A DNA stretch of 64,000 nucleotides. Source: Rhizophagus irregularis (taxonomy: Eukaryota > Glomeromycota > Glomeromycetes > Glomerales > Glomeraceae). The stretch lies in NCBI RefSeq assembly GCF_026210795.1, contig NC_089440.1, forward strand, positions 1,736,001 to 1,800,000, given 5' to 3'. Shown here piece after piece: positions 1 through 64,000 of the stretch (position 1 is the stretch's first letter; every line of letters starts with the position of its first letter). The notes below the pieces were generated by a model. That model saw nothing but the letters and a program-made list of their open reading frames with translations. It made no database searches and was not told the origin of the DNA. Position numbers and translations under genes: made by a program.

Positions 1-1067
1 TTCCAAGCATCACAGCCACTTTTCAACGTGTAAAGATAAAAAGTACATGTAAGCAACGAATTTTTAAAGAACGGAAGAAGATGAAAAAGGTTAGGTGCTT
101 ATGATAATAACAATATCTTTATTAAATGATAAAATTTCAATTTACTTATTATACTCATATTTCAATTATATGATGCAAATTATATAAAGTATACATTTGA
201 AATCTTTAAAGGTTGTGGAACCGGAAGGAAGTTGAGGAATTTGAACTAATCCTCATTTGAACACAATATTTCCAAACTTAAATATATCACATTTTGATGG
301 TGATTACACTTTGAAATTACATCCGAGAACAATTTAAAAGATTTCATGGGGAATAATAGTTAAAGGGGAATACTTTAGGCATAACTATACGATATTAGAT
401 ATATTAAAAAACTTACTTGGCATAAATATCGGACCCGACTAAAAAAGATCAGCGTGATCCTAGAAAATTCTATTAGATGTAGATTGATAAATTGATAAAG
501 TAGGTATCTTTTCACGAAAAATATAATTATATTTAAATTATATTGTATTTTAATATAATTTGTTGTTATCTAAGTTAATCCATATATTTTTTAAAGTTTA
601 TAAATCAAATCATTTATAGTCTTATACGCGATTTTGTGAACTAATTATTATTTGATCTTCAAACCTTTCATGTCTTGTTGTTTCCTTAATAGTAAAAATA
701 ACGAAACCCTACTATCCTTTTTTTTACTTTTTTTATCTGCAATTAAATGTTATTAATGTAACCCGACACTTCTTTTTTTATTATACGTCTAAGACAAGAA
801 AGATTGAACAATGATAAACCTAAGCTTGATAAGTAAAAAAAATAAAAATAAAAAAATAAATTAAACAAATAAACAGTTGAGTTTGAACATGATAAGGGGT
901 ACATATCGGATCACCTTTTCAGGGGGACCCGATAATATCTTTCACCAAAAAATGAAACCATTTAAAAAAAAGGTTTTATAATTTTGTTCTAGTTCAGTAA
1001 TCAATTATAAGTTTAAAGAAAGTAAAATGGCTGAATATCAATAATATTATCTATTATCTTCATGAGT

Positions 1068-1098
<31 letters not shown>

Positions 1099-4000
1099 TA
1101 AGGGAAAAAAAAGAAAAAAGAAAAAAGAAAATCATGATTGTATTGATTGTATCTTTTTTTTTTTAAAAAAAAAAACTTTATTCTGATACTAGTAAGGGAT
1201 GCCCAGTTGCCCTAAGTATTAAAAAACGGGTATTGAAGTAACCATATTGGACAAAGATCATAATAGATCAATATACCCAATTTCAATGTTGGTGTTATCT
1301 TATAATTTCACGTTTTTGGGTGAGAGTGGAAGGGTGACAAAGTATCCTGAAAATTTTCCTATTGCATGAACCAGATGAACAGCGTATCAGACAATTATTT
1401 AATGGTAGTGTGTGATACATATCGGGTCACCCCGAATTCACTAATACTTTTCTGTCGATTAATTGCATAGTAATGACTTTCCAACAATATTTTTTTAAAA
1501 AAACTATTTTTTTTCTTTTATTTATTCTTTTTTTAAAAAGTTTTTGTCACGTAAATGGAAAAAGCGCGTTTGATTATGTTTGAATATGAATATTTTTTTA
1601 TAAATTTATATTTATTTTTATATAAAAAATCAATTTTATTAGAGTATATATATATATTACAAAAAATACATAATTTTGTATAATAAATAATACATGTTAA
1701 GTACGCGATATCGAATAAATAAAGAAATTCTAAAAAAAAAACACGAAATAATTACATAAATGCGTAAATAAAAGGGAGAAAAAAAAATAAATAATTTACA
1801 TGAGAAAAATTTATTCTATAATAATAAAAAGGGAAACTTTTAAAGTAAGAAACATTTTTTTTTGTTTTTTTTGTTTTTTTTTTTAGACTTGACGAAAATA
1901 AATACTAAAAAATAAAAATACGAAAGGAAGAAAAAAATCGAATTAAACAGTATCCCGATTCTTTCCTTTTTCTTGTATTTTTTTTTCTTTCCATTCAATG
2001 ATTATCAAAATAATTGAACAAAAAAAAAAAAAAAACGAAAAAGAAAAAGAAAAATATTATTGCGAGTAAGAAACCGAATTTTTTTTTTTTTTTAAATATT
2101 GATTTTTGATATCGAATATTATGGGAAATCAAAGGCATCAAAATATTTCCCAGGCCAGGGTTTAATCGAATAAAAAATTTTTAAATTTTTAAAATCAAAA
2201 AAATATATGTATAAAACATGCCACGAATTAGTTTTAACATAAGATTTAAATTTCATATATTTGAAGATATGTGTTAAAAAAAAAGATCGAGAAGCATAAT
2301 TGTTTTTTAGAGATCAATTTCACAATTTTCTTTTTTTTTTTGTTTTGTGAAAAAAATCCACTTATTAATTATCATAATATTGTCTTATTGTTATATTTAA
2401 AAAGAATGTATAGAGGTGAGAAATTTGAATATACACGAATAAGAATATAAAAAAAAGATGATTTATGAGTAAAAAAAATTGAAAAAGAATTTGAAGGGTT
2501 ATTTATAAACATTTTAGCTACGATCGTAATTCATTTTCTGCTAAAATGAAAATGTTAATTCATTGAAATGCCTTGCATATCATTATCGTCCGAAAAAGTT
2601 CTATTTGAATAATTAAATATGGAAAAGAACTTATTATATAAATGAAGATTTTTGTTTTCGCAATTGATCCGATGAATAAAAAAAGTAACTCCTTATTTCA
2701 TTTCTTTTCGATAATCATAAATTCTTGCATTTTTGTTTATTTATTAATTTTTTTTTTTTTTATTCTATTTTTCTATTTTAGCACTTCTTTTTTGAAAACT
2801 TCCCATGCACAAAAAAATAAAACAAACCTAATTTAATATAAAATTAATTTTTGTTGTTTTATGTATCTTTGATCATTTATGATTCTTTTTACGGGTAATG
2901 TAAATCCTTTTCTTTGTAATAGTAATTTCATTACTAATATTAAAACGTCATATTGATTGTAAATCGGGTCTTGATTTGGTATTAATTAATTGTTTGTAAT
3001 AAAACCATTTTAACGTATTAAAGTTAAATGATATATTTTAAACGTAATCCCACCATGTTAGAAAGTATTAGAAAAAAAAGAGAGAAAGATCTTCCATTGA
3101 TGCTCGTACAAAAACCTTTTTTTGTTGTTTTAGATCTTCCTTATAAATATTAAGAAAAAATTAAAAATATTATAAATATTTATTCAGCTAAGAATTTAGG
3201 TATTTTTAATTTAGATCGTAATAATATAGTCTCTACCTATTACTTAATTGAAATTAAATTAAAAGATTTCTTCTCTAAATAAGAAAGTTTTTTTTTTTTT
3301 CAATCAAAGAAAATCCTTTATGAGAATATGATATTATGTAATATTATTTTAAGAATAAAATAAATAAATAATATTTCTGCATAGAATTACGTATTACATA
3401 ATTGAACGCGGCTGCGACGAAATCAAGTGTATATGACATAATCATTGCCATTATTGATAAAAATGACATAAAAGATCGGAAATCTACAACTTTCGTATCA
3501 CGAATGAGTTTTCTTTTTATATGTCCGTCCTTTCCTTATAAATTTTATAAACTTTAATCATTTCTATTTCAAATATGTATTTATTCTATTCATATGAAAA
3601 TTTATCGATTAAAAATCGGAAGAATATATATATATATATATATATAAAACACATATAATAATATATTAATATATTCGTGTATTACACAACATGATTATTC
3701 ATGAAATCTATTCCTGATTTATCATATATTTACCTTATTACGTTTTAAATTTTGTTTAAAATCATTTACGAATAAAAATCACATAAAACTTTTTTGTACT
3801 GCATATTGCATAATTTTTCGCAATTTTTTTTGTTCAACTTAATAGTCTTACACTTCATGTGAATCAATAAATTTAACCTTTTATAGTTACTATTATCTCA
3901 TTAGAAGAGAAGAATACTTAATTTTTTTTTTTCGCGCAATATTTTTATACCCCGAATGACCAGTATTTTTTTTATTTGTGAGGAAATGATTGTCCTGATT

Positions 4001-6370
4001 TTCTTGTTTGACACATAAATAACTTTAAATTTTCGTTTCCTAATTTGTTAATTATTTTTAATTTACCCTCCTGTTAATCTTTTTTTATACATGTATATAA
4101 TTTTTTGAAAAAAAAGTATACGTAAGATATCACGCGTTGATTGAAATTTTCTCCGAATATTTCCTTTCCGGTATACCGTTATTTTTAGTAAAAAAAAAAC
4201 TCCTATGAAAATCTACTACATGAAAGGCAAAATCTATTAATAATATGATGGGAAAAAAAAAGTCATAATAAAAACATGAGAATTACAGCAGGTTTACTCT
4301 TGATAATCAAAACGTGGATTATATAAATTAGAGATCAACCTATCAGTTATAGTATTTTTACGTGTACTCATTCATCATCATCGTTTAAAAACAGTCATGT
4401 ATATTATGTATATATATATATATATATAAACCAATTAAAAAATATCTTACCATAATTGATATATTTTATTAATACTTATTATAGGAAATACTTAACATGT
4501 AGCAAAAGTAAAATAAAATAGTGTAATCTTCTTCAATTTAATTACATGCCGGTGGTAATTTAGAAAAATTTTTAGATTAAAAAGATTAAAAATTCTTATC
4601 ATAAAAATCATAAAAAAAAAATTCATATATAAGAAATGGCTTTCAGCAAATTAGGATATTTAGGATATAAAGAATATTTTTTTTTAGACCAGCTAAAATT
4701 TTTTAAAAAAAAATTACGTTACATTAATAATAATAATAATAATAATATTAAAATATACAATATATACAAATTATAAATATACAAAATAAAAATATTAATA
4801 ATATTTTTTTGGTTTTTTTTTTTGTTTGTTTGTTTGTTTCATGCGCTCAAATATAAAGGTAAAAGGACGTGATTAATATTAGAAAAATAGCATATATAAT
4901 AATTAAGGAATGAATTAATCGTTGGTTTGATTTTACAAATTCATTTCAAAGAGGTATTGGTATTATTCTCGGTTCAATTTTTTTTTTTTTTGTACAAATT
5001 ATACAAATTAAATAATTAAATTGGAAAAAAAAAGATTTGAACTTAAATGAAATTAGGAAGTTTGGAAGGTAGAATTTTTTTTAATCGCATTCTGGATGCA
5101 TTCTGGATGCATTCATTCGAACTTGAGAAGTTTGGATGCGTTCATTGAACTTAAGAAATTTGGATACATTCATTGAACTTAAGAAATTTGGATGCATTCA
5201 TTCTCACGAAATGAACTTGGAAAGTTTTGGATGTTTTCATTGAAACTTGGGAAATTTGGATGCATTCATTCTCACGAATTCTTGCAACAAATTTATTTTT
5301 TCATATAAGAGGGGAGATTATCATAATTTCATAATTTGAACGAGAATAACTTTTTTTGTATAATAAAAATGAAAAGGTTAAAATTTAAATGTTTAAATAC
5401 GAAAACAAAAAAAAAAAATTATAATAATTTTTAATTTTTTTTTCATTTCTCAATGAATTAATTATTTATCGTACGAGATTATCATTATCGTGTTCAAAAT
5501 ATCCAAAAAAGAACTTTAAATTATTATTGCTTTTACATTTTGAACATTGAGATGTTGCTTTTGGTAAATTTAAAGGCTAAACCACAATTTTTTTTTTATC
5601 TTTATCATATCTAAAGTTTTGGTATCTTTTTTCATTTTTGTAAACAATATTATGTTAAGATTTTTAAAACAATAGGTTTTTTTAATCTAAATTTAGAATC
5701 CGAACAAAATTTTTTATTGGGACAAAAATTTTTTATTACAACTAGTTACAATCATGTTTACAAAAAAAATCACGTGATATTGAAATTTTTAATGTCCGAT
5801 TATTAGGAAAAAAAAAAAAATTTAATAATTAAAAGTTATTATCTATTTTATAATTAATTAAAAGGTAATTTTTTATTATTTTAAAATAAAATTTATTAAT
5901 TTAATCCCTTTTTTTATTTGATGAATTTTTTTTTTTTTTTTTATTTTTTTATTTAAATATTTCTTGTGTAAAAGAAAGGCTTGATGATCTCATGATTTTT
6001 TATTAGATTTAACAAATTTGGTTAGATTTAAAATCTTAAAGATTTTTTTGGATAATTCTAAGAAAACCAATGTAACAACTCATGATAAAGTATGTGCACC
6101 ATGTGACGAGAATATAACGTAAGTTTTTTCAATAAAAAAATTTATTATATAACTTTTTTTATTCAATGGTTTTTAGTTTAGTTTTTTGGGTGTTTCAAAA
6201 AATGAAAAAAAAAAGGGATTAAATATGAATGGACAAACAATGAAACCAAACAACCATCATTGTCATTATGCATGAAAAAAGTTATTGTGGAAATTTTGTA
6301 AAAAAAATAAAAAAATAAAAAATAAAAAATAAAAACTTTTTTCCATTTTTCCATTCTTTCTACTGCGGTG

Positions 6371-6404
<34 letters not shown>

Positions 6405-6614
6405 TTATTTGATGATTTACAATAATTACTCATATTGTCTTTTATTTTTTTATTTTTTTTCTTTTCTCTTTTTTTTTCTTTTCCTCTTCTTTTCCTCTTC
6501 TTCTTCTTTTTTCTTTTTCTCTTTCTCTCTCTTTTTTTTTTTATAAATAACAAGTATAAAAAAGGGCGCATTCTGTTTCACATTGAAAAACTTGTACATT
6601 GTAAAAAAAAAAAG
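1..6614. other. AT-rich intergenic region, no gene seen
   Basis: Very A+T-rich, with homopolymer runs and (TA)n tracts near 3629-3647 and 4411-4429. The only open frames are low-complexity ones such as 2642-2836, which is Phe-rich and driven by T runs. A short motif close to acatatcgg(g/a)tcacc recurs near 430, 901 and 1411. Apart from the tandem repeat at 5088-5280 I see no further structure. Confidence 0.6.
5088..5280. repeat. Tandem repeat, 28-bp unit
   Basis: Units starting at 5119, 5147 and 5175 are exactly 28 bp apart and share the core TTTGGATGCATTCATT. Degenerate units flank them on both sides, the last ending in CATTCTCACGAATT. All frames contain stops, so it is probably a non-coding minisatellite. 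Confidence 0.8.
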
Positions 6615-7346
6615 ATGTCATCTTTAACATCTTTAAAACTTTTTGCCTCGGTTGCTATTATAACATTTGTTGGCGGATATGGTTTGTCAAAACTTTATAA
6701 TAATAATAATAAATCCCATACACAAGAACACCATGATTATGAAATTTCGGATAATACAGAAAAAGTATTAATAAAACAATCAATATTTTCATCATCCGCT
6801 TACACAAATAAATTAAATAAATCGGATAAATCAGATAAATCCTTTATTTCAACAAAAAAATCCACTTCTGTATCAAAAAATCATTTTATTATAATAGAAA
6901 ATTTAATAATGAATATAACCACAAAACAAAATCAAGCTATATATTTTAGAAAAAGATATCATAAAAATTTAAATGAAATATTAAAACACATTGATGATAT
7001 GAGAGAAGAAATTTGTATAACAGAAGAAGAACATTTAAAAAATATTCATAAATTATTAGATAAAATAGAATATTATCATAAATTTAAAGATATTAATTCA
7101 CCTAAAAATAATTCTCATGTAAAAGAATTAGAAAAAAAGGTTATACAAGAAGAAGCTTATTTGGATACCGAATTAAGAGTATTACAGGCCGATTTAGGTA
7201 TGCTCATGTGGAAATATGAAGAATTGGAAAATTATGATTTAAAAGAATGGAATAATTCTCAATTAGAGATACAACAATTACGAGCAAAATTAATGGAGGT
7301 TGCAACTCGATTTTCAAAAATGAAATCAAATAATTATTATTATTAA
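6615..7346 (+). CDS. Hypothetical membrane-anchored coiled-coil protein (243 aa)
   Basis: I do not recognise the family. The frame stays open upstream to 6435, but that part is pure Phe/Leu/Ser from a pyrimidine tract, so the start is placed at the ATG at 6615, which follows an A-rich stretch. Residues about 5-27 form one hydrophobic segment rich in Ala, Ile, Phe and Gly, followed by an Asn/His-rich linker: a single N-terminal membrane anchor or uncleaved signal. Residues about 85-235 are charged and heptad-like (Lys/Glu/Leu/Ile), with two clear helical stretches near 110-150 and 165-235, so a coiled coil is likely. The gene has one exon and ends in a Tyr-rich tail. The long T-rich tract just upstream may be part of its promoter. 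It could be a mitochondrial inner-membrane or ER-anchored scaffold, but nothing visible decides this. Confidence 0.7.
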   Translation: MSSLTSLKLFASVAIITFVGGYGLSKLYNNNNKSHTQEHHDYEISDNTEKVLIKQSIFSSSAYTNKLNKSDKSDKSFISTKKSTSVSKNHFIIIENLIMNITTKQNQAIYFRKRYHKNLNEILKHIDDMREEICITEEEHLKNIHKLLDKIEYYHKFKDINSPKNNSHVKELEKKVIQEEAYLDTELRVLQADLGMLMWKYEELENYDLKEWNNSQLEIQQLRAKLMEVATRFSKMKSNNYYY

Positions 7347-7443
7347 AAAATTAATCTCTAAAAAATTTTTTTTTTTTTCTTTGAACATTTAACGAACATT
7401 TGAATTATATCGTCCATGGAGGAAATGGAGATATATAATAATT

Positions 7444-7496
7444 ATAGTCTACGAATCTTAGTCTACGAATCTAGTCTACGAATCTAGTAGTCTACG
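7444..7496. repeat. Short tandem repeat of TAGTCTACGAATC
   Basis: Three to four imperfect copies of a 13-14 bp unit (TAGTCTACGAATCT) follow one another about 100 bp after the coiled-coil gene. Confidence 0.75.
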
Positions 7497-8185
7497 TAAT
7501 ATAATTTATTATTAAAGGTGTGGCAAACATATAACGATATTATGCGTTATTTTAATATAATTGGGATGAACAATAGAAAAAAATTAGAATAGGTATAATA
7601 GTTATTTACATAATTTTAAATAAAAAGTAAAATATCTGTAATATAAAATAAATATAATCACGTATATACGTATATATTGTATATTTGAAGTGAATAAAAG
7701 CACTATGCTTAAAGGCAATATGCTTAGGTCGTTAAACGCCTTGTATACATTTGATCCGGGAATCATCAAGATGCATTATTGCAGTATCGTGCAGGTTTTT
7801 TTAATATATGCAGTATCTACATCTTCTCACACCTCGCATCATCTTACATTTAAGCTATAATTGTTTGAGACGTGTGAAAAAATCGAAAATATTGTAAAAA
7901 AAGAAAATGTAAATTTACTGGAATAAAATTCTCGTCCTCAAGAACTAATCCATAAAAGGTTAATCCATTAAACCAAGTTCCCATAACTTGTTTGTGTGCA
8001 TAACGTGATAATAGAACTGATGCGTTAAAATGCGGTTCGCCGACAAGTAAACAAGTAAATACGCTGCTTATGAAGTTACTTAATCATGTATATTTCATAA
8101 TGGAATATGCGGTTCGTCCATTGGTAGCCAACAAGTTACATTCTTCATTAATGGAATTGATGCGTTGAATGCGTTGCTTATGTAT

Positions 8186-8591
8186 GGAATTGATGCGTTA
8201 AAATGTGGTTTGTCATTTGGTAAGAACTTTTGCCTACAAGTCATCAATGGGCGTTGCTTATAATGTATGGAATTGATGCGTTAAAATGTGGTTCATTTGG
8301 TAAGAACTTTTTGCCTACAAGTCATTAATGGGCGTTGCTTATAATGTATGGAATTGATGCGTTAAAATGTGGTTCATTTGGTAAGGACTTTTTGCCTACA
8401 AGTCATTAATGGGCGTTGAGAATATTGTATGGAATTGATGCGTTAAAATGTGGTTCATTTGGGAAGGACTTTTTGCCTACAAGTCATTAATGGGCGTTGC
8501 GAATATTATATGGAATTGATGCGTTAAAATGTGGTTCATTTGGTAAGAACTTTTGCCTACAAGTCATTAATGGGCGTTGCTTATAATGTAC
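8186..8591. repeat. Tandem array of five 81-83 bp units
   Basis: Units start with GGAATTGATGCGTTAAAATG at 8186, 8269, 8350, 8431 and 8512, giving spacings of 83, 81, 81 and 81 bp. Each unit also carries GCCTACAAGTCATTAATGGGCGTTGC. Copies are nearly identical. Diverged copies with the same words (ATTGATGCGTTGAATGCG, AAGTTACATT) extend to about 8000 and 8850. The unit length is a multiple of three, but all six frames I tried contain a stop within the unit, so it is not a repeat-protein gene. Confidence 0.85.
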
Positions 8592-11015
8592 GTGCCTACA
8601 AAGTTACATTATTATTTCATTAATGAGACTAATGCGCTGAATGCGTTGCTTACAAGTTAATTAATCCATGTATATTTCATAATGGCGTTAAATGCGGCGG
8701 TTCGAAAGAACTTTTGCTTAAATGCAATTACAAGAAAGAACTTTTTTATCTACAAGTTTACATTGTTCATTAATGAAACTTTTCAAAACCTTTGTATATA
8801 AGTTACATCATTGTTAAACTGATGCGTTAGAAAAAAATTAGTTACATTATTGTTAAAAGAAATATGTATTATATCAGATATGTTTATATAAAATGGCCAA
8901 GAATAAATATTGCCAAGAACATGATTTTTAATTCACAACAAAAAAAAAAAAGTTCAAAGATCAAATATTTTTTTTTTTTTGTTTAATTATTTTCACTTCC
9001 CACTTATGATTTTTTATTTTATTTAAAAAAAGTTTTTTTTTTTTTATTATTATTTATTTAATTTTTCATCTCGTGCCTGAATTTGATGTTGTGTTTTTTA
9101 AATGCTTAAAAAAGTTTTTTTTAAAAACTCTTAAAAAAAAAAAGTATAAACAAAATTTTTGTAGCCGGGATTATAATTTATGGAATTTATGGAAAAAAAA
9201 AATAACGAATTTTTTATAACGACAAGTAAAAAAAAAATTAGACGTTTCTGACGTTTTTGGAAAAAAAATTTACGCAGAAAAAAAAAAATAAATATATTTT
9301 TTTTTTTTTTTTTTTTATGATAAGCTAATTTATATAAAACTAAAACGATATTTTTTTTTTTTCTTAAGAAAAAAAAAAAAAACAAAGGTGTATATATATG
9401 TATAATTATATACAAAATTATTTTAAAACGAAAAAAAAGATTATTCAACAAAAATTTATAAAAAAATTGTCCAAAAAAATATGTTGTTGATGTTCAAATT
9501 ATAAGATATGAAGTTAAAAATTTGGTTCGAAGGTAAAAAACGAAACTAGTACGATTAAAAAAAAAAAGGATCGGATGGGGAAAGTTCATTAAGTCCAAAT
9601 TCTTTGGGTCATTAGTCGTTAATGTTGTTTTTTTTAGGAGAATTTTTTTTTATATATTTTAAAAATCTATTGTATCACATTAAAAAAAATGTATTATTAA
9701 AAAAATGCGGGAATAACTTTAAAACATCCGAAAAAAGTAAAATAGCTTTTTAAATTACATACCACATGGTTACATTAAATGCGATTAAAAAAAAAACAAA
9801 AAAAATTTCATGTCATTGAGTCATTGAGTGGTTACGCTTTATAAGTTTAAAATAAAACTTTTATCATTAATTAAGGAAAAAAAAACATGACTAATTTTTT
9901 AACGCGTAAAATAAATATTTAAAGATAGAATTACCGTCAAAGATTCCTCATCCGCAAATATGGACTTTTTTCCTTTGTAATTGAAATAAATGAAAGCATT
10001 ATTATAAAAACATGATTACAAAGGAATGTCGAAAATGAAGGTAATTAATTAATTTATAAAAAATTAAAAAAAAAAGAATTTTTCTTTTTAAAAGGCGGTT
10101 TTTTTCTTGATGGAAAAAAAAATTATCTCCCATTTTATACCGATTTTTGGTGTAAACGTGATCACGAAAAAATCTTTATCCTTTTTTAAATTTTATTTTA
10201 AAAACCGACAAAAAGAAAGAATGATTATAATTTACAAATGATCTTTTTTCAGGGGAGCGGTGTGAGTTCTAGACTCTTTTCGATAATGAACAGCATCAAA
10301 TTAAAGATAATATCAAAAACTTTCATTCATGATTTTCACGCGATCTTTCTTGATAAGCCATATATATTTTTTTTATCTTCGAAATCTGACGGTATCACCA
10401 ATATCACTTTGAGCGGAGAAACTTTTTTTTATATTTGAATAATAATATTAATTATGTCTGGGGAAAAAAAAAATTTTTTTTTTCCCTTAAATATTAAACA
10501 AAAACGGTATTGAATACATGAAAAAAATTTTAGGTTTGAGGCTGAACTCTTTTAAACTGCTTTATTAGGATTAATTGCAAAATTTTGGTAAAAAGAAAAA
10601 GTTCATCGAAAGATCAGGAGGCTTTTGTAAACATATTTTAATACACTTTTGATGCATGGGTTGCATTGTGATCTTTTGCACTTTTTACCACTTTTACCCT
10701 TTATAATGATGTTTGTCATATGAAAAGATGGAAAAAAAACATAACATATATATACACACACACATATAAACATATATTTAAACTTTGTATCTAGTAATAA
10801 TGCATTTATTTATATTGATTATTCACAAATAAATCAAACCCTAAATTACACAATATATTTGTTACAAATTAATAATAAATTCTATATAATAAGTCTCATG
10901 ATGATTGAATGATAATATAATTGTCCAATGATTGATTGTTAATTATTACATAAGAAAAAGATCGTTTGTAAAAGGAAAAAAAAAAATATAATAATTACAT
11001 GTGATGATAATGTAT

Positions 11016-12488
11016 TCACCAAACCTTCAAATTCGAAAAACTTAAAAGTCTACTAGTATATATCGCTAGAGGATGAAACATGGAAGGAGAATTTGGAGCT
11101 GATGTACTATTTATTCTATATTCTTCAGCAGCATTAAATTCTTCTCGAATATCTGATGGTTCATAATTATTATATAATATTTTAATCCATCCTTCTAAAA
11201 TATCAACTAATTCTGTCGCATTTGGACGATTTGATGGGTTAGGATCCCAACATTTTTTCATTAATTTAACAAATGATGGTGGTGTACCTTTTACAGCTTT
11301 AGGTCGTAAACTATTACAAATATCTGAAGCAAGTGATTGATCGTGTGGTCGGTCAGCAAATGGTCGTCGTGCTGTTGATATACCCCACATAATCATACCA
11401 AAACTATATATATCTGAGGCCGTAGTGAAATCTGTACCTAACAATACTTCAGGTGAAACGTATGGTAATACTCCATATAATTTTTTACTATTAGAATCTT
11501 TATCTGATGGATAATATTGACCTATATCACTAATACAAGTATACCCTTGATAATTTGCATCTATAAATATATTTCCTGGATGAAAATTTCGATGAACTAT
11601 ATTTTTCCTGTGTAACATGGCTAATCCTAACGCTATATCGTAAAGTATCTCCAATTTTTTCATCCACGATATCCTTGTTGATCTTTCTATAACATATTCG
11701 TAAAAACTTTGAGCATAATCCATCACAAGAATATATTTATTAGTCATTGGATCCTTGGATATACCATAACAAAATAAAACATGACTTTCGGAATTACATT
11801 GATAATGTGATGCGAGCTAATAAAAAAAAATTTTTTTTTTATTAATAAAAACTTCTTTCTTTTCTTTTTCTTTTTATAAAGAAAATCATACCTCGTTGAG
11901 AAAATCGGTAGTGATATTTTGTGAATTATCAAGAATTTTTAATGTAACATTTCGTGGTCCCGTTCTTATTCTCGTTTGATCATTTTCATCCCATGCCCAT
12001 CGGGGACCTTCTTGCCATACAGCGGTGAAGATATCTCCATAACCACCACTTGTAATATATTCAACATCAGTGAAATTATCATGAGGTATCCATTCCATAT
12101 AACCACGATCAGTTTGAGCTAGTTTTTGTGATTTCCTTATAAAATCATCAATATCAATATTACCACTCGTCCAATGAGGAAATTGTTTTTCAAATCTATA
12201 GGATTCACAATTTTGACACCAACTATAACCTGTTCTTGGATATCCACATTCTATACAATCCCAAAAAGTTCTATGTCTCCATTCAAGTACTGCATCAATA
12301 TGTTCTGTTGAAATTAATTGAATCGTTGGTGATGAAATGCTATTATCTATATTATCTGTATTATTATCTGTATTATCATTATCCGTTGGTTTTTTAAGTA
12401 CGCCACCCATCCTTTTAATAACTTGTCCCAAAGCCACAAACTTATTAGATGAGATTTCGAATAAATTTAATTTCTTTGAAAATTTCAT
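11016..12488 (-). CDS. Zinc-ribbon and protein-kinase fusion with degenerate HRD motif (465 aa)
   Basis: Two exons, 12488-11892 and 11816-11016, joined in phase 0 over a 75-nt intron (GTATGA..TTAG). The N-terminus is low complexity. Residues about 75-95 carry a Cys-x2-Cys / Cys-x2-Cys zinc ribbon (CIEC..CQNC), followed by a linker with FPHWTSGN and DDFIRKSQ that I know from the expanded Rhizophagus kinases. The kinase domain starts near residue 140 with the glycine loop SGGYGDIF. The Lys of the ATP site is in TLKIL. The catalytic loop reads HRNFHPGN instead of HRDxHxxN, the Mg-binding motif is DIG, and the APE-equivalent is SPE. WGISTARRPFAD and KCWDPNPSNRPNATEL are typical C-lobe motifs. It belongs to the tyrosine-kinase-like group. 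The Asp-to-Asn change at codon 11588-11586 predicts a pseudokinase or very weak kinase. No membrane segment is visible, so it is probably cytosolic. Confidence 0.88.
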
Positions 12489-14132
12489 TTGAAGAAATTT
12501 TTTTTCACATATATATATATATTATATAAATATATATAAAAAAAAAATTTTTTTTTTTTAATATAACAATCTTTTTTTTTTAAAAAAAAAAAAAAAATTT
12601 TAATAATATGATTTTCAAAAATTAAATTGAAACATAACAGATATATTTGGTAATAAGAACTATCCTTGAACACCTTGTAAATAAGAATTGAGTAAAAAAA
12701 AAAAGGGGATCCGAAAAAAATTCAAGATAGACAACTTTTTTTTTTAAGAGTGGGAAAAACAATAAATCTTAACAAATAATTTTTTCTCGTTGTACAATGA
12801 CATAAATGAGCCATTCTAACTTGTGATTCGTTATCAGATATGTATAAATTCAAAAAAGGTTAAATAAGATTTGAATCTTTTATTTTATTTATAGATTTTC
12901 TCAAAAGTTTAACATATATACTCCCTAAAATAATACAATGAATCAACGTTTTCCAAAAATAGATCAAATTAAGGAAAAAAAAAGATGATAGAAGGTAATA
13001 GTCACATGCGATTTATATTAAAGAAGAAAAGAGGAAAAAAAAAATTTTGGGCTGTCATATGATGATCAGATTTCCTCATCGAAACAAACAAAAAAAACAA
13101 AAAAAACATCCATTTTAAAGTTATGAGAATAATGAGAATTATTGAGAATTATGAGTTGGGTTTATACCTCATAGTAGAATAGAAACAATACCATTTAGTT
13201 CCATCATCTTTCATGTGAAATGAATGCATGCAAAGTGATAAACCGCAGCAAATATTTTACTTTATCACTTGAAAAAAAAAAATCTCTCACGGTCCGTTAA
13301 ATAAATGCCTAATGTATTATTACGCACGTACCCCTTCAAACTTTTTTTAAAATTTATTTGTAACCTTATTATAGGATTGCACGTAATCCGAAGTATTAAA
13401 AACACATGTTTACGTTTGACATAAATATCTAATTTAGGGCTAAAAAAGGGCGCGCGACAAAAAAAGATGCCAAAACATCTAAATATCGGCAATTTCCGCC
13501 TAATAACCTGATCCCCTTATCTTTTATGTTAATCGCGTGAGAAAATTTCCAAATCGCAAACTTCGTGCAATCAAATAAATAAACGCTATTGAGTTTTTTT
13601 TTTTGCAGCTTTTTTTAACTTGCTATAAAATGATTCCATTCAAAAAAGAAATTTAATGAAAACTTTTTCGACTTTTTTCAATAAATATCTGTATTCATTC
13701 TTTCCCTTCGAAACAAAGAACTTTTCCTTTTTCAACGTGTTCTTTGATTAGATTATATGTATGCGTATGTAAAATGAATGAAATACGCGAGAAACGAGAT
13801 TTTTAGATTTTGTGATATTGATAGATATGATCAAAAAGTTTCGGTAATGGTTCAATTTTTTTTAATTATAAATATCAGTCCTCTTGAACCTACCTTTCAA
13901 TTCATAATTTTAAATCTTAACTTTTTACTCCTCAATTTTAACACTTTTTTAATCTCTCGCTTTTCACACATTTTAATCTTCTCACACATTTTCACATTTT
14001 TTATACTTTTTAAACTTTAAATAAATAAATAAATAAAAAAAAAAAAAAAAAAATCACAAAAAAAAAAAAAAAATAGCCCACAAAAAAATTTCAAAATAGA
14101 ACACATATAGAATACATACACACTTATTCCGC
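12489..14132. other. Intergenic region, no gene seen
   Basis: A/T runs and (TA)n just upstream of the kinase gene. The open frames at 13265-13492 (-) and 13778-14020 (+) have no recognisable motif and end in homopolymers, so I do not call them. Confidence 0.5.
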
Positions 14133-14195
14133 GCTGAAAACGCTGAAAACGCTGAAAACGCTGAAAACTCTGAGAACGCTGAAAACGCTCAAAGC
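14133..14195 (+). repeat. 9-bp tandem repeat GCTGAAAAC
   Basis: Units at 14133, 14142, 14151 and 14160 are identical. Units at 14169, 14178 and 14187 drift by one to three bases. The 9-bp period preserves the reading frame into the degenerate ORF that follows. Confidence 0.85.
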
Positions 14196-14605
14196 AATCA
14201 GCATATAAATCTGATGAATCAGAACTTTAATCAATACGGGAGATCAGCCCGGATTGAAATGCCTGACAGGAAATTCTTTAAATTTAATCAATTCGGTATT
14301 TCAAATTTTTTACTAATGTATTATTCTATTGATCAAAGTAAACTGCTCAAAGAAATTGATTTCAATAATTTAAATGAATATTATGATTTATTACACATTA
14401 TTATATTATATTGTAAATTAGAAATACTTATATACAATTATTATAGGGAAAGCAATATTTATGGATTTGACCTATTTAATATAGATATGCTTCGAAAATT
14501 TCGAGCTTCGTTGTAGATGGTATACTTTTAAGTGATGAAGGATGTTATAACGATGATGAATTGCTTCAAAAAGTTCGAGTTTCATTTGTAGTTTTATATA
14601 TTTAG
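14133..14605 (+). pseudogene. Degenerate ORF preceded by Ala-Glu-Asn repeats
   Basis: The frame from 14133 begins with six 9-bp repeats encoding Ala-Glu-Asn, or Ser-Glu-Asn once, then runs through an ATG at 14214 to a stop at 14516. The frame is open back to 14100 without an ATG. Residues after 14214 look protein-like (acidic, with FNQFGISNFLL and YYDLLHIIILY). Directly after the stop, the next frame continues a coherent sequence (VVDGILLSDEGCYNDDELLQ) to 14605, which suggests a frameshift. The family is not recognised. It could also be a 3' exon of a gene whose 5' part I cannot see. Confidence 0.35.
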
Positions 14606-14855
14606 AAGGTCATTCAACTTTATAGAAAGATTATCGATAGTCCATTATGTTCACACATTTTGTAATTTCTCTCATTTCTCTCATAATTTTGTTATATAAC
14701 TTATTTTATTAATTGTTCCTAGATTACTTATATTTACAACTTTTATCGATAGTTTATTTCTCACATTTGTAAAATTTATCACATATATAATCTTTTTATT
14801 AATAAAAAAAAAAATTTTTTTTTTACTTACTCGCGCGACCCAAAAAGGAATAATT

Positions 14856-15665
14856 TCAATAGAAACAAACGCCAAACGCCATGATTGTGCATACAATGGA
14901 ATCCTAAATAAGTAAAATTGGTTAGATTCACGTGATAAATAATTATAATAATTATATTTACTTACATTCTTGAAAGTTTCATGTGCAACATTGTCGGTAT
15001 CCATATCCCAAGCACAAGTACATTGGATTCTAAATATATTTTTTTTTTAAAAAAAAATACTTTTTAATTTAGTTTGGATAAACTTGATAAAATTGATAAA
15101 TTTACCTTGCCCCAGCACATTTATTCTCCATAATTGTTACGTTAACGATATATTTATATCGAGTCAATTCTAAATCTATTAAAATTATTTGTCATTTATT
15201 ATCGATGTAATGTAAAAATCATTAATCAATCATGTTGTGTTCTTACCTATTAATTTTTGTTTTATTTCGTGAGAAATTTCATGAGCCCAACCTGGAGCTT
15301 GATCCTTATCATATAACGCATTATTTAACCTTTGATTTAAAATTTGCTGAATGAGTGTTCTCGCAATAGAAGGTTTAAATCTATCAAATTAATAATTCGT
15401 ATATCATTAGAATGTTCGACAAAAATCAAATAAATAGAAAGTGTGTCGTAGTACTTATGCGTTACGGTAGAAAAAAAAAAATTCTTTACTTTTGCTTATA
15501 ACTTGGACGAAGAGAAAAATTCGAATCGTTTGATCCGCGACGTTCAAGATCAAAACCATTATTAATTAATGGTGGGAAGTCAAAGGGTTTTTGTAGTTCT
15601 TCATATTGATTTTCTTTATTTTCTTTATTTAAAAACTCATCTGTTACAATTTCTGAAGTTTCCAT
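14856..15665 (-). CDS. Tctex-type dynein light chain (163 aa)
   Basis: Five exons: 15665-15490, 15380-15247, 15175-15106, 15029-14966 and 14903-14856. All introns are GT-AG and the phases agree (492 nt, 163 aa plus stop). The first 60 residues are acidic and disordered. The Tctex1 domain fills the rest, beginning at KFKPSIART. Its diagnostic parts are RYKYIVNVTIMEN, the central GARIQCTCAWDMDTDN block and the C-terminal beta strand VCTIMAFGVCFY ending directly at the stop. Family members are the 14-kDa cargo-adaptor light chains of cytoplasmic dynein, which dimerise and hold the dynein intermediate chain. The N-terminal extension makes this closer to Tctex1-domain-containing proteins than to minimal DYNLT1. 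It is a core housekeeping gene at the edge of the transposon-rich region. Confidence 0.9.
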
Positions 15666-16682
15666 TTCTTTTTCTTTTTATATATATATATATATATTCA
15701 CAATATATACAATGTAAATATCTTTATTTTTATTTATTTGATAAAAAATTTTTCTTTTTTACAAGAGAAAAAGCCGTTTTATATAGAATAATAGGTACGT
15801 GTTTTTTAAGATGATAATCATGCTATTTTTTGTAATGTATATGCAAATTTATGTATCAATGATTAAACAAATTGTGAAAGTATGTTGATCATGATAATCA
15901 TCCGTTTTACAGATTCTTTGAAATGCGCAACCTGCATTCTTAAAATTTTTTTTTAATTTGACTCAAAAAATCTTTTGATTATCGCAATAACAAAAAGTCC
16001 TGGTTGCATTAAATTAAATTTTGTACTGTAAAATTTTTTTGAGGGCTAGATTGATCTATGTGTTCAAGGCAGGTATCATCGTAATTTTCAAAATTCCTAT
16101 TATATAATGTTTGTTTTATAATTTATTTATATGTCTCGATTTCCATTATTTGTCTAACATTTCCTTAGTTCGGAAAAAATTGTTATACAGTTTGATATCA
16201 TATGAATATTACAATTAGAGCAAATAGTTTAAAATAAAATATAAAAAATTGATTTTTTTACTTTACAATTATTAACAGTAATTTTTAATTATAAAAGTTC
16301 AAACCTTTAGTATTTCCAATAATAAATACTCATTGGATAAAATCTTAATATTTTTAGAATACTTAAAAAAAAATAAATAAATAAAAAGAATCTTAATTTT
16401 TTTTAAGAAAGTATTCAATTAATTTAATATTTTAAATACATAAAAAGTTAAATATATAATAAACTTGTAATTACATAGTAGTTTAAAATTTATAACAAAT
16501 TTAAAAGCTAAATTATTTTATTATAATTATTATAAATTCTTTAAAAAGGCATAATATTATAATTTTTTAAGTTATTTCAGTTTTATAAAATCTTTAATAA
16601 TTTTACATCAATATTATAACTAAATATATAATGTATTTTTTACTAATAAGTTATGTTATATATATATATATTATTTATATTA
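15666..16682. other. Intergenic, no gene seen
   Basis: A/T-rich DNA between the dynein light chain gene and the transposon region. No coding or repeat structure was recognised. Confidence 0.5.
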
Positions 16683-16756
16683 GTTACAGGACCAAATGAT
16701 TGGATGAAAATGACCACATAATGGTCATTTTCACCAATTAATGAAGAATCTGTAAC
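16683..16756. repeat. 74-bp imperfect palindrome (foldback)
   Basis: Begins GTTACAG and ends CTGTAAC (with a small slip). The centre TGAAAATGACCA / TGGTCATTTTCA is a perfect 12-bp inverted repeat around a CATAA loop. The arms match over most of about 34 nt. It may be a tiny foldback element or the end of a decayed transposon. Confidence 0.7.
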
Positions 16757-17310
16757 TGATATAATCTTATATCCAATAAAAGTATTATTATTTTAATACT
16801 TTTAATTATACATTAATTATAATACCATAAATAAACTTTATATTTAACTTATATAATTTTTTATAAATTTTATTTTATATTATTTTTAGAAGCTTGCTAA
16901 TTAGCACTCTAAGTGAAAATCACATAAGGTGATATCACTCAGGTGATTTCACTGGTATCTGACTTATCATGTAATTTTATTATATTAAAAATCTAAAATA
17001 GCAACTTTCAATCTTGTATTACCATTAATCATTAAACTATCATGCAATTTATTATATTACTAATATTTTTATTAGTCATTACAGTAAATTAATACATTTA
17101 GATGTTGAAAAAAAATTTTTTTTACACTTTTAGATATTTGAACATCTTGGAGCATAATGTTCAACTTGATTACAATTTTTACATCTTTCTTTGTTTTCCC
17201 TCTTAGCTTGCTGCAACATCTTCTTTATGATTATTTTTATTAGTAGTATTAATTATATCCTAAATATATCTTACTTTCTTTTTTTGAGTTTCATCACATG
17301 ACTTATACCT

Positions 17311-17730
17311 AATGTTGGATAATTGGACAATTGGACGTTTTTCAAAACCTATCCAAAACTTATCTAAAACCAAAACCTTTTTTCATTGAACAGGTTTTGG
17401 ACAGATCACATGATAAAAAATTTAACTTTAGCCAGAATTATGATTAATTTTAGCTAATTTTAATTTTAGTTCAATTATTAAATTACTTAAATTACTTCAA
17501 AAATCTTTAAATAATATTATTTATCATTTAATTTATTAAATATTTACTTTTTTAACATTTTAACATTATATTTTTATTTTATTTTTAGTTTCAATTAATA
17601 AATATTAGGACTTTTGAACAGGTTTAAACTGTTTAAAACTATATTCAAAACTATGTCCAAAACTGATTTTGGACAGTCCAAAATTGTCCAATTAAAAAAA
17701 CCAATTGGACAAGTCCAAAATTTAACATTG
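17311..17730. mobile_element. 420-bp MITE-like element with 9-bp target duplication
   Basis: The perfect direct repeat CTTATACCT (17302-17310 and 17731-17739) flanks a segment whose ends are imperfect inverted repeats (AATGTT... / ...AACATTG) rich in the word TTGGAC. No coding capacity is visible. A 9-bp duplication is typical of Mutator-like elements, so this may be a non-autonomous MULE. It lies inside the older transposase relic, between the SWIM finger and the zinc knuckle. Confidence 0.75.
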
Positions 17731-18179
17731 CTTATACCTATTAAGTTATTGATCTTTATATCTCATTTGCAATAGATTACTAATATGCATAGAAATTACA
17801 TTTTCCTGCTAGTCAGATAATTCTGACTTTACACTTTTAATAAAATATTCAATTTGATTGATAAATTTATTGACTTTGTCAGTTCAAAAATCAAGTGCCT
17901 TTTTAGTATATCCCATACCAAACCCATATTTTTGTTTAGGACCTTGAGGTTATACAATACTAGAAGTTTGCCTAAAATTTGCAAGATGTTAAAATGATAA
18001 TCGCAAACCTATTTCTAATTTATTTTCTTGGTATACCAGTTCTTTATGTTATTGTTTGATATTATACTTATTATAATTATACTATCCGTTGTTAAAGAAT
18101 AAAAAATATATAAAATTGTGTATTAATTGAATAGGACATAACTTGAAAGAAATGCCTACACATAATTCCTTTATTAATA

Positions 18180-18351
18180 CAGTTAACCCTTGTTATAACA
18201 AACCCTAGAGTTCAGACTTCAACTTCGCTATAAGATTATAGTAAAGATTTTAAGAAATTTAATTGGTTAATTCGTTATAGCAAGGGGAAATTTATTATAG
18301 TTGTCTGAAAAATTCATTATATCAAGGGTTTGCTATATCAAGGTTTGACTG
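18180..18351. mobile_element. 172-bp mariner/pogo-type MITE
   Basis: Flanked by TA on both sides (18178-18179, 18352-18353). The ends are inverted repeats beginning CAGTTAACCCTTG and CAGTCAAACCTTG, matching at 23 of the first 27 positions. The TA target site and CAGT-type terminus fit the Tc1/mariner/pogo superfamily. It has no ORF. The insertion separates the CxC and CxH halves of the SWIM finger in the decayed MULE transposase. Confidence 0.8.
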
Positions 18352-21204
18352 TAAGCCAAAGACAGGTATATAAATACAACCCATCATCAAGTAAAATAAT
18401 ATGTTGTAGTTCAGATTTTTGTTCACAATGTTTAGTTGCTTTCCATACTTGCCGAATACTATTATAAAGTATATTTTTAATTAATAAAGAAAAAATTGAA
18501 GTTGATCATAATCATTCTCTCTGATCATTTCTTGTTAATAGAAATCATCTACCATCTATGAAAAAAAATAAAAAAAAGGGAAGTATTTTTTTTTAGTAAT
18601 TGTCTTTATTATTTTAAATAAGTACTAATAATTTTTCTTATTAACCATTAGCAATATACTTACTTTTAAGAGCAGTAACCAATCTTCAATTAATTCTACA
18701 TCATAATATAATGATTGGGCTATTTAATCACATTATTTTTGAAGAATCTATGGTATTAAAATATTCTTGCAGAATCTTATCAAGTTTTGGAAAATATTCA
18801 TCTATAATTGATAGTATTCCTTTAGTAAGAATTTCATTTTTACATTCGTTTAATATTGCTTTTTTTTCAATTGTTGATCAAATATTTTTTGAACTTCTTT
18901 AATAACATCAATCAAACACAAAGATTTATTTAATCTATCTTTGATTATTTTATTAGTAGATTCTACCCATTGTATACTTTGAATTCCCACTGTAAAATTC
19001 TGATTGATAGCATAATAACAAGTCCAACTACTTTTACAAGAATATAAAACTCTTATAAGATATTGTTCACAAGCTGAAAATTCATCAATAAGTGTATTTC
19101 ATTTTATTTCAAATGTTTTATGACATAAAGAATTGCGCATTTCTAAAAATTTAGCATGAAAAAGTTCAAATTGATTATGTAATTTTCCTTTAAGATTCTT
19201 TTTTAGATTTAAATCTATATGAAAAATACAATGAAAATAGTGTATTTTTAAATAATTTGTCTTTATGGCTGATATTAAGGCTGGATCAGCATCAGAATAT
19301 AGAATTGTTAGTGTAAGATCACAAGAATTTTTTAATTCTTGTAAAATCTATATGAAAGTTGCTTCTGTTTCATCTTCTAAAATTGCTGCAACTACTATTA
19401 TATTTCTAAAATTATTATTAATTACAATGATTAGCATTCATATCATATCAAATTGATTAATTTTGGATATCATATCAACCATCACAATATTATGGTATTT
19501 TTCATATACATTAACTTGATCAGGTAACATCTAAAATAATGAATTTAATCTTCTTTCTCCATGATCAAAGTATAGCTTTATGATCCATTTTGGATTAACA
19601 TCTTTTTTTAAGTATAGCTTAATAAGCATTTGACATGCATCATTTTTAATAGGTTTTGCTTATTTTTTTAAATTGTTGACTTAGATCTTTCTTATTAATT
19701 ACTTTATTTGAAATTGAGATTACTAGTAAATTATATTGAGTTGATATGTTTAATTTTCCTTTAATCATCTAAAACTTTACTTTCTCAAGCATTTTATCTG
19801 TCAATTTTCAGAATTTTAGGGCTATCTCAGTAATGCAAGGATTCATATCATGATTATATATTCCAACTATACTATTAATATGAATACTATTTTTAGATTT
19901 AGGAAAAGAAAGATTAATATGCTAAAGACATTCAATTATTTTAGAATCCCTATCCCTTCTATTTTCTTCTAAAATAACCTTTTGAATCTCATAAGTTCAG
20001 GCATATGAATATTCATATGTTCTACATCTTGTTATTGTACTATCAAGTTAGATTCAATATACATTTTTTTTTATGAAAAGAAAATTCCTGTTACTTTATA
20101 TATTCATTAAAGTATGATTCAGTGAGTTCCTATGTTTCAAATTCCATCCCTTGATCATTTAATTCTAATTTATTCTCTTCTTCCTCATATTCGCTATCAT
20201 CATATTCTTGTTCTTGATAATTAAAATGTCTATCTTTATCATCTGAAACATTATACTAGTGGCTATTTATTTTTTCATCTTCCAGAAAATCATACCTATT
20301 TATATTCTTATTTTCCGAAACATCTATTTTTCTTACATTTCCTATTTGGATTTCATTAAGTATATCATGATCTTCAAGAAATAGATCAAAAGAATCATAC
20401 AAAGAACCATAAAATTCAAATATCGGTAAGTCAGAAGATTCATATTGATAACCATTAAGCAAGTTTGAACTACTATATGGAGAACCATAATAAGAGTTGA
20501 ATAATATATTGTAACTATAAAAAAAATTTGGGTTTAAAATATTTTCCATTGTAAGTGGTTTTATTAATAGTTTAAAGTTTCATAGTTTCATATAGATTAT
20601 TATAATTGATATGAATTTGCTTTAGGAAATGATGTTTTAGAAAAACAGAATAAGATACGTGCTTATAAATAGTAAAAGTTAAAATTTTCTTTAAAAAACA
20701 ACACGTTAGTGTATATCAGAATTTTTTTGAAAGAAATGAACTTAAATATAAATTATATTATTATATAAGCAATGGCAATTTTGTATCACAACCATTTATT
20801 ATTCGTGTAATATTTATCAGGTATTATCAATTATCGCCTGCTGTAATTATTAAATTTAAATAATTTAATTACCTTCCGAATTATATCAATAAAATTAATC
20901 AGGTGATTTTACCTGAATTATATTAAAATTATATAAAAATTATCAGATTATTAAATCACCTAGATGAAAATAATTAAAATCATCCTGAATGTAAATCATT
21001 AGTTATATTTATATATATAAATAATATAAATTACTTTTAAATTATAGCTTTATCAATAAGACTACTGTATAATAATATTTCACTCTGTTTTTTATTAAAA
21101 TCTTATTTTAAGCATAATTTGAACTGATTTTTAAACATTAAAATGTAAATTAATAAATGAACTGAAAATTTAAATTATTTAAATTAAGGTAGTAAAGTTT
21201 AGAA

Positions 21205-21525
21205 ATTATAACTACAGAAGAAGCTGATAATCAGACTGAAACTGTAACTTATATGTCATACTTATAAATATTAGAAGAAATAATAAGCAAATATGAAGCT
21301 GATATTGAAATTACCACTCACTTTGCTGGTGAAGAAAAAACTGCAGTTAGAGAAATTGTAAAAGAAGGCCCTTCTAGTTCTAAAATACTTAATGATGAAA
21401 TGTATATTGGCATTGCTCAAAAACCAACCAGTTTTTCAATCAAATCAATTCTTAATGATGAATCAAATAAGTCAAGTATAAGCATGAGCAACAAAAAAAG
21501 AAAATTTGGTAAATTCAATAACTAA
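21205..21525 (+). pseudogene. ORF relic of unknown family
   Basis: One frame of 106 codons with a single stop (TAA at 21265). Its composition is protein-like and richer in G+C than the surroundings, with TEEADNQTETVTYMSYL before the stop and THFAGEEKTAVREIVKEGPS and a basic KKRKFGKFNN end after it. It could be the 3' end of a decayed transposon gene. Not recognised. Confidence 0.35.
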
Positions 21526-22057
21526 TCATATATTATATCAATTTTATATTAATTTATTTATTATATTCTATCATTTTTTATATTAAATCTTAAAATTGAT
21601 GAAGAAAAATCTATTATAGAATATTATCTGCAATATTTGAATTTAGTAAAACAATTCAGAATTTTCATAAATACTGAAAAGAAAATTTGACTCTAAGTGA
21701 CAAAACTAAAAAAAAAGAATATAAAATTATAGCAAATAAAAAGTAATTAAGGCGATTAATACTTTCAAGAAATAAAAACTTATTGAAATTCTTAATGATT
21801 TTTAAATTTATAAGGCTTAGTTTAAGATTTTAATTAAATTTTACTTTTTCTATGTTCATTAACTTAATTTGTTAACAATCTAATTTATACTTAAAGCTTG
21901 TTTAATAATAATAAAGTTTATAATCATTATCTATTATATATCAGAAAAAAATAACTTTATTATCTCCATTATATGAGAAGAATTATAAGACTTAACTAAA
22001 AACTCTTACTAAAAAATAGGAGATGTATGACATATATTTTTTGATATTACTAAACTA

Positions 22058-22235
22058 CCATATTTTATTAAAATTAAGCACCTTCGAAAATAAGCATCCC
22101 CATAAACTTTTCAAAATTTTTTATGCAAGTTTATATATATATTTCTAATAAAAATAATATCAAAAATAAGCATCATCCCAAATTTTCATTCATAACTCTT
22201 GCAAATTGGGGGTGCTTAATTTCAATAAAATACGG
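22058..22235. mobile_element. 178-bp TA-flanked MITE
   Basis: TA dinucleotides flank both ends (22056-22057, 22236-22237). The terminal repeats CCATATTTTATTAAAATTAAG and CCGTATTTTATTGAAATTAAG match at 23 of 25 positions, continuing into GCACC. It is non-coding. The size and TA target resemble the mariner-type MITE at 18180-18351, but the terminal sequence is different. Confidence 0.75.
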
Positions 22236-22449
22236 TACTATGAGTAAAGTACTTTTGCAATTTGTTTTATTATTAAAAATTAATAAAGAAAGGTAAAATA
22301 TAAATTTTATAAATTAAAAATTAAATATCACTCTTATATTTTACTTGTAATCTAACATTATAATTCAAATCTAATTTATATTTACTTTTATATAATTCAT
22401 ATAAAGATTTGTAATGCTCAAGTTCAGTTAGATTATCCTGAAAAAATAA

Positions 22450-22730
22450 ATAAAATTAAAATTATAAAGTTATTCAGAAATAAAAAAAAATGGAAAAAAA
22501 AGGTGGACAAAATTATCTAGAGATGAAAAAAAGTGGTAAAAATGAGATAAAGTTATCCAGATAAAAAAAAAGCAAAAAAAAATGGATTAAGTTGTTCAAA
22601 GACAAAAAAAAGTGAACAAGATTGTCTAAAGATAAAAAAAATGAATAAAGTTATTCAAAGATGAAAAAAAAAGTGAATAAAATTGTCTAGAAATGAAAAA
22701 ATGAATAAAGTTGTTCAAAACTAAAAAATG
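22450..22730. repeat. Degenerate tandem repeat, about 36-40 bp unit
   Basis: Successive copies of AAAGTTGTTCAAAGATAAAAAAA and a GTGAATAAAATTGTCTAGA variant alternate through the interval with A-run length changes. No open frame. Confidence 0.65.
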
Positions 22731-23485
22731 AATAGAAATAAAATAAAGGAAAAAAAAATAAAATTATCCTATACCTTATTGATAAATGTAAAATTTAACA
22801 ATGATTCCTTTAGTTCAAAATATATATAATCTTTATTTTTTTTTATGATATTTTTACTTTATCTTATTTAAAAGTACACAAATCAATTTTTTTATTTATC
22901 TTTATCTAAATAAAAGAAAGTATTGTTGAAATTAAGCTTTCATTATCATCAGGTAAATAAATTTTTTTCTGCAAATTTTTGAATTGAAAATTGAACAGAA
23001 TGTTTTAACATTTCTAAAATATTTATTCAATATTTTAAAAACTAATACTTTATTTTTATTTTTAAAATAAAGAGTGAAGATAGCAATTAAAGTACTAAAA
23101 ACTGATATTTATTTAATTGATCAAATAACAACATGTGATAACATGATTATTTTGATATGTAAGTAATTGTAAATTGTAATATGTTTAATATAATGAGTTT
23201 GATATAATAATATGATATAATTGTTAAAAAAATGTATAATATATTAATTATAACTGAATAATTTTATATATTATTATTATTTAATTGGATTTTAAAAATA
23301 TTTTGACAAGAAAAATTTTTTCGCTTTGGTGAGAATATTTTACAAAAAAATGATTATGTAAAGATAATCTATAGCTAATCATAATTTTCAACAATTCAGC
23401 TTTTTGGTATTAATATATTTTGATATCAAAATTCTTATTTTTAATATAAAACTTTAGTTAAAATATTGTATATATTTATATATTT

Positions 23486-23600
23486 ACAAATTTTGTAAAT
23501 TATTTGCAAATTTGCAGATTATTTGCAGATTTATAGATTATTTGTGGATTTGCAAATTATTTGCAAATTTGTGAATTATTTGCAATTACAAATTTGTGAA
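23486..23600. repeat. Repeats of ATTATTTGCAAATTTG
   Basis: Six to seven imperfect copies of a 16-18 bp word follow one another, some as self-complementary TTTGCAAA. No coding role is seen. Confidence 0.6.
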
Positions 23601-26600
23601 TAATTATTCTTTAAAATCTGTAATATTGCAAATTGCAATTAATCTGCAATTAAAGTATTGCAAATACATCTTTAATAATAAGTTTTATTAGGTTTCACTT
23701 TTTTTCAGAGTTTTACCAATTTTTTAATAAGACTTTGCATTTTGCTAACTTGATAAAATTCTTTAATTTTTCTAACAACCTTAAAGATGTAGTATATAAT
23801 TGATAATTACTACTTTGTATTGTAATAGTAAGAATTGCAATCTACTACTACTTTTAAAGTCAAAGTATTGTAATATTACAATACTTATAATTTTTTTCTT
23901 TTTTAAAAAATAATACAAAAATAAGTGTTTGTAGAACAGATATTATTACAAAAAAAATGATTTATATATTATAATATATATTTATATAATTAGCAATAAT
24001 TATAATACTATATAATAATTACAATATAATAATAATTATATTGTAATTATAACAAAAGTATTGTATACATATTGTAATAATTATAACTTTACAACTTTTT
24101 AAAAATAATTATATATTATATTTTTATTAATGCTTTCTATAAGCTATTTTAAAAAGATTCTGCTTACTTATTCTAAATAAATTATCTTCAAATCTAAGAT
24201 AAAGTTTATATATAAAATTGTTAAAAATTCTACTATAAAAGAAAATTTTATATTATATTATTATGATTTTTTTTTTTAACTAATTAACCAATAAAATTTA
24301 AGCAAATTCTAAAGTAAGATTTCATATAAAAGTTGAAATTTTTTATAATGATATTTATTAATAGTAAATGGAGTTTTATTTCAAGCTAAGCAAATTTTAT
24401 TTAAAAGAACAAGTTTTTATAAGCCTTTACCAAATTCTATTAGCTAAGATTATTTCTTAAATTGTATTGCAAGTAAATTTATCTGCAATTTCTAAATTAA
24501 GATAAATAATACTATAAAAAATTCTTTAATTTTGAACAAATCATCACAAAATTTTGCAGTCAAATTGATTTACATTCTGCCCATAAATTGTATAAGTTAA
24601 ATATGGATTGATCATTAAAATTGGATGAAAAATTAATTCAAAAAAATAGTATCAAAATTTTTATATAATAAAATCTAAACTTTTCTTATTATCATATTTT
24701 TTTTTATTTAAATATTTATTATAACTTTTTATTTTCATTATAAAAATTTTGCATTATAATAAATAAAATAAAGATAAAAAAAATTAATTCGTGATCCACC
24801 AGTGAACTATAAAACTTGGCTATTAAATTCCGGTGAAGGTTATATATATATTTACTAATAGCATGAAATCTACAGTTCTGGTAATGCAAGATACATATTA
24901 CTAAAATATAATATGAAAACTAATATTATAGTAATAAAAATATGCAATTTGGCTGTCTTAATAATAAAAGATCAGTAAAAATTTTAAGCATCAAAAGATA
25001 CTTTCATAAGAGCTAAAAATTTGAATTTGAAAAAAAAAATTTAGTATTTAAAGATTTTAAAGATAATTCATTATCTAGTGATTGTAGGAAAATAAAATTT
25101 GGTTTATTAGATTTATCTTATCAAGATGCATTTAATGGTAATAATTTTATATCTCTATGACTAATAGAAGGCAAGATATTCCATATTTTTTTTCTGGAAT
25201 TGCAGATTCTAAATTATTGTTAAAAATATATATGAACTTATCACCACCTTTTAATAATCAAATTTTATGGTTCACTGGCAAATTACAAATTAATTTTTAT
25301 AAATATATAATTAAAATACATAATAAAATTTTTATTAAGGTTTTATATAAAGTTAAAATTCTACTTTTAAATATCAAAAATTATATTAATTTCTCATACC
25401 AAATTCTACATATTCTATTAAGCTTTTATATAACTATCAATAAAATTGTCAAAGTTAAATGCAAAGTTTTTAAAATTTTGTAATTATTTTAAAATACAAC
25501 TTTTAATCAATGGATAATTTTCAATTTTCTAATATATAATTAATAAATGATAATAATTGCTACATAACATATAATTTAAACTATTTTGAAAAAGAATTTT
25601 ATTAAAATTACTTTATTTTTCATAAAATTAGATAAAAGTTAAAATTTGGTAAAATTACAGGCAAATTTACTCACAATTGCTTATAGTTTAAGGAATAATT
25701 AATTAATTAATCAATAAGACTTAATAAGGTTTGCAAAGCTTAGATTTTTTTAAATAAGGTTTAATTGGCTTGAAATGATTGAAGATGAATAAATTATGCA
25801 AATAAACTTAAAATAATAATGCTTAAATTATATCATCCAGTAAAATAATATCTTGTCATCTGATTTCTTTATGAAAAAAAGAAAGAAAGATATTATGCTT
25901 TTTAATATTTTAGATTTAATGACTGCAATATCACTATTTTTTAATAATTAATTCTATCTAATTTTAATAGTAATAAATAGTTATAAAGCCTTTAAAGTTA
26001 TTACTATTAAATATTGTAAACATAAATTTATAATTTATCTAAAAAAATAGGAAGATTTAAACAATCTTATAAAGTGAAATTACAAAATTAAAGGTAAATA
26101 GCTAGATTAGCGCTACTTCATTTCCCTTTAATTCAATATAAAATCTAAAAATAAGCTACAAATGCAAGACAGATTTAAAGTTTTTGTAAATCTTAAAAAG
26201 AATCTAAAATCAAAAAATTAGGTTATAGATATTAACTAAATTTCTTTAAATATTTAAAAGTAGTAGTAAGATTAAAAATTCAAAAAAAATAATAATAGAA
26301 GACCTTCTAATTAAAATTGCAAATTTTAATACAAATAAAATAAGAAAAAGAAGAGCCTTAAAATCTTTAAGTGAAAATTTTAAAGAAAGTAATAAAACTG
26401 GAAAAAATGCTAATAAAATTAATAGATAGGATATAACATCTGAAAGGCTAAATAGTTTATCTATTAAAAAATGACTTCTTATTTTAATTAGTTTTAATTT
26501 GTATTTATTTATTATTATTACAGATAGATATTTTAGTTTCTTTTAGAAATTTTTCTTTAATTAGTTTTTCTTTAACTCTTTGTTTATAGATTTATTTGTA

Positions 26601-26882
26601 TATATACTTATAGGATATCTGTTATTACACTTAAGCAAATAAAGACTAATTTATTTTGTAATTTTAACTTACTAATAAAATTTAATAGAATAAAAAAAAA
26701 GAATTTTTCTAACTATCACCAGAGGTGATAATTACCGGTGACTGAAATTATGACGATCGACTAACATTAAAAAATATAGTACTGGTAAAAATTGATAATT
26801 CTGGCCAATGATGATAATCACCCCCAGTAATTTGAAGTAAAAATTAAAAATAAAAATAAAAATTAATTAGATTAAAATAAAT

Positions 26883-27310
26883 GGGTATTGCTAAATATGC
26901 AGTGGTGATCATCATGCACGCAAACAATTCTGGCCGAAAATTATAATTTTGGCCGAGTTAAAAACACATCGTAAATTTTTTTTCAAAAATTTCAATTTAA
27001 ATAATAAATGTGTAAAACAAACCTGAGTAGATACTAATCACACTAAAATTTTAAAAATTTGACTAAAAAAAATCTTTTTTAAAACAAAAAATTGTATTTT
27101 GCTTATAAAATCAAACTTTCCTATTTTTCTCAAAAATTATCTAAACAACAGCCTTTATAATCTAAGGCAAACTTGTTCTACCCATAAATTTACATATAGT
27201 AATGATATTTATATTATAATTAGAATAATATCTCAGTCAAAAATTTTTGAAAATTCAAAAAATATTTTACATGTGGTGACGATCACCACTGGTGATATTT
27301 AGCAATACCC
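26883..27310. mobile_element. 428-bp MITE with 9-bp target duplication
   Basis: The ends are GGGTATTGCTAAATAT and its exact complement, followed inward by near-matching CAGTGGTGATC arms. The perfect 9-bp direct repeat AAAATAAAT flanks it (26874-26882 and 27311-27319). The short open frame at 27099-27302 is accidental. The 9-bp duplication and GG-starting ends suggest a Mutator-like, non-autonomous element. Confidence 0.85.
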
Positions 27311-30220
27311 AAAATAAATTTAATAAATTTAATTTTATTAATTTACTATTTTAAAATAGCAATATATAGTTTAATCTAAATAAAAAAAATAGATTTTTTT
27401 ATAGAAAATATCAACAATGATTTTTATTAGTTTAATTTTTTAAATTTTATAAGATTTTTTTTTTTTTATTTATAGTATGACTGAACCGAATTTTATTAAA
27501 ATTTGAAATTGTATAAAATTACAAATATGAAAAAACTGTCCATTCCCGCTATACAATAAAAATCTCCAGATACACTTAATTTTATAAGATTAATTAATAT
27601 TAAATTAAATAATTAATTATATATATTAAACAATTATTTTATATGTAAATTTACAAGGAAATTAGTTTAAGATTAAAAAAGCTAATTTTCAGATAATTTT
27701 TGAGAAAAATGCAAAATTTTGATTTTTTTTATTTTTTCACTTTACAAATTTTAAAATTGTCATAGTTAATATTAAATCTAATTATTAGTATATTTATTAT
27801 TTAAGTTAAAATTTTGCCTAAAATTATAACTGGTATTTTAAATTTTGATCAAATTGTAATTTTTGGTTAAAATTAAATGGTAACAATTTCTAATAGATTT
27901 AAAACCTTATTTTGTGCTTTAAGTAAACTTGTAAAACAAGTTAAAATATATTTAATATATATATTTAAAAAGTTATATATATATAGCAAAAAGTTTTATT
28001 TAGAAAATAATTTGAAAATATAGCTAGTATTCGCAAATTGATTTATGATATAGTATGATTCTAATTGATTCTGAAAACGTATTTTGTAAATAACTTTTAA
28101 TTTAGTAGTTTGATTTTGATGATTTTTTTATTTTAATCAAGATAATAAGAGCTATCAATTAAAAAAAAAATTATTAAAATTGGATTACTAGATTTTAAGA
28201 TAATATTTTTTAAAGTTCAAATCAAGTTTATGTTAAATCTGAATTGAATTAAATTTTAAAGAAAAAATTTGATTTGTACAAAATACTAAATATAACATAC
28301 CAATTAATGTCTACATAATCTTTTACAAAAGATGTATTCTCATAACTTAGTAACAAATTAAGAAGAAAAAGAAAAATAAGTTAAAATAAAAAAAGAATTT
28401 GCTGACTTTTTTATTAATAAAGCTTTTTTGGATAAAAAAAGCCTAATTTTATTTTATAAGATGAATTTAATAAGTTGTTTGGTTATAAAATAGTAATTAA
28501 TTTATAAAAGATTCTGTTAAAGGATAAGAATATAAAACATATAAAAATTATTAAAAAAAAAGGTTATATATATCATTATTGAATATTAACTAATAAGCAA
28601 GACTAATTTTAGCCAATGTCAATATATTTTACTTTATAATATTCTCTCAATCTGGATGAATAAAATACTACTAAACCATCTGAAAGTATGAAATTATATT
28701 ATTTCTATAAAGATTATCTAGTAAAAGAAATATAAAACTGTTTATATTAAATTATTAAATTGAAAATAAATAAGTCATGTAAACTTACTTAAATAATAGT
28801 GTATAAATAATATTATTAAAGAATATTCCAATTAGGTAGTTTTCTATTACCTGACTTTTTACAAAAGGAAAAAGAGAGAGAGTTTTCAAGATATTTTATT
28901 TACTGTTTAAACTCAATTATAATAGCTTTCCTATATTTTAATAACAAATTTTATAATTCCTTGCTGGTAATACAAAACTACTATAAAACCTTCAAGGTTA
29001 TTATCACTACTAAAGATAAAATGCATAAACTCATAGTTTACCTAGAATAATAGGAAAATTTATATAATCTATTAGATAAAAAGTTCAAAATTGAAGGCAA
29101 AAGTTATGATTAATACTGTTATATCTCTTATAAATTCAATAAAAAGTTTAAGTTCTTTTGATGAAAAATAAAAAGAATAAAAATTTTAAGAAATCTTTTT
29201 AGAAGAATTTTCACTTTTTTAAAAAAGGAAATTTTATATGATTTTTATATACTTAAAACTGAGTAAGAGGGTGCATTTAGAGAAAATAATATATAATATA
29301 TGCACTTAGGAAAAGTGCATTTAAAGAGAATTAACTGTATATTTTTTTGTAAATATATTATTATTAATAAATCCTATATAATAAAGCTTTACATTATTTT
29401 TCTATCTTTTATATAAAATCAAAAAATAATAAAGTAATAATAATAATATAATAAAATATTCTTTATATTTCATACCAAATTTCTTTTTATATAATTTAAT
29501 GTAAGCATTCAAATTTTTTTTTTTTTGCAACAATTAAATTTTGAATTTATTTTTTTTTCTTTTATTTTTATATTGTTAGATTTTTAAATACTCTTTTTAT
29601 ATATTATATTACTAAGAATTGCAAAGTTAATTATTTCTCTTTAAGGATAATTCAAAAAAATAATAAAGCTTTATAACTTTATTAATTTTAATTGTTTTTA
29701 AAATAAGTTAAGGTAGTAAAACATATGGTCAGGTTTAGGTTTATAATTAGTATATACACAGTACTTGTATTATTTTAATAAAGCTTATAAGATCTAATTT
29801 TTTCAAATATCAAAAAAACATGAGTAACTAAAGTAGATTTATAGCTCTTTCTCCCTTATTTAATTAACATCAGCTTTTTAATTCAATAAATTGATATATA
29901 ATTCTGATGAATTGACATTAATTTTATAATAGTTTTACAGGAAATATATATAGATGAATTTACCAATTAAAATAAAATATCAATTTCAAGATATTAAAAT
30001 TACAATTAATAATTAGTATTTTTTAGATATCAAAAAATAAATATAATCTAAATATAACATTTATTTTATTATTACCATTTGTTAGATTATACAAAGAAAT
30101 TTAGTCAAATTACTGTTAGAGTAATATATAAAAATATTAAAAATATATTTTACTATCAAAAAATGTATTTTGTATTTTATATCTTATTTAAAATATTTTT
30201 TTAAAAAGCAATTTCAATTT

Positions 30221-31621
30221 TTACATTTTTCTGAAAATTGCTTGCTGAATATTATACAAATCGATCGATACGTCATTAGTTAACGGATATGGTGGTGTAC
30301 CGGGACATCTCAAATAAATACAGGATGGGGATATTCTTAAAATGCACATTCCCCGTGCAGAGCAATTATTAATTGGTCTTTGTTGGGAATCTATAGTTCC
30401 AAATTCGATCTGATATAAATAAAGTTAGTATTTAATAATAACCAGCTTCCTAGAGTAAAAAAGTAAAAATAGCACTTACAACTCTTATAGGTCGATATCC
30501 ACTTCGTAGATGACGGCTTAAACGACAACAAAACTTATAACACTGTTGAAAATAAAACTATTAGACAAATAAACAGAAATAAGAATAAAATAAGACAGTA
30601 CTTAACAGTTAAGCGGCGTAAAGGATTACCGCCTGCATTTCTTAAGCCATTCCAAGGCCATAATTTAAGTACTATTACGTCCTCTGCGCGATTTGGTCTT
30701 AGCCAGAATTCGTTAACTTTTTGGAATATACTGGAGAGGCTTTGAGTGTTTGCAACTTCGCAAACAATTGTTGGCCAAGGATTGCCCTATATTATAAATA
30801 ATTTGTAATTTATTAAATTTATTTATTAGATGAATAATATTTTTGACGATCTACATTTTATTATTTATTTACCTGAAGGTCACAGGGATATGGAGATGGT
30901 TTTGGTAATCTAACAGGTACAAACGCGGCATCTGGTTGCTTAGCGGATGCACCATCAATGCAACCTTAATAGAATTAACCGAAATCAGATTTGAGATAAA
31001 AAAGATAAAAATAATATTTATAATATAACATAAAAAACTGTATGTACTGGTTCCTGCAATATTATCGACATCATCTTGAACTGCTACATTGCTAAAGGCA
31101 GATAGAAACTGCCGAGTAAACTGTGTATGTGCAACTTCATGGTCTGGATTAGGCAGCTCAACTACTGTTACATTGCCCGCATCGAAATTCCAAAATTTTC
31201 CTGCATCCGCAATTTCCGATTTTTCAATATACTCTTCTAACTTTACATTTTTTGTCAGACGCAAAGGTAGTCTAATAAGCATAAGATGAACAATGGACCA
31301 AACTTTAAGAATTCGATGTTATATATATATCACCAGTGAAAGTTTACATAATTTTTTATTTACAAAAAAAAAAAAATCACCAACAAAATGCTCATGCTAC
31401 CTTTTTTTATCAATATTTTCGTAGGATAATTCATCCCACCACTTTTTTTCTTCTTCATTCGCTTCGTTAATAACGTTGTCATTTTCCGTGTCAGTTCTGC
31501 TAAACCCCGCAAACATCTCTTCAACTTCTTCAACTACTTCAACTTCTTTAACTTCAACCAACTTACTGCGCAAAGTACGTCTTGGAGAATATGATGTAAA
31601 AGTAGGAATAGTTGAAAGCAT
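30221..31621 (-). CDS. Uma2-like restriction-endonuclease-fold protein (322 aa)
   Basis: Six exons: 31621-31401, 31271-31048, 30964-30873, 30786-30607, 30542-30480 and 30409-30221. All introns are GT-AG and all phases agree. The N-terminus is acidic. A domain resembling Uma2 (a PD-(D/E)XK nuclease fold) follows: the PD of the QPDAAFVP block in exon 3 and the PTIVCEVAN block opening exon 4 resemble the Uma2 metal-binding core. Cys-rich C-terminal segments (CYKFCC, CSARGMC, CIYLRCPG) may bind metal. Uma2 proteins are common in cyanobacteria and rare in fungi. I recall similar multi-exon proteins from Rhizophagus. Nuclease activity is inference. The gene stands directly at the border of the transposon desert, which may hint at a transposon-associated or transferred origin, but the introns show it is well established. 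Confidence 0.65.
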
Positions 31622-32283
31622 AATTAATAATTAATATTGAGATTCGATAACAAGATTATGTTTAAAAACTTGGCAAAGAATAAAAAATTTGCGAAAAAAA
31701 GTATGATCTTATTACTTTTTGAAAAAAAAAAAATCCGGAAATGTTCATATATATACATATTTGACTTCGATTGGTAATCATAGTAATCATTTATTTAATG
31801 TATTTAATGTCGTAATTATGATACAACACGTGTTCAGTACGACATCGGAGAAGAATTTTAAGTTGTGCGGCAACTTTTTTAAAATGAGAAGGACAATAGA
31901 AGGAAAAACAATTGATCACGTGACTGCGATTTGATCACGAAAGAAAATGAAAAACAATGTGATTATTATTATGTTATTTCGATACATTTCATTATTTACG
32001 GAGTTTTTTTTAGGAAATAAAAAACAAAAACATGAGAATGAAAAGAATTTTAGAATATCTTTATTATAAGAATATAAGAAGGATTTACATTTTATACATA
32101 ATTGTTACGTTCAACCATAACAATTATAAATTTTTATTATCAAATAATGAGATATAACATAATATATTGATATTGAATAAGAAAATTTTTAGCTTGTATC
32201 TCATACAACCTTTTATGATGACGTTTTAGTTACGTAACAAGTTTACACGTCATAGATCCGTATTTTGCAAATAATAATATACT
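31622..32283. other. Intergenic, no gene seen
   Basis: Holds the 5' side of the Uma2-like gene and the 3' side of the peroxiredoxin-like gene. The frame 31719-31934 (+) has no recognisable features. Confidence 0.5.
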
Positions 32284-33321
32284 TTATAAAGTATTAAAAC
32301 TAAGAAGCTGAAAAATCAAAAAAAAAAAAACTAATAAGTAGTAAATTACGTTATTTAAAGCTAATTTGAACATAAAGATACTTGCCTTATCAAATTTCCT
32401 GTTTCGTCTCGTAATTTCTCTACGATGAAGATCTTCAGCATCAGTAAATTTAAATTCTCGAATTGATTTAATAACTTTATCAATATTCTTCTTAATAGAT
32501 GAATCTATAAAATATAATATATATATAATTATAAAATCTTTTTTAAATAAGAAAAATTCATTTAAATAATTCGTTTTCTTGATTTACCAAAATTTTTTTT
32601 TATAATTCCTTGAGGATTTATAATTATTACTTTCTTTTGATAAAGATGTGGATTTTTAAAATTCCATACATTAAAATATAATGCGATCTCATTATTTTTA
32701 TCAGCCAATAATGGAAAATCAATGTTAACATTAAGATTAACAGGATTTTGTTCATAATGTATTAAATGATTGTGCAATATTAAAGAAGTAAGTCTAATTT
32801 TAAAATATTAAAGTTTATTATTAAAAGATCATTGTAAAAAAGTTACATTTATATATATATATAATGAATCTTACGTGAAAACATTGTCATTAGATACTGC
32901 TAATAGCACTACATTTAATTCTTCGAATATTTTTCTGTTTTTAGATATCGTAATAATCTTAATTTGATAATGAAGACTAATTAGATTAAGTTCATATTTT
33001 CAATAAATGAATTTGCTTTAAAATAATAATCACCTCATCTGGGAAAACTTCAGGATTATTCTTTATATCATAAAAAAATAAAACAACATCTGATAAAAAT
33101 CATGGATAATTTATGGTATATTAATAACAATTCATAAAAAAAATAATAATTAAAGAAATATATATTATATACATATATATATATACTGTATATATGATAT
33201 ATCAATTCTTACATTTCCCAAGATATTTATCAAAGGTAAAATCGTCAAAGAGACCGTTCTCGACATATAGAATATCAAATTTTGGAATTGGCTTAAATAA
33301 AATAACATTATTAGAGAACAT
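32284..33321 (-). CDS. Peroxiredoxin-fold protein lacking the catalytic cysteines (198 aa)
   Basis: Six exons: 33321-33213, 33089-33034, 32957-32875, 32793-32588, 32504-32386 and 32307-32284. Intron 5 uses GC-AG (AAG|GCAAGT .. TTTCAG). The phases agree and the length equals that of 2-Cys peroxiredoxins. Matching landmarks are DKYLGKYVVLFFYD, LNVVLLAVSNDN, IDFPLLADKNNEIA, KKVIIINPQGII and the IKSIREFKFTDAED helix. In the family the peroxidatic Cys lies in a V-C-P-T-E type loop. Here this reads EVFPDE, with Phe at codon 33045-33043. The conserved active-site Arg position and the C-terminal resolving Cys are also missing. The thiol peroxidase reaction should therefore be impossible, and a chaperone, regulatory or decaying copy is more likely. 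The frame is uninterrupted, which argues against a simple pseudogene. Confidence 0.8.
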
Positions 33322-34402
33322 CTTTATAATAATAACGATGTTGATTATCTCGCAAAATTTAAAAATACTACTTAAATGACTGATATTTTTTTTTTTTTTA
33401 TTATTATTGACATCATTTTATTTTACATCGACAAGGCATAACTAACATAAGAATTTTTACCTATTTTAGCGAATAATTAGAAAATTATTGTGTACTTACG
33501 CAAAAGACATGCAAAGAGGATGAACTTAAATTACGAGTATGCATATTGTTATCAAATGAAAAACATAATTGTAAAAATAATTGAGTGAAAAGCTTCTTAA
33601 AAGAAAAAAAATTATATATTTATTTTTATTTATTTATTAAATGAGTAGGACCGATAGACAATAAGGTTTTCTTTGCAATTCTTCACTATAAATAAAGAAA
33701 AATAAACTTAAATCAATTCCATATTCAAACTATACTTTTTTGGAAATTTTCTTTCTTTTGATAATTAATGTTTATTTACTGATGAAACAAAAAAATTTAT
33801 TAGAAATTAGGATAAATTAACATTCATTAAAAATTCTATTCAAACATCAGTCATAATCCCTTAAAAATAATAAAATTGGAAAATATTCTGTATAAAGATT
33901 CTTTATTCGATAATTAAGATAAACAAAATTAAGGGCAAATATTTCCTTCTTTCTATGAATTTTCATAATCGATCGACTTTTGTTTAATTTTTTTAATTAA
34001 TTCTGATTTGTGAATTGAAATGATATCGCGTGCATCGCGCATTATAATCTCTTTTTAAATAAAATTATACACAATTGATCGTATTGCATCAAATGAAAAT
34101 CACATATTTACTTAAAAAAGAATTTAGGCAAAATTTTCTGGTTTTAATTGTTTAAAAACAATGCCAACAATCATGTAGTACCACATGATTTGAATAAGCC
34201 AATCATTCACCTCGACATCTTTGATCATGTGATATTATCAATTTTTTAAGTTTTCACTAGAAAGAATCACGAGATTTGTGTAACAAAGGTTTTCTAAAAT
34301 TATAAATAATTTAATAAATTTATTATATTAATTATAAACTGTAAAGGTCTAAAAAGAAAGAGAGATTACAACTAAAACTACAACTATTATAGTAATACAT
34401 TT
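33322..34402. other. Intergenic, no gene seen
   Basis: A/T-rich. The open frame at 33194-33379 (+) is the antisense of peroxiredoxin exon 1. No promoter element could be singled out. Confidence 0.5.
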
Positions 34403-37347
34403 TTAACTGGTTTTAAAAATTCTAGTTAATAAATTTCTAAAATTATGAAATTGTTTTTCAGTAGCATTTTTACTTAACAGAAACGAAACAGTTTTAGCTG
34501 CTTCTTCTTTTTCACCATCATTATTTGGCATTCCGGAATTTTGCATCATAAACCCTTTAATACATTTCAGTACCAATTCACCTCTTTTATAAAGAATATT
34601 CTCATCCAGTATTACATTTGTAAATGGATCAATATTGGATGGAATCAATAAAAGTGGTAATGATATGCTAGCGATATCAAATCTGTCAATTGTTCTTAAT
34701 ATATTTCTTAATCCTTCCATTACGTGAGATCTTTGTGTGAGCTCTGAACTTGTAATTGCTTAATAGAATTAAATATAATTAAGTTAGAAAATGATTTAAT
34801 TATGATACTATAAAACCTTTGAACTACTTACATTCAAACTCAATCACTAAATGAAATACGACATGTATAAGAGGCAAGTTTGAATGCTTTGTAATAAAAA
34901 AATCACCTATAAAAGAAATTATTAAATATATGGAATGTATGTTATTAAAAAAAATTTATTAAATATACTAACCCTCCTGTATTTCGGATTTATCAAAATC
35001 TTTTTCAATGGCTTCTAGTTGTGATTCAACGTCTTTAAAATGAAATTCAGTCGATTCTTTACATCTTGCAAAAAATGCTATCATTATAATATTAAAATTA
35101 AACATTGATAATAATTTTAAAGTTTTTATAAAATAAATAAAAATATTGTTACCTCTGTTAGCACTTTTGCCTAATTTATATTTAGGCCAGTCTTTTGGTG
35201 TTAAGAGTAAAACAATTGCCGTCAATTTTTGAGAATATAAATTTGCTGCAGTTTGAGCTTTATATGCCATATCTCTTGCAGTATCATTGGATGATTTAAG
35301 TAAATCGTCCGTATCTGACAATGAAAGTTTAAGATTATGAGTTGATTTCACTTGATTCCCAAGTGAAATTGTAAAACTCTCCATCATTTGTGGATTATCA
35401 GCCAGATTCAAGTTTGGTATATGCCTAGAATAATTGAAAATAAGATTATTGTTCAAAATAATGTTCTAGATAATTTTTTTTTTGTTACTCACCCGTTCAC
35501 ATCATCCATCACTTTTCTACTTAACCAACCAAATCTTTTAACTGGTGTGCTTGGTGTAGGTATCATTTGTTGTTTCGGGTTAAATAATGACATTGGAGAC
35601 CAGGAATTCTTCTTTTCTTGTTTAGTTAATACTGTTAATTTAGGTCTACGCGGAGGTTTTGATTTTTGTTTCCCGTTTGATGGCTCTTTTAGAGGAGAAC
35701 TAGCAAATAGCATGGATGCGCGTCTAGGAGGTAAAATTAAATTATTCGCTATTTGCGCGTCAATTTTATCCAATTGCTCACATAGCAAATTAACAGCTTG
35801 TTCCTAATATTGAAAAATTAAAACGTGTTAATAATTACAATTGAGTGGGTTTAATTGTCTTTCTTCTAAAAATATTACCTTATTCCCATTAGCCATTTCT
35901 AAAGCCATTCTAGCCTGGTCATGATTAAATCCCATTTCTTCAATATCATCAATCATCTTTAAATCCTATTTCAAAAATATAAAATAAATAAAATAAAATA
36001 TAACAAAAATAAAACAAAAGTTAATTTCATGAAAAACACCCTCTAACGAAAAAATGATAATTTCCCTATACCACAATTATAATCCGAAATTTCACACATT
36101 AAAGTAGTTATCTTCTCCATTGCCGCTAAATGACGATAAAACAGGTGAAAACATAGGAGAAGGTGGTGCAGTCATTACAGGAGATGAGATAATCTCTGAT
36201 AATGAACTGATACTGCCGTGACGACTTCGTGTATCATGTCCTTGATCAAGTTTCAACACTTCTTTAGATAATTCATATTTACTTTTTTTTAAAGAAGAAA
36301 TTACTTCAGAAACTATCTCTTTGCCATCTAATCTCATATTTAGATCCGTTGCTGATTGGTGTACCGATAGCGATCGTTGATGTGCTTCATATAGTTTAAC
36401 TACAAGATCACAATATTCACTTTTTTGTTGTCGCTTAATTTCCTCAAGTTCACTTGCTAAAGCAGCCTGATTATATTCTACATCCTAATAAAAGCTATAA
36501 TTAATAAAGAAATAATTATTTAACTAAAATAAATGTAATTAATTACCTCGCGATATTTCTCGATCAAGTTGTTTATACCGTTATTACAACCGGATTCCGT
36601 TTCTATTTCTTTATGGTGTCTAAGAAAGAAAGAAAAAAAAAATTAATAAAGACAAATGTAATTTGCTATTTATTAAACGAGAATATAAATTTACCTGCTC
36701 TGAATACATTCCAATTCGCTATCGCTAGCTGAAACAATATCCTTGATTGCTTGTTTATATCCTTGTTCCAATTGTAAAAGGGTATCAAAGATTGAAGGTA
36801 CGGGAGAATGAACTAGGTTATGATATGCTTTTGGAAAAATATCCTAAAGTAGTTAAAAAGATAAATATTCGTTAAAAAGTAATTAATTAATCCAAGCCTT
36901 ATTTTGATTTAAATAATTATTTTAATTTGATGGGGTACCTCCGCAGGTGCATCATTGTATCTAACGGTGTGTTTTTTGTATTTTGATACAAGATTTTTTC
37001 GAATATTGATTGCATCTGATTCACTTTTAACTAATAAAAAAGAAAAAAAAAAGAAAAATCAGAATTTAAATTCAAACAAGGGCTTAATCAACCGTATTTG
37101 GTATCTTACTTTTATTATCCCTTTCAGTGTCTATACGTAAACTTTCTTGTATAAGATGTTCGACGACAGAAAGTAATGAATTTTCCAAATAACAAGGAAT
37201 ATTATTATCATCTATAAACTCTCTAACAACATCCAACAATAATTTGTCTTTTTTTAAGTGAATTGTTAACATGCACTTTTTGTTACTAGGTGGAATCACA
37301 AATTTAAGATCAACCATAATATCTTTCAGAATTTTAATAGGTTCCAT
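34403..37347 (-). CDS. C12orf4-like (DUF2362) protein with central UBA domain (714 aa)
   Basis: Eleven exons: 37347-37110, 37030-36939, 36843-36695, 36619-36547, 36484-36098, 35965-35879, 35803-35493, 35424-35153, 35077-34973, 34906-34832 and 34758-34403. All are GT-AG and the frame is consistent. The ATG at 37347 is preferred over an upstream GTG. The C-terminal third matches my memory of animal C12orf4 closely: ESFTISLGNQVKSTHNLKL, the ITKHSNLPLIHVVFHL block, the GLRNIL motif, ISLPLLL and KCIKGFMMQ. The middle is helical and charged. Exon 6 plus the start of exon 7 form a UBA fold (EEMGFNHDQARMALEMANGN..AVNLL), which binds ubiquitin in other proteins. A Ser/Pro/Lys-rich insert follows it, making this longer than the roughly 550-residue human protein. 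The human gene is linked to intellectual disability; its molecular role is poorly known. Confidence 0.85.
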
Positions 37348-39399
37348 CTTATTCACATTGAGATGTAGAACCCAAACGTAAACAAATAAATAAATAAATT
37401 ATTCCAAATACAAATTAATAAATAAAGAAAGAAAGAAAAACTCAAAGAGGAAATAATACGAATCTCGTAGGGAAACCTTATTTTATGCAGTAATCCTATT
37501 GTGGATAAATTTATTGTGAAATGTATTACCACACTTGATTGTCCAAATGCCAAAAAAGTAATAAATTTCAACTTTGGGCTAATTATAGAAATTAACAATT
37601 TGTTTGATGAGTACCACGTGTGTGATGTTCACACGTCAACAACGTCAAAAAATTACTTGAGTGTATTAGTTAACGCACGATTGAGTAGGATCCTTGTCAA
37701 TGACAAAAGGTAACAAATTATTAAATTTAATAGATATATTTTGTTAGTAATTTAAATTCCGAGTTACGTTAAATTAATTTTACAACAAATTAAAGATTGA
37801 TATTTTATAATAACCCATTTTTCATGTTATTTTTCAGATTAAAAGATATTTGTATTTTGTAGATCGTTATTAAAAAATATATATTTTATATGTTAGCATT
37901 GTTAGCATCAAAATGGTAGCTGGATTTGTCTTTCCTACTACAAGCATATCAGGTTGTAAGCGGTTTATACCATTCGTGATCTTTAACGTATTTCTGGAAA
38001 ATTGCTATTAACATACTTTCAGATAGTTGCTGCCCATTTTTACTATAAGCAAACTGTCTAGCTTCAAAAGTTGAGGTGCATTGCACAATATGGTCATCAT
38101 ATTTTACCTATTTTGATGCAAGAAAATAGAAAATATTGCTTGTTCATTCACGACTCTTTGTGCATCTCTATTTATGAGCGATTGGATTTCTCTGGGAGGC
38201 ATATACCTCCTCTTTTCCAAAACTCATAACTCAACCACGTTTACATATAAGATTGCAAAAAAAGTAAACAATCATACATGTTGATCAGCAAAAAAAAGTG
38301 ATGAATTTTGACCGAAAATATACTTTAATATCAGAAATATCTTGCATTAAATTATTATTTCACATTTTAACATTGGATTTAATGTAATATTTCGTACAGA
38401 ATGCAATGCATCTATATTTTACATAAGTAATCATATGAACATAAAACCATAAAATCACCACAATATTGTTTAATAATCCTTATGTGAACCGACTAATTAA
38501 ACTCTAACTTTCGGTACACGTTTCTCTTTAAGAGATGAATTCGATTTCGACAATACAAGGTGATAATGGTTGAGATGAATCTGATGAATACATAGTTCTT
38601 AATGGTAGATCTTACCCTTTCCTACCTTTATAAAAATAATTAGTGATTAAACAAAACTTGTTTGGACTATAAAATATATTCTTACCGATAAAGAATAAAA
38701 TGTAGATGGATACCGGGTTTCATTTCATAATTTTTCGACTCTCGATCTGAAAGTTGGACCAAAATTCTTTAAAATATACTTACGAAAACCTTTCAAAGTT
38801 TCAGAATATGAACAACAGCACGACGGAGCATGTTAAAAATTCTGGCATGATTTCATTACATAACATTGTAGATGATAAATACCTACAAAAATAATAAAAA
38901 AAAAATTAGATATCGTAGTTGATTTTATATCGTAACGAATACTTACAATATCATGTTATGCGATGAATAATAAACTGACTCATTATTCCGTGAAAGTAGC
39001 AGTTAAATATGTGTAAATTTCAATTAAACAAATAGTAGACGCGACATTCGTCATTGGAAAATGACGTATCCATCTCGTCCCACGTGACTTAATATATAAA
39101 AATTGAAATGATGCTGAATTCAGATGACAGATTATACGCAATACGCGCAAAGCAATTACACGCGCGGAAATTTAAAATGATGTATGCTGCGTCAACTACG
39201 CGGATCCAATTTCCATCACTCTAAGCTGAAGAAGGTTTTACAACAACTTTACTGAACCATGGGCATCTATAAAAAAGAAAGGAATGGTTAGTAAACCGTT
39301 CCAAAATAATAAAAAAAAAATAAAACCCAAGATTCGTAAGTACAGACCGAATACTCTCAATCTGTCCAATCAAGAAATCCCCCTTCGTGTTGAATCTCC
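37348..39399. other. Intergenic, no gene seen
   Basis: Two kilobases upstream of the C12orf4-like gene. Base composition becomes less A+T-rich from about 37.9 kb, as in the accessory block at 55-64 kb. No coding frame with recognisable content was found. It may contain fully decayed lineage-specific gene parts. Confidence 0.45.
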
Positions 39400-39891
39400 G
39401 GGCAGGGCTTAATGCCAGAACATTCTGAACATCATCGACTCTTGTTCTTTACACTAATAAGAGGTGCAGCCCATTTTATGTCCTTTAGCACATTGGAATA
39501 TGTACATCGCTACGTTCTTGTGCATACATTGCCATATAAGAGGATCTTGTCTATTAATATACTTAGTTGCAAGGTAAGGACCTCCTTTTTTCTCTGCAAA
39601 CTTTCTCACATCTTCAATAGTTCGAGTGCGACGATTTTTAACTGTACACCACGGACATCATGTTTTTTTGTACTTTACACTGAGATTAGTTTTACCATTA
39701 ATATGTTTTTCGGAAAGACATCGTTCGCGGACACATACTCTGATTTTGTCAAGATTGCTATGTCTGGGTAGAGAGTAAGATGGGTGACTTGATGGAACAT
39801 ACGCGTTTAAAGATCGCTTTGGTGATGTAATTATTTGAAGGTCCTCTTCCTCTTCTTGTGCTAACGTTGTTTCAAATTGTTGTTGTTCCAA
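39400..39891 (-). pseudogene. Relic of a treble-clef / zinc-ribbon repeat gene
   Basis: One frame is readable across the interval with stops inside it. The part before the first stop contains RCLSEKHINGKTNL and the part after it CPWCTVKNRRT, EDVRKFAEKKGGPYL, KYINRQDPLIWQC and FQCAKGHKMGC. This matches the repeated unit of Cys-x2-Cys treble-clef proteins expanded in Rhizophagus, in which a conserved pattern of E(D)xRxxAxxxGG, yxn and WxCxxGHxW recurs. Stops occur at positions where Trp or another aromatic residue is expected before the Cys-x2-Cys. No gene model is possible. Confidence 0.55.
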
Positions 39892-40089
39892 TGCCGTCTT
39901 CCTTTATTATATACGATCTCTTTGGCAACTTGTAAAGATAATTTGGATGGATTTGTAGCTAATGCTTATGCTAATTCTTTAAATGCTTGGCTCTTTAAAC
40001 GTCCAAAATTATTACTGACAAGTATAATTTTATTGACGTTAAATGTATTGACCATTGTGTAATAAAAGTTTGTGTGTGTTTTTGTGTAT

Positions 40090-40920
40090 ATGATCGTAAA
40101 TATAAATTTTTTATTAATAGAGAAATGTTTGCTTGAGCAAAACGGATAAAAAATAAATACAAATTGAGTTAACGCCCAACATCCATGATATGGCCTATTT
40201 ACAGTATCTGACTTTAACGCAAGATTGCTTGATGTCCTTACCCTTTTTATTTCCCTCGATTCTTCACCGCTTGTGTATCATCCACCGACTTTTGCGCCTC
40301 CTCCAATAACTATACAATATGCCCGGGGATTTTTTCTACAAATTCTTATCTTTGTATACAACGATCACTTGTTCCGACAGCTTAAATGTTGGCTTCCTCT
40401 GCGCTCCATAAAGTACATCTATTACAATCCCCCGTACTAACTGTAGGAATCATCTATTACGTTCACTTTGCATTTTCGGTACGTCAATGATGATTACATC
40501 TGCACGACGGTCTGCGCGAAGCCCTGCTTAAAGTCATCCTTTTTAACTTCGACTAAACCAACAATCCTATATTCCATCGCATAATCGAGATTTCTTTACC
40601 ATTGTGACTCATCATAAGTTTTTCCGGTATAATTTTCATAGAATGATACAGTACACCGCTAGCCAGGTAACAGTAAGAATAAATGGATTTCGTTGCCCCA
40701 TGCACAACGTTAAGAGGGTGGTTTTTTGACGAAGTTCCAATTCGGCTATTAGATGTTTAATCACTGATTGAGACTTTTCACCTTTTAGGACCATACGTCC
40801 ACACGAAAAAATGGGATATACGTCAATGCTAGGATTCGGGTCATTCGCTAAAGTTTGCACACTTTGAAAAGGTCCATTCGTTGAATGGTTTTGATAGCGT
40901 CTCAATAAATTCAGTAAATT
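40090..40920 (-). pseudogene. Crinkler-like nuclease-domain relic
   Basis: Frame-shifted fragments of one family follow each other on this strand: SCGRMVLKGEKSQSVIKHLI in the frame ending at 40636, then SMKIIPEKLMMSHNGKEIS, then YRIVGLVEVKKDDFKQGFAQ about 200 bp further. The last contains the E-x-K and glutamine pattern of PD-(D/E)XK-type crinkler C-terminal domains, which I recall from Rhizophagus crinkler-like proteins. Three or more frame changes and several stops rule out a working gene. Confidence 0.5.
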
Positions 40921-41726
40921 TAAGATAATATATCAGATACAATTATCCTACTTCAACTCTTCAATTTAAATTGAAAACAGATAATATTGAAATAAATATT
41001 TTCTTAATGAATACATGAGTATGTAAAGAAAGTACTACAGTCGGCTCGCCTTATACCGAATTTTTGTCAGGCTCCGTTATAGTAACATATGAGAATATTT
41101 ATCAGATAAATAACACGTGTGATAAATATACCAATATTTAATACACTAATACTGATTTTACCCGCTATATATATGAACCATTTTAATTTTTCATATGTAT
41201 CAATACACATATCAAAATGTAGAAAATGAAATTACCTTGAATTACCACCTAATTATGAAATACAATACTTCATAAGATGTTTAATGGTAAGGTGAACAAT
41301 GTCTTGTACGATTACAAGATCAATGACTTTTATAGAATTACCCATTCTTGCAAGCGGCGATTTGACCTTTGGCTTAGAAGACCTTGATAGTGTTACCTAT
41401 ATAAAGTCTCACATGAATTTATATTGAATATTTATTTCACGCGTAATAGGGATTAAGTCCAAAAAATTATATCAATGGCACGTAATTCAAAAATCTGCAC
41501 TGCAAAATTTGCAAAGATTACCCATTATTTTCCTTATAACAGATTTTTTATTGCAATTTCAACTGATTCAGCAAATTTGTTTCTAAATCCACTTCAAGAA
41601 GACATATTAAAGCTCAATACATCTTTGCTTTTTTATCAGTACTATACTAGGTTCATATTAACATTTATTATAATGTTCAATATCTCGATTTGTCATTCCC
41701 ACATGTTTAAGAAATTTCTATCTTCA
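40921..41726. other. Intergenic, no gene called
   Basis: Contains an open frame at 41475-41759 (+) that runs into the 3' end of the convergent 364-aa gene. Its first 40 codons look somewhat protein-like (MARNSKICTAKFAKI), but there is no support from length or motif. Confidence 0.45.
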
Positions 41727-42821
41727 TTATTTACATTTAATTTCTATAAGAGATTTTGAGAAAAGAGTAATAGAAATTTCGTTATCATTCCACATTAATA
41801 AATAAGTAGACCAAACAGCATCATGAGTAACTACACGAATTTTATCACTTTTACATAAATAATCTAATAAGAACCTATTGATTTCTTTATTGTTACTATC
41901 AAATCCAATCATAACATCGTCATCAGTGTATCGTTCAGTATGATAAAGTACGATCAAATCGTTCGGAATTTCATTTCGTAACATTTGTGACATAACACGT
42001 TTAAATCTATGAAATGAAATATTTCTAGGTAATTCAATTTGGTATTTAATAGACCAATTTTGCCAATAAGTATGAATATTAAAAAGAATTAATCTTAAAG
42101 GTTTAGAAGTGCGTTCGTCTGGTGTTAATAAAGGATTTAAATTGTGACGCGATGTATATGATATGGTTTGATTTCTTGATATTGTTACAGGATTTATTGG
42201 TGGTGAAATTGGATTACGATTATTAAACATATCATCACAACAAAAATAATTCAAAGTCTTGACGGGAGAATAACTAGATGGAATTTTCTTTTCTAATAAG
42301 TTTGATTGTTTCTTATGAAATGTTTTTTCTCGTGATGGAGAACAACATGGTTTTTTATAAATCTTTCGATATTCATTGTATTGATCTTCGTAATTCTCTT
42401 GAATCTCTTCAGAAGAAGTAGATGACGAAGAAGAATTATTAGAAGAAAAATTCCTTTTTAAAATTCCATTAGGATTCATTCTACTCCAAATTTTATAAAA
42501 TAATTTTTTAACGGGGATAATTGAAGTAAATGTGCTACCGAATTTTGAATTATTAGAAATTATAATGTAATCATCATCTCTAATTGGTGTTGATGTTGGC
42601 CAAAATTGTTTACCAGACAATAATAGCCTAGAATGTTGTTGTTGTAAATTATTATTAACGAAAAGAATATTGTTATTGAGAGAATTATTAGTTTTTTGTG
42701 AAGGAAATAATGAATTTGATGTTGTATTGGATGAAGACGTGTTATAATCTAATTTTTCAATAATTTCTTCAGGAACGAATTTTTTATCAAATAACGACAC
42801 AATAAATTGATGTTCAGACAT
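41727..42821 (-). CDS. Hypothetical Ser/Asn-rich protein (364 aa)
   Basis: A single uninterrupted exon. The family is not recognised. The first 230 residues are low complexity (Ser, Asn, Pro, Gln), with FWPTSTPIRDDDYII and a basic central part. The last 130 residues look folded, with no long low-complexity run: LRLILFNIHTYWQNWSIKY, ELPRNISFHRFKRVMSQMLR, DLIVLYHTERYTDDDVMIG and SDKIRVVTHDAVW. The hydrophobic-polar spacing and the late DDD..G element are loosely reminiscent of ubiquitin-like or PB1-type folds, but that is only an impression. It lies head-to-head with the bZIP gene, 1.1 kb apart. Likely cytosolic or nuclear, with no signal peptide or membrane segment. Confidence 0.7.
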   Translation of the reverse strand: MSEHQFIVSLFDKKFVPEEIIEKLDYNTSSSNTTSNSLFPSQKTNNSLNNNILFVNNNLQQQHSRLLLSGKQFWPTSTPIRDDDYIIISNNSKFGSTFTSIIPVKKLFYKIWSRMNPNGILKRNFSSNNSSSSSTSSEEIQENYEDQYNEYRKIYKKPCCSPSREKTFHKKQSNLLEKKIPSSYSPVKTLNYFCCDDMFNNRNPISPPINPVTISRNQTISYTSRHNLNPLLTPDERTSKPLRLILFNIHTYWQNWSIKYQIELPRNISFHRFKRVMSQMLRNEIPNDLIVLYHTERYTDDDVMIGFDSNNKEINRFLLDYLCKSDKIRVVTHDAVWSTYLLMWNDNEISITLFSKSLIEIKCK

Positions 42822-43925
42822 TTTCTTTCAAAAGTTTTCAAACAAAAAAAAACAAATAATTTCGAAGTCAAAATATGTTTTAAAATGCACAATCTGATTC
42901 CCGATTCCTTGTAAAACATTTAATTTTATTTTTTTTTAAAAAAAAGTCGCGGCACCCAAAACATTTACCCATTCATTCATTGTCTTCAGAAATGTAAGGA
43001 TTCAAGGGATAAATTCATCCTTAATTTTGGATAAATCGAGATGTCGTCTGTTAAACAATTCATTATTAATTATTAATCGGGAACTTTTGATTCCAGATCC
43101 CTCGAAATTTATTTTTAATGAATTTCCACTAAATAATTTAATTATTGCATTTTCCATTTTCGAGAAAAAATATCATTCATATTTTTATTTTTTTTTCGAG
43201 GAAAAAATAGTTAAAATATAAAACTCTTAAAAATATGTTTAGGAATATTCGAATAATAATTTATAACAATTGATAACAATCGGAATGTTTATGTCGCGTT
43301 TCAAAGTTTTGTTTAATAAAGAAATATTGTGTCTATTTAAGTAAAGTTCCTATCATCTTATTTGAATCCAAAATCATAAAAGGAATGTTATTAAGTGGTA
43401 TTACGGATGGCTTTTACCTTTACCTTTGTTCGGATATACCTTAATTAAGAAGGTGGTTGCATATAAATATATAGTAATAGTGAGAAGATTTAATTAATTC
43501 GCGGGATCTAGAGAATTTAAGGATCGAATTGTTACTCAGAACTCCCGGATCTTTGAATATATATGTATAAGCATATCTTGCTATAAATTATAATTTCCGA
43601 CGAAGCCACATTATCATACTTTTTATTCTGCATTTTCGCCTGTATACTTAATATGGTTACAATTAAACTTTAAGCCAATCAAATTCAAACACATTTAATT
43701 AAAATTCTAATGATATATGATTACCAATTGTAACTAACAGCATGTAATAACTCCTTATAAATAGCGTTTTATTTCAAGAATTCATCGTTGTTCGTTTCTC
43801 ATTCAACAATTTTCTTCTATCAACTGCCAAATTATTAATTTACACGTATTTGTTTTCCTTATTTTCTAATAAACTGGAACAAATTGTATTAACGAGAGAA
43901 TATTTATATATCAGGGTAGGTCACC
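42822..43925. promoter_or_regulatory. Divergent intergenic region of the 364-aa and bZIP genes
   Basis: 1.1 kb between two divergent start codons. It should contain both promoters and the 5' leader of the bZIP gene. The 43027-43221 frame is not convincing as a gene. I could not single out an unfolded-protein-response element by eye. Confidence 0.4.
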
Positions 43926-45362
43926 ATGTCCTTAATAAAAAACTCCACAGAATATAAAAGCTCCGATAATGAGCAAGTAAATTTAGTTATATCTTCAAAC
44001 TCAAATAATATTTGGAGTAAAGAGGATATGGTGGCCTCAACCCAAGAAAATAATAATAATAACACATCAAGCAATACTGAATATACAGATCTATCACAAC
44101 TCAACTCATTAATCTATTCTCCAACTTTATCTTCCTCATCACAAGATTTAGAAAATAGTTTATCAACAGATGAAAGCATTATAGCAATAGCTCAAAGTAA
44201 TGATTTATTTTTACAAGAATATATTAATGTAGAAGAGTTACAAAAATACACAGACAAGATTTTTTCATGTTCACTTCCAACTACTCCTACTATCACACCT
44301 TCTACTACACCTACTACACCTTCTGCTTCTTTAGTAACTCCTGTTAAACCAATTAAACCCGCATTACCACTTAAATCTACAGTATCCACACCAAATTCTG
44401 ATAATGATGATCTTTCTATTAATGATGAATCAAATCTTAAAAAGAAAGCAGCAGGAGGTCGTAAGAGAAAAGCTGAAAGTTTAGAAGAGAAAGAACAAAG
44501 ACAGCGTGAAAGGTATTGTTTCATTTATTCATTAATTAAAAAAATTACAATATTTTTATAAAATTGACTTTGATTTCTAATATTTCTCTTTTTTTTTTTT
44601 TCTTAAAGAATTTTAAGAAATCGACACGCTGCTCAAATGTCACGAGACAAAAAAAGAAGACAAATGGCTGATCTTGAATCTCAAAATCTTTTACTTAAAG
44701 AAGAAAATGAGCATTTATCTAAAAGATTAAAAGTAGTTGAAGAAGAAAACATCAATCTATCTGCCAAGCTTGATGTTATTTCAGCACAATTAAGTGAAAT
44801 TCAATCGCACCTAGCTGTTTCCGAGATGACCAAAGTCCTACTTGACGGTGTTCGCGGATCTGCAGTATCCGCGACCTTGGATTATGACTCTAACGCATCG
44901 AATAATAATAATGGTAAGAAAGAACAAACGAGCAGCACAAAAATGAACGGCAGTCAGAATGAGACTTTACTGGATTCTTCATATAGGTATTACTTATCCG
45001 ATAATGATGATGCAAAAGAGTTCAATTTATCCGAGAAGTCCCAGCAGCGGCACGTCAAGATGAGGAACCTTTACGGGATATTATCACAGACCCATTCTAT
45101 ACCGACTTGGATGCTTCAACAACCGCAACAAATAATGAAGCAAGTGTTCTTGATCTTTTCGATAGTTTTTTGGACTATGACTGGTCAGATAAAGAACTTT
45201 CAACTATTGGACAAACAGATGGGATTTGTTGATGATATTGTCATCTTGGAACTTGATCGTCTCTTAAAAGTAAGACGGTCGAAACCCGTAAAGGCTTTGC
45301 GTGGTAATACGTTTTCAGGTATGAGACGTGTTCCACGTGACTGGCGTAAATATCCACCATAA
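43926..45362 (+). CDS. HAC1: HAC1/XBP1-type bZIP transcription factor with a probable IRE1-spliced, frame-shifting intron
   Basis: A spliceosomal intron (44513-44608, GTATTG..TTAAAG) joins exon 43926-44512 to 44609-45362, giving 446 aa. The first 175 residues are Ser/Thr/Asn-rich. A nuclear-signal-like KKAAGGRKRKAE precedes the basic region RERILRNRHAAQMSRDKKRR and a zipper (LESQNLLLKEENEHLSKRL), as in HAC1/XBP1. Fifty codons later, 44852-44874 forms a perfect 8-bp stem with the loop CTGCAGT, an IRE1-type CNG|CNGN site. A CAG|CAGC lies at 45042-45048. Removing 44863-45044 (182 nt) changes frame and gives a 342-aa protein with an acidic 62-residue tail (DLFDSFLDYDWSDKELS) ending at 45232. The unspliced frame keeps a hydrophobic VFLIFSIVFWTM. 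Known family role: master regulator of the unfolded protein response. A 131-nt GTAAGA..CAG intron (44914-45044) would give the same frame, so the splice type needs proof. Confidence 0.88.
44852..44874 (+). promoter_or_regulatory. Putative IRE1 cleavage hairpin (5' site)
   Basis: Stem TCGCGGAT (44852-44859) pairs perfectly with ATCCGCGA (44867-44874), with the 7-nt loop CTGCAGT between them. The loop fits the IRE1/RtcB consensus CNG|CNGN, with predicted cleavage after 44862. It lies about 150 nt downstream of the zipper codons, as expected. Confidence 0.75.
45042..45048 (+). promoter_or_regulatory. Candidate IRE1 3' splice site CAG|CAGC
   Basis: Matches CNG|CAGC. Cutting after 45044 makes the intron 182 nt, and 182 mod 3 is 2, exactly the shift needed for the acidic frame. 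Only two closing G-C pairs are visible around this loop. The overlapping CAG|CGGC (cut after 45047) would give the same frame. Confidence 0.5.
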
Positions 45363-45805
45363 CATTTAGTGAAAAAAAAAAAATTGGTAATTTCTAATAT
45401 TAATTTAATTCAGATTAATTCCTCAGTCTACTAGTATAGAACTTATATTTTTTTGTTAAAAATTTTTTACTTCCGTCTTTAAAAAAACATTATTAGTATA
45501 TTTTTCTTGATTCGAATTGTTTTTTTTTAAGTACATCTTTTTAATTGCTCGAAATTTAACATTTTTATTTCGTTTTTCATAATAAAATTATTTGTTTAGT
45601 ATAAATTGTTTATAAGTCTTTTTCATTATTTTATAATGAAAAGTTGAAATGAAAATGTATTTATTATATATATATATAAACAAAAAATAAAGAATATTTT
45701 TTATATTAAAATTTCCTATTATCTAAATTTCTATGAATTATTAGATTATACAAAATCATCGTATCTTTTAATAGAGTAGTACTTTATCAAGTATCTATTA
45801 ATACT

Positions 45806-47310
45806 CTATATATTAGAAGGTTTATTAACGATAGAGCGAAATTCCGAAGGTAATAAATTTTCGTTAGAATCAATTTGAACAGGTCTTCTAATTTTTATAA
45901 ATACATGAGTTTGATCATGTAAATTAAATGGATACGCTTCACAATTCACACACATTTCAAATTTAGCACAGTGTCCACACTAAAGAAATGATTAATAGTT
46001 TGGATACAAATAAATTTGTTAATTGTAATACGAAATGAATATATGATGTAAATTTATTCGATATTAAAAATAAATTATTGAAATTTTACCTTGTATCTAA
46101 CACCTCGAATCTTTTTGTGACAAACATTGCAAATAGCCTTATGATCGATATCTTGAAAAAAATTTAAATAATTTTAATCTTTAATACAATAAATATAAAA
46201 ATAAATATTGAAATATTGAATATACCTTGTTCATTTTGTTCAATAAATTGAAATTCGGGTAGTAAAGCAGTTTTTACAAATCTATCATTAATGATTGGAC
46301 GTTTAATTTTAATAAATACGTGATTACGATCATGATTTGATGTCTCACAATTCGAACATATATCAAAATCATCGCAATGTCCACACTTTTTTAAAAAAAC
46401 ATAAATGATTAATAAAGAGCGATTAAAAAATATATATATATATATATAATTATTTTACCTTATATCGAACTCCTACTATATATTTGTTGCATACATTACA
46501 ATATGCCGGATGTATTCCATTCTCTGTAAAGCGAAGAAATTATCAGCATAACTTTCTTCAAAGAGAGAACTTTTATCATGAGTAAGAAACTTTACCTTGC
46601 TGATTCTTTTCCCTCAAGACACGTTCTTGTTCAATAAAAAGATGGTTTAAATCATTGATATCACCTTTTAATTTATCATTTAATTTATTCGATTCATCAA
46701 TTTCATTATATTGTAAAACACATTTTTCACGAAGTCTCTTAACTTCACATTGTAAATTTTCAATTTCTAATTCCAATTCAGAATTTTTACATTGTAATAC
46801 ACGATAATCAGCATCTAATTTTTCAAAAGAAGATTTTATTTCATTTATATTATCCTCAATTGAAGTTGATTGTTCGTTACATTGTCTCAACTCTTTTTGT
46901 AAAATAATTTTTTCATCCTCATATTCCCTTAATTTTTTATTTAAATGTTGTTTATCTAATTCTAATAAATTATTTAATTGACGTATTTGAACATTTTCTT
47001 GTTGTAATTCATTATGTTTTTTAATATAATCATTATTTTCTTCCCTTAATGTAGATAATTCTTTTTTAATAATATTTAATTGTAAATCAGAATCATTAAT
47101 TCTTTTTTTATAATTATTAACTTTTTCCAATAAAATCTCTTTTTGTGATTCTAAATCTTGATTTAATTGGACGGAACTTTCTTGAGAAAAGATTTGTTGT
47201 TGTAATGTACGAATTTTTGTTTTTAATGATTCTACTAAAGTATTTAAACCATCTTTTTCTAATTCTGATTCATAATATTTTGATTTTAATTGTTTTAATT
47301 CATTTAAATC

Positions 47311-47345
<35 letters not shown>

Positions 47346-47370
47346 TGCTGGACGTTGTTTGTTTCATCAT
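45806..47370 (-). CDS. Coiled-coil protein with two ZZ-type zinc fingers (411 aa)
   Basis: Five exons: 47370-46596, 46523-46459, 46385-46226, 46151-46090 and 45979-45806. All are GT-AG, and the frame is consistent. Exon 1 encodes an Asn run (an ATT/TAA-type trinucleotide expansion) and about 235 residues of heptad-rich coiled coil (for example LNQDLESQKEILLEKVNNYKK). The remaining exons encode two similar zinc fingers with the order C-x2-C, C-x2-C, C-x2-C, H-x5-H: CNVC..CGHC..CSNC..HDRNHVFIKI and CNVC..CGHC..CVNC..HDQTHVFIKI. Each finger is split by an intron at the same place (RYK|CGHC), which shows internal duplication. ZZ fingers bind peptides such as N-degrons, SUMO or histone tails. Possibly an autophagy or signalling adaptor, as in Nbr1-like proteins. 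Convergent with the bZIP gene; the tails are 443 bp apart. Confidence 0.88.
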
Positions 47371-48110
47371 TTTTTCGATTTAGAAAAAATGGGATGAAAA
47401 AAAAAAAAAAAATGAAATGTGTACGGAAGATCCCCCTGAAATAAAAACATTTTCTTATTTATATAATTTATATAATCAAAATATAATCGGGTACATGCGA
47501 GTTACTAGTTACACCAAAAAAAATGTATAATATGTATAATGTATTAATGTAAGATAATCAAAATTATCAATTATTAATTAAATGTACATTAACTTTTTTT
47601 AAACATCATCGAATTTTTGAATAATTTTTTTTTATGATGAACATGATGAATATCCAATGTTTAATGTTTGAATCTAATGAAAGTAATAATGAAAAAGCTA
47701 ATGAAAGGTTAATAATATATTATATATATATATATATATATATTATAGTATATTTGTATATTTTTGGTAAAAAAAAAAAATTTTTTTTTTTTTGATAAAT
47801 AAATAAACATGTTGACGATCATTGAATGTGTTTACACGTGAAAATTATGAAAAAAAATTGCGTGTAATGTAATTACGTGTAATGTTGTAATTTGATTTCT
47901 TGATTTTTTTTTTTTTATAGAGAAAGGCTGAACAATTTTAAAATAATTAAACTAATTAAACTTTGGCGATATATAGGCGCATCTAATTATGTCATGATAA
48001 TAAAAACGTCATCCTCGTCATCCTCTTGTAAATGTTTAATCATTGATAAAATTTTATAAAAACTTGATAGAAATTTTTTTTGATCCAAAAAATAAATTTT
48101 TTACAAAACT
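47371..48110. promoter_or_regulatory. Divergent intergenic region of the ZZ-finger and CsbD-like genes
   Basis: 740 bp between two divergent start codons, with a (TA)n run at about 47719-47743 and poly-T. It contains no gene. Promoter elements were not resolved. Confidence 0.4.
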
Positions 48111-48694
48111 ATGTCGGATTTCAGAAGTGATCTCAATCCACCACCCAAATTTGAAAATGAATTACCGGTTGGTTACGTTGGAGCAACTATCATGCCGGGT
48201 AAGAATCCCAAAGTTCACCAGAAGATTGCCGCAGCATATTTTAATAAATTTATATGATTTTATGATTTTATTAAGGACCTGTAATAGCTACGGATAATGA
48301 ACTACCAAAATTAGAACGCGTTAAAGAAAAGGATCCTAATAAAGGTAATCAAACTGAAACTGGTACATGTGTTGAAACCGAAAAAGAGATTCCTGATGAT
48401 CAAGGTAAAACGAGAGAACATGAAAAACCATCACTTATTCGTGGCACTGAAAATACTATTACTGGAACTTTAAAGGTAAATTTTTTTTGGACACGTAAAT
48501 GACATATTTTACGCGTAATTATATTATATATTAAACCTTTTTAAAAATGTATAACTAATAAAAAATAGGAAGCTATTGGTATATTTTCGGGAAAGAAAGA
48601 AACAAAAGATGAAGGAAAAGAACAAAAAGAACATGCAAAAAATGAAGTTAATAATAGTTATCAAGAGAATAAGTTTGATAATAAACTTGAATAA
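48111..48694 (+). CDS. CsbD-like / mismatch-and-cruciform DNA recognition-type protein (137 aa)
   Basis: Three exons: 48111-48198, 48276-48475 and 48569-48694. All are GT-AG, with a consistent frame. The first 90 residues are hydrophilic, with Pro-rich NPPPKFENELPVG. The last 45 contain ENTITGTLKEAIGIFSGKKE followed by EGKEQKEHAKNEV. This is the pattern G-x(2,3)-K-E-x-h-G ... EGK.E...G.A of CsbD-like stress proteins; in fungi, the Hmp1 mismatch and cruciform DNA-binding protein has the same motif. Only one repeat is clear. No Cys pair or membrane segment. The biochemical role is inferred from family; bacterial CsbD is a small general stress protein. Confidence 0.72.
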
Positions 48695-50348
48695 TAATAA
48701 TGATACTGTACAATACAATAAGTATATTTCGCGACATCAAATTGAATAATCTTCAATTGCTGCGCCCCCTTACGTACATATTATATTTATCTGATAGATA
48801 TATCCGGAAAGAGAGAAAAAAATCATTATTTCATTTAAATTACCATTATTATAATAACAAATAAATATTTTGAATTTTTTGAAATGTATTTACATTTCTT
48901 TATAAATACATTTAAATTTCCATTCCATTATAAATATATATAACATTTACCATTCTTTAATGTCGATTATAACTAAATTTAAAAAAAATTTCAAAACAAT
49001 CATTAATGATTTCGAAAAGAGGGCACGAGACCTGATAAATGATGTAATTGATTTCTTTTTCCTTACCATTGTTTTATCTTTTTCTAGACGAAAATAAAAA
49101 TTTCATTCATTTTAAAAAATCATTTAAAAAAGTATAAATTATATCAGTAGATCAGAATAACTAACGGAAATTATTTCTAATAAAAGTAATGTGTGATCAA
49201 TAAAATTTACAAATCAAGAATCAAAAGAAATTTCGAAAGATCAAAAAGATAAAAAGAAAATCAAAAAAGAAGGATTAAGTTTGAAAAACATTGAAATTTG
49301 TCAAAATATAGTTTAGCTTTTTTCTTTGTTAAAAAGAAAAAAATTTTTAAAATATTTTAATATTAAATTTAGAAAATCATTTAAGCCAAACAACTTTTTA
49401 CACTATCTCGTAATTATTATTATTATTATTGTAAATTTTTTTATTTTATTCAGTGTAATCTTGGATCAAATAATTTTTTTAACGCTAAAAAAATGCGGAA
49501 TTTAACGGAATTCATTCTAAAACTATTCGCTAATTATAATTTCACAAAAAAAAAAAAGTATTTATTATGTGTTCCATTTTTACTTCATATTAACGATTTT
49601 GTGTAATAGAAGAAACCAATTATTTTAAAAATATTCTGCGCCAGTTAATAAGAATATAAATGAAAAAAATTTTTTTTTTAAATTTAAAAAAAAAATTTTT
49701 TTTTTATCCCATTTTTTTTTTATCAATGTATTTTTTAGCCTTATCATAATTTTTTTTTTTAATTTAAAGAAGAATTTTTTTTCTTCTTCCTTTTTTTTTA
49801 AAAAAAATAAAAATTTAATTTATTTATTTTATTTTGAGGGCTTCTTTGGCTCTCTTTTTTTTTTTTTTTTTAAAAAAAAAATAAATAAAATAAAAAAAAA
49901 CCTTAAAAAAAATTAAAAAATAAAAAATAATAAATTAACGAGTGTCACTCGTGACACTTTATAGACATTTTTTTTTTTCATTCAAGGTAAAATGGATGAA
50001 AACTTTAAATTTGTTTTAGAAAAAAAAACATGATTACTGAATATATTATTTTTTTTTTCATTCAGTTCGACGCCCGATTTGATTGATCCTATATAAAGTA
50101 AGACATCAGACTTTGATATCTTGATATTGCAACATATTTTTTTTTTTTTGATTATTTTGATGATCAACTTACCAAAAAAAAAAATTTTTTTAAAAAAACT
50201 TTCCTCTAGAAAAAAAAAATAAAAAATACCCACCAAAAAAAAAATTTTTTTTAGACAGCTTCGAAAAACAAAAAAGTAATAATATCAAACAAAAACAACA
50301 ACAACAACAATAATAAAAATTAGTATTTAAAAAAAAACCAAACAAAAA
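48695..50348. other. Intergenic, no gene seen
   Basis: Long A/T runs. The inverted repeat AGTGTCAC-TC-GTGACACT is at 49941-49958, about 390 bp upstream of the myotubularin start. Frames at 48524-48718 and 49982-50236 are low complexity. Confidence 0.5.
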
Positions 50349-53300
50349 ATGGGAATAAGTTTTGAAAATATAAAACGAAATCTCCCTCCGGGTCTAGAAC
50401 TCTTACCTGGTGAAACAATAGAAAAATTCTTTGAAAAATCTAGTTCAATAATATTATATGAAGCTACAGTTGATGGCGGATTTATCGAATGTTATGGAAA
50501 CATTGGTGGAGACTTTTATAATTTGGATGTAAATAATGAGGTATTTTTATTTTTTAAAAAAAAATTTTTTTTTTCTTTTTTTTTTCAACAATAAAAACTT
50601 TTTCTAATCTTTCAAAATTCTTTTCCTCATTCTTTCCTCATTCTATTATATAAAGCCTACAGTATTAATTACCAATTATCGAATTTATTATCAACCATCA
50701 AAAAATATTTCAAAATTATCATCATCATCATTGTCATCTTTAGCTGATGCAATCCATCCTCGTGCAATACAAATACCGCATTTATCCATCTCACAAATTG
50801 ATGAGTCACAAAATCAAATCATAATAACGCTAAAATTTTCCCCATTAAAATATTTATTTAAATTTTCTAAATCAAAACATAATAATACTTTAAATAATAA
50901 TAGATCGACAAATTCTTTATGTCATGATTTTTCTTGTGTTTTAAAAAAATTTACAAATCCAAATAGCATTGAAAATGTTTTTGCCTTTCGCATGGGCGAA
51001 AATGAGATTAATAATAAAAGAGGAAATCATGAGAATGCTGGAAAGAAAAGAGAATTAACTGAGGCAGAAAAAATGTTTGAAGAGCTTTTTGATTCTAATA
51101 CTAGTGAAGATGAAGATGTAGAAAATTATGCTAGAAATAGGGGTTTAGATGAAAATAAATATAAAAGAATTCAAAAGTTGGGTTGGTCTAAAGGTTATAA
51201 TATTCAAAAAGAATTTGAGAGGTTGCAAATGAGTAAAGATTCTTGGTAAGTAATTAAATTTAAGAATTTATATTTCTCTTATTTCTTTATTAACAACGTT
51301 ATTAATACCTCTCTCTAATAAAATTATCTTAGGAATATTGTATCTTATAATGATGATTTTACTTTATCTCCAACTTATCCAAAAGATTTTATTCTACCTT
51401 CTAGAATTCTTAAAACAGACGCGACTTTTGCTTGTGAATCATTTGATACAAATGAGGATTCTTATGAAGTTTCAACTGCATTTCAATCAAGTTCGGAATT
51501 TTTTAGAAAACTTGTAAATTTTAGAAAAAATGGTCGTTTTCCTTTAATTTGTTGGAAAAAAGGTCGTCATGTATTAATGAGAAGTGGTCAACCAATGGTA
51601 TCAATATTAGGTTGGAGAGGTCTAGAAGATGAATTATTAATAAAAGATGTTCTTAAAGCTATTAATGAAGAACAACAACAATTAATTAATAAAAGTATTT
51701 ACGCTAATAGCAAAAAAAAAATTGGTTTACAAGAAAAATGTACAAATACAAAAATTTGTATTTTAGATGCAAGAAGTTATTCTGCTGCATTAGGTAATGG
51801 CTTTGCTCGTGGTGGTTATGAAAAATGTGAAAATTATCCTCCAAATACTACTTTACATTTCCTGGGATTGTCAAACATTCACGCAATCTCTTCTTCACAT
51901 GCTTCTTTATTAAATGCTATTGCAACTAATAGCTCAGCTCCTAAATGGTATTCCGTATTGGAATCTACTGGTTGGTTAGGTCACGTTGCTGATTTATTAA
52001 AAGCTGCTGGAGGAAAAGATGGTGTTGTCGGAAAAATTGTTGAAGAAGATGCAAGTGTTTTGGTGGTATGTAAAAAAAAAAATTATTCAAATGCTTAAAC
52101 AATTTTAAGTTAATTTTAATATAAGATCATTTTTTTTTTAGCATTGTACGGATGGATGGGATAGAACAACTCAATTAGTGTCTTTGGCACAAATAATGAT
52201 GGATCCATTTTATCGTACAATTAAAGGATTTCAGGTATTAATAGAGAAAGAATGGATTGCAATTGGACACCCATTTAGAGCACGGGGTGAACTTCCAAAA
52301 AATCTTCGAAACAATAATTCTATAATTTCATCCACAGAAGAAAATTCATCTTTCAGATCTAATCATCAAGAACCTATTATTGTACCATCAACATCCGCTC
52401 CGGTCTTTCTTTTATTCTTAACATGCGTACACCATTTATTACAACAATTTCCACGCGCATTTGAATATAATGACTTTTTTCTCTTATGTTTAGCAAGAGC
52501 TGCAGCAGGAAATTCACCTTATGGAGATTTTCTTTGTAATTCTGAATGTGAAAGAGAATATGTGCAATTAAGGGAAAGGACAAAAAGTATTTGGACATGG
52601 GTTAGAGAACACAAAGCATGGTTTAGAAATACTGGTTATGATCCAAAGATTAGAACTTATGATCCTATTAATATTTGGTTAGATAATAAGTGGAAGAAAG
52701 ATGTATTGAGACCGGATACAGGAGCAAGATTAATCACTTTATGGACTGAATATTATTTTCCAAAAGATGACTTTTCTATAACGTTATTATCTACACCTCC
52801 AGGTTGCGAAAGACCCTTTTCAAATGGATTAATATCTGATCACTTATCTGATTTCGATTTAATTAGATTGTTAATGAAAAGAAAAGAGAGGAGAATCGCT
52901 GAAAAGGTTTGGAGAACCTGGAGATCTTTTGTATTAGAAAAGAAAAGCAAATCAGCGATTAATAAGAAAGATCATGATGATGTTATGTCATGTAATGGAG
53001 AAAATGATGAAATAGATATTGAATTGATCGGATCTTCAGTTTTGCGAGATAGTTATAATTTGTTACCAGAAAGTTCAAATAAATCAAATAAATCGGTCCT
53101 AGAAAGGCGAACTCAAGATAGGAATAAGATTGTTAAAAATAATTCGGAGTCAAAATTCCTTTTAGTTATGCCTCCAGAAAAACCAAGCTTTAATAAAAAT
53201 TATTTAAACACACTTTCTCCAGCTTCTTCTTCCACCTCTTCTTCAATATATCTTTCATCAAGTGAATTATTACCAGCAAAGGAAGATTATTTTTCAGAAG

Positions 53301-53767
53301 AAGAACGAAAACCTGTTTATCCCATAAATGGGGAAGATGAAAGTCCATCACTTTCGCAACAACAATGGGTTTATTTATGTAAACATCATCAAAAAATTGA
53401 TGATGATTCAATAGATTTATCACAAAAGTTGGCAGAATTACTAAAAGAAGCTCAATCAGAAGATCATTATTTATGTCAAAGTAAATGTCATGATTCGAAA
53501 GTTATAGTTGATTTATTAAAAGAAGCTCAATTCGATAATTCTTTATTACCAACATCAAGAACTCGACAGCAAACAAATATATCAACTAATACAACCCAGA
53601 GAATTACAAGAACTTCATCCACTTCACCTTCAAGATCTTGTAGAAGCTCTATTATTTGTACAAATAATTTTACAGATTCTAATCATAATTCTAATGAAAT
53701 TAATTCCAATATTAATATAAATTCTATAGAAAATAGCCCACCTGATCTCGATTTTGTATTGGTCTAG
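50349..53767 (+). CDS. Myotubularin-family phosphoinositide 3-phosphatase (1046 aa)
   Basis: Four exons: 50349-50540, 50656-51245, 51333-52065 and 52142-53767. All are GT-AG, with a consistent frame. The N-terminus (residues 1 to about 180) is a PH-GRAM-like domain with inserts. Then come the family markers GLDENKYKRIQKLGW, LSPTYPKDFILP, RFPLICWKK, RSGQPM and YSVLESTGWLGHV. The catalytic P-loop HCTDGWDRT (Cys507 to Arg513, CX5R, complete) shows an active enzyme of the MTM1/MTMR2/yeast Ymr1 type. It removes the 3-phosphate from PtdIns3P and PtdIns(3,5)P2 on endosomal and vacuolar membranes. The 1046 residues exceed the usual 600-700. The excess is a Ser/Asn-rich C-terminal tail after residue about 750, with an acidic repeat (LxxLLKEAQS / DLLKEAQ). 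The start follows an A-rich leader. Its last intron begins at GTATGT, directly before the HCTDG codons. Confidence 0.93.
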
Positions 53768-54960
53768 GTTTTGTTGGGTGGTTTTTCTTTAAAAATAAAA
53801 AAAAAAGGTTAAAAAAGTTTTATAGTGTTTTAATTTATTTATTAGGTATTTTTTTTTTAATATATTATTATTTTAATTATATTTGGATGGTTCAAATTTT
53901 GGAAGTATTGGACGTTATTGGACGTTATTGGATGTTATTGGACGTATGAATAAGTGAATGAATTGGTGATAAAAAAGAAAAAAAAAAATTTTATTGATGG
54001 TTGGTTTTCCAAATGTAAATATAATTATTTATTATACATTGGTTTGCTAATTATATATTTTTTTTTTTTCGGTTTATATATATATATTACAATAAAAAAA
54101 AATGGTTACAACCTTTCTATTCAAAAAGTAATTTTCGGTTTCTCCTCAACTTAATCGTTGAAAGTTATAATTAAAAATTACACCTTATCGAACGACTGGA
54201 GGTTAAAGAATAATCAAAATAAAAAAGTTTAAATAATTTTTATTAGACAGTACAAGATAAAGGAAGTAGAAGAATAATGTGAAAGTATCGGATTTTCTCC
54301 GATAAAAAAAGTTAATAAGCAAGTTTCTAATTCCTAAAATATTTCATTTGCTCCGTTTTCCATGGTATTAATTAATAATTTCTCTGTATTTCCACTCATA
54401 GCTTGATTGAGGTCAAGGCTTATTAAGTATCAGCTGGCGATAGTGCCTTCCTGCTCCTATACGTCCATTCATTTATTCTTCTATTTGCTCGAACTAACTC
54501 ATATCCTAATCTATAAGTTTCATTCCTTAATATAATACCAGATCTTCTTACTTAATTCATCACAATAAATTTGTAATCGATCTCGTTCACGTTACTAATT
54601 AAAGATCTGTGTAGAAGAAATGGAAAATAAGGTAGCAAAATATGGTTATATTACCTCAATATCATATATTATACATTCACTATTGCAATCTCAAAAACTT
54701 ATCTAGAACCATGTTTAAATTTGATTTTTAATTTTAAATGCTTTAAAAGTGAACAAAAATTACGAAAATTAAAAATTTCTAATTTTAGGGTTGATGCAAG
54801 TAGTTTTTACATATATTTTTTTGTAACGTAAACGAAAGTGATTTATATAAATCGGATGAAAATAATCTTGTGGTAACAATGGAAATAATAGAAATGATAT
54901 ATACTATAGTGTAATCGTCGTCAATTTTCCTGCCACGTATATTATACCCGCTTTATTCAC
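53768..54960. other. Intergenic, no gene seen
   Basis: A 10-11 bp tandem repeat of TTATTGGACG lies at 53906-53946. After that the DNA is mixed in composition and has no coding frame that I can support. Confidence 0.5.
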
Positions 54961-55693
54961 AGTTCTTTACACAGAAATATTCCTCCTCTTGTTCAAAATT
55001 ATTCATGTGAAAGAGATACAATTGGGGAACTCAAGAGAAATATTAAAGCTGAAAGAAGTGACTTTGCCCATTTCGGCGCGAGCGAGCTTAAACTATGGCG
55101 TATATGCAAGAAAATTGAAGATGGAAAAAGCCTAACATTTAATAATCTTACTGAAGATAACAAACTTCTCAACATTTATGAAATTGGACAGATTTGGGAT
55201 GAACCCCATCTAGAGGTTTTTTTCACGTGTTGATACGATTACCTGGTATTAAATATCATTCTTAGAAATGACTTGCAGGTACTTCAACTAATAACCTATT
55301 TTCCTTCCTCCGGTATCTTTTTAGAGTTCGCTCGATTAATAACTCTCAATTGCATTGTCTCTGGCTATAATTCGGAAAACTAATGTCCTATAACAATCTC
55401 TATGGGTGAGAAAGTTATCGAAATCTAGGATCAAGGAAAAGTGGACGCCTCGTTTTAGCAATATTACTTTAAGTGAACTTGATCTTATGGTTATTAATGA
55501 ACCACCTGATCAGCTTATTGAATACGTACCGGAAATAAAAATGCTACCGTTGGATACAATTAATAACTATTTCAATGCTAATTCCTACACATATGATCCT
55601 TACCATATTCACATTATGGCGAGTTCTACATACTTGAAGGAGTTGTGTTGCGAAACCAAATATGAGAGTACTAAGAAAAATTTTCGATGGTGA
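54961..55693 (+). pseudogene. Fragments of crinkler-like N-terminal domains
   Basis: The first piece (54961-55233) has no start codon I trust. It reads ERDTIGELKRNIKAERSDFA, ASELKLWRICKKIEDG and LLNIYEIGQIWDEPHLEVFF. These are the ubiquitin-like crinkler N-terminus: IGELKxxIK, ASxLxLW, LNxxxxIxxIFxExP. A second open piece (55406-55693) has the corresponding later part: LSELDLMVINEPPDQLIEY and PLDTINNYFN..YDPYHIHIMA. The pieces are in different frames and separated by about 170 bp, so a working gene is unlikely unless unrecognised introns exist. Crinkler-like proteins are a lineage-expanded group in Rhizophagus. Confidence 0.5.
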
Positions 55694-57099
55694 CATGCTC
55701 ACAATGGTTAATATGAAGAACAGACTTCGCATGTGCTTTTCAGATCTCGACGGTGTTGAAAACCGACTTCTCCTCTCCTCTATAAATCAGATAAAGAATT
55801 TAATGAAAAAAGAATGCTTGAAGAAAGTGTAGTTTTTGGATTGATATGTTTAAGGTTAATATATTTATAATTATTGAGGTGGATCGGCTAGATAATAAAT
55901 ATTATTAGTAGTGTAGTATTATTTGTATTAGTTGAACGATTTATTAAATAATGCTGTATGATGATGTTTACCAAAGTAAACGGATTTTACATTAAAATTT
56001 CGCATATACCATGTTGTTATATAAAATCGATCGTATCGTCGAAAATCACGCGCTGAAATTTTTTGGTAATATTATAACCTACTTTTTTCTTCGCAAATTT
56101 CTTAGCAGAACCTGCATCACGTGAGGGTGACTTAGTCAAAATCTATGCTATGCGTAGTAATAGGCATCCGCAGTGAAAGACATACTACGCCATTGTATCA
56201 TGTGACTGTGTATAACCGCAGTCGTTTATTTTAGCGCATTACGACCGGCCAGGAGAATTATTATTGTGTTGTTTTCGTCATACACTTTCCCGAAAGTTTC
56301 GGATCGTACGACAGGGCGTCATTAAAAAGAATCAAAAATGGAAATTAAGCGATTAGAATCTATGAATTGCAGATCCTCGGATACACGACAATTTTTTATT
56401 ATCCTACTGACGTTAGCGCATTCAAATTACGTGTACAGGTTAATCACACATTAATCCATTTTTGAATAGGAATTAGTGATACATGTGCGATTCGTCATCT
56501 ACAGATCTCGATCCATGATGAACAAATATTCCGATTTTTTGTGATTACAATTGGGTTGTGAACTCAAACAAAGATGTACCACATGCGATCTTCTTTTCGA
56601 GATCTTAGAAATAAACGGAAAATTTTGAGACACAGCATTGCTCCATTAGTTTCAAATTAAGTTATCATAAAACCGTAATTCGTCGGATTTTATTTTAAGC
56701 ACTATTGTTAAATGCGCCTCAAATTCAGGGAGAGCCATTTGTTATTATTAGATGGGATCCAGGCCGTTATATAAATTGTTTTAGCTGAAAAAATATAATT
56801 ATGAAAAATGTAGTTATGACAAATACACATAATAAAGCAACATAATTTTTATTAAATCGGGTTAAATTCTCATTTTCACGCGTAGTAGGCATACAGTATA
56901 AAATAAACCTTTTTCCAAGCGCATTCACGCAAGAGAATTGCATATTAAAAAAAAAAACATTCGTTAATATCTAATCTAAAAAAACTTGATCCACCAATAA
57001 TCTCTTAATAAAATTACTACGCATCAATTTACCTAATCATGTCCAGTTTTTGCTCAACTCTTCGGAAGTCATGCCTTTTTTGACCTTAACCGCTGTTTT
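55694..57099. other. Intergenic, no gene seen
   Basis: Moderate G+C. There is an inverted repeat GCGTAGTA...TACTACGC at about 56153-56190, and CACGTG- and CATGTG-like words nearby. These may be remnants of a promoter of a lineage-specific gene. Confidence 0.45.
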
Positions 57100-58200
57100 T
57101 TGTTCATTGGTCCAGTGTTAATCATAGGAATCGCTACTATGTGGTCAAATCTCAAACAAAAAATTTCCGATAAACTTTCTGCACGTGTCACTAGAATCGT
57201 CAATGATCTTGATATAAAAAATAATACACCGGAAATCGAAAACATCTTCAGTAAACTTACCGCGGAAATTAATACTAAAATCACCAATGAACTTTCCGCA
57301 CGTCCTTCTGAAGTTAATTCTTCTTTCACTGCGGAGCTCGGCAAAAATAATAATAAACTTACCGCAGAAATCGCTAAAATCAATTCACGTGATGCTGGCT
57401 ACGCCTCTGAGGCGCAGAAAAATTTATCGATGGTCAATAATGTGACCACAAGACTTGTTGAAATCGAACGAGAATATGAAAGCAATTTTACTAGAATTTA
57501 ATCAGAGTTTACCACAATCAATGCTACTATCCAAGTTCTTCTAAGCAATATGGTTCGACATAATGTAGATGGTATTCTTGCTCAAAGAACTCAGTCAGTA
57601 TCTGACGAATCTGATGAATCTGATCAACAAAGTGTGGCTAACAATTCCGTTGCTTCAAGCCAATCAGAGTCTAGCTCTTATTCCGGAAGTTCATCATCTT
57701 TTTTTGAAAATGTTGAGAGCCGTTTTAAGCAAATTTTTAATTCGTTTAAAGGGAATGATTCTGTTGACTATATGTGTGAAACTGTGGGCTGTAGCTTGTG
57801 AAATTCGTCAACTTAAAGGGAAAAAGATTGGAGGGTCTACTATAAAAAGTTTTTATTATGGGTATAGTGATTCGAAAAATAGTACAGTAAAGTTAATTAG
57901 CAAATGGTTAGATAGCAAAGAAAATATTAGTAGTTTAGATAATAATCAAGAGTAGCGGGGAAGGAACTGCCAGTATATGAGTTAGTATACATGTTGCCCA
58001 AATTATTTTGGGCTGCCGTAATTAATTATTTTGGCACTTTACATAGTAAATTACATATAAACTGAATGAATTTCGGCATCCCAAATTATAATTATGGCAT
58101 TCTAAAATAATTTGGGCAGCATGTATATGAGTTAGGGCTCGGCAGGCTTATCAAGCAGGTTCTTTTATGCCTTTCCCTCCCTTGAAACATCCTGCTATTC
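57100..58200 (+). pseudogene. Lineage-specific coiled-coil gene, broken and carrying a MITE
   Basis: The frame from 57100 encodes 133 residues of heptad-like sequence (LSARVTRIVNDLD, LTAEINTKITNELSAR) and stops at 57501. The same frame continues to 57801 with EFTTINATIQVLLSN and a Ser-rich SVASSQSESSSYSGSSSS. A second frame then carries VKLWAVACEIRQLKGKKI, STIKSFYYGYSDSKNST and VKLISKWLDSKENISSLD to 57955. After a 142-bp MITE, the coherent ending RQAYQAGSFMPFPPLKHPAI follows. This order matches a family I know from Rhizophagus only, of unknown function. At least one stop and two frame changes make it a pseudogene, unless short introns explain them. Confidence 0.6.
57986..58127. mobile_element. 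142-bp MITE with 8-bp target duplication
   Basis: The ends TATACATGTTGCCCAAATTATTTT and its complement match at 23 of 24 positions. TGAGTTAG flanks both sides (57978-57985 and 58128-58135). An 8-bp duplication fits the hAT superfamily, though the ends do not begin with the usual CA. It splits a coding region: upstream and downstream pieces belong to the same family sequence. Confidence 0.85.
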
Positions 58201-58463
58201 TATCATTTTTTACTTTTATTTTTTATTAGCCGGCCGGCACTTTCTTGTGTATTACTTTATGAAAAATATAATTGTTTGATTTTTTAATTTTTAACTTTTA
58301 ACTTGTGGCAAATAAAATCACTCATTTTAAAAAACTGTTATCATGAGTAGTATCACGTGTAGTTTAATATCCGGCTGATCAAAATCACAGGTAATTATTT
58401 ACAGGCACGTATTACATCATTTTTTTTAGTGACTTTTGGAAAAAAATTATTTTTCTATCGCAT

Positions 58464-61400
58464 ATGGACAATCGCTTAAAGTTAAAATATCCAGGTAAGT
58501 CTACTACTTTGCACCTATTTCTAATATTTAGAACAATGAAAATATAAACTTTGATCTTTCAGACTATTGGAACCGAGCTCCAAATACTTGGGGTACCGTA
58601 AACGATTGGGACCTTTTCTGGATTAAGCAATCACATCTCGTGACAGTTAATAAACGCAATTCTCATTCAGCTTTGGCGAACGATTTAAAGTGCCTGAAAA
58701 AAATATTCGATATTAATAATCCTGCTTATAAAATGGCGTGTAACTTGAGTAGTGAATTGAAGGAAAGTATTTTTTTTTGACATTACAAATTCGATGTTGC
58801 TAGCGTACTCAATAGTTAATCTGGCAACCAAAGCGTGTTGAGAAGGTTTTTCCCATTAAGCGCAAAAACCGACAGGTAGCACCATTGCGTGTGCGTGGCT
58901 ATTGAAACGTAGCTGGCATACTTTATGTCTAATCTGGCAACCAAAACGTGTTGAGAAGGTTTTTCCCATTAAGCGCAAAAACCGACAGGTAGCACCATTG
59001 CGTGTGCGTGGACATAAGAATGCTGGTCGGACGAGCGTCCGGAGCACTTTGTAAACTTCCTTCCTATCCATCATCTCAAAAGTGCATCAATCCTAATTAC
59101 CTTTTTTTTATAGAATATACAAAACGACCAAATATGGGAGAAGAGTGATTTAGTCACGTCATTAAAGCTAGAGTCTGATATAATCGATGTTGAATTGGAA
59201 ATTGATAGGGCAAGTATTTATTAATCTCTTTGATGCATCCTAACAACTTCTTAATCAGTTCTTGTCAAACTTTGTTATGACAGAAAAGGGGAAGGCGATC
59301 TGTCCATAAAATAACACAACAGGGATTTCAAATTGCACAACAAGGACTTCAGAAATGCGCTGATGACGAGTTTGATACAATAGAACAAGAAAGGAAAAGG
59401 ATCAGAACCGGTATGTTTGACTTAAATTATTTGAGATACTGGTTATCACTACAAAGTTGCGTATTTCTAAACATTTCAAGTAGTTCCTCCTTTGCGTGGG
59501 ACCATTTACGGCAGGACGATTAATGGCGGAACTAATAATATGTTCATTTCGAACAAAAGTGATCGGGAAAAGGTATACGTGAGCATTTTTTTATAGAAAT
59601 CGCGATGATCAGCAGAAATAGCCAACGGTTTAACTGCAAATTTATCCCTTACTTATGTAGGATTTGAATAACGAGATCGAAAACTTCTTTCAAGGTCATT
59701 CCGAACGACAATCATCCAATTTGTTTGGGAAAGTAGAACATGACGTTTCCAACGAAACAGACAACGAAAAGGGCGAGGTAATCGAGGTATGGTATTCACA
59801 TAAAAGTTATTACTATTCATAATAGATAAATTCAGAAATACATATTCATTATTTATTCAAAAACAATCCTCATATTTAAAATTATTTTTACTAATTCAAA
59901 CTAAAATCCTTTTAGCCTTTTCCTTTAATTGGAAACTTAAATGAAGTTAAGCGAGATGAGTCTCTTCAACATGCAATTGAACAGGAAGCTTTATTCGAAG
60001 ATGTAAAATTACAGACTCCTCAAAAGCGAGAGCAGAAAAAGATAAAACCAAATGAAAGTGATTGGGAGAGTGTGGTGTCACATGACTCGCAGTCTCAGGC
60101 TCAACAACGAACTCCCGAACGTCAATTCAGTCCATCAACTTCCGTGTCTGAGGTAATTACGTTTTATGTTTAGCATATAAAAGTATTTTTTTCTTAACTC
60201 TTTGTATGCATATACAGGTTACTGATGATGTTTTCGAACCTCAGTCGATGGGTTGGGAGTTCGATGAACCAGAGCCAACCTGGCTAAAGAAAGTAATAAA
60301 CCGACAAAAGTTTTTGATCTCGCAAATGGATCCGTCTGCCAGATATGAATCGTCATTAAGGTATTTTTTTTGATATATATAAGGTTATTTTTACTTTTTG
60401 TTGCACCAAATCCTGACCAATTCTTGACTAATTCTTAGCCCGATCTGGTGGCGAATAATAGATGCCTCGGATCTAAAAAGTACATCAGATTTTCTGACTG
60501 AAGCGGACATGTCGGATCTGGTCGCCGTATTTGCATCTGCCCTTAATGTAGGCCATCCCACTGAAGATTGGACCATACTGGAACCTTCAGTTGAGAGGTG
60601 TTTACAGGCTCTTGCTAAAGTCAGTGTTGATAATTTTGCATTTTTATATTTTATTTCATTTTATTTTGTATTATTTTAATTATTTTATTGACGTACGTTT
60701 TGAATCCCAGCTTGATAACAATCATCTCAATAAGGTTGGAAAAATAGTGCCGCTCGAAGGATTTCATGGAGCTATCCTTGAAATTCAGAAAATGGTGAAG
60801 AATGTTGAGACATCAAGCTTGAGTGTTTCTTTATTTGGCGATGAAGATACGAATGATAAGGTAAAGCCAACATCTTCTGTCGAGGAAGAAGACTACCTGA
60901 ACCCTGATGTGCAATTTATTTTGGACTTGATTCGATTTACGTAAGTTATTCAATTCATGTTAATTCGGAAATTTTATTATTCTGCATGTATTCCGCTTAG
61001 TTCCTTAACCATAACTTTAACTAGATGTGAAATGCTTATGAAGGGAATTCCCCAGCGGAAAAATTCTGAAAGAGACATAGATGTCTTCATCAAACGGCAC
61101 CTATTTTCGTGCTTTGACAATATTCTAGACAGTCACTTGTAAGTCCCATTGTCAATTCTAAGTATTTTCATTGTTGTTAATAATACTTATAATTGTTCTT
61201 AAATAAGCGGGGAGATGGTATCAAGGGCCTCTCGAGATCGTCGAGCTGGAGCAATGGATGCCCCAGAAACAGCAGAAGGCTACCATTTGGACTGGATGTT
61301 TACGGTACACTAGATTTTGGAGAGTTCATTGTTAATATTACTTACTAATACTAACTTGAATTAACAGAAGCATGATCTAGCAAAAGATTTACCGTATGGT

Positions 61401-61956
61401 CGCGAATTTTCACTTTGCGAGCGCACTGGCTCTAGAATTGAAAACGAAAGAAAGATCCTTTCGAATACCTTAAAGGCTCAGAAGACGTTAAGGGACATGC
61501 ATAGAACTCTGGTTGAAGCTATATCAGTTGAAGGTGGAGGAATGCTGTCAAAACAAGTATTAAGAGCTACCACCAAGCTTCTTATGCCTGGATTCTTATC
61601 TCATTGTTTTTTTATTCGCGCCTTCTTAGTTGTTTATATAGGAGATGGATTTTATTCATCAGTAATTTTGGCGGACTTTGATATTCCATCGACATATTCG
61701 GAACTTGGGTCTATCATTAAGGTTTCGCGCATTATGCTTCAGGTTAAGGTTGGTAACAATCCAAAAACCAGTATTTAAATTATAGTTTTATACTCATCTT
61801 CCTTGCTGTTTGCAGAAATTGTTGAATCTTACAGTTTGCCGTTTCAAGCTTATGAAGGAAAGGGCTTTTAAGGAAAAATTCGCTAGTGGAAAAGTGTTAA
61901 TGAATGCCCAGTCACAGGAGTACCGATCACCACAGAAAACAAAAAAGAAAAAATAA
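58464..61956 (+). CDS. Lineage-specific multi-exon protein of unknown function (about 730 aa)
   Basis: Fourteen exons: 58464-58494, 58563-58766, 59114-59209, 59284-59410, 59484-59572, 59661-59786, 59916-60152, 60218-60360, 60439-60619, 60711-60940, 61025-61138, 61208-61304, 61368-61748 and 61816-61956. Intron 3 uses GC-AG (AGG|GCAAGT). Exons 3-14 keep one frame. The sequence is conserved with a large Rhizophagus family that I recall: KRGRRSVHKITQQGFQIA, WRIIDASDLKSTSDF, VPLEGFHGAILEI, DYLNPDVQFILDLIRF, DLPYGREFSLCERTGSRIEN, KLLMPGFLSHCFFIRAF. It has no domain or catalytic motif I can name. The N-terminus is helical and charged, the middle acidic and Ser-rich, and the tail Lys-rich. The join between exon 2 and exon 3 is one base out of frame, so either a small exon is missing from my model, or the copy is damaged. 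Its second intron contains an unusual duplication. Confidence 0.7.
58817..58898. repeat. Direct repeat copy 1, 82 bp, in intron 2
   Basis: Begins TAATCTGGCAACCAAA and ends ATTGCGTGTGCGTGG. It matches the copy at 58930-59011 at 81 of 82 positions. It has higher G+C than the flanking intron. Confidence 0.9.
58930..59011. repeat. Direct repeat copy 2, 82 bp, in intron 2
   Basis: Partner of 58817-58898, offset 113 bp, with one base difference. The minus strand is open across both copies (58856-59074), but I see no gene there. Confidence 0.9.
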
Positions 61957-62337
61957 GATTATCGTAGTTCATTAGTTGGGATATAGTAAACATATTAGCA
62001 CTTGAATATGATGTATTTACAGACAAAGCTCATCTGATTTATAATGTGATAGTTCTTAAATGCACTTTGCAGTTTGCATACACAAGTTGAAGGGAAAACT
62101 TGGTTTGTTGTTTTTTTTAATGATTGACAAAGCGCCAAAACGTCTTCTCATCACTTGTACAGTGTGTGTTCCGAAACGGAACGCACGTGATTATTTTTCT
62201 AAGACACTAAGGTGATACAAGTATGATGTGTGCAAGCAACCAGTATTACCAGTATTCTCAGGACCCAAGGTCAGCATTATTTACAGCTATTTTGGAGTCT
62301 TGACTTTAGTTAAGAGAAATTAAAACCACCCACAGAA
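61957..62337. other. 3' flank, no gene seen
   Basis: Follows the 14-exon gene. Contains the perfect inverted pair TTCCG/CGGAA around 62170. No other structure. Confidence 0.4.
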
Positions 62338-62340
62338 AAG

Positions 62341-62566
62341 ATGGGATCTTGGGCTTTGGTTAAAAATGAGGTTAGGGATAAGACAAAATGTTCTGATGAA
62401 GCTTTGCGAAAAAGGACAGAGATCCGAAAAGATGTATAAGCTTTTTAATAGCATAGGTAAAGAAAAAATAGCCCGAATTAGATCTATTCCCCCATCATAC
62501 GTCTTAAATCTAACTATAGATGAAATCAAATATGTAATGGCTGAAATCTTAATGCATAAGGTTTGA
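62341..62566 (+). pseudogene. 3' relic of a lineage-specific gene
   Basis: The first frame reads MGSWALVKNEVRDKTKCSDE and ALRKRTEIRKD. A neighbouring frame then reads MYKLFNSIGKEKIARIRSIP and LNLTIDEIKYVMAEI before stopping at 62566. The second part matches a C-terminal pattern (YKLFxxIGKxKIxxIKSxxxxxxLxxxxIxYVxAE) that I recall from Rhizophagus proteins. The frame change makes it a relic. Confidence 0.4.
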
Positions 62567-63478
62567 TGAGCTCGGACGCCCCCTCAAAAATAATTTTTTT
62601 GGGGAGAAGGCAGGTAATCATAGACTTGAAAGAAAAGCTGGGGAAACATTTTTATCTTTTTTTGAATCTAGTGAGAAAAAAGACCTCAGCCATTTGAAAA
62701 AAAATGTATTCTAATATTCATTCATATTAATAAAGTTCGCCCCCATTTCAGACTTATATTTTTATTTGCTTTGCGAATGTGTATGTGTAATGTATTTGGA
62801 ATATGTAAACAACGTTGCGAACTACTGCGCCATAAATTATCACTTGACATACTGCACTACGCCACACGATTCATTAGCCCGGACAAGCTTGTCCAGACTC
62901 TACCACCAGAAAAAATAGATTTTCGTTCACAAACATATATCTGCAGTTCTGCACATATCGGAGTTTGTTCTACATACCACTACTGAATTCCGAACATCAG
63001 GGAAAACAATTTGCCATAATGGTTAGATTATCCCGAATTTGCCTCATCTTCTGCGCAATTTTGACGAGCCCGGATAAGTTTGTCAAGACTCTACCATCAG
63101 AAAAAATAATATTTTTTTGCATGTGCATTTTATTCGTAATCATTTTCCCAAATTCCCGTTGTGCATACCCGGCTAAAGAAAAAATCTGAAATCTGATTGG
63201 CCGATCATCTCATGATTTACTAGAACTATCGAGGAACTGGCAGGGATTTAGGGTATATGTTGATGACGTAACATTGAATTCAACTCGGAATTATTAGTAA
63301 AAGTAATACAGAATAACAATATCAAGAAGCTTAAAGAAGTTTTTCTTCACAAAACCTTTTCCGTTACAACGAGATCGCACGAGATATCCTGCATATTGAT
63401 CTATTTTTAAAGGCTCCAATTAACTATAGTTGTCCTTCCCATTTTCCCTCTTCATTATTGGTGGATTGATAAGATTAG
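62567..63478. other. Intergenic with a paired repeat, no gene seen
   Basis: The word AGCCCGGA(C/T)AAG(C/T)TTGTC and following ACTCTACCA(C/T)CAGAAAAAATA occur at about 62876 and 63067. No coding frame is supported. Confidence 0.5.
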
Positions 63479-63910
63479 GTGCATGTTATGAGAGAAATAG
63501 GAGAAACTGAGTTTAATAAGTTTCTTAGTTGTATAAATGTTTCTAGATTACCGTTCGCCTATTTCAATTGCGACGTCAACGGTCAATCCCAATATTTTTT
63601 TTTTCGGATCTTTTTCTTTAAAAAAACTTTTGAATACTTTTTTTTCAATTTTAATTCTTTGTTTCAAATTCACAATCATCAAATGATCTTGAAAGAACAA
63701 TGGAACGATACAAATCACTATTTTCTGACAGCATTGATAGGTCATTTCCAGAAACTCTGTAAAGGTCCAGCCATTGGAACAGAATATGAAAATTCTAAAA
63801 TCTTTTATTGCGGAAAATTAATGTATTTAAAATCAATTTTTGGAAATGTGATTAATCTATCACATTCATCATATCCTCACCTAATATATAAAATCCATAT
63901 TATCCATTAA
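63479..63910 (+). CDS. Possible gene fragment at the window end (143 aa)
   Basis: An open frame with protein-like ends (MREIGETEFNKFLSCINVS; LTALIGHFQKLCKGPAIGTE, NSKIFYCGKLMYLKSIFGNV) but an artificial Phe-rich middle caused by a T run at 63594-63660, which may be an intron. The family is unrecognised. It may continue beyond the window. Confidence 0.25.
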   Translation: MHVMREIGETEFNKFLSCINVSRLPFAYFNCDVNGQSQYFFFRIFFFKKTFEYFFFNFNSLFQIHNHQMILKEQWNDTNHYFLTALIGHFQKLCKGPAIGTEYENSKIFYCGKLMYLKSIFGNVINLSHSSYPHLIYKIHIIH

Positions 63911-64000
63911 TAGACACCACCGTAATATTATTTCAAAATATCTATAAAATCAACGAAATGTTCTGTAAACTTCCCAACTTCAAGTTACCGACCAGTGGTT

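Follow-up and report, generated by a model that had tools for sequence, protein, structure and literature searches.

A probable HAC1/XBP1-type bZIP gene with a predicted IRE1-type intron in Rhizophagus irregularis

The bZIP locus and its second copy

The window, by which we mean the whole stretch of 64,000 nucleotides that was analyzed (G000:C12:1736001-1800000), contains a bZIP gene at 43926..45362 on the plus strand, the features of which are collected in Table 1. Joining exons 1 and 2 yields a protein of 446 residues, which we call unspliced since it is read from mRNA that retains the predicted IRE1-type intron. This protein scores 27 bits against the Pfam family bZIP_2 (cut-off 22.3) and slightly under the respective cut-offs against bZIP_1 and bZIP_Maf; its best match among solved bZIP structures is CREB, with 21 bits. 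In the basic region, 25 of 45 residues are identical to those of S. cerevisiae HAC1, the one yeast sequence compared.

A search of the window's own genome (146.7 Mb, 32 contigs) revealed one other copy, located on the minus strand at C1:480156-480878 and sharing 73% protein identity. Its 75-nt first intron lies at the position matching that of intron 1 in the window, so that both genes carry an ordinary intron within the basic region. The unspliced proteins comprise 446 and 415 residues in the window and the paralogue, respectively, and the predicted spliced proteins 342 and 323.

Table 1. Features of the bZIP gene in window coordinates. Slashes within motifs mark predicted cuts.
Feature	Position	Strand	Basis or remark
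Start-codon hairpin, 5' arm (holds AUG 43926)	43918..43933	+	pairs with 44022-44037
Coding exon 1 (N-terminus and beginning of basic region)	43926..44512	+	open frame; bZIP protein when joined
Start-codon hairpin, 3' arm	44022..44037	+	duplex fold
Spliceosomal intron 1, GTATTG..TTAAAG, 96 nt	44513..44608	+	inferred from reading frame; T 0.55, G+C 0.13
Exon 2 as read in unspliced mRNA (446 aa in total)	44609..45362	+	joined reading
Bridging helix P1, 5' strand (exon side)	44841..44847	+	pairs with 45053-45059
HP1, 5' splice-site hairpin; loop CTGCAGT 44860-44866, predicted cut after 44862	44852..44874	+	paralogue
Predicted IRE1-type intron, 182 nt	44863..45044	+	146 nt in paralogue; unspliced frame open through both
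Intron-side helix P2, 5' strand, right behind HP1	44876..44881	+	pairs with 45030-45035
P3 (44886-44891) and P4 (44895-44900), 5' strands	44886..44900	+	partners 45017-45022 and 45008-45013
P4 and P3, 3' strands	45008..45022	+	consensus fold
P2, 3' strand	45030..45035	+	consensus fold
3' splice site CAG/CAGC, predicted cut after 45044	45042..45048	+	identical block in paralogue
Second frame, encoding the acidic end of the 342-aa protein predicted from spliced mRNA	45045..45232	+	paralogue conservation
P1, 3' strand	45053..45059	+	one C-G to U-G change in paralogue
Hydrophobic stretch VFLIFSIVFWT, unspliced frame	45144..45176	+	61 residues before C-terminus
Unspliced C-terminal tail, at and beyond second-frame stop, ends RVPRDWRKYPP	45231..45362	+	conserved

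The stem of HP1 is formed by TCGCGGAT (44852-44859) and ATCCGCGA (44867-44874), which make eight perfect pairs. Loops of the form CNGCNGN occur 78 times in the window, 39 on each strand, and when Watson-Crick pairs adjoining the loop were counted and G-U pairs were not, HP1 (with its eight) was the only one closed by at least four perfect pairs. The paralogue has the identical stem (8/8 pairs) around the loop CAGCAGC, which keeps to the rule CNG/CNGN. With two mismatches allowed, a genome-wide search for the pattern of stem and loop returned the two copies and one other place, where two pairs between the arms are mismatched. At the other end of the predicted intron, the block 45034-45062, including the 3' site CAG/CAGC, is identical in the two copies. 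The stem around this site (45038-45040 with 45049-45051) is weak: its three pairs have a probability of about 0.3 in the window; for the paralogue the value is likewise about 0.3 when a shorter stretch is folded, and 0.06 when a longer one is.

An earlier, sequence-only reading of this DNA had pointed to an 8-bp stem closing CTGCAGT and to two cuts that open a second, acidic frame. The coordinates and letters of the stem check out; computation confirms that cuts after 44862 and 45044 remove 182 nt, with 182 mod 3 = 2; and translation confirms that the second frame has no stop between 45011 (the last one before it is at 45008-45010) and the TGA at 45230-45232. The resulting predicted activation domain is acidic, as claimed, with D or E at 15 of 60 positions in the window and 13 of 58 in the paralogue. 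Conservation of the hairpin, which that reading had named as a check, was found within the genome itself: the stem recurs letter for letter, the loop abides by the rule, and the 3' site and frame shift are the same. The predicted intron is 36 nt shorter in the paralogue (146 nt), and both lengths are 2 modulo 3, so that excision would bring either copy into the corresponding second frame. The extension of the unspliced frame to 45362, with its conservation, and the hairpin at the start codon were absent from the earlier reading.

Three further collections were searched, each of which may lack entries close to the genome of the window. Megablast found no relatives in the plasmid collection. Eight matches to the hairpin pattern in viral contigs proved by tblastn to include no relative. 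In genome_contigs, an exact match to the hairpin in the bacterium Tersicoccus solisilvae is attributed to chance, given the size of the collection.

Conservation of silent sites, reading frames and RNA pairing

Substitutions were compared between the two gene copies of this one genome, leaving out codons opposite gaps or cut by the edge of a region; all tests were made on rounded counts. The zipper (61 codons) has changes at 31.5 of its 39.2 synonymous sites. By contrast, only 2.0 of 17.0 differ in the block around the 5' site (44820-44881, 20 codons; two-sided Fisher p = 3e-6 versus the zipper), and none of 8.0 in the block around the 3' site (45029-45078, 14 codons; p = 4e-5 by the same test). 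The interior of the predicted intron (44882-45028) is variable, with changes at 13.0 of 23.5 synonymous and 30.0 of 93.5 nonsynonymous sites. Silent sites are thus frozen exactly at the two predicted cut sites.

Downstream of the 3' site, where two frames overlap, the second frame (45047-45229) shows 14.0 changes in 38.5 synonymous sites versus 20.0 in 138.5 nonsynonymous sites (one-sided p = 0.003); judged from these counts, the acidic frame is under purifying selection. Counted in the unspliced frame, this overlap gives 9.7/37.2 versus 23.3/139.8, which falls short of significance (p = 0.13). Redrawing the codons of the second frame by usage, with its protein held constant, left the unspliced frame open in 725 of 20000 cases for the window and in 120 of 20000 for the paralogue; when the existing codons were permuted instead, it remained open in 7599 and 6037 of 20000, respectively.

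In the tail of the unspliced protein, 42 codons belong to the unspliced frame only. These display 14.5 changes in 30.5 synonymous sites versus 18.5 in 95.5 nonsynonymous sites (one-sided p = 0.003). Both copies end in the same 11 residues, RVPRDWRKYPP, which place the last Trp sixth from the C-terminus. Since this tail can be encoded by the unspliced mRNA alone, its conservation is evidence of function and makes the gene one for testing. It is chiefly on account of this tail that we regard the unspliced product as probably both produced and useful. Moreover, the second copy retains the RNA shape as well as the two protein ends, a hint that the mRNA left uncut may serve a purpose of its own.

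Upstream of the tail, the most hydrophobic 11-residue stretch of the unspliced protein is VFLIFSIVFWT in the window and LLLTFSIVFWT in the paralogue, and it ends precisely 61 residues short of the C-terminus in either protein, despite one-residue gaps in the tails that balance each other. As a trait under selection, its hydrophobicity does not rise above the expectation from redraws in which the acidic frame alone was preserved: at least as hydrophobic were 441 of the 725 open usage redraws for the window and 105 of 120 for the paralogue, and, among permuted ones, 2482 of 7599 and 2232 of 6037. A comparison of the unspliced protein from 44637 onward with solved chains of the PDB, at E values up to 10, gave no match to an XBP1 chain; two weak matches (E 0.55 and 1.2) were both to unrelated chains.

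The RNA between 44800 and 45080 does not have a lower minimum free energy than its shuffles (z = +0.86), and fold stability alone is therefore no argument; the support comes from the paralogue. A consensus fold of the two copies contains, besides HP1, the helices P1 to P4, with P1 extended outward and the P3/P4 region forming a single unbroken helix of 15 bp in the paralogue. Its energy of −45.55 kcal/mol compares with a mean of −30.85 (sd 4.53) for column shuffles, 1 in 300 of which was as low; these shuffles keep conservation classes and not dinucleotides. As drawn, the structure pairs in 72 of 72 cells (36 pairs in two sequences), versus 31-42% when the partners are slid by one to three columns. 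P4 contains one two-sided change, and five other pairs are changed on one side. The shuffle control for covariation, in which 272 of 500 were as high, is uninformative because there are only two sequences.

Random pairs of pieces from the two genes formed duplexes as low in energy as those of the outer stretch (P1) in 29 of 5000 cases for the window and 128 of 5000 for the paralogue, and as low as those of the inner stretch (P2-P4) in 13 and 0 of 5000, respectively. In the assumed mRNA of the window (43860-45420 minus intron 1), pairing probabilities are 0.71-1.0 for P1, HP1 and P2, 0.23-1.0 for P3 and 0.5-1.0 for P4. In the paralogue, P1 reaches 0.75-1.0 in a shorter stretch and, in longer ones, 0.15-0.19 and 0.26-0.35. 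Folding had been proposed as a check in the sequence-only reading, and the models obtained for both copies bring the cut sites together: they are predicted to be held by P1-P4 pairing, with P1 weaker in the paralogue and the 3' stem weak. Conserved structures of HAC1 and XBP1 introns were reportedly described by Hooks and Griffiths-Jones in 2011.

A further hairpin surrounds the start codon. It comprises 16 pairs in the window (20 if an outer extension beyond a bulge is counted) and 17 unbroken pairs in the paralogue, and its arms are separated by 88 and 50 nt, respectively. The duplex energy of −30.6 kcal/mol is the lowest among the 2241 ATGs of the window, the next being −29.3, and the paralogue reaches −33.7 kcal/mol. 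The pairs that were inspected have probabilities of 0.87-1.0 in the assumed mRNAs of both copies. Three one-sided changes occur among the 16 shared pairs, each giving G-U in the window, and no two-sided one. The arm AGGTCACCATGTCCT has at least three exact matches in the genome, all within the two HAC1-type genes; with one mismatch there are at least 29, of which 24 are a single variant, AGCTCACC, probably a repeat. The hairpin is not removable by splicing. A search of 43800-45800 against Rfam at E values up to 1 gave one match, to Phe_leader, which with 23 bits versus a cut-off of 55 is attributed to chance.

Processing enzymes, proposed mechanism and alternatives

The genome contains one IRE1 gene, at C19, whose KEN RNase domain is split over two exons. 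Its frames carry the kinase motifs VAVK, HRDIKPQN and DFG and, upstream of these, a hydrophobic stretch and a further part, which by eye we take for the membrane span and the luminal domain, respectively. Pfam identifies Pkinase and Ribonuc_2-5A, and no family in the two pieces of the presumed luminal part. After manual joining of the exons, the RNase domain matches IRE1 structures, among them 2rio (E 3.1e-40) and 4z7g (E 8.3e-37), which we take to be the yeast and human IRE1 enzymes, and the RNK.HH of 2rio is kept. Domains of a Trl1-type ligase, RNA_lig_T4_1 and tRNA_lig_CPD, are found at C27, where two TAG triplets inside one ligase stretch are taken for an intron; a second CPD domain is present at C31. 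A search for RtcB gave no match in this genome and was positive in 9 of 14 control genomes.

The paralogue and these enzyme genes support the identity first put forward from the window alone: the gene very probably encodes a HAC1/XBP1-type factor of the unfolded protein response, with a predicted IRE1-type intron at 44863-45044. In the absence of stress, the mRNA would be read straight through into the 446-residue protein with its hydrophobic stretch and basic tail. Upon ER stress, IRE1 would cut CUG/CAGU after 44862 and CAG/CAGC after 45044, two sites that the helical junction would keep side by side, and the Trl1-type ligase would rejoin the ends. Excision of 182 nt would then shift the frame and produce a bZIP factor of 342 residues with an acidic activation end. 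Cutting, joining and the dependence on stress are the steps that we infer here; what is observed comprises the two sites, the potential of the RNA to pair, two frames that are each conserved between the copies, and the genes for the enzymes.

The acidic form could alternatively result from a spliceosomal intron at 44914-45044 (GTAAGA..CCCAG), removed constitutively or subject to regulated retention, which the sequence-only reading had itself weighed. Both copies do have a GGTAAG donor and a CAG acceptor that lead to the same frame, enclosing 131 nt in the window and 101 nt in the paralogue (GTAAGG..CCCAG). However, this stretch has a G+C content of 0.37 and a T content of 0.24, compared with 0.10-0.23 and 0.48-0.57 in three introns, i.e., intron 1 of both HAC1-type genes and one intron of IRE1; it reads through without a stop in both copies, which differ in length by whole codons, so that the lower T content and open codons pointed out earlier hold. 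It also shows synonymous change in excess (one-sided p = 0.027), and an intron of this kind would give no reason for the frozen hairpin, which lies about 40 nt before GTAAG. CTRAY-like motifs are absent from 44914-45044 and occur once in the paralogue's stretch, 80 nt from its end, a weak test because intron 1 of the paralogue, a true intron, likewise carries a single such motif, 72 nt before its end. We consider ordinary splicing of this stretch very unlikely.

Even less probable is that the hairpin and the second frame reflect chance or conservation at the protein level, with the unspliced protein alone being made. Frame 0 does run without a stop to 45362 in the window and through to its end in the paralogue, the hairpin falls inside the conserved protein sequence GVRGSA-SATL, and after mere permutation of frame-0 codons the second frame is still open in 6699 of 20000 cases for the window and 6237 of 20000 for the paralogue. 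Redrawing these codons by usage, however, keeps it open in just 403 and 1152 of 20000, respectively, and neither the frozen synonymous sites around both cut sites nor the deficit of nonsynonymous changes per site in the second frame fits this explanation. Ribosomal frameshifting, which would reach the second frame without any RNA splicing, could account for a conserved frame that lacks an ATG of its own (the listed ORFs start with TTG or GTG). Because that frame opens only at 45011, the shift would have to occur at or after this position, and the 5' hairpin would go unexplained; of the readings weighed here we hold frameshifting to be the most remote.

Relation to HAC1 and XBP1 and the role of the unspliced form

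If the gene is indeed of the HAC1/XBP1 type, as we favor, it combines traits of several known systems. With yeast and other Saccharomycotina it shares two predicted boundary loops, of which the 3' one has a weak stem, and a Trl1-type ligase, whose role in yeast was reportedly described by Sidrauski in 1996. Its intron, like those of Saccharomycotina HAC1 genes, is of middle length (the 50-500 nt class of PMC6222058). The same source gives a range of 19 to almost 850 nt for known HAC1 introns, so that 182 nt is not unusual in itself. Unlike in yeast HAC1, the unspliced frame reads through the intron, and a local hairpin lies at the start codon. In yeast, translation of HAC1 is held back by a duplex between leader and intron, according to PMC8881652, and PMC4891664 reports such pairing in HAC1 alone and translation of XBP1 U. 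The corresponding pairing in the window (−28.7 kcal/mol) is not above chance, being equaled by 428 of 1000 random window pieces; the value for the paralogue is −23.2 kcal/mol, a figure that has no control of its own.

The predicted excision with a frameshift is shared with Aspergillus hacA and HAC1 of filamentous fungi. The hacA intron is about 20 nt long, and from hacA the present gene differs by its long intron, the unspliced tail conserved between paralogues and the start-codon hairpin. Whether the unspliced hacA/HAC1 product itself has functions is debated (PMC7580959).

Animal XBP1 resembles the gene in having overlapping frames past the 3' site and an unspliced protein, XBP1u, with a hydrophobic stretch. 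The differences lie in the intron, which is 26 nt in XBP1 and 182 nt here, and in the ligase, which is of the Trl1 type in this genome versus RtcB in animals. XBP1u pauses and targets the membrane in animals; the likeness seen here is one of layout in the sequence and need not imply common descent. Taken together, the gene reads as a mixture: its intron size and the ligase resemble those of yeast, its overlapping and conserved unspliced product resembles that of XBP1, and a start hairpin is added, a combination that bears on the ancestor of animals and fungi.

In the literature searched, which was without most subscription journals, we found no description of the wiring of the unfolded protein response in arbuscular mycorrhizal fungi, no paper on IRE1 splicing of HAC1 in Glomeromyc- or Mucoromyc- taxa, and none on an XBP1u-like HR2 in fungal HAC1. 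A bZIP survey that includes R. irregularis describes HAC1 as an old family, and the part of it that was seen (PMC4736632) makes no mention of this intron; the main text of PMC4891664, on IRE1-bZIP signaling across eukaryotes, is without Rhizophagus, Glomero-, Mucoro-, Rhizopus and Chytrid-. Nor is a start-codon hairpin mentioned in those parts of the HAC1/XBP1 literature that were seen. Arbuscular mycorrhizal fungi should depend on secretion for life inside roots.

With respect to the start hairpin taken by itself, the chances that it acts as a separate brake on translation appear roughly even. A further-reaching proposal, which is tentative and somewhat less likely to be right than wrong, follows the analogy with XBP1u: the hydrophobic stretch would emerge from the ribosome while the basic tail with its Trp slows translation, and the mRNA would be carried to IRE1 at the ER, with the start hairpin as a second brake in place of the yeast leader-intron duplex. 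If true, such recruitment of an mRNA would exist in a probably early-branching fungus, beside a yeast-sized intron, which would suggest that it is older than the split between animals and fungi. PMC4138184 states that HR2 and the Trp of XBP1u are kept in Drosophila.

The two R. irregularis proteins can also be compared with human XBP1u at the level of single residues. L246, named as a critical residue of human XBP1u, a protein that ends at residue 261, lacks a counterpart: F and A stand, by eye, at the corresponding distance from the Trp in the present proteins.

Composition of the unspliced-only tail

Where the unspliced frame of the HAC1/XBP1-type gene alone is readable (45230–45362), the G+C content is 0.42, as against 0.16 past the stop (45363–45760), so that composition, too, marks the tail as coding.

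Second CPD domain

Besides the one on C27, the contig carrying Trl1-type ligase domains, the genome holds another tRNA-ligase CPD domain (L006, G000:C31:290734–291375). An RNA ligase domain was searched for on C31 and not found; C27 has one.

Hairpin over the start codon

The start-codon hairpin is also present in the paralogue, the second HAC1-type copy in this genome, and the two copies differ by G-U pairs. The sequence AGCTCACCATGTCCT, which is one arm of this hairpin with a single base changed, occurs at least 24 times in the genome, and these occurrences probably belong to a repeat family.

Paired features in the window
Feature	Positions	Pairing	Remark
Start-codon hairpin	43918–43933 with 44022–44037	16 pairs, 20 including extension	start codon inside paired stretch
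Inverted repeat	57986–58024 and 58089–58127	arms 39 nt, 87% complementary	spacing 64 nt

The inverted repeat (57986–58127), possibly a small mobile element, contains an ATG at 57991 whose pairing (−29.3) ranks second in strength among the window's 2241 ATGs.
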